In this document: in pieces, positions 1-64,000 of the stretch | Numbering within the stretch: the first letter of the stretch is position 1 | Layout: every line of letters begins with the position of its first letter | Assembly (NCBI RefSeq): GCF_000001735.4 | Contig: NC_003070.9 | Span: 10,906,001 to 10,970,000, forward strand | Origin: Arabidopsis thaliana | Taxonomy: Eukaryota; Streptophyta; Magnoliopsida; Brassicales; Brassicaceae | Reading direction: 5' to 3' | Length of the DNA: 64,000 bases | Position numbers and translations under genes: made by a program | Notes under the pieces: generated by a model | The model's database searches: none | Told to the model about the DNA's origin: nothing | Seen by the model: only the letters and a program-made list of their open reading frames with translations

Positions 1-2773
1 GCGAAATCCAAACCATCAAGGACATCCAAATCACTAGAAGAGTTCTTATCTGAAAGATCAACTTTTGGAGAGTTTCCTGTACTTCTACTCAGTGCCCAAA
101 TCTTGAATCCTTTCTTGTTCTTCTTCAAGCCGACTAACTCTTGACTCTTACTTAGATTTGGACCAAATCTTATACTTTGGACTCTGTCTAACAACAACCT
201 GTCTTCTAGAGAGAGCTGGTTTTTGTAGGTGAAGTCAGGGGAGAGTGATAGTTGCGTGTTGGAGATGGTTCTGTTGTTGGGTGGAGAGACATGGTTGGTT
301 TCTTGAAGCTTAACGCCGTGAGCACGTTTCTTTGATGACTTCATTAGTCGATGAAGCCATACAACGAGTTCGAGTACATATGAATCAACTATTGGTTTAT
401 CCGCATGATGAAGCGTCTGAAGTCGTGTTGGATTCCCGTTGTTCTCGCCTTTTCCTTTTCCTTTCCCAAACTCTATCCTGTATTCCAAATTACCAATTCG
501 TAGTTTGCTAGATCAGTTTGAAGATTCAAAATTTAAAACTTCAGTAGCTGATAGAGACTTACCTTGAATTTGCCCATTCACCTACCCATCCGAAGCCTTG
601 ATGTGCTCTGTGAAAATTGAATGTGACCAAAATGAACAAGGAGAAACATATTAAACCAAAAATGATGGTGAAGGAATACTTACTTGGTGGTGTTTTCAGC
701 GAACGGGACAAGCCATTGAAGCGACTTCTCCATTTCAGCTTTGATCTCAGGTACTGAAAGCTGCAGAAACACTCAAGTTAGGTAACAAAACAAGAAACAG
801 AACCAAACAATGCCTGACGATATACTTGAGAAACAGAGATCTTTTTTGGACAAACCTCTTCCTCCTGATCAAGAGTTTGTAGCCGAGGACGAAGAGCTGT
901 CTTGACAGTAGCGGGTAATGCATTGTACAGCGTGTCCCTTACATTAGAAGGAAGTGACGATGGTCGAGACGCCTAGAAATTTCAAGGATCAGTTTCAACC
1001 AGAGAATATATATCAGAATAAGACTGGTGAGAATCTGGAATCTTAGGCTTACAATATTATCGATTTGTTGTATTAGATTAGCATAGTGTAACGAAAGACC
1101 GGCTTCACCTAATCGTTCTCTTCCCTGCTCCCCTTCATTGTCTCTTAGACCTATTGTTGGTTAAGAAAATGATAGTTGAAATTTGGTTTTCCAGAAGTGG
1201 AGTCATTATAAGAGGACCAGCGGTACAAAGAAACATTACCATTGTTGCCAAAAACTTCCACAATCGTCTGCCGTATATAACTTACAACATCCACAAGCTT
1301 CTCAATTATCTGCAACAAAAGAAGATATTAGAATAACTAGCATATGTACCACACACTTAGACACAGCAATTCAATAACCACTTGCCTCTGCCAGATTCTG
1401 GGACCATAGGGATTTCTTCTGTAAGCTCTTCACGAGTTTCTTCTGTTGTTTTAGTTCATTTTGTAAGATGACGATACCCTCTCCTACATGTAGAAAAAGA
1501 AAATGAAATCGGGTGTTCTTGAAAGAGCTAAGACTGATCAAATAAATAGTAAGACCAACCTCTCCGAGGGAGGTTTAAAGACTCTACTTCTGCAAGCTTT
1601 CTCCTGTAATCTTGTTCAAACCTATCCAAAGCTTGCAACTCGTGATATAACTCCTGATAAAGCCAATGCAAGTTAGTTTCAAATCTCCCAGAAAAAGATT
1701 ACAACAGCTCATTGAAACTTCAACATGGAAACATACAGAAGTGATTCTGGCAAGAGTGACGAGCTCTTGCATCCTTGCCTCTGCATCATCTTTGAGCAGT
1801 TTATGCTGTGAGTTCTCTGTGTCAAGCCTGAAACGTTATAGACCCGTGTACAATGAAAATCCACTGGCATGTAAGTGACTAAAAAGCATTAGATAAGGAC
1901 TTGTTCAACACAAACTAAACTTACTTCATAAAATATCGATCGAGATTGTGCCACTGCAGATCTTTGCACATATTACCAAACCTGATAACCTCTCCAGAGA
2001 AAAGATCGAGTTCCTCCCTACAGGAAAAAGAAAATAAATCAAGAAAGAAAACGAACCAAAGACAGAAACAAATGGGGATAAATTATAAAACACAAACCTT
2101 TTGTCAGAAGCAGCAAGAATTTGCAACTCTGTGGTATCCGTAGAAACCAACTTCTTGACTTCCTCGGAATGCAACATATCTTTCTTCATGAACTTGAGAT
2201 TCTCTTCAGACAAAGATTGCAGCAAAGCAGCACCTTTGGCAATAGTATTGGCCACTTCAAAAGCCAATATAGTGACTTTGCCACCACGGGACGATGTAAC
2301 ACCAGAGAGATACGCGTTGCTCGGATTCATACGAGTCATGCTGCTCCCGAGCGTGTCTAGAACTTCAACAGCTTTCTCTAGCCCCATTACCCCAGCCCGT
2401 CCCATAAACGAGTTCCTCTGCATAAACTGTAGAAAAAAACAAGAACCAAATTCTCATCAATACAAAGATGAAATCTTTAGCTAGAGAAGTTGCATATCCT
2501 AAAGAAGCCTTTGAAAACAAAAACCTTGGTGGAATCGTTCCTTAATGGAGGCATCGGACCAAGCTCGCCAGAAAAGTTGAAAACAACCTCATCAGGCTTA
2601 GAACTTTTCCGTCTTGAGCCTCCGTAATTATCTGAATAATAAGAATCAGAGGTTTTACTTCTTCTCATAGACTTAAGTTTCCCAGAAAACCCTCTTGACT
2701 TATCATCATCGTTTGATCTCAACTTCTTCTTCTTATCATCATCTTTGAATACACAAGAACAAACACCTCCCAT
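1..2773 (-). CDS. PSI2: PSI/DUF668 protein (PSI2-like), 3' end outside the window
   Basis: Twelve coding exons are visible, reading downward: 2773-2525, 2426-2098, 2017-1925, 1827-1737, 1653-1560, 1483-1386, 1309-1240, 1150-1053, 972-856, 760-684, 607-563 and 477 past base 1. Frames join without a stop. The N-terminus MGGVCSC fits an N-myristoylation signal (Gly2, Ser6), followed by a basic Ser/Lys-rich linker. Next comes the conserved core beginning VTILAFEVANTIAKGAAL, a coiled-coil-rich middle, and the DUF668 region with the stretch YVLELVVWLHRLM. This architecture is that of PSK SIMULATOR proteins, plant plasma-membrane or nuclear growth-promoting proteins; I recall the A. thaliana gene as At1g30755. 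Intron 6 (1385-1310) starts with GC: the donor is GAG|GCAAGT, and alternative GT choices give a stop at once. The last residues lie beyond base 1. Family assignment is firm; the PSI2 name is from memory. Confidence 0.88.
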
Positions 2774-3660
2774 TTGTCTTCTCCAACAAGTTATCTCTCT
2801 GGTAAAGCTCTAATCTTCAGAGGAAAACAGCAGAAGAGAGACCAAATGACCCAAAAGATTCAAAACCTGAGAGAAAATCAAGAATTGCAACTATGGTGGG
2901 GACAAAAAGAAAGACTTGGTAAAATGGGAAAGACAAAGTCAGAGCAAGGAAGAGTTTTTATTATACACCATTCACAAGCTAAAGAGGAAGCACCGTGGCA
3001 TCAATTTGTTTACTTTGACTTATCATTTTAAAGAGAAGTCAGAGAGACGACTATTCTTACTTCCTTTTGGAATTTTTTTATTTGTTGTTTATCGAAAGAG
3101 AAGAAGACCATTGTTGAAGATATCTCGCCGGCCTTGTGACGTGCTTTTTAGGTTAGTTTTTTTTCAGCAATCTCTCTCTCGTTGAATTTCTTCGAATTGC
3201 AGAAGATTTATCCAATCTTATTTCGAGTATATTCAAACCTTAATTTCAACGCTAATGAAAAGTATAAGAGGAAGAAGACAGAAGACATGCTTACTCGCTG
3301 CGACGCGGTAGTAGAGGCGGTTTCCGGCGCCGGGAATGTAACCAGTGCGGTGATCGGGAGATTCTGGTTTATTTTTGTTTGTTGTTGCTGAATTGGGTGT
3401 ACCGTACCGGTTTAATTCTGAACCGGTGGAAATTCCGGTTTAGTCCAAGGAAAATTTTGGATAAACTATGGTTTGTTGGGAATTTAGTCATCCGATCTAT
3501 AGTTCTCTTTCGCTCCTTCTGGATTGATCAGAGTTTAGTTGATTTGCTTGAAGAAGATGAAGTTATGATTGAAGATGAGCTCCGACCGTCGCAGAGGTGA
3601 AATGCTGCTGCCCAAACTAATTACTATTGGGCCATTTTTAGGCCCATCAAAATAGGACTG
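2774..3660 (-). promoter_or_regulatory. 5' UTR and promoter region of the PSI2-like gene
   Basis: This is the upstream side of the minus-strand gene that starts at 2773. Two site II-type TGGGCC/GGCCCA motifs face each other at 3628-3633 and 3641-3646, a pattern common in promoters of broadly expressed plant genes. A cluster of ACCGGTT-like motifs lies at 3405-3460. Short open frames here do not look like proteins. A 5' UTR intron is possible but I could not place it. Confidence 0.5.
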
Positions 3661-6600
3661 TCAATATGTAATTTTCACAAAGTAAAAAACAATCCTTTTA
3701 TGTCTTTTGGAAGTGAGATTTAAATTGGGTATGTAATTTTTCAGCGTAACAAAAACGACAAAAAAAAAATAATCATGTTATTTTAATACATAATTTTTTG
3801 TAAATTGTTAATATTATTATCATTAACCTACTGTTTAAAACAAAATAAATAGGTACAATTTATAAATCTGACTGCTAAAATATATTATGAAAATATTAAT
3901 ATTAATGGCGTAAAAGATTAGAGATGGTGATTGTTAAAATAATTTGTGATGATAAACAAAACCTACACTATGTAAAATAAAGTCAATCCACAATAACTAT
4001 AATTTGAAGCTTTTGTCAGGTCAACGAGAAAAAGAAGTGGTTGCGAAGACGGTCGTTTACAAAAATGGTAACTAAGCTATGGCCTATGCCTTTAAATTCA
4101 TGCATCTCCTTGTCAACATTTCAATTTAAAGCTTTATTATGCTATATATAATTAGGATGTATCTACTAGATTTTTATCTATAACTCAATATCATGTAATT
4201 TCCGTATTAACATGGTGATTATTATATCAAGTAAAAACATCTTTAAATGTCCGTCGTTGTAGATGTATTTTAGTTTTACTGCTTCATGGTGTCTTCATAA
4301 ATAGATGCGGCAATTTATAACAAAAGTAGATTGTGTGCTCGAGATTGTTAATTACAATTAGCCATGTATGTCTTGGTAAATCTTTGACTTGTATAGTCCA
4401 TTAACAAATTAAAGAAAGAATAATCTGTATATTAACTTTGATTTATAAATTTCAAGGTAATATCACAAGTGTTCTATTAAAGTGGTTCAAATTCTTCAGA
4501 TTAAGAAGGTATAGTGAACTGAATTTCCAAATGTTCTTGTTCTCATTATATTGTTTTTGCAGTGTCTTTTTTAGTAGTGTACACTTTGATAAAGGCCATA
4601 TTAATGATAAACAAGATTGAAAGTACACTTATCGCCTTTTTTACAACATCATTATTATAAAACATTGATCTACATCCTAACATCATCAACAAATTTTGTT
4701 ATAAATTATTTTTTTCTCATGATTCTCGTTTTAAAACTTATCTAGAAGAGATATTTTAGCACAATGTAAATAAAATATAGATATATATGTTACTACTTGT
4801 GTGGGTGCTTGCTGCTTGAGCATGCGAGCGTGAAGTCTTAGTATTTTGAAACTTTATGGCGTAGCTAACATGTGAACTTGGTATTGTTAAGTGGGTTATA
4901 TCTTATTTTATTTCAGTTCACACATTAGATATATGTTTGAGGTTACAGAAGAAAATAAATAACTATACGAGGATTGTAGATTAATAGCATCCAAAACCAA
5001 AATTTATAATGATCCATGTGAAAATAGCAACCAAATGTTTTCTTTAACAAAATAAAATAAAAACCAAATGTTATATATATCTATATAGCCCATGTTTGTT
5101 CTATTGGTCGACATCGAATATTTTCTTTAGTTGCACTTAAATCGACAGATTAAATCGGAAATGACCCGATCCAACTACCAAACCAAAGAAGTGTGCTAAC
5201 ATGATATATTTATTTCGGTATCTTGTGGCAAGCATTATCTACGATAAGTTAGTAATAGTGGAACATGACATGTTTAATATGTCTCGACTCTTGTTAACAA
5301 TATTTAATACAAGGACACATAAAACATGGAATATGGAGATAAGAACCCCATACAAAGAATTTAATAAATTTATTGTGCTATCAAGAATATTTCAAGATTT
5401 GCATGCGGATCATGAGCCGGCTGGTGAAACTAGGAAATTATATAAAATTATTGACTTTTGAGTTTGACAGATGGTTGTTCGGTGTCTAACTATATCATCA
5501 ATTGCACTGATCACATATATTAAATTTTTGAGTAATTACGGAATTAGTAATACTTTGTAGTCTTTGTACGTTTTTCAGTGTTTTATTTAGGCAACTACGT
5601 ACAAACAAAACTAAGTTCATATAAAGAAATTGCAACCAATAACAAAAGTTGGGAGAGCTAGCAACCCTCAAGTAAATCACAAATTGTTTTTTTGTCGAAG
5701 TGAACAAACGTGATTTTTAAATATTTTGAAAGATTTTTGGTGGACCACTATATTATCAAATGGATTTTTATATGGTTTAGTTATCTATATATTTTAAGTA
5801 TTTTCTTCATTATCATGCTCTATTTTTTTATGTAAACATCTATTTTTTGAAATAATCACCTCACATATACCATTTATTATTATTATTAAAGTTTATATGA
5901 TTAAATATTGGTTTGTCCATGTATTTAAATTCCAAATATATATATATATATATTTTAGGAGATCTAAATAACGTGTTATATTTATATATATATATGTTTA
6001 ACCGTACTCTTTTGGCATTTCTAAGATCAACTCAGTTAATTATCATTACAATTAGTGTTAATTATTTTTTATTTTCTTGACATTTACCTAATTTTCTATG
6101 TAAAGCACGTTTCTACACATTCTATTGTAGATTTTGTGGTGCGGGTAAGATTCATAGCAATACCAACATGAGAATTAATTACAGTTTCATATATTGTATT
6201 GTAAATTTCTTTTGAATCAATCGCTAAATTTTTATAATTCGTCACTGGTTTGGTCATAAGTTATTCACAATATGGACTAGCCGAAGTTATATATAGTTTT
6301 AAATTATATAAATAGGTACAACCGTATAAGCATAATAAGCCCATGAAATGAGTCTAGCTCTCTCTCTATATACATTTATACATACACGCATAACACCCAC
6401 CCCATCAAAACTTGGAAGTGCATCAATTGGATGGTATAAAACGGACGTCGTTTATTTGTTTTTGAGCTTTTGAATGCTTTCTCTGTTTGCGCATTAACCG
6501 GCGAAATTTCTCAATGCTAATTACACTTCCCATTGAACGAAATAAAATAAATTAGTTTAAGATTAAATAATACACACCCAAATTCCAGAAGATAAAACAT

Positions 6601-8895
6601 CTACGTACACGGGTCAATTAGATTAATTGTACATTCTTACATATGTATTGACGGATCTAAACAAGAAAAGGTGGTAGATCTCTTAAGTGGTGACGATTAT
6701 CTTATAAGTTTAAGTAAAAACTCAAGAATCTAGTCAGCAGACTTCTACAAGAATTAGGTCGTTTTTGTTATTGCAGATGTGTGATTATTAATCTGTTATA
6801 TACTTAATAAATGACAAAATATCACAGTATATGTGACAAACGTGATAGTTATTATCAATTGTCAGAAAATCATTTGAGATCAATTTAAACTAAATTAGTT
6901 TGACTTATTTTGTACTTTTACCTTTCAAATCATTTTCTCCATTTGTTTTTTTTTCAACTGTTAAGAAGAACTGTCGGTAGAGGTGTTTTCAACAAAAATA
7001 AATTAGTTGGTTGACATATATTTTTTAATCCTAACATGGTATGTTCCTTCCAAAATAAAACACCAAAACACCAGTTATAATTTATCATGAGTTTCTTACC
7101 AGTATGATTACACCGCATGTCACTAAACTCACAAAAAGGTTACTTACATTCGTTTAATTTTTTTTGGAAATCTAAATTACTCAATTTTATTGGTAGAGTA
7201 TAGCTCATTAACTAAGGGGAACATATTTTGTTTCCTATCACATTTATTCGTCGATTTTCCACCAGAAACTGCTTATAAAATGAAACACATGTTTTAGAAA
7301 GACACCTATTCACAAAGTAGTATTAATGTTGATTATTTTTTTGTTAACTAGGGGTAAAAATTGATTTTTCAGGATGACTGAAGCGGTCGAGTAGTCCACT
7401 CATTAAATTTTTGAATGGACCTAAAGCATGGTACTAGATGATATTTTGCACACAAAAAGAATTTACAAAAAATGTATATGATGTTATTTTTTTTTAATTT
7501 AATATTAAATTATTTTTAAAGAGAAAATAAATGTTTATACATGATTAATGCAAACTTTTTTTAACTTTTGGTTTAAATCTATTCTTAGCATTGTCTTGTC
7601 GCACACCAAGTTTAGATGCATCCCGCGAGCGATGAGTTTCCTCCCTTTGTAATAGTGCTCACCCGATTACGTACATTCTTGTTTATTAACTTGACTAGCT
7701 TTTCCGGTGTAGATTATTGTTCTCCGTGTCATCTCTTATTCCGCTCCCCCAGATGGCGTGTATGGCATTCTGAAAAGTATATCCCAGCAAGAATCTCTTT
7801 CTTTTGTTTAAGTCTCTACTTGCAAGAATTTTCATCACGACTTCCCACTTTTTCTAAATATAAATGATGTTAGACGATCGATATTTGAATTAAGAAAGTA
7901 ATTCATATTAAGTTAATTTATGATTATTTCCTTTTGTAACAATTAAATAAATGGTGGATGCTAGTAAAACTATTCTCATTGGTGATATTTTGATCGTGTC
8001 TTTAAAATAAAAATAATAGAAGAAAATAGATGAAGTGTCTTTAAATGAGTAATAATGTCTTTACAAAAACATTTCTGACCTCCAAAATAGAAGATGTTTT
8101 TAAATTTAATCTTAATTTATTTTTAAAATATCTACACAGATATGACCAATGTGGATGCTTTTAGACTACCTCGTCAATTATTAACAAAGACTTATGATTA
8201 CATTTGCAGTTGCACTCTCTCTCTCTCGTCTTTCAAAAGTGTTCTAATTAAAATCCTCAATAATGTCATTAAGAATCTAATTCTTAAATCAAATTCGTAC
8301 TCTCAATAGTTTTCTACAACTTTTTCTAACCATTGGTTAGTTGGTTATGTTTTCTAGTTACCACTGACCATAATATTTCGTGAGAACTAAATTAATCTAT
8401 ATATGTATATCGCAGTGTGGTCAACAATGTCTCCCGGTAAAGATCAGTTTTTTTTAATACTCAATCAAAATCAATCAATCAATAATGTAATTTTCTATTG
8501 TTTTATTCCATTACTGAATTCACTTAGTAATTTAGAGAAAAACACTAACATGCATTCTTACCATATGAAAAATAAAGCAAAATTCCACAAACGAATGAAA
8601 TTAATTCGTACGACTTCCACTCTTAAGTTGAATTTTTGAGGTAAAAGTGATTCACTATTTGGGTAAGAATATATATACCACTTGGAGTCATGTTTATTTA
8701 TGTATATAAATGTGATTATATCAAAAGATACAAGTGTGATTAATAGAAGTGTGATAGAATGATCAGTATATGGGCCACATATGTCATTGCATAATTAATC
8801 TTTAGGCAATGTCGTTGATGTCACTTTGTTCTTTAAGCTAAATTGGCCACAAATACTATCAATCACTACTTATCTTACCATTTGTTTAGGTGACC
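3661..8895. other. AT-rich intergenic DNA, no gene recognised
   Basis: About 5.2 kb of AT-rich sequence. Open frames are short, lack codon structure and resemble no family I know. It holds a short (TA)n run near 5938-5955. No RNA gene or intact transposon end could be supported. Confidence 0.6.
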
Positions 8896-8985
8896 TTTAC
8901 ACTAACACCTTTTATTCACACAAGTATATGTGTATCGTGTTTTACACTAACACCTTTTATTCACACAAGTATATGTGTATCGTGT
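8896..8985. repeat. Perfect 2 x 45 bp tandem duplication
   Basis: The 45-bp unit 8896-8940, starting TTTACACTAACACC, is repeated exactly at 8941-8985. It ends six bases before the target duplication of the adjacent hAT element, so it may be a local slippage or repair product. Confidence 0.93.
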
Positions 8986-8990
8986 GTAAA

Positions 8991-9981
8991 GATCTTGGTA
9001 GAGATGTTAATGATGGGTTAAAACCCACTGGGTATTCAAAACCCACATAAAATTTTAAGTTCATAAATCTATTTTTTCTGAAAAAAAAATACAGGTTTAA
9101 AATGGGTTGGGTACCCAAATAAATAAAACCCATATGGGTTTACCTCATTGGGTAATGGGTACCTACGGGTTTTTTAAGTCCTTTTTCAGGTGAATCAACA
9201 TTTTCTCGTCAAAAAAGATTTCACATTTTTTCGCCAAAACCGCGATTTAACAGTTTACCGCCAAAAAAGACATTCAACATTTACCCGCTAAAAAAGACAT
9301 TCAACATTTTTCCGCCAAAAACGACAATCAACATTTTCCCGCCAAAACGCAATTCAACATTTTCCCGCCAAAAACGACATTCAATATTTTCTCGCCAAAA
9401 CGCAATTCAACATTTTCCCGCCAAAAACGACATTCAATATTTTCCCGCCAAAACGCAATTCAACATTTTTCCGCCAAAAACGCGATTCAACATTTTTCGC
9501 CAAAAATGATTTCACATTTTCCCGCTAAAAACGCAATTTAACATTTTTCCGCCAAAACCGACATTCAACATTTTCCCGCCAAAAAGGATTTCACATTTTC
9601 CGATCAAAAACACAATTTTAACATTTTTCCGCCAAAAATGATATTCAACATTTTTCCGCCAAAAACACAATTCAACCTTTTTCTCATCAAATATATATGT
9701 AATACAGAAAATAAATACAATTTAAAATATATTTATAAGCAAATTATAGATACAACATACATATAATAGTATATTAGCAGTTAAAATAAACTCTAAGAAA
9801 ATGACAAACACCAAGTTGGGTACCCACGGGTAGTCTCAAAACAATCAGTTTTTTTCGGGCTTTACCCACTAAATCAAAAACCCATCTGGGTTTTCTAAAG
9901 TTGGGTTTTTGGTGGGCAGGTTTATTTTGGGTTCAGGTCGGGTTGGGCTTTTTTACCCACCACAACATCTCTAGATCTTGG
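8991..9981. mobile_element. Non-autonomous hAT-type transposon with E2F-site array
   Basis: The element spans 8999-9973 (975 bp) and is bounded by a perfect 8-bp target site duplication, GATCTTGG, at 8991-8998 and 9974-9981. Its ends are inverted: TAGAGATGTT at the left, AACATCTCTA at the right, then imperfectly matched subterminal sequence (TGGGTTAAAA against TGGGTAAAAA). An 8-bp duplication with TAGAGATG-type ends is the hAT signature. There is no transposase frame. Much of the interior (about 9188-9690) is a tandem array described separately. The subterminal parts carry repeated TGGGTA/TACCCA motifs, possible transposase-binding repeats. The perfect duplication suggests a fairly recent insertion. 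Confidence 0.9.
9188..9690 (+). repeat. Array of about 19 units of 26-27 bp, each with a TTTTCCCGCC-like core
   Basis: Units read approximately CAACATTTTCCCGCC followed by AAAA(C/A)CGAC/GCAATT. At least five copies keep the full TTTTCCCGCC core (near 9334, 9360, 9413, 9438, 9570). Others are variants such as TTTTTCCGCC or TTTTCTCGCC. TTTCCCGCC matches the consensus E2F/DP binding site (TTTSSCGC). The array lies wholly inside the hAT element. Confidence 0.88.
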
Positions 9982-9984
9982 AGT

Positions 9985-10420
9985 ACATATACCATCCAGT
10001 TTAGTTAGAATATATTATTATCCGGTTCAATTGACTGGTTAAGTTAGAACAGTTCTATATAAGAAAATTGTTTTACACTTTACTCTTTAAGAAATAAGAA
10101 TCGAAAATCTTAACAAACTTTTCTTAATAGCTCAGCTCAATTCTTATTTTGTAATATGGTATCAGAGTCAGGTTTCAATGTGTCTCGATTGTAGACCATC
10201 CGTGGATGTCCAGTCCCACAAACTTCACGTTTCAGATGTCCAGTCCTGAGCGTGAGGGGGTGTATTAGAATATGTCCTACATCGAGATTTTGATAATTTA
10301 TGGAGCAATATATAAGTATGTGGTAAACCTCAACTCTTGAGCTAGCTTTTGGGTATGAGGTAGACTCATACTAATATGAAATCATATTTTTATCATCTGT
10401 TAGAAAACACTAGTCCTTTT
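9985..10420 (+). mobile_element. TRIM-like miniature LTR retrotransposon remnant
   Basis: TGGTATCAGAGTCAGG at 10157-10172 resembles the initiator-tRNA-Met primer-binding site of plant copia and TRIM elements. About 90 bp on, the purine tract GAGCGTGAGGGGG (ending 10260) is followed directly by TGTATTAGAATATGTCC, a typical 3' LTR start. The very short interior lacks coding sequence, as in TRIM elements. I could not match a left LTR to the right one, so the outer borders are approximate and the element may be composite or broken. Confidence 0.5.
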
Positions 10421-12240
10421 AGGAAATACCAAAATCTACAGGATGTAAACATAAGGGATAGTGGAGAATCTATTTAAAGTGAAATGGAGTTGGTAAATTG
10501 AGGCTTAGTACTACATAGGTCAGTTTGTTGACTTCTAAAGTGGCTTTGCATTCACAAGTATGAATGGTCAAGCTTAGCGTTTGGTGGTGCGATCAATAAA
10601 AGATTAATTATCATTAGTATTAATGTATTATAGTATCACTATACATCTCTTATTAAGTGCTATACATCACAGATACCCACAAAACAATTTGTAACTCAAT
10701 TTAAAGGTAGTAATTTTTTATAAAGAGATTTCATAAATCTAAATGAAAAGTTAAAGGACAGAAAGTAATCAAAGTTGAACCAAACAACCATAAGAAAGAA
10801 GGGAATCTGGTTATTAACATAGCTAAATTTGTTAGTTAGTGTATTTTCTAGAATCCAATATTTATATATATATATATATATATAGCTAAATAATTGATGA
10901 TTTTTGAAAGAAAATTTTCCTAAATAAAACTATTACTATACCTCCCCAACATCAATCCGGCTAATAGTTACTTAATTTCATGCTTAATTGTTGATAAAAT
11001 AATATTTTGTATAAGTTATACATACGATCAAAACTAATAATACATATAAGGGTTTTTAATATATAACAACGCCATTCTAAAAAAATTGAGGCGACAACAA
11101 ATATATTCTACGGACTATATAGTTTTGAAGGTTAAAACCTATATATACTTGCTAGGAAAAACCAATTTATAATATTTCGAATGGTGTAAGTTTTTTTTCC
11201 AAGTAATTAAGTAAGAGTTGTAGGCTTTCTATTTATGGATCATCCACTATTTTTCTACTTGGCCACTCACTATAAACGTAAAACATATTAAACGACCAAA
11301 AGTAATTTAGATTCTATCTTAAGAGTTAAGACTACACTGTTACATAAAATATTTTCCACTCTTAAATTTTCTTTCTTTGCTAAAAAATTTAAAGTTGACA
11401 AAAATATCTAAAATAAACCATAATAACTATACCATTTAGTTACAGAATATTTTTGATTGAGTAGGATTATGCAACTTAAGACAACTCTCTAAGATTTATT
11501 GTATATTTTATTCAAATATAAATTGAAGAAAATATATTAAATTTTTGAGCCACAATTACTGGAGATGGTGGTGTCAGTATCTTTGAAATAATGAAGAAAT
11601 TGTCCCCTCTAAAGTTAAAACCCACAAATTATGACCTACTTTCAAACACCATATATTTCTCCATAAACTTGGGGTCTTAATCAATTAATTATAAAAACAG
11701 ATTGTACATTAACATTTTCCTTTTTTCATTGACACGAAAATTTTAGAAAGAGGTTATCCAATGTCAATAATGTTTCATTTCAGATTCGGCTCAAAAATAG
11801 AAAAATATACAAATAATTTGAATTAAATATAATAATGACTTTTTCTTCGAACTCACAGTACATAAGGCAACAAGTGTCAGATTTGATGCATAGAGATAAT
11901 AGCATTTTTCGTAGTTTTTGTTAAATATAAGTATAATACAACATTCCAAATTTCTATTACAGATTTTTAACTGGATCGGATAATTAGATCGGCATATTTT
12001 TCAAGCTTTCAGCAAAAACGATCACCCTAAAATTATTTTTTTTGATGGAATGATTTGTTTGAGGATATTGAATATATACACTCCAATTCCAAAAAGGCTA
12101 TAAAGTATGAATTAAACAATCAAGTAGTAATAGCCATTATTAATGATTCGAAAATGGTAAAGAAATAATTAACACTAAACAAGAGTCAAAAGAACATGAC
12201 GTAAATATTACATCAACTTTACGTATAAACCCCTTCCCTC
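10421..12240. other. AT-rich intergenic DNA upstream of the BBE-like gene
   Basis: No coding region or transposon end could be supported. A (TA)n microsatellite lies at about 10861-10884. The 3' end of the stretch holds the promoter of the gene at 12321. Confidence 0.6.
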
Positions 12241-12244
12241 TCTC

Positions 12245-14441
<2,197 letters not shown>

Positions 14442-15100
14442 ATTTGGAGTTAGACAAGAATAAGAGTGTGGTTTAAGATTTCTCTTAGGAAAGACTTGTT
14501 ACTTGTGTTTTTGTGCTTTTAAACATGGCCAACACACTTGTATTTCAAAATTGTTATCCAATCTAATCCCTTATGAGGTCTTAGAAGTAATGGCAAATTT
14601 GGCTAAACCAAATCAAATCATATTTGCCTATAAATGATGATAGTTTGGTTTAATGGCAAACTCCCTATTGTTCCACCACAATTCCCTATTTAAACACACC
14701 TCTTTTAAACAATAGTGATAGGATACTACCTTGTAGAAAATATGTATCTAGAAGGAGATATTCATCTTCCTAATTTCCTCCAATCTTTATATTTCATCCC
14801 AAAGAAAGAAAAAAATGATTGTAATAGGAAATAGAGAACCAATTTTGTACAGACAAACTACGGATTGACCCTGTATACCGTATACTGTAAGACGATTTGT
14901 TTTTTAAAATTTGTTATTTTTAACATATATGATTATGTGTTATACTATATAGTAACTCGCGGTATACCGCAAGCCTATATTTTTATTTTCAAAATTTACA
15001 TTTTTGTTTTTAAGATGATATATAAATATATGCTATTATTTTGTTTAATTTAAATGTATGGTACACCGCAAGACGATATTTTGTAACTAAAATTTTAAAA
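14442..15100. other. 3' flank and Helitron-like sequence debris
   Basis: After the BBE-like gene the sequence carries three versions of a GGTATACCGC-type motif (near 14873, 14957, 15058). They are related to the palindrome at Helitron 3' ends, one of which is seen again at 25445. The motif AACTCGCGGTATACCGCAAG at 14953 is the best. No full element border could be set, and there is no gene. Confidence 0.35.
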
Positions 15101-15409
15101 TTTTAAGTTGTATTTGTTTTGTTAATATTGTTTATTTTGTCTAGTGTTTAAGATTGTATAAGTGTAATTGATTGTTAATTTCACCCGAATATACAATCAT
15201 GTATTAATATCTACCTAAATCCTTCAATTTTAGGATTTAAACTGTAGTATAAAGTTCAAATGTGTTGTCCAAAAAAAAAAAAGTTCAAATGTTTATAATG
15301 TTTAAACTTCTTTTAAAAGAATCAAAATGTGTTTCTTTAAAAAATAAGTTGAAGTTGTATTTGTTTTGTTAATATTGTTTGTTTTATTTAGTGCTTAACA
15401 TTGTCTAAG

Positions 15410-16019
15410 TTAGATGCATTGTCAGCTCCTCATTCGTTGTTCCATGTTGTGGACAAGAGCATTTCTTCTCAAGCCTCACCGTATTCTGCTCAATAACACT
15501 CTTATCCTGTTGTTGGGGCTCAATAACACTCTTATGCAGATGATGTTGCAGTACGTAGGTGAGTCATTTTTTATGTACAAGGGAATACATATAATAACTA
15601 AAGTGAATGCAGATTCCGTAAAGAATGATTGGTCAAACGATACCTTCTTGGGTACTTGGGATAAGTTAGGAGAGTAATCATCCAATCTGCAAGGGGAATG
15701 AAGTCATAGGGTTTAAGGAAAAATTGGTCTTTTCACCAAGGATGATCTCAAGACCGGGTGGTACCAGTACGAGTACCAAAGAAACTCGATATCTTTTGAA
15801 GAAATGGTTGTATGTCATCTAGTATACGACGAAGAGAACCTTGCCATTGAGGATACTGAAGCCATTGAGGATACTGAGAATGAAGCCGAGGAGGGCCTTA
15901 ACGTTGAAAATTTTGGGACTGTTCACGTAGATGATTTGCTTGGTCAGTATGAAAACCTGGACATTTTTCGTGGTGATGAGCAGTTCCTTATCGGTCTAAG
16001 GGAATGTCGACGTCGATGA
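15410..16019 (+). pseudogene. NAC-domain gene relic 1
   Basis: Pieces of a NAC-type DNA-binding domain can be read if frames are switched. Around 15695-15830 the text GNEVIGFKEKLVF, then TKDDLKTGWYQYEYQ, then EEMVVCHLVYDEE follows NAC subdomains C to E (viGfkktLvFy, tdWimhEYrl, dewvlCri). An acidic tail ends at a TGA at 16019. Upstream, the phrase HSYPVVGAQ*HSYADD contains TAA twice where CAA (Gln) would fit, and there are frameshifts around 15670-15745. It is non-functional as a NAC protein. Relic 2 at 22.1 kb shares the unusual GW(Y/H)QYE motif, so the two derive from the same subfamily. The upstream limit is uncertain. Confidence 0.62.
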
Positions 16020-16413
16020 TCGACTTGATCAGACCGGAAAAGATCTGGCTTGATGGATGGATGATTTGCTCTATTACTAAATACTCCAAAGATATATAGT
16101 TGGTACAAGTGTGTTTGTGATTTAGTTTTTTTTTTTAGTTTGAGACTTTGATACTTGTCCAAACTCTGTTTCTTTCTTTTTGATCAATTTGGGAAAAGAT
16201 CTTGCTCTTTAATAAAACATTCACTAGATGATGAGTGTATTAAGGTAAATACTTCACTTGATGTTGCGTCTAAACCAACTCTTATACTATGTGGGAAAGA
16301 TGTCTTTGTCATAGGGATTTAAATTGGAGTTGCGCCTTTCCTTATTATTCTGATCCCGAGATAAAGAATAGCTCGTCTTTTTCGCCATCATTCCTACATA
16401 ATGATTCCATATA

Positions 16414-17825
16414 GGCCCTGTCTGTTTCATCATTTATCATTTCCATTCAGATGATCCACTTACATGATTCATTTGAATGATACATCTGAATGATGTTTGT
16501 TTTACTATTTGTAATTTAATCTAAATGATGCATTTAAATGAATCTTTATTTGTTTGATCATTTTGTAGTTCATCCATATTCTCATTTAGATAAAAATGAC
16601 TAAAATACCCATGCTTTTATTTTGACAAATGACAAATATTCAACATCATTACCCATTATCAATATCAAACATATTGGCGGGAAAATATGATTTTACGGTT
16701 TTAGCAAAATACCGTTTACGGTTTTGGCGGAAAAATATGATTTTGCGGTTTCGCCGAGAATACACGATTTTACGGTTTTGGCGGTAAAATATGATTTTGC
16801 GATTTTGGTGGGAAAACATGTGTTTGCGGTTTTGGCGGGAAAACATAATTTTACGGATTTGCGAAAACATGATTTTAGGGTTTTGGCGGGAAAACATGAT
16901 TTTATGGTTTTGACGGGAAAAACATGATTTTGCGGTTATGGCGGGAAAAACATGATTTTGCGGTTTTGGCGGGAAAAATATGATTTTGCGGTTTTGACGG
17001 GATTTTGCGGTTTTGGCGGGAAACATGATTTTACGGTTTTGCGGAAAAATATGATTTTATGATTTTGGCGGGAAAACATGATTTTGCTGTTTTGGCGTAA
17101 AAATAAGATTTTTGCGGTTTTGACGAAAAATAAATTTTGCGGTTCCGGCGGGAAAATATGATTTTTGCGGTTTTGGCAAAAAAACATGATTTTGCGGTTT
17201 TGGCGAAAAATATAATCTTATGATTTTGACGGGAAAACATGATTTTACGGTTATGGTGAGAAAATATGATTTTGCAATTTTGGTGGGAAAACATGATTTT
17301 GCAGTTTTGGCGGAAAAACATAATATTGCCATTTTGGCGAGAAAATATAATTTAGTGGTTTCGGCATAAAAATATAGTTCTATGGTTTTAGGTGGAATAC
17401 CGCTTTCTATAATTTTACATCAAAAATTATGATTTTGCGGTTTTTGGCAAAAAAACGCAATTCCACGATTTTACGATTATGACATAAAATAATAATCCGT
17501 GATTTCATGATTTTTTAGAGTTTTTTTTTGTTTCAATATATAATTTTAAAAATATTATATAAGAAATCTATAAAAAAAAATATTATTTAAATTATGATTA
17601 TAAACAAGAGTATATCTGTCTTTTGTTATTTTTGAATGAACCATCTCCATCCAAATGGTTCAAACAAATTCATCCAAATGAATTTCATTAATTTGCCTAA
17701 ATTTTGAAACTCATTCAGATGTATCATCCAGATGATTCATCCAAATGCTTGTTAAATTGTCATAAACAAACATCATTTTCCATCTCCATTTGGATGGATC
17801 ATTTGGATGGAGAAACAAACAGGCC
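16414..17825. mobile_element. TIR transposon (PIF/Harbinger-like) with E2F-site array
   Basis: Left end GGCCCTGTCTGTTTC (16414) and right end GAAACAAACAGGCC (to 17825) are imperfect inverted repeats flanked on both sides by ATA (16411-16413 and 17826-17828). Subterminal regions on both sides repeat ATGGATGATCCA-like motifs in both orientations, typical of transposase-binding arrays. GGCC(C)TGTTTGTTT ends and a 3-bp duplication resemble plant PIF/Harbinger (Tourist) elements, though ATA is not the usual TWA, so the class is tentative. There is no transposase. The centre, 16670-17345, is a tandem array listed separately. Confidence 0.7.
16670..17345 (-). repeat. Array of about 25 units of 27-28 bp with TTTTCCCGCC-like core (reverse strand)
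   Basis: On the plus strand the unit is approximately GGCGGGAAAACATGATTTTGC followed by GGTTTT. At least eight copies keep GGCGGGAAA, the reverse complement of the E2F consensus TTTCCCGCC. Spacing measured at 16890, 16917, 16945 and 16973 is 27-28 bp. A spacing of about three times nine makes overlapping, strongly repetitive minus-strand open frames, which are artefacts. The unit has the same length and the same two conserved blocks (CAAAA...TTTTCCCGC) as the array at 9188-9690. Confidence 0.88.
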
Positions 17826-17918
17826 ATAGTCACCGGAGATATGAACACAATTAATAACACACATCTCGTCAGTCATAAGATAACAATTAACAATAAACTG
17901 GCTTGTTCAACTCTTCTC

Positions 17919-19702
17919 TTACATTAGGATCCTTGACATGATAGGATCCTTAAAACGGGCAATACTCTCTACATGTTGAGGTGCGATGCGGACATGACAT
18001 TCACCCTCGTCTACGAATCCGGAACAGCGCCTAAATTCTTCATCGTCTCCAATTCCTAAGAGCCTAACTCTTCTAATGTTTGTTGTTTCAACATTATAGT
18101 AGAAAATGTAGAAGGTCGATTATCGAGTGACAACAACTTTGGAGCCATAATGATCTCACCAGCCTTGTTGGTGCCTGGAAAAGACATTTGGATATCCCCA
18201 ACATAATCCCACGCGACAGAGGAGGGAAACACACATGTTTGCTTTGACCATTCATGTCTCTCAACGTCTTCTAGAATCCATAAATCAAAACTATGGAAAC
18301 GACCATAAGGGAATCTCACAATGGACCTAGCTTCCCTTTGTATTCTATGAATATTGCTTCATACCCCCATTGTAAAACATCATTAGGAGCTTTGATAAAA
18401 CTTATCTTCTCAGACCTAACATCAAAACACACCAAAACTGGATTCATAGGTGGGGTTGGGCTATAAGCACCATAGTAGACAAAACCATCGATGCTTACTC
18501 CCACAGTTACCGGGCTAAAAGGCGCATTGGTAACTTCAATGTGTCTCCATCCTTGACCACCTCCCCCTAGTGTTAAGACCTTGTGCTCTAGATTTCTCTT
18601 TCTCGACGGCACAGATACAGACAATGCTTTTTGTTGATCATCAATCGGATCGTATCCCACGAATCGAGTGTTAACAGGAAACTTAGGACATCTCCATCAG
18701 TGAGATACCTTCTTGGTTTCTAAAAAAAAAAAAGATATTAGTATTTTAATAAATATTAGTTATATAATTAAATTTTAACAATAAAATAATATTTGACCAA
18801 TAGATGATATACAAGTGTTCTTATGGGTTTCTTAGAGTTTCTCACTTGAGAGACTAATTCTACTCTCTCTCATACTTTTTGATTATATTTTATTTTTATA
18901 TTAAACAGTTTCTCAATGAGAAACCATTGATGGAGATGGTCTTAATGACTTGCTCCGTGCTAGGGTTACATATCATGTGCCGAAATTCAGCGGTAACAGA
19001 GAGAAAGCCATGGACAGAGTCACAAGACCCTGAGTGGAAACTAAAGCTCATTTATGGTACTGCAATCTCGAAATGAGGTACCAAAGAAGAAGCATAGTCT
19101 CCCTCATGTGAAAACGTGAAGAAGAAGATAAGCTTATCCTTAGGCTTATTGAAAAAACCATTACTCAAAGCGACTACAAACCGTGATTGCTTCGAGGACA
19201 TAGTGAAGAAGGAATCGATGAATCTTTGGCTTCCGATGATGGAAGACCACATTTTAGAGACGCGTTTGAAATTCGTAAGAGACTTGGCAGACAATCTAGT
19301 AAGTATAACCATCTTTAGATCAAAAGGGAGCGAATCTAAATCTATCTCACTTGGGTTTGTGTCTTTCTCATTACCATCTCCAAAGCAAACCTCAGATGAT
19401 TCGACTCGACAAAGGAGTTTCTTCAACCTAAACTTGGAAGGCAATCTAACCGTCTTTAGATCAACAGGGTTCGGATCTAACTTACTTGGTCTGTTGCAGA
19501 ACCTGTCCTTGCCTTTTACGGCGGTTCCCGACGAAACCCAGAATTCGACTCGGAGAAGATTGGATTTGAATCGCAAACACCTAGATTTGAGCGACAACCG
19601 CAAAGAGCTAGATGTGTATTCGACAAAGGAGGTTCCTCTTTTTTTAAATTGGGTCTTCTTCTTCAAGGAGCTTTTTTTTTTTTTCGACACAAAATCCGAC
19701 AA
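17919..19702 (-). pseudogene. F-box/FBA gene broken by a MITE, a nonsense codon and two frameshifts
   Basis: Reading down from 19702, an unusual ~115-aa basic N-terminal extension leads into an F-box (LPFDLKMVILTRLSAKSL, WSSIIGSQRFIDSFF) and then an F-box-associated domain. Homology to the intact gene at 26713 continues to about 17960; the frame closes at a TAA at 17919-17921. Defects seen: TAA in place of a sense codon near 19052; a 256-bp MITE (18686-18941) inside the ICNPSTEQVIKFP segment; a one-base loss near 18330 (KGKLGPL* where KGKLASIVR is expected); and another frameshift near 18115 before FYIFYYNVET. Removing the MITE and one TTA copy restores the frame exactly at that point. It might be annotated as two short genes, but the alignment to its paralogue supports one decayed gene of the SCF substrate-receptor family. 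Confidence 0.8.
18683..18944. mobile_element. 256-bp MITE (Tourist-like) inserted in the F-box pseudogene
   Basis: The element spans 18686-18941 with TTA target duplications at 18683-18685 and 18942-18944. Ends are inverted: GGACATCTCCATCA on the left; the right end reads, in reverse complement, GACCATCTCCATCAATGG. It is AT-rich inside and non-coding. The TTA duplication fits Tourist/PIF-Harbinger MITEs. Confidence 0.85.
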
Positions 19703-20102
19703 AACTCATTGCTAGAATTGGGCCCAACTACTAAAAGCCCAAAGCAAAAGAATGGGGACGACTAGGAAAAAAATTAATTAATGAGAAGTGAGAACATGCA
19801 TAATTGAATATGGTTAAATACACGTTTCCAAAAAATAATGAGAAACTTGGGGATCTTTTTCTTTAGCATGGTGATAAACTTTGGAATTTTTTGTTTCCAA
19901 TAAATGATATTTTTACTACTTAATCATCTCTAATGGTATATATTACGTTAAATATATATATTCTAACTTTAATTTATTTATTGCTTGCTTGAAACCTACG
20001 TAAGATTTAAAATTATTAAATGATACAAAAACTTTGAAATTCAAATAGTAGTTTTTTTTTTGCGAAATGAGTCTTCATCATGAGTGTTATTGGTTTAAGC
20101 CT
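19703..20102. other. Short intergenic spacer
   Basis: AT-rich spacer between the F-box pseudogene and the proline-rich gene, both on the minus strand. A GGGCCC/GCCCA-containing stretch at 19719-19741 sits just upstream of the pseudogene and may be the old promoter. Nothing else is recognised. Confidence 0.5.
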
Positions 20103-20561
20103 TTACGGAAACACTTGAGGGATGCTTGGGGTAGAAGGCATCCAATTAGCGGACTCATCAAATCTCGGAGCGAAGCCTTGGTAAGGAGCAGACTGATCTA
20201 CAAATGGAAAGGGCGGGTACTCGGGGAGTGAAGGCCAAACCGGAACCGGTAACCTAGGTTTCTCAAAATCAGGAAATGCCGGCGGTGGAAGGAGAGGCAC
20301 ATCAGGCAGAGGCGGCGCTAGGAGAGGAAGATCAGGCGGAGGCGGTGGTGGCGCCACTGCTTCTTGGAAAGAAGGGAAGTCAGGGAATCCAAGGTCGTGG
20401 ACCGGTGTATTACGACCAGAAGATGGATAATCGTCGGCTCCAATCTGAGCTACTTTAGCGTGGGATCTCTGTAGTCGTGAAGAAAATGTTTCTTTGGGCT
20501 TTTGGAGTATGAAGAAACTCAAAAAGACGACGTATCTAAGAACAAGTGAAAGTGATGCCAT
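20103..20561 (-). CDS. Small secreted proline-rich protein
   Basis: A single 152-codon exon from ATG at 20561 to TAA at 20103. The first ~25 residues are hydrophobic (SLVLRYVVFLSFFIL), a signal peptide or anchor. The rest is dominated by Pro with Phe/Leu, including PPPPPP and repeated LPLLAPPLP- and PDVPLLPPP-like runs, as in cell-wall hydroxyproline-rich glycoproteins. There are no classical Ser-Pro4 extensin repeats. A TATA-like GCTATAAATTT lies upstream on the minus strand at 20630-20640. The general plan resembles the proline-rich protein at 29831, which is also next to an F-box gene, so the two may be diverged paralogues. Function is unknown. Confidence 0.65.
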   Translation of the reverse strand: MASLSLVLRYVVFLSFFILQKPKETFSSRLQRSHAKVAQIGADDYPSSGRNTPVHDLGFPDFPSFQEAVAPPPPPPDLPLLAPPLPDVPLLPPPAFPDFEKPRLPVPVWPSLPEYPPFPFVDQSAPYQGFAPRFDESANWMPSTPSIPQVFP

Positions 20562-22100
20562 TGTATTTAGTGTGTGTGGGTGTTGATGTTTAGTCTTTTT
20601 CGTAATTTTAGGGTTACTGAAGATTCAAATTTATAGCTTTGAATTAATTGGTTGACAATTGTAAAATCTTTGCTATTATTTGCATTGTGTTCCTACTTTT
20701 CACCAAAGCATATGCTAATACTTTTTTATTCAAAGTCAAACGTCATGTCAACGAGGAGTGTTTTGACCAAAGATCAATTTTGATAAATCGAAATTATTAG
20801 GTCAACGGCAACGAATAAGAACCTTTTCGTACACACTATATGGTCTTGTTTTGATTAATCTAAACCAAACCGATTAGGCCAAACCGATTAGGGAAAATAA
20901 TAACCGATCCTTACGATCGTGTCAAACAACATTTGGTTTTCCTAACAAACAATTCAAATAAGTACTGAAACTAATTAGCAGTAAGTGTTTCTTTCAAAAA
21001 AGTTAGGACATACAAAATTCAAATTTTATAATAGATGTAAATCAACTAAAATTCAAACTCTTTCTTCTTTCTATCTTTTTTTTTTTTTGCCTTATTGATA
21101 AATTACTTATGTTTGATAGTTTATATTTTTCATAAAGATAAATCAAAGCTATAGTTTGGACAAAATCATATTGATAAAACTGGTTAAAAAGAAAAGATCA
21201 TTCATATGTAATTTTTTCTTAGCCTTATTTGGTGTACACATACCGTGACTCCATGAGTGGTACTGTTGTTCCTGCAGAGCCATATTTCCCATTTGAAGAT
21301 CGTGAGAGTGGCAATAGAAACTAGTGAAGATGTGGAACCGCCAAATGAGAGACTTAACGCCAAAAGTGAATTTGTTAACATAACATATAAGGACTTGGCC
21401 AAGGATCAGACCGGTGACCATGTTGAACACAAAGCTATAGTTAGAACTTACAAAGTGCCATCGATGAGCTTTCAGAATACTTATCTCTCGAGGGTGACTT
21501 TTTGGAGTGGAGAAAAAGCTGCTTTCTGTATGACTCTCTAGAGCAAGATTTAATAAGTAATAGTCAACAAATAGGAATTCATATATCAGCATATTTTTTC
21601 TGCCATTTGAACTTATTTCAATAATTCTTTTAGTTGTTTCCATAGGTGCAATTTATGTGGCTCGTCAATAAAAAAAATTATTAAAGACGAAAAAAAACTT
21701 TGTGTATATAGATGATTTTTTCCGTTCATTCAATTAAATTTGATTGAATCCTATTTCATATTTTAAGGATCAATTTTTATATTTAATATAAATTTGAAAA
21801 AAAAGTTTTAGTACCTAAATGTTGTTTTATTCGTACTTTTTTTGTTATATTCTAGTTGATGGAATCCAGTGAATTATTTTTCATATTGAAATGAATCAAA
21901 ACTGATAAGGAGTTGTTGAATGATACTCAGAACATGTACTTGTTTTGAGTGCTTATTTATTTTTAAATAGTCTTTACGGATTGATCACAAGTGAAAATAT
22001 GGTTAGGGCTCTTATGTGTCTTGAATACTTGCTTCTGTTTCCTCGACTTTTATTTTGACTCTACAATGTCATGTTTTTACATTGATTTTTATGTACTATA
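20562..22100. other. Intergenic DNA with unsupported open frames
   Basis: A minus-strand frame of 164 codons (21643-21149) and plus-strand frames overlapping it at 21257-21541 cover the same bases. Neither shows a family motif or convincing codon pattern. A relic of an unknown plus-strand gene around 21280-21540 is possible, since this part is less AT-rich than its surroundings, but I cannot name it. Confidence 0.4.
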
Positions 22101-22113
22101 ATTTGCTTTTCAG

Positions 22114-22925
22114 GTATGAACGGCCAAGTTATACCAAAATGGTTTCGAGTTTCTCCCACTGACGAAGAGGTCATAAGGTTAAGCCATTAGGTGTAGGCGC
22201 TTTCCAAAGGTGGAATCTTCTAGTTCTCACGATCTACTAAAAGTAAAGTTGAGCACCCGGACCACTTGCATTCATTCGGTTCTCCTCTCAGTTCCGTTTA
22301 GCTCTTATTCCTCTTTGGAAGCGGGCCGTGGGAGCATGGCGGGAGACAAAGTCCGGAACTGCGGGAGGTGACTGTCTCATGAAACACCTATACGTGTATG
22401 ATCATCCTGATTTGCTCATCCACCAATCGAGAGACTACTTTCACAAAGGAGAATATTGGTACACTTTGTAACCAGAAAACACAAAGGACCATCCAACATG
22501 ATGAAGCGAACTATGGGCATAAGGAACAAGAAAAGGGGAGGTGAATGCATGACAAGAAGATTGAGATTAAAGAGGAAGGTCATATCATCGGGGAAAAACA
22601 AAAATTTATATTCAGAGACAAGCAAAATAGGCATTGTGGATGGCACCAATACGAACATCGCCTTCCTTCTCCCCAGTTTCTGCTGGCTGTTAGTCACATG
22701 ATCTATAAGGCTGAAGATGATGTCACGCTAACTCAAGCTTTCGATGAACTCAACCACTTATGCGTACCTTTGGTGAAGCTCCAGCCACTTATGGGCATTG
22801 ATGCAGCTATGAATGAACCGGAAGTAAAGGTGAATCCAGATGAAGATGTAGAAATACTTTAGAAGCAATTATGAATGACTTCCAACACCTATTGTCAACA
22901 AACGACATGGAGATAGATGCACCGT
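22114..22925 (+). pseudogene. NAC-domain gene relic 2
   Basis: The 5' part reads MNGQVIPKWFRVSPTDEEVI from the ATG at 22116, matching NAC subdomain A (ppGfRFhPTDEEli). It then meets stops. A second frame gives LYVYDHPDLL...YFHKGEYWYTL, matching subdomains B/C. A third (22545-22862) gives GEKQKFIFRDKQNRHCGWHQYEH...AVSHMIYKAEDD, matching subdomains D/E. At least two frameshifts and several stop codons separate them. Some frame changes could in principle be unrecognised introns, but in-frame stops inside the exon-like pieces argue for a pseudogene. It is the sister of the relic at 15.4 kb. Confidence 0.7.
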
Positions 22926-23490
22926 GATCTTGTTGGTTTCCATCTTGGCCTCAGTTTTCCTTTATAGATTCTCCCGAGCTTTACAAATTTCTCACATGCT
23001 TGTTATCTCTGACTGTTATACATTCCGGCAGATCTTCAATCTGTTTTAGAGTATATCTCTTCTTTTTTTGGTACCTGAAACTCATGTTTTAGTCTTTCAA
23101 GATTCTCTTAAACTAATTTGTTTTTTCAAAATTCTGTTTGTACATAATTTCTAGTGCATATATGGTCTTCACACAACAATTAAAGAAACTGAAGCATTAA
23201 TCTGTAGAATGTCAAGATCAATGTGTAATATTATGGGATTGCATGCATTAGCGAGTTTTTTCTTTTTTTTTTTCAAGTATAAAACCTCTATAAATTAATA
23301 ATGTTGGGCCACATTCTATTAATTTATAGATGTATTAATTTATTAAATTATTAATTTAGAGAGAGTTTTCTCTAATTTTATAACTTTTTTAATTTTCTAT
23401 GAAAATATAAGATTTCTTTCGTTATATCTACATATACATTTTTGCAGCCATTTTGTGAAATAAATCATGTAGTTGGGACTTATTTACGAT

Positions 23491-25004
23491 GACTGCCACT
23501 AGATTTTTTTTTTGTCAAAACACAACTTTCATTCATTAAGGCCTCAAGAGAGGAAAGTTGATACAAGCTACGATAATACAACAGAAAGAAAGATACAAGT
23601 TCCATGAGTTTTCCAAAGGGATGTTCACTTTTAAAAAGTTTGCAATGGTTGAAAAATTTGTTGAAACTATAGCGGATTCGACCAAGAAGACGAGCTTCGC
23701 GAAATCCTCGACCAACGGGTGGTCATAGACGGCTCGAGCAAACAATGCATACGAGCTTTTAGAAACAAATTCCAAAGAGGAGGCTGCTGGATAAAAAAGA
23801 TTGAGAATACTACGGTAACCACTTTTCCATGGAAATGCGGTTATAATGCCGTTCTTCTTCAAGCTTTTAAAAATTTGAGAACTATCCTTGAACTTGATGA
23901 TTTGCACATGAACGAGCTCGATAATCAAAGGAAGCGGGGATGAAGAGTTGAAAAAGCTACGGTAATCACCGCTCTGTGGAGACGGGATCATAGTGCCGTT
24001 CTTCTTCACTCTTTTGGTTTTATGAAAAATCTCTCTAGGTGCTTCGAAAGGCAGGGTTCTCGAGATATAATTGTACCAACAAAGCAACATTGACCGAATA
24101 TGTTCCAATTGTTGTCCATGAAAAACTGGTTTCAAATATCGACACCAACGTTGGCTAATAATGGACAAATAAGATTTTCGATTAAACCTAGATTTTTGCA
24201 GAAATTGATTAGGATCACACCTATTGGAGTTGGGCTTCAAACACCTTAAAGGCCCAAATAAATGAATTTGCCAAGACAAGGAACTTGATGGGCCGAACTG
24301 GAATAGGCCCAAAACCGAAAACCCTAGTTTTCTTTTGGCATGGGCGATGAGACTTTGAGTGTGGCGGCTAGACGACGGCGAGCAGAAGATCGGAGTTGAA
24401 AGAGTTACCGCCGAGGGATGTGGCACTGGAGGAGATAAAGGCGAGAGACAGCGGTACCAATTGGTTTGATGGATTAGGGTTGATCCATTCGTCGACAACT
24501 TCGTCACTGGGACCAACGATTCTAAAACCCAATGAGAACGTTGGTCGATGAGGGTAGCGGAGCAGCTAGGCTTCATGGATCTAGGCGCAGGTGACAGGTT
24601 AAGCTCGAGATCAACCATTTTTGCAGATTTAGCTTTCAAGCATCTCGTCAATAGCACAACGGGATAGGTTTCATCAAGAGTATCCAGCAGATTAGAGGAC
24701 CAAATGGGAGAAGAGGTTCTGGGCAGCCTGAAAAGTGGATCTCTGACCACCAAAACCGAAAGCAAAAAGGAAGCGCTGTGGTGGTCGGGAGAGTGACAAA
24801 AGGGGACAAAGAGTTTGCGAGATGCGGAACTGAGACAAGAGAATTGGAGGAGCTTAGGTACATCCCGACGCCGGCGAGCAAAAGCTCCACCAGCGTCGGA
24901 AAATAGATTCATGAGGATGTCTTCGATTTTCGTGCTTGGGAGAGTTCACGGTTTTTTTTTCTCATTTTCTTATAGCTTTTCTCAGACGACTGCCACTAGA
25001 TTTT
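23491..25004 (-). mobile_element. Retroposon with poly(A), 17-bp target duplication and a 458-codon open frame
   Basis: The 17-bp sequence GACTGCCACTAGATTTT occurs at 23491-23507 and again at 24988-25004. Between them is a 1480-bp minus-strand sequence. Its 3' end, on the minus strand, reads GAATGAAAGTTGTGTTTTGA followed by CA and an A tract. This is the product of target-primed reverse transcription, a LINE-mobilised or Sadhu-like retroposon. An uninterrupted frame runs 24912-23536 (458 codons), but I see no reverse transcriptase, endonuclease or gag motif. Residues about 300-400 hold two related segments (KKNGTMIPSPQSGDYRSFFN and KKNGIITAFPWKSGYRSILN). The perfect duplication and open frame suggest a recent insertion. 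Confidence 0.82.
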
Positions 25005-25309
25005 AATGTTTGTTTTTGATAATTAGAAAAAAAATCTTCGAATTAAATATTTGACATTTAACAATCTTCCCTAAATCTCTCCACATTAACTACACGATTA
25101 ATTACTAAAATAAAACTTTCAAAATATTTAATATCATTTAATTACTACAAAATTATCATTTTTGATATTGCTTTTCTCCATGACTATAATAATTCGATTA
25201 TAATCATCAAACCGCAGAGATATTTGATAGCATTTAATTACTACAAAATTACAAAATATTTAGACAATAATTCATAAACATATCATAAATAAGATCAACA
25301 TTAATAATA

Positions 25310-25475
25310 TAAATGGTTTTTTTACGGAGCGGGTTGGCGGGACGTTACTTAATAATAATTGTAAACTATAAAATAAAAATATTTTATAGATAGATATAAT
25401 TTGCAAACTTTTATGTATACTAACTTTAAAAAATAAATTATTCTCGCGGTGTACCGCGGGTTAAAATCTAAGACA
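25310..25475 (+). mobile_element. Degenerate Helitron-like 3' end
   Basis: CTCGCGGTGTACCGCGGG at 25443-25460 is a near-perfect palindrome followed by TTAAAATCTAAG. In Arabidopsis ATREP Helitrons a CG-rich hairpin sits about 11 bp before the terminal CTAG; here the terminus would be CTAA. The GC-rich phrase GGAGCGGGTTGGCGGGACG at 25325 is also typical of these elements. The left end was not found. Confidence 0.5.
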
Positions 25476-26182
25476 ATATATTATTAGAACCAATTACAAG
25501 TTCAAAAACAATTATCATGTCTAGAAAATAACAACAATTTTTTTGATATGGTATACATATTAGTTTTAAATTCAAGCAAGAACGAATACAAATTTAAACA
25601 AAAGAAAAATACTAAAATTATATTTTATTAAAGTTTCTCACATATAACACATTTATAGTTGATATATATATATATATGTATATATAATTATTATTTTATG
25701 ATATTAATGAGACCTTAATGTTTACATAGTATTTATTGATTTATCATTTTTTTACATTAGTTCCAATTTTGTACCAATTTTTTTTATTAATTTATAAAGA
25801 TTATTAATTTATTGAATATTAATTTATAGAGATTTTACTGTAATAGGTCTCTCCTATAAATGAAAAGGCTTTTACAAGTTTTCATAGGTATATCCTTGAT
25901 CCTAAGTCCATGGATTTGAGTTCTGCAACCTTATACCGAGTAAATTTGCAACACTGATGTGAGAAGATAAAAAGACACAAATATGACTATATGGGCTTCC
26001 CACCCGATTTGAGCTTTCCACCCGATTTGAGCTTCGACCAAGTAAAGCTTTTTGAGCGAAGATTTCTTTTAAGTCAAACAGAGCACGTACTTATGTTTGT
26101 GTCTTTATCTCTCTGATCTCATCTTTTACAATTACAAAACAAAACAAGTAAAAGAATTTGAACGAAAATTTGGGTTCACCTC

Positions 26183-26679
26183 TAGGGGTGAGCCCTTATA
26201 TTCACCTCCTTTTGCATTAACCAATAAAAACATGTCATGTCAAATCCTACTTAATTACATAATAAATTAAAGCTATAATTATAAATCCAAACCGATATAT
26301 AATCTCGTTTAATTACAAAATCTAAACCCTAATTCTCCTTTGTAAATTCAAACCGCCATTTAAACTCATTTAATCGTAAAAAAAAACTAAACTCTAATCA
26401 TATCTTGTAAACCCAAACCGACATTTAACCTCATTTAATTACAAAATCTAAATATGTTTATAAACCTAAACCAATATTTAATCCGTTTAATTATAAAATT
26501 TAAACTCTAATCGTACTTTCTAAACCCAAACCGATATTTAACCTCGTTTTCTAATAAACCATAATTTCGTTTTAGTAGTAAATTAGATTTTATAATTAAA
26601 TTAAATTTTTATTATTATTTTTAAGTGCCAAATTTTAATTGGTTAAAATAAACGAGACGAATATAAGGGTTCACCCCTA
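26183..26679. mobile_element. MITE-like element with ~45-bp inverted ends, abutting the F-box gene
   Basis: The left end AGGGGTGAGCCCTTATATTC matches the reverse complement of the right end, AGGGGTGAACCCTTATATTC. Similarity continues to TTAACCAAT on both sides. The interior (about 26285-26560) is five imperfect ~60-bp repeats of an AAACCGATATTTAACCTCG-like unit. The base before the left end extends it into a longer palindrome (GGTTCACCTCTAGGGGTGAG, then CC). No target duplication could be fixed. The right end lies only 34 bp before the ATG of the intact F-box gene. Confidence 0.65.
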
Positions 26680-26712
26680 CTACTTTTCAAAGAATTTAGG
26701 TCAGCCGTCATC

Positions 26713-27912
26713 ATGAAACGTCAGGAGATAGATCATATCCCCTTTGATCTAACGGTGGAGATTCTCACCAGATTACCAGCCAAATCTCTTATGAAGTTCA
26801 AATGCGTTTCCAAGTTATGGTCGTCCATTATCCATAACCAAAGCTTCATCGATTCCTTCTACTCCATTTCCTCAACACGACCACGGTTTATAGTCGCTTT
26901 CAGCAACGGTTCATTTCCCAGTGATAAGGAGAAGCGTTTGTTCATCTTCTCGTCCTCACACGAGGGACATGAATCTTCTTCTTCAGTGATAACCAATCTC
27001 GATACGACAATACCTTCTCTAACTGTTTCTAATAACCTTGCGTCACGGTGTATTTCCGTCAATGGTTTTATAGCCTGTTCACTTTACACAAGATTCACGA
27101 TATGTAACCCTAGCACTAGACAAGTCATTGTCTTACCAATCTTACCCTCAGGTCGTGCTCCAGATATGAGAAGCACATGTATAGGGTATGATCCGGTGGA
27201 TGATCAATTCAAAGCTTTGGCTCTTATTTCTTCTTGCATACCTAATAAAGATAGTACTGTAGAGCACTTGGTGTTGACTCTAAAAGGCGACAAGAAAAAT
27301 TACTCATGGAGGCAAATCCAAGGAAACAACAACATTCCACCTTATTCCCCTGTGACTATGAGAGTATGCATCAACGGGGTTGTGTATTATGGTGCTTGGA
27401 CTCCAAGACAAAGTATGAATGCAGTGATCGTTTGTTTTGATGTTAGATCCGAGAAGATAACTTTTATCAAAACACCTAAGGATGTCGTAAGATGGTGCAA
27501 TGATTCAATTTTGATGGAATATAAAGGGAAGTTAGCTTCCATTGTAAGAAACCGTTATTCTCGTTTCGATACTTTTGATTTGTGGGTGTTAGAAGATATC
27601 GAGAAACAAGAATGGTCAAAGCAAACATGTGAGATTCCTCTCTCTGTGTGGGATTCTGTTGAGAACTTTAACATGTCTTTTCCAGGTATTAACAAGTTTG
27701 GTGAGATCATTCTAGCACCAACATGCTTGTCAGGCTATCATCTTCGATCCTTCTACATTTTCTATTACCATGTAGAAACAAAGAAGATTAGAAGAGTTAG
27801 GCTTGAAGGAATTGCAGATGATGAAAATTTTAGGCGGTGCTATGGAATTGGAAGTGGTCAATGTAACGTCTTTATCTCACCGGAACATGTTGAAACTATA
27901 AGGTTTCTGTAA
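26713..27912 (+). CDS. F-box protein with F-box-associated (FBA) domain
   Basis: A single exon of 399 aa. Residues 5-45 form an F-box (IPFDLTVEILTRLPAKSLMKF, then VSKLWSSII), which binds SKP1/ASK in an SCF ubiquitin ligase. The remainder is an FBA type 1/3 substrate-recognition domain with the usual landmarks: SVNGFIACS, ICNPSTRQ, GYDPVDDQFKAL, VYYGAW, CFDVRSEKI, FDLWVLED, KFGEIILAP, IRRVRLEG. Length and start match the family (MKRQEIDHIPFDL). I recall At1g30790. The substrate is unknown; this family expands and decays quickly, as the three relics nearby show. The promoter must lie mostly inside the MITE immediately upstream. Confidence 0.9.
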   Translation: MKRQEIDHIPFDLTVEILTRLPAKSLMKFKCVSKLWSSIIHNQSFIDSFYSISSTRPRFIVAFSNGSFPSDKEKRLFIFSSSHEGHESSSSVITNLDTTIPSLTVSNNLASRCISVNGFIACSLYTRFTICNPSTRQVIVLPILPSGRAPDMRSTCIGYDPVDDQFKALALISSCIPNKDSTVEHLVLTLKGDKKNYSWRQIQGNNNIPPYSPVTMRVCINGVVYYGAWTPRQSMNAVIVCFDVRSEKITFIKTPKDVVRWCNDSILMEYKGKLASIVRNRYSRFDTFDLWVLEDIEKQEWSKQTCEIPLSVWDSVENFNMSFPGINKFGEIILAPTCLSGYHLRSFYIFYYHVETKKIRRVRLEGIADDENFRRCYGIGSGQCNVFISPEHVETIRFL

Positions 27913-28224
27913 TGTTTCTTTATTCAAGGATATGTCATGTTTGCTTCTTTTGTTTACTCACATGTATGTGTTGATTTCTAGGTACCAAACAAATTGGTTT
28001 GATACTATGGGATCTTGAACAAAAGAAATGATGTGTTGTCTAAAACACCAGTGATTCATATTTAAGTTGGATGTAGAATCCTTGCTCAAAATTTATGAAA
28101 TGTTTTCTCTTCTCTTTGCTCTGATTCTTTCTTTTAATCGTTAAATTGATTGGAAATTTTTTACATTTTTATTTGCAACCAAAACATTTTTCCCCAACGT
28201 ATGGACACAGCTGAGTGATTGTCC

Positions 28225-28624
28225 TTTTAATATAACCTTGCACCTCAAAGCGCCTAAGGATGTTATTTGCTGGGAAGATGAATCAATTTAGATAGAATAC
28301 AAAGGGAAGGTAGCTTTCATTGTAAGACACCCTTATGCTGGTTTTCAAAGTTTTGATTTGTGGATGCTAGAGGATGTGAAGACACATGATTGGTCCAAGC
28401 AAACATTTGAGCTTCCCTTCTCTTTGCGTTTGGGTACAAATGTGACTTCCCCGGGCACCAACAAGGCTGGTGAAATCATTTTTGCCCCAAAAACTCTGTC
28501 ACGCGAAGACATCAGAAGAGTTAGGCTCCTAGGAATTGGAAATAATGAAGAATTTAGGAGCCGTTATGGATTCGTAAACGGTTGTTACGTATCTATCTCA
28601 CCCGAACACATTGCCTCTTTTTAA
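28225..28624 (+). pseudogene. C-terminal FBA-domain relic
   Basis: From about 28236 the sequence encodes LKAPKDVICWEDESI, a TAG stop, then IEYKGKVAFIVRHPYAGFQS, FDLWMLEDVKTHDWSKQTFE and, after a gap, IRRVRLLGIGNNEEF ending SPEHIASF*. This corresponds to the last ~130 residues of the F-box gene just upstream. It lacks the F-box itself and about 15 residues before IRRVRL (FYIFYYNVET segment). It is a truncated, disabled tandem duplicate. Confidence 0.85.
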
Positions 28625-29780
28625 CGTGTGTTCTATGTATTACTTGAAGGATCTTAATGTAACTATGTAAGAGCTTGACAAATTTGTGGGTGTTTTTTTT
28701 GCAATCAATATTTAAGCGCTTTTTAACATCATGATGATTTGCATTTGCTGACCTATGGGAATCGTTAGTGTTGCTCTGTTTTTATTTTCTTTTCTAAATT
28801 TTCAAAAGTATATAGGAATACTACTTTTCGTTCGCAAAGTGATTGATTACATATACTTCAATGCTTCGCATGTCACTGGATTTTCACTGTGAACAGAAGA
28901 CTCATCAGTCATCATCAACTAGGTAGTGTGTGGAGTCGTTTGGCTATGTAGGGCCAACCCTTGGCTCTAGATTCGTCTCATTAGTGCTTGGCTAATTGGG
29001 CTATTCTTTATTTTGTTAAACCAATTAACAAAAAAATAAAAACAAAGAAAAATCAAATTAGCTTGTTCCTATTGCAAAAGTTAAAAATTTGCAAGTTAAT
29101 GTCAATGTATCCATAGGTTTACACATACATATCTACCTCTATTTATAACTAAACTATATATTTTCTTGCAGTACTAAATCCTTTATTAAAGGAAGATCGG
29201 GTTTTAATATTACTGATTAGGTTTCACTGATTATGAATTTTGTTGTTTATATCCTTTTTGTTGTGAAATGCAACAGCTAACATGCACCCATGCACATGCG
29301 TTGTAGTTATCCTTATTTTTTCTGCATTTGATGTTACGTAAAACAACAACAATTAATATTTCTCAAATGGTTTACTTTAAAAAAAATCATATATTTTATC
29401 TTTTAATTATTGTTATTATAATTTACATAGCTCCACAGAAGAACGTTTTTATCAAATATTTGATATGTTAATGTAACATTAAGTTGTATTCCACTCTTGC
29501 CAGCTAATTATCATTAGGGTATATCTATGCCAAGTCTTGGCAGCTCGCACCATCCCATAAGAAAGAAAAAACATTTTGAGATTATAATAAAGTTATTTAT
29601 AAAATGATATTTATTACATTTCCTAAATAAGGTGAACTCGTCATGTTATATATTCCGAAAGACAAAGCGAAAAGTTATGATGTGTAATGAATAAACAAAC
29701 ATTTCAATGGAGAATGATGTGTTTATACAAATATATATCTACAAACTACAATGAATAATTTCATTCTCTTATGGCATATG
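28625..29780. other. Intergenic DNA, no gene recognised
   Basis: AT-rich spacer between the FBA relic and the proline-rich gene. No open frame, RNA gene or transposon end could be supported. A TATA-like GCTATAAAC lies at 29782-29790, just upstream of the next gene. Confidence 0.55.
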
Positions 29781-29830
29781 GTGCTATAAACAAACACACT
29801 TACCACGCTTGATCCTACAACACATGAACC

Positions 29831-30160
29831 ATGGCTTCTTCAACCCACTCTTACTTCACCACTTTAGCACTAACCCTAATCTTGATCTTTCGTCTCATAC
29901 CAGAAACCACCGCATCACGCCATCTGAATGGAAAGAATCCGGCGGTAATTGGAGTTACCACTACTAGCGAGAAATACATTGTTCCTACGCCGTTACCACC
30001 GTTTTTACGACCCTTTTTCCCACCGTTACAGTTTGCCGCTGCACCGTTCGGAGGGAATATCCCACAACCACCGTTACCTTCACCACCTCCAACATTTCTA
30101 CCGTGTCTCCCAGGTTTCAAGTTTCCTCCCTTTCAGTCCCGAAAGCCTACGCCGCCGTAA
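29831..30160 (+). CDS. Small secreted proline-rich (hydroxyproline-rich type) protein
   Basis: A single 109-codon exon starting in a strong CCATGG context. Residues 1-28 are a signal peptide (TTLALTLILIF...TTAS). The mature part is Pro/Phe-rich (PTPLPPFLRPFFPPLQF, PQPPLPSPPPTFLPCLPGFK) with no cysteine cluster, suggesting a cell-wall or apoplastic protein. An overlapping upstream ATG at 29824 opens a +2 frame of about 47 codons across the true start, so leaky scanning may lower translation. I recall At1g30795. Function is unknown. Confidence 0.8.
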   Translation: MASSTHSYFTTLALTLILIFRLIPETTASRHLNGKNPAVIGVTTTSEKYIVPTPLPPFLRPFFPPLQFAAAPFGGNIPQPPLPSPPPTFLPCLPGFKFPPFQSRKPTPP

Positions 30161-30462
30161 TCGTATATACGTTGACGGCATCAAGTCTAAAACTGTAATG
30201 AAATATTAAACTATCTACTTTAATGTATTATCTATCTCTATATATCACCGTTGATCATCTATAAATAATTGATGGTAATATCATGGTATGAAACTGTAAT
30301 AAAGATCACTGGTGTAGTAATTAATAAATTGAATAAATACTATGTTAGATATCTATTAGTTTTCCATTGTTTCGAAAAGAGATATCTTACGTTTTGATTC
30401 AAATGAGTTTTTAATTTATGTCCAACAATGTTAAGGAGAATAACAAACAAAACATGATTTTC

Positions 30463-30600
30463 CAAAGTTTTGATTTATGGATATTAGAGGATGTGAAGAC
30501 ACATGATTGGCCCAACCTAACATTTGAGCTTCCTTTCTCTTTGGGGTCGGGTACAAATATGACTCCCCCGGGCACGAACAAGGCTGGGGTTGTGTTCAAT
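30463..30600 (+). pseudogene. Short FBA-domain fragment
   Basis: FQSFDLWILEDVKTHDW...TFELPFSLGSGTN...PPGTNKAG is nearly the same, base for base, as 28344-28475 of the upstream FBA relic. It then ends abruptly after GTNKAGG. It is a partial copy of that relic, or of a common parent, inserted between the proline-rich and FLA genes. Sequence immediately downstream is a fragment of a different gene (see next entry). Confidence 0.85.
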
Positions 30601-30613
30601 ATTCATAACGAGT

Positions 30614-30662
30614 AGAGCTGTTTTGACAGTAGCAGCAGATAATGCATTGTATACGGCATGTA
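30614..30662 (-). pseudogene. 49-bp fragment of a DUF668/PSI exon
   Basis: AGAGCTGTTTTGACAGTAGC at 30614 followed by AATGCATTGTATACGGCATG matches bases 893-937 of the PSI2-like gene in this window, with one 3-bp insertion and a few changes. On the minus strand it reads AVYNALSAATVKTAL against TLYNALPATVKTAL of PSI2 exon 9. It is in the same orientation as the parent gene and directly follows the FBA fragment. Confidence 0.75.
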
Positions 30663-30880
30663 AGCAATTGTGTTCAATATTCATAACTATATAATCACTT
30701 TGGTGGTGGAGAAATCAGAGAGAATTGCAAAAATTCAAAGGTGGTTCCTTTTTTTTTTTTTTTTGCTCTCTTCTGGCCTTCAAGGAGTCTCCTTTTCAAC
30801 ACAAAGTCTCGGTTTTATCACTTAACCAAACCGGAAAACCGGTTTAACTAATCCATCCTCTTAATAATTTAACTAAAGAG

Positions 30881-30889
30881 GTATATAAA
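30881..30889 (+). promoter_or_regulatory. Probable TATA box of the FLA gene
   Basis: GTATATAAAT at 30881-30890 lies about 105-110 bp upstream of the ATG at 30995, giving a 5' UTR of roughly 80 bp rich in CTCT. Confidence 0.6.
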
Positions 30890-30994
30890 TAAAGAAAGAA
30901 GAACAGAGTTCTTCTTCATTGTTGAAGAATCCTAACGAACTCAAAAAGATTCTCTCTCATTCTGTTACAACTTCGCCGCCGATTTGAATCTCCG

Positions 30995-31714
30995 ATGGCC
31001 ACCTCAAGCCATCTCTTTCTCCTCTTCCTCATCACCACCGTCACATTCCTCACTTCCGCCGCTTCTCCAGCGTATCTCACGTCCCAAGATCACCAACACG
31101 CCGACAGAATCATCGAAGCAATGATCGGAGCCGGAGATTTCCGTGACTGGGCCGCAGATTTTCTCTCCGCCGTCGATGACCAATTCGGTATCCCTCTCTC
31201 CGCCACTATCTTCATCCCAAGCGATTTCGACTCCGCTGATATCTCCTCCTCCTCTTCCTCCACCACTGGCAACAACAACGCTAATCCCCGTCGTCTCTCC
31301 GTCGCTTACCACATCGTACCTCAACGACTCTCCTTCACAGATCTTCGTCTCTTCAAACCACTCTCTCGTCTTCCGACTCTTCTCCCCGGAAACACAATCG
31401 TCGTCACTAACAACTCTGTTCCCGGTTACGCACTCGACGGCGTTCTTGTCTCTGAACCGGATCTTTTCCTCTCTTCTTCAATTGCTATTCACGGCGTTGC
31501 TTCGTCTCTTGATTTCTCACGTTACGGCGATTTTGGTACCGGTGATACTACTTTAGCTGATAGTCTCCGTCCTTGGCCTTTTCAGCCTTCTAGTCGCCGT
31601 CGTCATCCCGATGGATCCAACAGTGACACCAATCAAACCTCTGCTTCTGCATCCACAGTACATTTCTCAACTGGCTCGTTCTTGCTTCCATTGGCGACTC
31701 TGGCTCTGTTCTGA
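30995..31714 (+). CDS. Fasciclin-like arabinogalactan protein, single FAS1 domain
   Basis: An intronless frame of 239 aa. Residues 1-22 are a signal peptide (LFLLFLITTVTFLTSA). A single FAS1 domain follows, with the H1-like ATIFIPSD, a central YHIVPQRLSFTDL and the H2-like SIAIHGVASSLDF. A Ser/Thr/Asn-rich stretch precedes a hydrophobic C-terminus (FSTGSFLLPLATLALF) compatible with a GPI-anchor signal. Proteins of this kind act at the plasma membrane and cell wall in adhesion and wall assembly. There are few AGP-type Pro-Ala/Ser repeats, so it belongs to the divergent FLA group. I recall At1g30800. Specific function is unknown. It converges on the JMJ18-like gene, whose stop is at 32139. Confidence 0.88.
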   Translation: MATSSHLFLLFLITTVTFLTSAASPAYLTSQDHQHADRIIEAMIGAGDFRDWAADFLSAVDDQFGIPLSATIFIPSDFDSADISSSSSSTTGNNNANPRRLSVAYHIVPQRLSFTDLRLFKPLSRLPTLLPGNTIVVTNNSVPGYALDGVLVSEPDLFLSSSIAIHGVASSLDFSRYGDFGTGDTTLADSLRPWPFQPSSRRRHPDGSNSDTNQTSASASTVHFSTGSFLLPLATLALF

Positions 31715-32138
31715 CTCAACATTCCGGCGACTTTTTCCGGCGAAGTAACCGTCAAGATTCCACTAACGGCGTGAAATATCTCTTTTTTGTCTTTACAAGA
31801 TTTTTTAGACTCAAAGTCTAATTTTTTTCAAGATTTTGTGAAACTCTGTTACATAATGTAAAGTTTTTCACATTAAGCAATAGCAAATTTTCTTGATTTT
31901 TGAAAGAAGAATTTCTATTATTATGACTTTTCTTTTCTAGTTTACACTTCACTAACGCTAAGGTTAGGTTATTTGTTCTTGCTATGATAAATAAGAACAA
32001 AAGATTATGAATAATAAATGCCCCCAAAACAAAAAAAAAAAATCAGAAAGAAATTTCTTCTCTCTATCTATCTAAAAGATATGTCATTGTTGTTTCTGTT
32101 GTTGTTGTTGGTCTCGGAGTTGGTACAGTCTTTTTTGT
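31715..32138. other. Convergent 3' flanks of FLA and JMJ18-like genes
   Basis: AT-rich 3' untranslated regions of two convergent genes. A/T-rich polyadenylation-like signals occur on both strands (for example AATAAA-like motifs near 31990-32015). No other feature. Confidence 0.5.
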
Positions 32139-35505
<3,367 letters not shown>

Positions 35506-36300
35506 ATGAATTGAAAAATCAATACTACTCAAAGCAGATTTTGTAAGCTAAAAGTTTTCTTCGATTGAGAGCCAATGAAACTGAGAAAAAAAAAAAAGAT
35601 AAGAAAACGATGTTATCAACAAAAACAAATATCGATATATCAAAATAAAGAGAAGTTAAAAAAAAAAAAAGTTCCTAACCCTAATTGAATTCACAAACAG
35701 AGGAACAATAACAAGAACATCAAAAATCACAGATATTTAAATTCATGAAAATCAATCTTTTTTTACCTATCAAAGGAGAAAAAGCTTGAAAGTTTTTTGG
35801 TTCTTTTGTTTTGGCCCAATTAATGCTATAAGAATTGAATTCGCAGTTAAAGTTAGAAATACCCAAATCTGGGAAAATTTAAGAAAGAGATTTAATTGAC
35901 CTAGTAGTAACGACGAATAAGAAGGAACACATTATAAAACAAAACAAACCGAACTTAACCACGATAAGGAACTTAAAAATATTATTTACTACAAAATTAC
36001 AAAAGAGGTTTAAAAAAAAAAAGGAAAAGTCGAGAAGGAGATTACCACAAACGAACGGCTGAGATTTCGAGAAGAAGAAGAAGTGTATTTGAGATTATCT
36101 CTGATGATGTTATACGAATCTTCTTTTTTTTTCTATCAAATATTATATAATTTTAGATAAAAAAAATAAAAACCATGAAAATTGAAGTATGTGAATATTT
36201 AAAAATAAGAGATTGAGACAGAGAAAAGACAAGAGAGTGATTTGAAGTAAAGAATCTGGAGAAACGAGGAAGTTAGAGAACACCCGCCAAAGAAAACGCA
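35506..36300 (-). promoter_or_regulatory. 5' UTR (probably with an intron) and promoter of the JMJ18-like gene
   Basis: A donor TTTGTG|GTAATC at 36045-36044 and an acceptor TTTTTCTCAG|TTTC ending at 35581 would remove a ~465-nt 5' UTR intron, leaving CTTCTTCTTCTCG-rich leader upstream. This is inferred from splice signals only. Upstream of 36300 the sequence is TA-poor and CG-containing, consistent with a promoter. Confidence 0.45.
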
Positions 36301-36825
36301 CTCTCAAGAGTTTTTAACGGATCAGCGTTTGATCACCACACCGTACCGTACGATGATCTAATATTTATGCGGAAAATACTGAATTACCCTCAGCTTTCTG
36401 TTTATTTTACGGTTCTATGCCATTTGTTGTTCTTCCGTGATCGTTCGTCGAACGTCGTCTTTGGTTTTAGGTTTCTCTCCGCGTCGGAAAAGTAAAGAGT
36501 TTGACCGTTTCGTTTTTTTATCCAAAACGCGTCGTTTTAAAGGAAATGGAGATGAAAGTTTCATTATTTCGTCCCCGTAATTTAGTATTTATTATTTTTT
36601 GTAGCTATACTTTTGAGATAGATCAGAAAGTACAGAGAAGTCAAATTGTAGAATAAAAATAAGGTTCTTGAATCTTATTAGAAATAAAATAAATCACGAC
36701 AAAAACATCTCCACATGAGAGTTTGATCAACTGAGGAAAACTAAAAGAAACAAAATGTGTAAAACAAAAGAAAGATGCAAATTTGTGGTACTTTTAATCA
36801 AGTCTTGTGTTGTACTTTCAATCGA
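36301..36825. other. Spacer between two minus-strand genes
   Basis: Contains the upstream region of the JMJ18-like gene (CG-containing stretch 36330-36545) and the 3' flank of the LSD1-type gene. Nothing else recognised. Confidence 0.5.
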
Positions 36826-38225
36826 TTAGAGACGAATCTTCTTGTTTCCTGCTTCTTCTGTCTTGTCTTGTTCTACTTCTACTACTCTCTTTGTTGCAAC
36901 CATTCTCACCTAACAAAACACAACCAAAAAGCACAATGTTTCAAAAAACGTTTCAAGAATCAATTACAAGCACCTCAAAAGGCAAAAGAATTGTATATAA
37001 TCTTACAGTTTCAGCTACAGAATCATCAGGGTATTCAACTACAATGATCTCAGGCTTTTGCTGCAAAAAGGGGTAAAAGCACTTTATTATTATAAAGAAA
37101 GTAGCTAGTACATTTTAAGAGAAAGAGAGAGATAAGATTTAACATTTACTCACATTGAAAGAAGAACTCGCAGTTGATTCAGTTTCAGCAGTTGCTGCAC
37201 GGTTCCTCCGCTGGTAAACTCGAGGAGGAACAATCCGGTTAACTTGCGGAGGAACCTCGTTAGCTGGACGAGGAACAACTCGGTTAACTTGCGGAGGAAC
37301 CTCGTTAACTTGACGAGGAACAACTTGGTAAAATGTCGAAGGATCTTGGTTAACTTGAGGAACTCCGTTACGACAAGGAACAAGGTGGTAAGTTTGAGGA
37401 AGATCCTTGTTAACTTGAGGAATAGGAACAACTTGGTAACTTCGCGGACCATCTTGGTTATCTTGAGGAGGAGCTACCCCGTTACCTTGAGGAGGAACAA
37501 TCCGGTAAACTTGCGGAGGACGAGCTTGGTTCTCTGGACGAACCCCATAAGTTCTTCCAAACTAAACCAAAAACAAACATTATAGTTATTTGAAGAAATT
37601 TACAAACAGTATTTAAATCATAAGAGAAAATCAAAGACATTACAGTTGGAATATTGATATGTTTGCACTCAGAACATTTCACAGTTTTATCACGTTTTTG
37701 ATGAACGACGCTCACTGGACATCCGCCACACACAAGCATTGTAAAATTGTCTAAAGAACATTTTTATGAAACAAAAGATGAGATTAGACAAATCAGAACC
37801 ATAGATCCAATTTTTGAACTAAACAAAAAAAAATTTAAGTTTCTTGATTTTTTTCAAGAACACATACTTGGCACAGGACGTGAGATAGTACAACAAGGAC
37901 ATCTCGCTGTTTTTGCTGTGCTGTTTCTAAAAGATAAGTTAGCTTTGCAGCTTTTACATGCAAACTTATCCGCGATCCAGTTTCCTATAGTAATAACCAA
38001 ATCAAAATGTTAAAAAATAGTTCGAGAAAATAAAAAAAAATCTATAACAAAAGAGATTTGTTCTTTATATATTTTACCGAGAGTAGGAGTAAATTGAACG
38101 TGACAATTTGGACATTCGATTATTTTTCCTCCAGTATCAAGCTCAGCAAAAACAATTCTTTCGGTACGTTTCGCTAGGTAATAGTTAATTCTTTCTTCCA
38201 GTATAGCTCTTTCATGGTCTTTCAT
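36826..38225 (-). CDS. LSD1-type zinc-finger protein with repetitive Pro/Gln/Val tail
   Basis: Six coding exons, 38225-38078, 37984-37868, 37750-37644, 37561-37154, 37060-37007 and 36909-36826, give 305 aa in a continuous frame. A non-coding first exon ends at 38317 (AGCAAG|GTAAAA) and its acceptor lies four bases before the ATG. Residues 38-124 hold C-x2-C pairs (C38/C41, C59/C62, C78/C80-81). They end in a clear LSD1-like finger, C96GGC...C114SEC followed by KHINIP, compared with the CxxC...RCxxCxxIN of LSD1/LOL proteins. Residues 125-260 repeat units like VPPQVNRVVPRPANE. The C-terminus is acidic/basic. LSD1 fingers act in plant cell-death and transcriptional regulation by protein binding. 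The tail and the number of fingers are unlike LSD1 itself. The last intron (37006-36910) is my choice; reading through it would end at a TGA instead. Confidence 0.75.
37175..37535 (-). repeat. In-frame coding repeats of the LSD1-type protein tail
   Basis: Within exon 4 the motif (V/L)PPQVN(R/E)(V/I)VP is repeated about nine times with variable spacing of roughly 39-54 bp. Adjacent copies around 37225-37310 are nearly identical in bases (GAGGTTCCTCCGCAAGTTAA twice), which points to recent unit expansion. Confidence 0.75.
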
Positions 38226-38377
38226 AGCTCTGAGAGAACACGCAAACAAAAAAGATTTAAAGATAGATATAATAATAATCTTGAAACATTGAAGAGAAGA
38301 TCAAAGGATTTTTTACCTTGCTGAGGAAGAAGATGAGAAGAGAGTTGTGATATGAAAAGAGATAAAGAGTCTTTGTT

Positions 38378-39250
38378 GGTCTTTTAAGTAGCCACGAACA
38401 GTTACGAAGGTACGTTTTTTTTCATCTCTTCATTTATAAGATTTACTTTTAAATACATTTAACATTTTTTTGTTTTAAAGGGTTTTAAAATACATTAAGT
38501 TGTATATATTTATATCCATTTTCGATAATTTCCCTAAGAGGATGAATAGACGAATCGGTGCAAGAGAAGATGTTGTCGATATTAGGCGATTCGGAAAATT
38601 CATCGAAGATGTTGTCGATATTAGGCGATTCGGAAAATTCATCGAACCGATGGTAGTCAAGAACGACAATCATATAAGATTAGAATTAATTCTAAAGAAG
38701 GAAGACAATGTACTTTGATTCATTAGCGAATAAGGCTTTCATTGCAAAAGCATTGTGTATATTCATTTCTTTACCACTCATGGTTAGGATTAATAGACAT
38801 TCTCGCTGATTGTTTGGTTTGATATGAAATTATGAATAAATGTCTTATACGTTACATCATTTTATTGTAACTCTTGATTTACTCATTCGGTTTTATCATA
38901 GAAGTCATTTATAAAGACTTGTTTAAAGTTTTATTTATCAAATGCTTCTTACACATTCAGACCAAATCGAGAGATGTAAAATGTTCCAACGGTACATAAG
39001 ATCATATGAAATCCCTTTTGGTGGAAAAAAAAAACGAACCAGGGGAATCAAACCGCCATTTTCAAACGTTTCTAGAGTCTTTCCAGATCATAAGTCTGTT
39101 AAAAGAGTCTAAAAAAAACTGAGCAAAAGCTTGGATCATATGTACAGAGGAAAAATCCTAAGATTATTAAGAAGAAAGCAAACCAAAATCCAAACTAAAT
39201 CGAACACAAAGCAATAATTCTAATGGAGAGGGAGAATTCAGCAAATGCAG
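38378..39250. other. Intergenic DNA with a 39-bp tandem repeat
   Basis: Between the LSD1-type gene and the 3' end of CTP synthase. Apart from the repeat listed below, it is AT-rich with no recognised gene. A 72-codon plus-strand frame (38503-38718) spans the repeat but has no independent support. Confidence 0.5.
38569..38646 (+). repeat. Perfect 2 x 39 bp tandem duplication
   Basis: GATGTTGTCGATATTAGGCG... is present at 38569-38607 and repeated exactly at 38608-38646. The length is a multiple of three, so in the plus-strand frame it encodes DVVDIRRFGKFIE twice. The neighbouring bases are unusually CG-containing for intergenic DNA. Confidence 0.92.
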
Positions 39251-42200
39251 CTATCTAGTGTAGAGGCCATTGCAGTAGCCGTTATTATATCTTACATCAG
39301 CCAAGCCATTGGGAGATTTCTTGGAAGTTCCATTGATGAAAATGTTTGTTGGACCGTTACTAATCGAATGTTGATGAGCAGAAGCTGGATTCAGGACTGT
39401 GTCTAACTCGCCACACGATGCTGCAATGAGCCCTGCAATAAGAAGAGTGTGTAAAAGATTGTTTAAAAGACTTGAGTTGAGTTCAGATAACTGAACTTAA
39501 GAAAAGGCTTCACACCTAAAAACAGAGGAGAAGCTTTCCCGGGTCTGGATTTGAACTCGGGGTGGAATTGAGCACCGATAAAGAAAGGATGGTTTGGAAG
39601 TTCAATGATCTGCCATATCAGTACAAGATTAGTCAAGGATTTAAATTGGAAGCAAATGGATTTAAACTAGAGCATGGTTTAAAGATTAAAACAGACCTCC
39701 ATGCGTTTGCCAGTTTCATCTTTCGCAGCGAAAGAAAGACCGGCCTTCTCAAGGCGTTCAACCATGTCCGGATTCACCTACGAGAATTGTGTATGCGTAT
39801 AAGAACTCCACTTTTGTCATATTCACTGGTTAGTATGAATGTGTATACAAATCCATACCTCGTATCTGTGACGATGCCTCTCATCTACAAAGCTTTTGTT
39901 CTCGTATCTATAAGAACCAGGTAGACAGAATCATGCTAAGTAATCTATAGCATTCATCTGTAGGACCAACGAAGTTAAATATAAGATGAATGGTTCTTAC
40001 AGTTTTGCAGATTTGCTGTCTTTGACATTGAAGATGGATTTTCTTGATCCTAAGCGCATAGTGCCTCCCATATGAGTTTTAGAACCCTAAACCCACCAAG
40101 CATGAAAATATATTAAAATCAAGAAAGACAGTAACGAAAGTACATTTTAAGTATAGAAACAGAGAATCTAAGAACCTCGGGCATGAAAATGATGCAAGGA
40201 TGTTTGGTTTCAGGGTTAAATTCTGTGCTGTTTGCGTCTTGCAAGCTTAGAACTGATCGTGCAAACTCGATGACAGCAATCTGCATTCCAAGACAAATAC
40301 CGAGGAACGGGATTTTGTTTTCACGTGCATACTTTGCAGCAAGAATCTTCCCTTCCACTCCTCTATCACCAAAACCTCCAGGTACAAGAATTCCATCTAC
40401 ACCCTGAAGAAGATACCAATAGAGATGAGCTAAAACACAAGGCTTCTCATGATTAAAGTTGTAAAATGGCAAACGTTTCAAACCTTTAGCAACTTCCAAG
40501 CAGCTTTATACGCATCTGGATTCTGCTTATACGAAACAAAACAAAAAATGACTCTGCATTAAGATCTGTGAATAAGTAAAAACATAGTTGTGTAATCAAA
40601 AGACAGTCACAGTACCTCTTTCTCAGTTTCTTTTTCGAGATCACAAGCTGGAACCCAATCAACTACGAGCTTTTTGCGACAAGCCACAGAAGCATGTAAG
40701 AGAGCCTAAACAAGTTATCCAAATGTGAGAACCGAGGCAAGGAAATCATTTTGTTATCCAGACACTATCCACTGAGAGGTAATGAGTAATATCTACCTTT
40801 AAGACAGAGAGATAAGCATCAGAGAGGCCTGTATATTTCCCCACAACAGCGATTCTCACCTGTAAAATAATTTGATGCGTTAAGAAATATATGTACAGGT
40901 TACGGTTTCTAAAGAGTAACTGAGAGCTGAGACCCACCGGCACATGTAAATTGTCACATAATTCAGCTCTGGAAGTCCATTCCCCTAGAGAAGGCTCATT
41001 AAGAATACTGTTTCATAAACAATTCAAGATCAGTTCCAATCCATTTCAGTCGCAAATCAAGCAAGAAAACAAAAGACAAAACAAGACACAATACATACCT
41101 AGCAAGATTGAGCACTTTTGAGATTGCCAGATGAGCTTTCTGATCCTGTACAAGTAAATATGTTGTCTTAATGATTTATAAAAACCAATGTAATAACTAC
41201 AAATAGTTTTAGTTGAGAAAAGATACCTTTAGCAACAAAGGAATACGCCAAATGTTGGGAACATCATAGAGAGTGAAGATATACTCAAGCTGAAACAAGA
41301 ACCGTAAGCTGGTAATTAAAGAGATTTCAAGTAAAGAACATAACAACATGAGACAAAAGGCAGAATCTTACCGGGACATGGCAAAACTGAGCTAGTTTTT
41401 CTTTCACATTATCTTCAAGTGGCTACATGAAGCAAAAGGTTGAGACTTTTATATCAGAACAAGAATCTAATACAAACGTTTCTGAATGAAACAGATTTAA
41501 AGTCAAGATGGAGATGCAAGCAAACAAAGGAACCTTTGTGCTCCTACAAGCTAAGATATCCGGCGTCAAGCCCAATCCTCGTAGCCCCTTGACACTATGC
41601 TGTGTCGGCTTAGTTTTCTGAAAGAACACACAAAAACAAACCAAGATAATGTAAACATAGTATCATATGCTGTCACATCATGGCTGCTTCATTTCAGGAA
41701 AAGATTTATACCTGTTCACCAACAACATTAAGCACAGGCACGAGGCTGACATGGACCAGACAGAAATTCCCTGGGCCTGAACTCAACCACCAACCAAAAG
41801 ATGCAGTAGTTAATTTCATCATATCCACAAAATCCACTTTTCTTTTCTTTTGGATTCAATGGTATGAGGAAAAAGATACTTACCTACACGGTAAGAGAAT
41901 TGACCAAGCGCCTCGATAAAAGGCGCGGATTCAATATCACCTGCAAACACAAACAATCTCTGTTTACACAGAAGAAGCAAAAACAATAGACCAAAAAAAA
42001 AGAATCCAGTTTTTTTTTGTATACCTATTGTTCCACCTAATTCAATAACGCAAACATCAGCAGGATCCTCTTCTCCATCAACAGGAATAACCGCAACTCT
42101 CTCGATCCAATCTTGAATTGCATCAGTGACATGAGGAACAACCTAAAAATCATAACAACCAAAACACTTTTTAAGACTTACAAGAAACCAACACCAGAGA

Positions 42201-42825
42201 AAGAGATAAGTTGAAGAAAGGTACCTGAACAGTCTTTCCCAAATAATCTCCTTTCCTCTCTTTAGCAATAACATGCTGTGACCCAGACATAGAAGTGTAT
42301 AAGAAGATTTAGTAAACCTAACTCATCAATCAAACCACCAAATTAGTTGAGATCTAATTCTTCTTACCTGATAAATTTTCCCAGTAGTGATGTTATTGTC
42401 TCTTGTTAATTTGATATCTAGAAACCTTTCGTAGTTTCCAAGATCAAGATCCACCTTTTTCCCAAAAAAGACTCAAAAGTTCTCAAAAGCTGAAGACTTG
42501 TAAGTTTTTTCAAAAAGTTACGAAAGAAAAAAAAGTCATATTTATTTACCTCACCACCATCGTCCAAGACAAAAACTTCACCGTGTTCAAATGGAGACAT
42601 AGTTCCAGCATCAGTGTTCAGATAAGGATCTGAAAGATTGAGTGCTTCGTAAGCAAATAAACATCACTTGAGAGAAGAGTAACATAGAAGTAAAAGTAGT
42701 AAAGTACCGATTTTGATAGAAGTAACTCGAAGACCACAAGCTTTAAGGAGAACACCAATACTACTTGCTGTTACTCCTTTCCCTAATCCACTCACAACAC
42801 CTCCTGTTACAAGCACGTACTTCAT
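39251..42825 (-). CDS. CTPS1: CTP synthase
   Basis: Twenty-one coding exons from ATG at 42825 to TAG at 39251 sum to 600 aa. The largest are 40403-40176 (catalytic glutaminase part) and 39432-39251 (C-terminus). The N-terminal synthetase domain begins [17 protein letters not shown], the ATP/UTP-binding loop. The C-terminal class I glutamine amidotransferase has its nucleophile Cys398 in LGICLGMQ and partners His525 and Glu527 in QFHPEF. The enzyme makes CTP from UTP, ATP and glutamine in the cytosol, the last step of pyrimidine nucleotide synthesis, and typically polymerises into filaments. The plant-type C-terminal tail ([20 protein letters not shown]...) extends past the bacterial length. 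I recall At1g30820, CTPS1. Every splice site used is GT-AG. Confidence in function is very high; the isoform number is from memory. Confidence 0.96.
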
Positions 42826-43545
42826 CTTCTTCCTACTGATTTTTAAAATCGAATAATATCAACTAATCCTGCAGAGATATCACCAACCAAAATCAGTCAA
42901 CAACAATCTAGAAACCAGAAACTGAGAAAGCGTGAAGCTTTTGAGAAATGCTTAACAGAGAGAGAATTTGGATTTTTCTAGATTTAACATCTCTTTATCG
43001 CAGAATCAGAAACAGGGGATGACCAAAAAGATTAAAAAATAAAAACTTATTGGTTCAAATCAGTATTCAAATAGAGCAAAAGCTGTTGCATTATCATTTG
43101 TATCAAACCCAGAAGACACAAGAGTATGAACCAGAGATAGAAACAGAGAGTGAAAGAGAGACCTGAGAGTAAACCGGCGGTTGTATTTTCCGGCGGCTCT
43201 GGATTTACAATCTCTGTTTAAAGAACAAAAGAGTCTGTCTTTATTTGTGGGTTTATCGGATAAGGATAAAGGGCGGCGAGAAAAGTGTGAAAACGATGGA
43301 GTAGAGAGAGAGAGAATGAAAAAAACGAAAAGAGAGAAGAATGGTTTTTCTTTCTTGTTTAGGCTCACGCCATTGACGACGGAAGCGGTTTTATAAAGGG
43401 GAAGAGAGAAACACAGTAAAGGCAATTTGCAGCAGAGAAGCGCCTCTCTCAAAACCCCAATGTAAACCCTCCACCTATTTTTTATTTTTATAATATTGTG
43501 TTTTCTATATTTGGATTGTTTCTGTATATTTGCGGATACGACCAA
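42826..43545 (-). promoter_or_regulatory. 5' UTR with probable intron, and promoter of CTP synthase
   Basis: A donor CTCAG|GTCTCTC at about 43163 and an acceptor AATCAGTAG|GAAGAAG just before the ATG would remove a 5' UTR intron of about 330 nt. The leader from 43164 to about 43400 is CT-rich (many CTCTC runs), typical of plant 5' UTRs. A 161-codon minus-strand frame here is best explained as this leader, not a protein. Confidence 0.5.
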
Positions 43546-43909
43546 ATTTTTTATAGTTAATTTACCTTCTATAAAACCATTATGAAGATGTAAACAAAGT
43601 TATTTTAATCACTAATGTAATCATTACTAAATAATTTATTAGTTTTATTTGTGATATCATATGATAGTAATTGTACTTAGCAAATTTATTGTATACCAAT
43701 TTCTAATTTGTTTTAAAATATTGATTTATTTCGTATCATAACCTAATTCTTTTGAGATGTTATAACAAAAAAAAATGTGCTAAATTTAACTTAATGTTTA
43801 AAGATACATCTTAAAAAATTAATTATATTTGATGTAATAATTTATTGGTGCTTGATCTTTTTTTCAAACCAAAAGACATTTGAACCAATAGTAAACAAAA
43901 TCGGTTTAA

Positions 43910-44520
43910 GAGCAACTCCAACCATTGACACCAAAACACCAAATTTTAACATCAAATTTGGTGTTTTGGTGTTCAGATTTTTTTTATCTCCAACCATAAA
44001 CACCAAATCTCACACCAAAAACAAAATTTTTATTATTAAATACTAATACTTAATAATAGTTATTTTTAATAGTTTGATAAATACTAATTAATTTAGAACT
44101 GCTGAATTTTAAATTTACCTTATTGCATTTGGTTTTTATGTTTGTTTGGTTTAAATGTTGTAATTAAATGTTTTTAATGTTTAATTAAGTTTTATAATGT
44201 ATTTTTAATTTTAACTAATGTGATATTTATTTGAAAACATTTGTGCACATTATCATTTTATATTAATTTGATTAAAAATTTGATATTACAGAAACGAAAA
44301 CATTCAAAAAATATTGATAGTATACTTGTCATTTATTTGAAAACCAACAATTTGAATATAAAACTTAATCAAAGATATAAAAAAAATAATATTTTTTTTT
44401 ATGACATAACAATGTTCACAAACACCCAAAGAAAAAGTATACCGTCTATTATAGTGTTACGTTGGAGAAGAATTATCACTAAATTCGGTGATTTGGTGAC
44501 CTTGGAGATTGTTTGCCAAC
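43910..44520. mobile_element. Degenerate TIR element with a terminal hairpin
   Basis: The left end AGAGCAACTCCAACCATTGA followed by CACCAAAACACC resembles the inverse of the right end, GGTGATTTGGTGACCTTGGAGATTGTTTGCC. The subterminal AACACCAAATTTTAACATCA continues into AATTTGGTGTTTTGGTGT, a self-complementary hairpin at about 43929-43973. GAGCAACTCCAACC ends are widespread on plant MITEs. No target duplication was found, so the borders are approximate. Confidence 0.5.
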
Positions 44521-47500
44521 TATTTTAAATACTCCACATGCATATGTGCGTATATAAAAAAGGCGTGACAATCTTCGTTAATCAAGGCATGATCTAACAA
44601 TATGCATGGGATAATAATTTAATTCATGCAACCTCCCCATGACAAAGAGTCACAAAAAAATGAATTCTCCTCGCTTCTCATGATTTTATGTTGGTTGATT
44701 AAGGTTTTGTGATTTCGTATACTTTTGTATCACTTACCTTTAAACAAAGATCCTTACGATTAGTATACTTTGTACACAACAAAATGTTAGCTAATATATA
44801 CATAATATAATTAGATAAATGAGAATAATGTTGATTGATTTAAAGGTGAGATTGAATTACAGGAAAGTATAGATACAGTATGTCTAAAAGATAATTGTTT
44901 TCTTTTTAAAATAATATCGTGGTATTCAATTAATTCAAGAAGTCATGTATATTACGCAGATTTAATTACATGTAGTAAACTTTATAGTTAAAATATGTAT
45001 GAGCTCTGTTTCGCCTATTGGATGTGAAGTTTGAATGGTTTTGGGGATATGAGTTATTGGCCTGTCTTTAGCACTCTGACCACTCAGATGGACCACTATA
45101 ACGGTATTAACTAATCACTAATCTTATCTTTCTTTTTTGTTGATGATGTTCAAGTATCTTAATTGTACATAATTTAGGAAATAGAAATTTGTACAATTAA
45201 TTTGTTAAATATAATTTTCTTTCAAAGCAAAGAAGTTCAACCGGTTTTTGGTTCAATTTTGGATTGAATGTGATGATTTTCGAAAATAATTTTTAAGTAT
45301 AGAAAACCAAAGATTCGTCTAATTTCGAATAATTCTCCTTGGATCCAATTTTAAACAAAATTACTTTTATAAAAAGATTTTTGTAAAGCTCTCGGTTGTG
45401 ATCAGTTTATTTTACTCTAACTTGGTTTGATTTCGAATAAAATTTGTCTATACATAAGTAAACAACACCTAATTATTGCACCCAAAAAAAAAAACCTGAT
45501 TAAATTTTCTTATGGTTTATATTTTGATTTACTTTTGGTTAAAACGATTTCGATTGGATGTAAATTTGTTTAAACCGGATTACATAGGCTCTGGCCACTT
45601 TTGATGTGGGTGAATTAGTTCCGTATTTGGACTTTCCTTTAATTGAAAGCAGAATTTATTTATTACAACGAAGTTATTTACTCTTTAGATTTATTTATTT
45701 TTTATTTTTTTACTGGATCAAGATCTTGTGACCACATGCGTAAGAGATCTAGCATTGGTCGGACCGGACCCACCGGTTTGATTTATGTCCGCATAAACGT
45801 GGAAATTTACAACGACTTTGTTCGCATTTTTACGGTTCCCGATTGGTCCAAACCAGGAACGTCTTAACTGGGATTAAACTCATGTAATAAGTATTGATAT
45901 CCCATGAAATATAATTGAAACTAAAAATCAGACTAGATATTCAAGAAATCAGATTTGGTCATTGAATCTTTAAATCTCAGTTTAGTCTCTAAAGTGAATC
46001 CTCGCATGTGTTAATCATGATCATGATCATTCGAATCGTATACGTAGTTACCATGTTTTTAACTCTACGGTATATTAATTGTTGTACTAAACAAATGAAA
46101 TTCCAAATCCAAAATCAGTTCATTATCATTGGCTCATTAAGCTCAACAATCTAATCTTTTTTTTATTTATTTTACAACTCACTTTCATTATTGTTTCATG
46201 TTTTTATTGATCTTCTTTCTTAGTTTTTTTAAAACAATTTTTTTCCTAAACTATTTAAGCTTGTCAAGTTATTATAGGATGAGTGAGATAATTAAAAGTT
46301 ATGTTTCAATAAAAATGAAACATGAGGAAAAATGTTGATGTCTACATTTGAAAATTAACACAAATCAAAATATTCGCTAAGTTGCTCGATTACAAGCTGG
46401 CCAATGTTTCTTGCGACTGCCAAATAAATATGGCCTAAGTAATGCTTATTTTCGTTTTTTTTTTTTTTTTTTTTTTTTTCGTCTGCTTATTTTCGTTTGT
46501 GAATCAATTTTTGGACATGTTAAATTATTTAACTGAGAATTTACCAAGAGAGCTAAAAAGTCGCTGTTAAGAAGGATCGATACTAAAAATGATATTAGCT
46601 TGTTTTCATTGGTAAAAATCATCCTTTTCTTTTACATAAATCAGATGTGTTCTTTATATTTATATATTTTGAATAGAATGGATAAATTGTTACTTGTTTT
46701 TTCTTACTTAAAAAAAATGTGTGTTTTTCTCCTTGCCAAAGTCAAAAAGTAGATTAAAAGATATTCTTAAATTAAATTGGAAAGAATAGGCAAAATTAAT
46801 TAGAAAAGAAAAGGTTAAAAAAGAAAATTAAAAAAAGGGTAATAGGAGTAATCTTTAATAGTTTAAATTTTAAGAAACCCACCAAACTTATAACTACCAA
46901 CTAACATTCATACATGCATATGCACACTTTATGATCCTATCTTCTACTGTCCAATGAGTTTCTATTAACATGGACTTTTTATCCTTTTAATTTACTTTAT
47001 TTTTGGTCAAATTTTATCCTTATTATTCTGACAATAATTATAGTAAGTGTCTAAATCTGCTGAGCAAACTGAGTGAGCAAAAATAAAGAGCATGAATCAG
47101 AAATTATATCATTCCATGCACTATTTGACACAATCAAAACTAAAATCCTAGTAAATGATCAACAAAACATGCATGAAACATTAGTTTTTTTTTATTTCTA
47201 TCTCGTGCCAAATTGTTCATATAATATTATATACTTTTGATTTTATAGTAGTGCTGATTATTAAATATTGCATATACTTTTGAGTATGCAATGAGTGGAA
47301 GTGTGGAACCAGCTTTATTTATATTATTTTCTCTTCCACGGAGTTGCAATAATTTGTAGTTATAACAGTGAGCCTTAATTAGTGATTGCACCTGCTTAAG
47401 GTAGTAAAATGGAACCAAAATGAATAATCGAGCAAACACTTGTAGTCACGTACAATGTATATTCATTTCTCAAGAGATTTTTACGTCAAAGTCTTTAATT

Positions 47501-50500
47501 ATTCCTTATAATTAGTACAAGGGACATGACACTGCAACCCACGAGCCACGAATGTGAGACTTTCTGAGTGGATCGGTGGGTCTGTCCTTCACCAAACCTA
47601 TCAATGTGTCACACTGTACGCCACGTGTTATATCTCCTATGTCTGGTCAAATGTTGCATCTGCGTTTGTTTCGGAGTTTAGGTTATCCTATTACTATTAT
47701 TGAGACAGAGTGACAAAGTCCATGCTCTTTTTACAAATTTTATAATAAACTAAACAATGGTCTTGCGAATTAATTAAATTCATTTGGATCAGCGAGTTGG
47801 TTTACGTCACACCAAATTTGACCCGTAATCCATTAAAATATAGTCATATGGATAACTAAGATTTGCACAATCAGCAATTTGAAGTATACAAATTTTGTTG
47901 GTAGATGTGTATTGAATATTATGTGGGATTTATAGCTTATTTTCATTATCTATAATCTTTTCCCTTAACATTTAACCAATTACACGTGAATATTTTAGCA
48001 TACCTAGCTAATACACTATAATCATGATTTTATTTTTTTACACTAATCATGAATACCCAAGTGCAATGCCATTCAACTAGATAGACAGATGTTTTTAGTG
48101 CTATCATTTTCGAATTCGAACTCTAGATTTATGATTGTGGATTCATCATAGTATTATTAAAAATTGGTCACGAGTTTGTAAAGTATAAATCAATTTCAAA
48201 AACATTCTGGTTATCAAAGAAAAGAGAGATACTAAAATAGTTTGTAATGAGCCAACAGTCAACCAATATAAATCCTATCCACTTTGAATTTTGGGCATGT
48301 GATTATGTATAATAATGTATACTGGGATATGTGACTGTTATATGACAAACACTTTATACATATAGTATATAAAGTTGTAGGGGCAATAAGTTTCCTAAAA
48401 ATAAAAGTTACATGACCAATGAAAAAAGGAGAGTGACGTAGTTTTTTTCTTTTCTTAAAAGGGCGAAGGTGACGTGGTGGTGACTAGAAGAGCCATGTCT
48501 GGTGTGGCGCCTAGTTAGCGTCGTGTCGGTACATCGTCAGCTCCACATGTCAACTAATCGCTGGTCAAACATAATCAATGTGCATAATTTGTTATTTTGT
48601 TATAACTTTTTTCTTATTGAATTTCATCCTTGTGTTTTATTCAATATGCACCTTTTTGTCGCAATCAATTCGCTTTTTTTTTGTTTTTATGTTTATGAAT
48701 AATAGAATGTATATGAAAGGTAGTCTTTCAAGTATCTTTTTTTTGTTTCATTTTTGAATGAAAACTTATCATTTCAAACTCAAATTAATTTCCGCAGTTG
48801 TAAGAAGTTTAAATGTATTAATTAAAATGTTTAACTTGTATAATTGTAAGAGGGTGACAATACTTGTATGTGATTTCTTATTACTGAGAAAAAAAACTCA
48901 TAATATATCTTCTTAAGTTAGTTTAGCAAAAAAAAATATCTTGTTAAGTTTTATACAGATTGTTTTTTCAAGTTTTCCAATCACTCAAAACTTGACATAT
49001 AAGATTTGTACATTTCAGAAAAATACTTCCAAATATATAGTCTTCCATATCAGTACTAAGATTCAATCTTTTGTATTAGTTCATCAAAATATATACACAA
49101 CCAAGTAAGCACATACCGAATCAAATGATTTTGCATATTGAAACAAAACGGATAAATATATAGTGTAACTCACCAACATTTCTAGTGTAAATATCTAAAT
49201 TTAGCCCAAACGTATATTTAATTCACAGAAACTCAAACTTTTTTAAACAAAATTGTGTTGATTTGTATAATTTCTAAATAAAATATTTGAAATTTGACAT
49301 TTTCACTCTTTGAATATTCCACATATGAGAAACTATATACACGCTTTAATACGTGATGTTCACTTTTAAGTAAATAGAAGTAATTTCAATCAAATACATG
49401 AACTATAGGGCTGAATTATTATATTTAGATTCTTCACTCTCTATATATGACACGTATAAGGGAATCAAACTCGTCATTTGCATCTTTCCATGTGTTACGT
49501 GTGAAAGTGATTTGTCTGAACCAAGAAAGTCCTGATGGTATACTATTTGAGACTTTAAGAGTAGATTATACTTTATGCTATCATTGAGTATATTTATTCA
49601 ATAATAGTAGTTAAAATATGTAGTATACTTTGTAATATATTTGTAATTTGAAATATATTACAAATAGTCAAATAGTGATCAGTACAAAAGTATTATGAAC
49701 GAGTATTGTAAACAAATATTTTCGAGAATGGTAAACTTAAACAATGAGTATCCAATGTGACGAAAAAAAAAGTAACCAATGTTGAACATGCATCATCTAT
49801 CAACCTTGCCGAATGCACTCAACAAACCAAAATATTGATGATTAAGTGAATATATTAAACCTCTCCCCAAAAAAAGGTTTTTAGTTAAACTTAAACTGTT
49901 TTTAGGTACATTAATTTTTTTATTATATAAAATGTAGAGTTTGGTTGTATATTAATATAAAATAACAAATCTTGTTTAAGTGCTCCCGTTCTGCATGCTA
50001 AAAAATATATTGTTTAAAAAAAAAGATATATATTGTTCATCAAATATTCAAATATATGTATTATGTAAGGTTTCATGAAAGTAAAAACAGACAAATTCTC
50101 TTATTTTAAATGTTTAATTTTATTGACTAAAATAATTTAAATACGAATACGACATTGTCGTTTCAAAAGGTTAATCTTATCATACAAAAAATGAAAATTG
50201 TGTTTTTGGAACTTATTAATTTCCTAGAGAGAAAATATAAATTTAAAAACAAAGTAATACTAGTTCACTTGTATGAACAAAATAGTTTAATCAAGAAAAA
50301 TATATAATGCATTGATGTGATGAAATATAATGTGGTTAGAATGAAAATCCAAAAAAAGGTTGAGAGAGAGATTAGAGAGGAACCAAAGTGAATGTCGGAA
50401 GATACAGGAAGGAGGTTGGTCCGTTGGTGTCGGCTACTAACGGTTGGGCCACGTCATCTCATTTCATACCCTGTTGGCCCCACATTTTGTTGACCTACTG

Positions 50501-53500
50501 ACAAAGTGACAGTTGACCGTTCTATATTACGGGACTGGCCCCCACGTTTTCTATATCTTTGCCGACAACTACCCTTTCTTTCTCCTTTATTTCCAATTTA
50601 TTTTTTATTTAGTTTCTCTAAAATTTAACACATTAAAATAATAGAATTGTTAGTTTGAAAAATATAAAATAATACATGTACTGTTGCGTTACCTATAAAT
50701 CTATGATATCCATTTTTTTTTTTTGATAAAATAGCCAAATGAATATTGAACTCAGTATTTTCATAACAACATCCAAACAAAATTAGTTGTATTAGTTTAT
50801 TAGTGACTAAGATTCGGTTATAGAAAAAGTTGAATATCTTAAGTCAGGTGGCTATAATTTAAGCCAAACTATATAAATTTATTAATTATGTATCATGTTT
50901 TCTTATTTTCAAACTACAGTAAATGATTATCTATATCAGTAAATGAATATAAATAAGTTAGCAAAAATCTAATCTAATCAAGTGGTTGGATTTTTTTGAC
51001 ATGCATGGAGTTAAGAGATTAGGGTTCAAGTTCTTTTATTAAAAATTTAATAATACTGTAGATCCTTCATTACTGCAAATATTTTAAATGCGAAGAATGC
51101 ACTACTTTCATTTAATTTCAAGACTTATTTGGATTTTGGTATTAAAAATTTTAGTTATAAAAAAGAAATATGAACTAATCTGCACATTGAAAAAGGACGA
51201 GGATCGAACATATACAAATGCAACATATAGGTCCAACAACATGGAATTAACATTCGATAGTTTTCCACCTATTAATAAAGAATTATTTAAATATTAGGTG
51301 CAAAAACTCTTACTCTTAACACCAAATGTAAAATCAAAATAATTTTCTAGTTTTACAAGTTACAACACATATATCACACTCCAATTTTACTTCCCCAAAA
51401 AAACTTACAACGCATACAAATTTCCGGATTTGAATATAAATATAATTATGACATATATAATAGTACGATTATTTTCTTTAAAAAAAAAAAAAGATTATAG
51501 TTGGTTTTATCAGCACATGTCTCTAGGTTATAGGCTTTGGTTAAAAAGGGAGTTTATATTAGTACTAAGTGTAAACAAGTAATTTGTATGCAAATTATTC
51601 ATTTTTGCCTGATAACAATTTTATGCGTGGTCGCTGTTGTTAAATTAATTAGATTTGAAGTAATGGTTTATAATAAAATCGAGCCGTGTAAAATTCGCGT
51701 TGATGAGTCAATGCATCGTCACGTGAGATCTTTAAGTCTTAACCACTCACTGCGTTACAAGATCTCCAAATCAAACAAAATCTAGTTTAGTTTGCGGTGA
51801 AAATGAGATAAACAAAACAAAGGGACCACACTAATCCAATAAAACAAAATTTTTTTTTACTGTTGATAAAACAGGTTCCAAATTATTGTTGCTTCCTAAA
51901 CGTTTTGCGATTAGTGCATAACAAGTGATTGATATGATTAGTGCTGAACAAAATGTATTTGTCAACAAGATGAAATGATAAAATTATATATCTTTTTGTT
52001 ACAGTAGTTAAATCATTTAATATATCGACTCTGTTTAATTAGAACTAAACTAAAATGTGAAGGTTTCATTGGTTTCCATTTAAACCTGTGACAATAATCC
52101 CATGTAGTATATATGCGATAATGACCACCTACTGCCACACAAATGCAATATATACATACACATGCATACTCTTGCAATAAACTATTTTCGCCACTAATCA
52201 TGCTGCTGTATTATGATGGTCTGTAAACCAAATTATATAATCATATATTGTCACTTTTACTACCCTTTCGTAGAATTATTTTCTTTTAAGATAATTTGTC
52301 CAAAAACATCACGCATGACTCATGATTGCTACATACCTGAGAAAAGCTGAGATATTTATTGCAAAATATTAATATTTGGTACGACTAATTATCTGGCTGA
52401 ACATGAGTGTACATAGAATATCCACGTTAATGTGGTTCGAACCTAGATTAATAATAGAATGATCAGTACTTGTTGTATATATTATATAGCTAGCCATAAA
52501 ACGTTACAGAAAGAGCGTATAGAAGATGAAGTAGAGCATCCCGTGATGGGCAAACTAGAAATTCGGTGGTTTCTCCGACATATAATGAGACAAAATAAGG
52601 TTCGAAATTAAAGTTAGTCCATGTGATCACTCGGATTCACGTTCATTATACGAATATGAATGAATCTGTTTCAAACATTTAGCACATGCATGTGACATGT
52701 GATTTTACTTGGTTTGATAATTTACGTGTTGCATTTTGTAACACAACTCTTAAAACATCTGGGTCAACATATTAGACTATATAGTTGTGTTTATATATGG
52801 TCTATCGTCTAGAATTACGGAGCTATTTGTCACGGCCCACAAGTGCAATGAAATGAAATTTAATTCATAAGTTTAGATTATCCACTGGAGTATGTATACT
52901 GTCCTACAAGAATCTTTCACTTAATATACATAGAAGTATTTTATATTATATAGACGTATATTAGTCACTTTATTGACGTTTACAGAATATGAAAAAATGA
53001 TGGGCCTTCGCAATTGTACGTACTCGACAACATGCGTGGCGATGACTCACCTTATCCATATTTGATATTACTTTTTCTAGTACTCCTTGTTTTTACATCA
53101 CTTTCTGGTAATATTTAATTAGAAATTTAGAACCCTAGACTTTGACACGGTAAATTTTAATAATAATAATATATAGTTGTATTAGAACAGTTAAGAAGTC
53201 TCACGAGTTCATAATCAGTTTTGCTTACTAGCTAACTGTATAAATAATTATGCTGGAATCTAACAATTCAAAATTAACTTTGCTTGAGAGTTTTATACCA
53301 AACACAAAAGTACAATTTAGTCTAGACTCTAGAAAAGATAAATTCTTATTGCGAAAAATAAAAATTGCAATATATATACAATAGAAGTTTTGGGAGGGAT
53401 GGTTTGGAAGTTTTAACTATCTCCATGACTCGACATATAAAAATGTAAATATCATTGTTCAGCTAAATGAGCTACCATCGATTAGTTAAAAATAACATTC

Positions 53501-54819
53501 TTTTACGTCAACCAATCTATGGTTTAGGGGTTAAAATTTTCACTCTCAATATAAGAGGAAAGGTTTAAGTTTTTATCAAAGTTTTCCGGTTATAGAAATA
53601 ACGTACGTACGACTGTTTTCTTTTTCTGCTTTTTTCAGATTTTCTAAAATCAGTACTTGGTCTTATATATAGATCGATATGCAAATATGCAATGGCGAAG
53701 ATACGTCCCTAGCGGCTCCTCTTTTGCCAAGACCATGTCACGATCTATCTTACAAACGTTACTCATTTTACTATATCTACTTTTTTCTCCCTAATATAAA
53801 TATAACTTCGCATATTTATTCATGAATATTTATGCTAAGAAAAGCCATCACATGCATTTATAGTATGTAAGCTTATGTCGATGCAGTAGGACCATATCCG
53901 TATATATGTGTGTGCGTATAGATACGTGAGATAGTTTTGCTTTTGAGGCTCCTTCATCTCTCACATCCGTCTGCCCACGATCAATTTCAAAATAGACAAT
54001 TTTAAAGCTAAAAAATAATAATTTCTTTTTATATGTAGATGTAGCTTTCATATCTAACCTAAAAATATTTGTCGTCAAAGTAAAAAAACTTAATAAGAAT
54101 ATTATTTAAAGAGCTTTAAACTAATATTAACTATAAATCGTTCGTATACTATTGTTCGTTAAATTACATTTAGAGACTATACTAGTCTACTTTAATATCA
54201 ATAAAAATAAAAACTTCACATGCATATGTTATTTGTCTTTATCCCACTCTGGCCAATTTAAATTTGAAAATATACGTAGACTTATAGATCAAATATCTTA
54301 TCTTTTCATTGTTGAAAAAACTAATGTAACATTCTAATTAGTTAAATATCTCCACTTACAAAAAGAAAAGAGCCATATCTTATCCAAATTAATCTCTCAA
54401 TTTTAAAAGCACACATTAAACGGTCAAATTCCAACTTTTGTTAGATTAAAATATTATGAAGACGTCAGATAATACGAAAACATTGCTCCACTAATTTTTG
54501 TCGTTTATTTCCATTCAAATAATCATATATCTGGAATCTAAAATATAAAATATCATTTAATTTACGTGCTTATTTTTTTTTTAAAAACCTTCGTCAGATT
54601 ACAATCAACATAGCCAGGTATAATCAAAAGCCAGAGAAAAAATAATAATACAAATGTTAAAATCTGAAGGAAAAAAAAAAATCTAGAAAACACTACTAGT
54701 TTGCCACTGTCAAAACAAACATACAGATATTTGCAACATTAAATATTTTTGAAACGTTTAAGCTCAAATTGTATATTTATGAAATGGGCTCAGCTTATAC
54801 TACATAGTATTTACATAAT
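44521..54819. other. About 10 kb AT-rich intergenic DNA, no gene recognised
   Basis: Open frames are short and unstructured. Features present: a ~27-base T tract at about 46457-46484 between two copies of TGCTTATTTTCG; and three patches of clearly higher GC at 47515-47660, 48440-48550 and 50385-50580, each with an ACGT-core bZIP-type site (GCCACGTGTT, GTGACGTGG, GCCACGTCA). No tRNA, rRNA or transposon with both ends could be supported. It lies between CTP synthase and ARPC2, which are transcribed away from it. Confidence 0.55.
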
Positions 54820-54885
54820 TGGGCCTATGGGCCATTTAAATTCATAAAAAATATAAAGTACAGAAATAACGAAACGGCGTCGTTA
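54820..54885 (+). promoter_or_regulatory. Promoter motifs of the ARPC2 gene
   Basis: TGGGCCTATGGGCCA at 54820-54834 carries two site II (TGGGCC) elements bound by TCP factors. CGAAACGGCGTCGTT at 54870-54884 is a palindromic motif frequent upstream of broadly expressed Arabidopsis genes. Both lie 220-290 bp before the ATG. Confidence 0.6.
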
Positions 54886-55105
54886 CACTTAGCTGAGTAG
54901 CTGAGTAATAAAATTGAACAAATTAGTAAAATTCCAAAAAGTTATCGAAGAAACGTTCAAGCTGTGACAGAGAATCTCGGTCGTCTTCGTTTGTCTCCGA
55001 CGAGCTCTCTTTCTTCTCCGATTAGATCCCGTGAGAAGAACTCAAAGGCTCTAGGGTTTCTCTGTGATTCAGTTAACTCCTTTAGATATCGTAAGAAAGT
55101 AATCG

Positions 55106-56999
55106 ATGATACTATTGCAGTCACATTCAAGGTTTCTTCTTCAAACGCTATTGACGCGAGCTCAAAAGTAAGTGCTTTTCAATTCTTAATTAGGTACACT
55201 CTTAGTTTTACCTAATCTACAATAAGACCCATTTTTTATTTTGGTCGATTTGATTTTGATTTTGTGAAGAAATCTGAAACATTTTGGAAGAACTGGGTTT
55301 TGTAGAATGGAACCAAAGTTCAATACTTTGCTTGATTTTGTTTATGTTTTGGTTCAGTCTTGATAAAGCAGTGGAGCTAGATTATCAATGGATTGAATTT
55401 GATGATGTTCGTTACCATGTTCAGGTGTGAATTTTATACCAACATTTGAGTATTTGACCTCTGAGATCCATATGATCTTGTTCAATGTTCTGAGACTATA
55501 TGAATTTTGTTTGATAGGTGACAATGAAGAATCCAAATCTGTTGTTGCTTTCGGTTTCGTTACCAAATCCACCACCTGAAGCAATGTCCTTTGATGGACT
55601 TCCTTTAGGAGCTATAGAAGCTATTAAAACCACTTACGGGACAGGTTTTCAAATACTTGATCCTCCTAGAGATGGTTTTAGTTTAACCCTCAAGCTCAAT
55701 TTCTCTAAAGTTCGTCCTGATGAAGGTTTTTAAACGAGTCTCTTTCTCTAATTGATAAGATGTTGTTTTGATTTAGATGTTGGTTTTGTTCTCTAATAGA
55801 AAGTATCTATGTTTTGGCAGAGTTATTAACGAAGCTAGCTTCCATTAGAGAAGTGGTGATGGGTGCACCGTTAAAAATCATTTTCAAGCATTTAGCTTCA
55901 AGGACGGTTGCTCCTGAGCTGGATAGGCTTGTAGCAATTATGCATAGACCTAACGAGACGTTTTTCCTCGTGCCTCAGGTATATATATACTCTATAGGTC
56001 TTTCGTATGTAGCCATTGAAGTAGGTTCTTATGATTAGTAAGAATCTAGAGAGTGATAGAGAACTTAACTGTGTATCACAGGCGGATAAAGTCACTGTGG
56101 CATTTCCTATGAGATTTAAAGACTCCGTAGACACGATTCTGGCGACTTCTTTCCTTAAGGTGACAAAATGATCAAAGCTAAATTTTCAAACAGGTTTTGA
56201 TTTCTGTAGTACTGAAACTTTGGATATAATGATATAGGAATTTGTAGAGGCGAGGCGTGCTGCTGCGCTTAATACTGCTCCTTCTTGTTCTTGGTCTCCA
56301 ACCGCACCGCAGGAATTAGAGGGAGCTCCTAAAGAAACACTATCCGCTAATGCCGGTTTTGTAACTTTTGGTATGATCTTTCTAAAATATATTCTGTTCG
56401 AACTCAATTTGCATTGGTAGTACCAATCTGAAAGAAACTAACTTTGAGATTATCGATATATCGCAGTCATTTTTCCTCGGCATGTGGAAGGGAAAAAGCT
56501 CGATCGTACTGTCTGGAATTTATCGACCTTTCATGCTTATGTTAGTTATCACGTCAAGGTTCATATTCTTTATCGAACTTTCATGTTTTCTACTTTCATA
56601 TTCTCTAAATACCAGAACTTAGTCTCTCTATCTTAGTATGGATTTGTAAAACTGAGTTTTTGTTCGTTTGTTGTTATATCACAGTTCTCAGAGGGATTTA
56701 TGCACACCAGGATGCGGCGTCGCGTGGAATCTATGATTCAGGTAAAACACCAAACTCATTACATTCGACTTGGATATGCGTTCTTTAGTTAACAAAATCT
56801 TGTTGTCTCAGGCTCTGGATCAAGCTAAGCCATTGGAGAAAACAAGATCGATGAACAACAAGTCATTTAAACGGCTAGTAAGTTGCGAAACAATTTGTTT
56901 TTCGACAGACTTTTTCTTTGTTTGTTTGCATTGTTTTTGAGCTTTGTTTCCTCTTCCTCACAGGGACTCAACGAGGTCAATCACACCAACTCGAAGTAG
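55106..56999 (+). CDS. ARPC2A: Arp2/3 complex subunit 2 (ARPC2, 34-kDa subunit)
   Basis: Ten coding exons, 55106-55167, 55358-55424, 55518-55725, 55821-55978, 56082-56159, 56238-56370, 56467-56558, 56685-56741, 56812-56877 and 56964-56999, give 318 aa. The start MILLQSHSRFLLQTLLTRAQ lies in a different frame from the longest open frame of exon 1 and was chosen because it joins in frame to NLDKAVELDYQWIEFDDVRYHVQ. Later blocks VIFPRHVEGKKLD..TVWNLSTFHAYVSYHVK and MHTRMRRRVESM are conserved in ARPC2 from yeast to animals. ARPC2 and ARPC4 form the core of the complex that nucleates branched actin. In Arabidopsis this gene is DISTORTED TRICHOMES 2, needed for trichome and pavement-cell shape; I recall At1g30825. 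The gene looks intact. Confidence 0.96.
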
Positions 57000-57572
57000 T
57001 TGGATTTCTCACGAAGCAATTTTGTAAAAACTTGTGATTAGCTGAGACATGTATTTTTTTTACTGGATTAAGTCTCTGTGATATTTATTTTAGTACAATT
57101 CTTTCAGATATTTCTATACATCTGATCTTGCTAAATATTTGAACAAATGTATAATGTGAAAATTGTAAGAAACTCACCTTGATATGGACTGTGTCTGGTC
57201 TTGATCTAAACATGGTGTTTTCAACAGAAAATAAAGTTTTTGTTTTGTTTTATAATTGTTTTTACAAAAATGAAGAAGATGAATCTTTATTGTTCTTCAG
57301 ATTCTCAGATAGTCAAATTAAATGAAGTAATATTCGTACCAACAAATAGTCGTAAAAGTTGATTTTCATATAAAAACAAACGTTCAATTTATCCTTATAC
57401 ACAGATGTATCAAAGATTTGTAGTGATCTAGTAAGGTATAAGAAGAAGATTCAAAGGTCGCACGAGTAAATTAACGATTCCTTCGTAGTATACTTTTGAG
57501 GCCCATAAATTATGACTGGGCATATATTGTTAGGTTTCATTGTATCAAAAAATGAAATAAAAAGCAATTAAC

Positions 57573-57646
57573 TGGCTTCGCCCGGGTTCGAACCGGAGAC
57601 CTTCAGTGTGTTAGACTGACGTGATAACCAACTACACCACGAAACC
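57573..57646 (-). tRNA. tRNA-Val (anticodon AAC)
   Basis: The minus strand starts GGTTTCGTGGTGTAGTTGGT, giving a 7-bp acceptor stem with CGAAGCC (one G-T pair), a D arm, an anticodon stem TCAGT/ACTGA around loop CTAACAC (anticodon AAC), and a T arm with GGTTCGAACC. It is 74 nt, has no intron, and ends with discriminator A. A T-run (GCTTTTTATTT) follows on the minus strand as the RNA polymerase III terminator. Internal A and B boxes are intact. Confidence 0.95.
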
Positions 57647-59980
57647 TTTTTGTCTTCTTGATGTTGGTTTAACATATTCTATCTTCCTTACTGATCACCT
57701 TCACATTTTCGCAAACCATTGTATAATCTCTCATTAGCTCTAAGGACTAGAATATTGTTTCGAGAATGGATAAAGAAGCTGGAATAGTATTTGATATAAA
57801 TGATGTTTTATGTCTTGCGTTAAAGAAATTTTGTCTGATTATTTTCGGATATGAAGTTGTATTTCACCAAAATCCTTTTAATACTAGACCATAATATCGA
57901 TTTGATAACATACGATTTATATACTACGGTAGATTCAGATTATACAATATAGCATACAAACTGTGATAATTTTGCATCATACCGATTACCGTACTACGTT
58001 ACGTTGTCGTTTTGGTGTTTGTATTATAACAGATTCATTTTTCTAGATAATTATGGTTTGAGTTTTATTATTACTTTTTTGATAATGATTAGCTGGGTAT
58101 CGAATATCGATTACCAAGATTAGGTTTTGGTTTTGCGTAAATAGTACTCCTCCTTTTGGCTTGGTAAAAAAAACATAAAATTTAAATGTGAGTTTGTGGT
58201 AATCCATATAAAGCGTGAGAACTATTTTAAAATTTTAATGAAATCACAACAAGGACACTAGATTTATTTTCGCAAATTTCTCGTATTTATCTTATTATTG
58301 GTTTTATTCAGATAAGAGAGATTAGAACTAAAAAATTCTACAAACATGGAACCAAACTACATAAATAAAATAATATAAAAGAATAATGAACTAATTATTT
58401 TTAAATTATTGAAATTGTCTCTATTTTTTTTTCTATTTTTTTAATGGTTTCTAAGAAAATTAGAAATCTCTAATTTTTCTTCTATATAAATAAAAATAGA
58501 GATAAGTTAAAGTAAAATGAAAGCAAAAATAAAGTATAGAGATGGCTTGGAAATGCTCTTAGAAAGATGAAAGTAGAGTAGCATGATGCTCAGGTAGCGG
58601 GCGTGTGAGACACATGTGTTTTCTGCTCCTTTCCAAAAACAGATTAGGGTTTTAGAAACATATCGACATTTTGCCTTACTCGTATTTTTGGCATTTTTGC
58701 ATTTCTTGCTAGTGTCATGAGGAAACTTCCTTTATTTTATGATTCAACGATATCGTTTTTAGCGGTAAATGACAGAGTGTTTAAGTTATTTGCAGTTCGA
58801 GATCTTGCTCGACGTGTCTAAATTCTCATCTATATCGATTTCTATTTCTAGATAGCCTCTCTTCCTCGTACTAGCTCGAGGACATCTAGCATATTTGAGA
58901 GATTCATTTATGTTTGTCACTGAGGTTCCTTGATTCAACGTCTGGTTGCTACATCTTTAATCGGTTCTAGTTGCGATTAAAAACAACATCGATTTTTGCA
59001 TGGTGCTTCCAAACCTTGGTCTCCCACTTTTTCGTATTTTAGATTCAGAAGGAGCGATGGTTTTCTAGTTTCTTTTGTATCCTATTGCTCGTGTGATAGT
59101 TCTCTTTGGTTGTTGTAGCGGTTTCTATTGGGTCTTTGGTTAGTTCTAATAGCATATGACTTAAAAGGAGAAATTTCTATCGATGAGTCTCTTTTAGCAG
59201 CTTGAAGCTTGTAGAAGAAGATAGTTTTAGACGAATGTTGCCAGATGATACGGGATCTCGACTAGTAGTGTCGGAGTGTCTGAGATCACAATGTTCTCAA
59301 TTTTGGATGATTCACTTGTTTACAGTTTGATAGTGTCGATTGCTTGCTGAAAGTATGTAAGTTATGACGATATAAGTTTTCGAACGTTATCCTTACACCC
59401 CGGATGCTCGTGGCAACTTGAAGCTAATAGGCTTAATTAAATTAAAGTGTTGGAAAAGAAATGGGCTTAAGAGATGGCCTAGCTCACGTTGGAGCTCCGG
59501 TGGTTGTCGGGTCTGGTCTTGAAAGGAGGAAACAAGTCACTATGTTCTTCACGTCCCTAAAGAATAGGTCCTCTTCGCTTCCTCAACTCCTTGAGAATAT
59601 GAGTCGTTGAAGTATCAAGTCACCCACTACCTCCTATATTTCTATTTGACTTGGTTTTGATTTTGTGAAGAAGCAAATTAAAACCTAAGTATCTCAACTC
59701 TATATAAGAAGGTTAGGCTTCTAAGTATTTGTGGATCCACTAGCAGATTAACACTTGAACGTTCAAACATCTTTCAAAAGCAAAACATCTCCATCAATCT
59801 CTCTCTGTCTTAAAGTAAGTCTCGAGAGTATCGTAGAAACTTGTTCGTTAGAGTTGTGTTTCGAGTGCTGCGAAATCAGTTTATAGAGGTTGTATCCTGG
59901 GATCCTTGAATCACACATAAACCGTCACACTACGGGTGAATCTTCGGTTTAATTTTTGTGGTGGGTTTACATGGTAAAAC
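57647..59980. other. Intergenic DNA, possibly old retroelement sequence
   Basis: 57.7-58.5 kb is AT-rich and featureless. From about 58.6 kb base composition becomes more even and resembles decayed transposon sequence, but no motif of a coding region survives. A stretch starting TGTTGGAAAAGAAATGGGC at 59448, with a TATATAAG box at 59702, could be part of a solo LTR; I could not find matching ends or a target duplication. Confidence 0.35.
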
Positions 59981-59984
59981 TGTT

Positions 59985-60740
59985 AATTCTTTCTTCAGTG
60001 GCGTCGGGTTTGGTAACTCCTCGGAGGTGGTAAGTTTTTTCTGCGATTCGACTTCCGTTATGATCATTGGCTTGAATTCATGGTCTCATCGGAGATTATC
60101 ATCGCAAAAGATATCAGCGCTACGTTTTCTAAGGTATTTAGGTCTGGCCTTAGATCACGGCTGCTCGTGGCAACAATATTAATATTTCGATTTTGAGAGC
60201 CAATATCACCATTGTGTGCTTATGTTGTTGGTTTCTTTGTTTGGTTATAATTTTTATTTTATTTTATTTTGTTTGTTTTTATAAATTTCGGTTTTTTCGT
60301 TTTTTGGTATTATCTCTTTCTTTTCATACTTTTTTTTTTAATAATATTATGAAATGTAAGATGAAAAATAACAAAATTAAATTAAAACATTAAATTATAT
60401 TTAAAAAGTGGGAGAGAGAAAGTTAAACTGAATTTGAAAACAATTAATGGCACAATGTTCTGTGCTTATGTTATTAACTTTTTTTTCTTTTCCAAAACCC
60501 TTTTGTACTTCCCCACATATTTCTACCAATTACACTTGTTAACTTTGTTTTTTTTTTCTACTTCATAATTTTGTTGTTGTTCAGAGTCAGATTGCTTCTT
60601 CCAATATCCATATCTAAGTTATCTACATTAATTAAATGATAAACTTTTAAACTAACTTCAAGATTTGAAACAGATTTGTTATTATCAAATAGTGAAATAG
60701 ATTTGCAATATTGACTATGTATGTTTAAAACAATATTAAT
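59985..60740. repeat. Duplicated noncoding segment, copy 1
   Basis: Blocks such as GGCTTGAATTCATGGTCTCA (60069), CTCGTGGCAA (60165) and AATTAATGGCACAATGTTCTGTGC (60442) recur in the same order at 62.3-63.1 kb. The copies are diverged, with many small changes. Confidence 0.7.
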
Positions 60741-60935
60741 TAATATATTAAAGTTTTTTTGTCTTTAAACCTATTAGAGGTATTTTATACCATATTTAAA
60801 ATTTCATCCTTTTCAACAATTATATATATTTTATGATATATTATCTAATAAAATTCAAATAATAATACTCCTTGTACAAAAGCCATAACACTCCCCATTG
60901 CTCATGCGATGGATCTCTCCTCTGTTGATGGTCCA

Positions 60936-61888
60936 ACGATTTTCATAGCTTTTTTTTTTTTTAATAATATTTTTTCTCAAAATGGGCTTTTTAAGGCTGA
61001 TGGAGTAAAAGAGATACATGAATACAAAAAAGAGAGGTCCAAAATGGGAACCCTAGAAAACAAACTCTGAAGAAGACAGTACACCGGAAACGCATCCATC
61101 ACCTTCCAGATCCGATGCTAACAAGGATGAATTTATTGCGGACAAGACTCGAAGACAAACCTTTGGGAGGAGCTAGCAAATCCCACCGTAAATTGTCGCC
61201 GAGAGACTTATCCGAACCAAAAACAAACCTTTCGGGAAAGGGAGGACCACCACAACCGAGACCCAGAACCTCTTCTCCCCAACAAGCAAGAAGAGAGACA
61301 TCAAAACTAACCTTTAATTCCACCGATGAACCTTTGAACCACTCCAAGAGCAACCACACCTTCAGATCCGACAAAGAGGAAGCCAAATACGGCGGAATAA
61401 AATGGATGTTGGCTCAAACAAACCATCTACTCTCGAGATCTGGCCAAAGATCACCCGCAATTAGCCATTTAGGATCCGGCCAAAGATCCACTGCTAACCC
61501 CTTTGCAAAGTAGCGAACCCACCAATCCATGGTTCAACTTCCGCCGCTCGCCGGAGCTACAATTCACAAACCACCGAACCGTGAGAAACAAAATCTAATC
61601 CACTGGAGTCCATAAACCAGCAGAGCACATGAACCGTTTCTCTGGCTGTCGTGAAGGAGAGCTGCCGTCTAGCATCGAGCCATGGACCTAACCACGCCTC
61701 ACACCACCGGAGAAGAGAGATGCTCACCACCACTTAACTCTACAGCCCATCAACTATCTTTGAAGATCTTCAATCGGAAAAGAAAAAGCAAAAAAAGTAG
61801 ATTTAACATCTAGTTTTCAAGAGAGAGAAGAGAGGTTTTTTTTCGGGAACGATTGGCCCTTTTCAAGTGGAATACGATTTTCATAGCT
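60936..61888 (-). mobile_element. ~0.92-kb retroposon with poly(A) and 15-bp target duplication
   Basis: ACGATTTTCATAGCT occurs at 60936-60950 and exactly at 61874-61888. The 923 bp between them are in minus orientation and end in a poly(A) (a run of T from 60951 on the plus strand). The body is GC-richer than its surroundings and contains partially open frames (for example 61386-61099), none complete. Size, poly(A), absence of a conserved enzyme and a 15-bp duplication resemble the Sadhu retroposons of Arabidopsis; the family name is tentative. Confidence 0.8.
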
Positions 61889-62229
61889 ATGTCAAGTGTG
61901 GGTGGTTAGTTCTATCTCTTCGTAAATTTTTCTTCGGCTTTGTTTTGCTCATCGTTTGCTTCCGTGGCAAGGTGGTCATACTTTCATTTCCATGTTTTTA
62001 TTGCCGTCTTCTCATTGCTTGGTGTACAATAAAAGTTCAAGCTGCGAGCGTGTGTTTCAGCTTCTGGCTTGAAACCGTGAATTTTTATTCTTTAGGTGTT
62101 TGTGTTTGTCATCTCTAGTGTGTTGTTCTATTTTATCTCGGATTGCGCAAAGCTTTTTACATCTTAGTTGGTGGCTAGTGGTTGTGGATTTGCATTAGTA
62201 GATTTTTTAGTGAAGCTACTGTTTAATTT

Positions 62230-63330
62230 ATGTTGCAAGTTTATAGTGGTTAAGTTGTTGATGTTTTTTTTGGTGGCTCCATAAATGGTTAGTGGTCCTC
62301 AAATATGTTAAACGTTTTTGCGATTTGATTTTTGTTGTTCTCGATGGTTTGAATTTCATGGTTTAGTCTGAGATTGTCATCGAAGAAGATGTAGACGTGC
62401 TTTTTATGAGGTATTAAGGGTTGGCCTTGTATCAAAATACCTCGTGGCAATGATGATTGGAAAGTTTTATTTGGAATTTGAGTTGTCTGAATTTTGATTG
62501 AATGTGAATTTTTGTTTTTCTATATATGTTCATAGATTTTGGTTCATGTGTAATTTGTAAATTTGAAATGTGAATTTCTGATTATCTAAAGAGTGACAAG
62601 TTCTTCCTAAGAAATTTTTCTCTCTAGCACGGTGCCCAAAGCAGCTGCCGCCGTCTCGCTCCGTTTCAAGACAAGCATCCTCCACCGCTGCTCCTCCGTT
62701 TTTCTCTCCGTCTGACCTCTATCGTTGCTTCCATTTTCGCGGGTCCGACAAGGCTCTGCGTAGAACCGTTTCTCTCCTTCCGTCGTGTATATTTGTGCTT
62801 TCCCTCGAGGTTTTTCCGAGGATGTATTTTGTGTTTGTATCCGACTAATTATAGAATGAAGAAATGTGTATTTGGTTGACAAAAAAAAATGTGTATTTTT
62901 GTAAAAAAAAATTACTAATTATATTGAACTTAACATATTATCAAAACTAAAAGTTATTATATATATATATATATATATGTTAAAATAAATTAACAAAATT
63001 AAATATGAACATTGAAAGTAGTGTGAGAAAGTGAAAAAAAATCAAACTAAAATTAAAAACAATTAATGGCACAATGTTCTGTGCTTCTGTTTAACTCCCC
63101 TTCCAAAATGCTTTTGTACTTCCCCACTCTTCTCCCTTATTAGATTTCTCAGCTTGTTTTTTCTTTTTAACATATTTGTTTTTGTTCAAAGTCAACTATT
63201 TCCAATATTCATATTCAGTAAAATATCTAGTAGGTTATATATTTTAAAACTAACTCCTTGATTTGATAAAAAAGATTTGTTATTATCCAATAGTAAAACA
63301 GATTTGTAATTTATCCAATAATTAAAGTAA
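62230..63330. repeat. Duplicated noncoding segment, copy 2
   Basis: The partner of 59985-60740. GGTTTGAATTTCATGGTTTA (62347), CTCGTGGCAATGATG (62440) and CAATTAATGGCACAATGTTC (63060) correspond to copy 1. The spacing between blocks is about 350 bp longer here, owing mainly to the insertion at 62578-62889 and the (TA)n run at 62958-62978. Confidence 0.7.
62566..62898 (+). mobile_element. Short 5'-truncated retroposon fragment
   Basis: About 310 GC-richer bases end in GGTTGACAAAAAAAAA. The 12-bp flanks AAATGTG(A/T)ATTT at 62566-62577 and 62887-62898 differ at one position and look like a target duplication. Copy 1 of the surrounding duplicated segment lacks this insert. Its 3' end (GAATGAA...TGTGTATTT...TGACAAAA) resembles that of the retroposon ending at 23508. 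A 91-codon minus-strand frame inside has no support as a gene. Confidence 0.5.
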
Positions 63331-64000
63331 ATAAAAAAAGAAATTAATTGGTGACATGATCGTAACAGAAATATTCTTTTAACAGTTTTTTGACATCCAA
63401 TTATTTAGCTTACTGTGAATGCTTTTAAATATTCGTCAATCATCATATATGTTATAGAAGATTATTTAGCTTTTGGTACCAAAGATTCGTGTTATATGGT
63501 CGAACAAATGACTATCACATATATATTACTCAGTTTTAAAACTATGACTCAAAAGAAAAGATTTCAAAGCAAATTAATATGAATATTCTTAAAAATGCTA
63601 ACAATGATAAGAAAAATCCGTTAAAAATTGAGAAATCTTTTTCAGTTTCCCTTTTTTGAATCAAACTTATTTTGACAGGCTTAAGAAAAAACAACCCCGT
63701 TTAGACATACACAGTTTAAAGACGAGATATCAATATTTTCTCTCTTAGACTTTTATTAGATCATTTTCATTTTCCAAATTAAGGAGTTTTCTCTTATTAT
63801 TAATTTGAACGCTAGACAGTAGATCTAGTTTTTCTAGGCCACAAAATATCTGTACTCTATTTCTCAAACTAGGGGTCTGCAAAAAAATATTTTGATAAAA
63901 TTGTTATAAATGGATACAATTAAATGTGATCAGCTTTTTTAATTTTGTTATGACTGGAAAAAATTAGAGTATCTTGGATTTAGAAGAAAAAAATCAAGAC
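63331..64000. other. AT-rich intergenic DNA to the window edge
   Basis: No open frame, RNA gene or element end recognised. Confidence 0.5.

Follow-up and report, generated by a model that had tools for sequence, protein, structure and literature searches.

It is already known that Brassicaceae transposons carry E2F sites. Henaff et al. (2014, Plant J, doi 10.1111/tpj.12434), as relayed in PMC12595863, described E2F sites in hAT, PIF/Harbinger and MULE-type MITEs, Arabidopsis included. The first-pass annotation had pointed to a Brassica report of E2F-site amplification by transposons; this report exists, as cited in PMC12595863, PMC4110626 and PMC7956360. According to reviews, hAT, Harbinger, MULE and Helitron elements of the Brassicaceae amplify E2F sites, and binding of E2Fa and RBR has been published. 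E2Fa was found by ChIP at E2F-bearing transposons (PMC4110626), and both E2Fa and RBR are placed there by the accounts in PMC12595863, PMC4110626, PMC7404004 and PMC7956360. RBR binds Arabidopsis transposons, especially MITEs (PMC7404004; PMC7956360, section 3.3), and the E2F motif is said to be present in most RBR-bound TE sequences (PMC7404004, PMC7956360). The share of Arabidopsis consensus E2F sites inside transposons is given as 73% (PMC7956360) or up to 85% (PMC4110626). E2FA binding has also been tied to euchromatic chromatin states after transcription starts (PMC12867329). Amplification of MADS-box sites, as described in PMC6914339, is a similar case; element families likewise spread the site of one factor.

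We focused on a stretch of 64,000 nucleotides of Arabidopsis thaliana (hereafter the window; contig NC_003070.9, 10,906,001 to 10,970,000). Its two array-bearing elements are a hAT and a Harbinger-like element; hAT and PIF/Harbinger elements carry E2F sites in the amplification attributed to Henaff et al. Review passages on that work do not mention tandem unit anatomy or a spacer comparison; the original may. Like most RBR-bound Arabidopsis transposons in the accounts above, the window elements have the E2F motif inside; occupancy is reported for the class and predicted for the window copies. Unlike the MADS-box site of PMC6914339, the E2F site here stands in tandem, 18-27 units to an element, and turns up in several superfamilies. 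Our literature search returned no title or abstract start describing these arrays at unit level; the print record may still hold one. What we add concerns origin: the window arrays have a common site but not common intervening DNA. The features, in window positions, are these.

8991-8998, no strand: left TSD GATCTTGG of the hAT-A window element, 8/8 exact
8999-9973, + strand: non-autonomous hAT element, named hAT-A here, 975 bp, with terminal repeats and exact TSD
9188-9690, + strand: E2F-site array in hAT-A, ~27-bp units of TTTTCCCGCCAAAA plus spacer ACGCAATTCAACA or ACGACATTCAACA
9974-9981, no strand: right TSD GATCTTGG of the hAT-A window element, 8/8 exact
16411-16413, no strand: ATA, left 3-bp TSD of the Harbinger-like element
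16414-17825, + strand (arbitrary): Harbinger-like non-autonomous element, 1412 bp, with terminal repeats and 3-bp TSD
16660-17460, - strand: E2F-site array in the Harbinger-like element, ~27-bp units of TTTTCCCGCCAAAA plus CCG(C/T)AAAATCAT(G/A), degenerate toward 17460
17826-17828, no strand: ATA, right 3-bp TSD of the Harbinger-like element

Tandem repeats occupy 9195-9681 in hAT-A (period 27, 18.4 copies) and 16674-17365 in the Harbinger-like element (period 27, 26.2 copies). The 26-28 bp arrays reported in two transposons are real, and they do lie on opposite strands, with cores on the + strand in hAT-A and the - strand in the Harbinger-like element. The two blocks said to be shared, CAAAA and TTTTCCCGC, together form one contiguous 14-mer, TTTTCCCGCCAAAA. 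Either strand of this core reads as an E2F site, and the claim that a canonical E2F site is shared is supported. With up to two mismatches allowed, 33 of 34 window matches to the 14-mer fall inside the two arrays (whole-window shuffles expect 1.06), as do 14 of 15 matches to TTTSSCGC (2.49 expected). The consensus WTTSSCSS occurs 17 times in the hAT-A array (shuffle mean 1.86, maximum 5) and 18 times in the Harbinger array (mean 3.62, maximum 8). Hence, both window elements have E2F consensus sites above chance, as expected of E2F-site-bearing Brassicaceae transposons.

We counted 46 window units, 19 in hAT-A and 27 in the Harbinger-like element, with the most degenerate units left out. A WTTSSCSS match on either strand is present in 24 (12 in each array), leaving 22 outside the consensus. 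TTTCCCGC is present in 14 units (6 hAT-A, 8 Harbinger) and the exact 14-mer in nine (5 and 4, respectively). The earlier figure of roughly 40 potential sites is too high because it included degenerate units. Variation between units is mainly C-to-T and G-to-A decay.

The two elements have different sets of ends, as first described: 8999-9973 is bounded by the 8-bp TSD GATCTTGG, the duplication length of the hAT superfamily, and 16414-17825 by the 3-bp TSD ATA. The TIRs TAGAGATGTT and AACATCTCTA, query strings copied from the window element itself, match its two ends with 0 mismatches. The genome holds at least 51 matches to hAT-A. In the 15 array-bearing copies with both TIRs, including that in the window, the TSD at the element edges agrees at 8/8 positions in nine, 7/8 in five and 6/8 in one. 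L057 was placed in hAT-A on its array alone, no TIR being found, and L056 was excluded because it is probably a 3' end cut off from the L045 copy. An array-less relative, L055, has the last 244 bp in common with hAT-A at 90% identity and an ORF matching the hAT transposase domain PF05699 (E 1.5e-27). The 391-aa ORF of another relative, L058, had no Pfam match.

PIF/Harbinger elements typically duplicate 3 bp, TWA. The window Harbinger-like element has ATA; by eye, copies L061 and L065 have TAA and TTA, respectively, and none is clear in L062 and L064. At least 45 genome matches to this element were found. An ORF in an array-less relative, L105, matches Myb_DNA-bind_3 (E 6e-5, 24.4 bits against a cut-off of 23.6), a candidate for the Myb/SANT partner expected in relatives of a PIF/Harbinger element.

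The exact 14-mer TTTTCCCGCCAAAA occurs 1184 times in the genome, and 731 times followed by TTTTCC after 10-15 nt; the reversed control and the control for the pair both gave 0. Among the first 100 of the 1184 matches listed, 96 lie in five transposon groups, using element intervals entered by hand from earlier element searches. Three of the remaining four, at C1:7725670-7725784, have hAT-C spacers where listed and one, at C1:10342984 (L077), has no assigned element. The groups hAT-B, hAT-C and MULE-like were found via a core search, so the core common to them is partly so by construction. L010, L021, L074 and their relatives appear MULE-like from the look of their end sequences. Twenty of the listed MULE-like copies were taken for alignment of the ends, and 21 of 21 aligned end segments contain 4-10 WTTSSCSS matches, surrounded by A/T-rich sequence of another kind. 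Three MULE-like loci have 32-33-bp arrays around TTTTGGCGCCAAAA.

The first-pass annotation took both window arrays to repeat the same unit. This stands for core and period but not for the spacers, which resemble each other at chance level. Consensus shuffles of hAT-A and Harbinger spacers gave P 0.27. The distance between units was 9.85 against 9.92 +/- 0.40 after permutation, with 40.5% of 200 permutations as close. Equally high scores were reached by 2635 of 4000 permuted profiles, and 8 of 25 rotations and reversals were as good (5 of 25 for the window copies alone). One shared unit beyond the core was rejected for this pair, the spacers being no more alike than permuted ones. In the unit comparison, then, the pair has no likeness outside the core beyond shuffles, an outcome that the annotation itself had named as counting against it. 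Since the window spacers are at chance, exchange between hAT-A and the Harbinger-like element is unsupported; independent capture, which had been proposed beside exchange, fits the shared core.

Spacers of the Harbinger family and hAT-B, another hAT family, are alike: 0 of 4000 permuted profiles and 0 of 25 rotations and reversals scored as high. This likeness supports exchange or common descent, either of which could link the two families. The result for hAT-B and hAT-C is suggestive (70 of 4000 permuted profiles as high). Harbinger and hAT-C are mixed, with 1 of 200 permutations as close but 261 of 4000 permuted profiles as high. Compared with each of the other three families, hAT-A spacers score no better than chance (2899, 1669 and 2635 of 4000, the last being Harbinger). 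Summed over the six family pairs, spacer likeness was 38 against 24.4 +/- 3.4 for shuffles, 0 of 5000 being as high, an excess due mainly to the Harbinger/hAT-B pair. Units group by their own family (hAT-A 384.7/390, hAT-B 52.8/55, hAT-C 111.2/112, Harbinger 187.3/189) in a set of 746 that excludes units below 22 letters and the partial one at the end of each array. Long BLAST matches between arrays of different families (~65-75% identity) were not accepted as homology, because by arithmetic a 14-bp common core at equal period alone yields ~64%.

An array is not required for mobility. L054 (read with L081), a 1818-bp array-less relative of hAT-A, has the exact 8-bp TSD TTTCTCTT on both sides; hence the array is dispensable for transposition. 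For the same reason, replication-coupled amplification, as earlier suggested, is unsupported. A core match with up to two mismatches was found in none of the five array-less hAT-A relatives checked (L053, L054, L055, L058 and L059); L059 has both end motifs and a TSD of only 5/8.

In our first core-versus-spacer comparison, C/G columns were significant in three of four families. We did not accept this as proof of selection, since dividing the units of hAT-A and Harbinger into sub-types flips the sign. The C/G difference vanishes or reverses in hAT-A at K=3 and Harbinger at K=2 and 3, and is reversed in hAT-B. In hAT-C (3 loci) the core is better kept than the spacer at K=1, 2 and 3. In hAT-A, hAT-B and hAT-C, the A/T columns of the core have fewer mismatches than those of the spacer, though slippage in T/A runs may mask mismatches. 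Selection on core C/G columns within arrays is not robust.

The window thus holds two distinct elements whose arrays have one core and unrelated spacers. Independent assembly around the same E2F site would be the simplest reading. We give somewhat better than an even chance to the view that, inside non-autonomous DNA transposons, a strong E2F/DP site, TTTTCCCGCCAAAA, was amplified in tandem to give both arrays, that such arrays arose more than once and that they dock E2F-DP/RBR. Separate origins may lie in hAT-A, in a lineage common to the Harbinger family and hAT-B, and in the MULE-like group. In each, slippage or unequal exchange would have expanded an E2F site, which was then copied along with the element. 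In dividing cells the arrays would bring E2F-DP and RBR together on the element, forming a cell-cycle-linked platform that could either open the element around S phase or permit its silencing by RBR. At genome scale, the arrays may be a buffer for E2F. By analogy with the published class, E2F/RBR binding and function are predicted at the two window copies.

Points counted against this main explanation were the lack of robust selection on core C/G, the 22 of 46 units off consensus, the core-based family search, the six-pair spacer excess and the chromatin states reported in PMC12867329.

The same core at near-equal period (27 or 28) in four families could also stem from one ~27-bp E2F array captured once, in early Brassicaceae. 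Nested insertion, conversion or template switching would have spread it among hAT and Harbinger families, and the spacer of hAT-A would since have drifted beyond recognition while the core was kept. The related Harbinger/hAT-B spacers, the weaker hAT-C results and a six-pair sum above all 5000 shuffles speak for such a history; hAT-A at chance against every other family, the grouping of units by family and the different unit and period of the MULE-like group make it unlikely in our judgement. Were the arrays instead neutral minisatellites, passive slippage products in non-coding transposon interiors, the E2F site would matter little to the element. Decay dominated by C-to-T and G-to-A changes, the unstable C/G difference and the array-less relative with an exact TSD all agree with this. 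Nevertheless, an identical 14-mer recurs amid unrelated spacers, the hAT-C core and, with the slippage caveat, the A/T core columns of three families are better kept, and E2Fa and RBR binding is reported at such elements in PMC4110626, PMC7404004 and PMC7956360. We consider neutrality improbable.

Ac-type transposase binds the motif AAACGG, and the consensus units of hAT-A and hAT-C, like some units of hAT-B, have AAAACG after the core. It is nonetheless very improbable that the arrays are transposase-binding sites. The hAT-A array occupies the middle of the window element, with 189 and 283 bp separating it from the ends, and is missing in all five checked relatives with similar ends, including that with an exact TSD; nor is a hAT motif expected for a Harbinger-type transposase.

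Returning to repeated amplification of the E2F site, we propose tentatively, at somewhat less than an even chance, that at least three arrays assembled independently (hAT-A; Harbinger/hAT-B; MULE-like, with its 32-33-bp unit and palindromic site) and that a single type of array crossed between Harbinger and hAT. If so, the host E2F-DP/RBR complex would be a recurrent convergence target of unrelated transposons, and a link to the S-phase regulator presumably pays for the element. Should the arrays reflect convergence and not a single capture, several transposon groups would have repeatedly gained E2F/RBR docking, and a descriptive fact would become a testable question of gain for element or host.

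Two tandem arrays in the window, each inside a transposon, carry repeated copies of the 14-mer TTTTCCCGCCAAAA, which includes an E2F site. We refer to this 14-mer as the core and to the rest of each unit of approximately 27 bp as the spacer. The features are as follows, with repeat statistics from Tandem Repeats Finder.

8999-9973: hAT element of family hAT-A, 975 bp, with matching ends and an exact 8-bp duplication, GATCTTGG; carries the first array
9195-9681: first tandem array, cores on + strand; period 27, 18.4 copies
16414-17825: Harbinger-like element, 1412 bp, duplication ATA; carries the second array
16674-17365: second tandem array, cores on - strand; period 27, 26.2 copies

The first-pass annotation placed the arrays on opposite strands, and the orientation of the 14-mer agrees: + in the first array, - in the second. 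The two blocks described as common to both arrays are present but not separate; they form one contiguous 14-mer. With up to two mismatches, TTTTCCCGCCAAAA has 34 matches in the window (1.06 expected), 33 of them inside the arrays. The 14-mer matches the E2F consensus, WTTSSCSS, on + and - strands alike. Splitting the arrays gave 19 and 27 units, respectively. Among these 46, the exact 14-mer is retained in 9, TTTCCCGC in 14 and WTTSSCSS in only 24. Hence, E2F-type sites are present but fewer than the roughly 40 first proposed; roughly one unit in two is a plausible site. Four overlapping ORFs (83-125 aa) occur at 16649-17332 on the - strand. We read these as array by-products, not genes, because the period of 27 is divisible by 3.

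Target site duplications (TSDs) matched at 7 or 8 of 8 bases in 14 of 15 array-bearing hAT-A copies with both ends. Five hAT-A relatives share the 3' end over 190-250 bp (84-92% identity) and all five lack the array. In the array-less relative L055, an ORF encodes a hAT dimerisation domain (PF05699, E 1.5e-27). Together with its matching ends and TSD, this marks the window element as a non-autonomous hAT. Array-less L054 is 97% identical to L055 across 758 bp. Read with L081, it measures 1818 bp and is flanked on either side by TTTCTCTT. Hence, the array is dispensable for hAT mobility. A perfect 45-bp direct duplication (8896-8985; 2.0 copies, 100%) stops 5 bp short of the hAT TSD.

The second element is likely PIF/Harbinger. 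By eye, 3-bp duplications can be read in L061 (TAA) and L065 (TTA), other copies giving no clear reading. An ORF of the array-less relative L105 weakly matches Myb/SANT (E 6e-5). Also by eye, a berberine-bridge-like gene lies between the two elements (12321-14441), with NAC-like fragments beside the second (15414-16060) and an F-box-like gene after it (18056-19702). Tandem repeats in higher-GC sequence, at 37213-37520 (period 45/48) and 38566-38646 (period 39), are perhaps coding.

We searched the genome (119,662,809 bases, 7 contigs; window at C1:10906001-10970000). There are 1184 exact copies of the 14-mer (654 + 530) and none of its reversed control; in 731 cases TTTTCC lies 10-15 nt downstream (control, 0). 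Group assignment covered the first 100 of the 1184 places, all on C1. Five transposon groups account for 96 of these 100: hAT-C 60, hAT-A 17, Harbinger 10, MULE-like 6 and hAT-B 3; four were left over. Here, hAT-B and hAT-C are our names for further hAT families, with exact 8-bp TSDs at 4 of the 5 hAT-B loci inspected and at 3 of the 6 for hAT-C. The label MULE-like rests on the look of the sequence only. Copy lists are lower bounds, from the candidates scored: hAT-A 40/177, Harbinger 40/189, hAT-B 40/89, hAT-C 40/207 and MULE-like end 40/169. A lone TTTTCCCGCCAAAA at L077:585-598, with no transposon recognised around it, is possibly an ordinary gene-regulatory E2F site.

We aligned 746 units from 38 arrays (loci: hAT-A 20, hAT-B 5, hAT-C 7, Harbinger 6). 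The core consensus is identical in all four families. The spacer consensuses are listed below.

hAT-A: ACGCAATTCAACA
hAT-B: CTGTAAAATTGTG
hAT-C: ACGTAAACCCGTGA
Harbinger: CCGCAAAATCATG

Spacers were compared by consensus shuffles (P), unit distance (200 permutations), permuted profiles (4000) and rotations or reversals (25 or 27), quoted in that order. The first-pass annotation saw the same unit in both window arrays. This holds for the core but not the spacers, as hAT-A and Harbinger spacers are alike only at chance level in the four tests (0.27; 40.5%; 2635/4000; 8/25). The window arrays thus have unrelated spacers and a common core. Harbinger and hAT-B spacers are alike in all four tests (0.0002; 0/200; 0/4000; 0/25), the rotation result also holding for hAT-B loci L069-L071 alone. 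Results were mixed for Harbinger and hAT-C (0.068; 1/200; 261/4000; 2/25). Those for hAT-B and hAT-C (0.016; 7%; 70/4000; 2/27) are suggestive of related spacers. Summed over all six family pairs, spacer likeness lay above each of 5000 shuffles, which speaks for some shared history. For almost every unit, the closest one at another locus belonged to the same family (hAT-A 384.7/390, hAT-B 52.8/55, hAT-C 111.2/112, Harbinger 187.3/189; ties shared). Hence, this comparison of 746 units in four families gave no sign of recent exchange. The number of array origins is something that we infer.

The E2F sites of the MULE-like group appear to be a separate assembly. Their distances from a TIR-like end are 143-214 bp in L010, 137-173 bp in L021 and 159-212 bp in L074, whereas no such end was found in MULE-like loci L075 and L076; a few additional sites occur elsewhere in these loci. 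Twenty-one end segments were aligned (L010 and 20 picked from the copy list). Every segment matches WTTSSCSS 4-10 times and 17 contain the exact 14-mer, in an A/T-rich setting unlike the spacers of the other four families. A palindromic E2F site, TTTTGGCGCCAAAA, occurs at 44 genomic places (reversed control, 2). At three loci it falls within tandem arrays of 2.4-3.4 copies, adjoining ends assigned to the MULE-like group by eye.

L102:626-734, L103:615-692 and L104:598-705: 32-33-bp arrays pairing TTTTCCCGCC-type with palindromic TTTTGGCGCCAAAA sites; MULE-like elements

With one consensus per family, C/G columns mismatched less in core than spacer in hAT-A, hAT-C and Harbinger, not hAT-B. With unit sub-types, this difference was kept at K=2 and reversed at K=3 in hAT-A, reversed at K=2 and nil at K=3 in Harbinger, kept in hAT-C (3 loci) and reversed in hAT-B. 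Core A/T columns mismatched less in the three hAT families, though T and A runs can mask changes. Taken together, these comparisons are no robust sign of selection on the core. Function is favoured instead by the fact that one site recurs among unrelated spacers, although three of the five groups were found via the core search.

E2F motifs in Brassicaceae transposons are already known; our unit-level origin test is an addition that may itself be in print. In the passages drawn on here, motifs able to bind E2Fa are described mainly in hAT, PIF/Harbinger and MULE MITEs and Helitrons (PMC12595863). E2Fa ChIP is reported, and the share of Arabidopsis consensus E2F sites lying in transposons is given as up to 85% (PMC4110626) or 73% (PMC7956360). 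According to the latter, transposons account for about a third of chromatin RBR, with an E2F motif in most of these, and are misexpressed upon RBR loss. RBR targets include MITEs (PMC7404004), and E2FA is associated with euchromatic states (PMC12867329). Most likely, the arrays, window copies included, would bind E2F-DP, and thereby RBR, in dividing cells. The element might gain access at S phase; the host might gain RBR-mediated silencing or E2F buffering.
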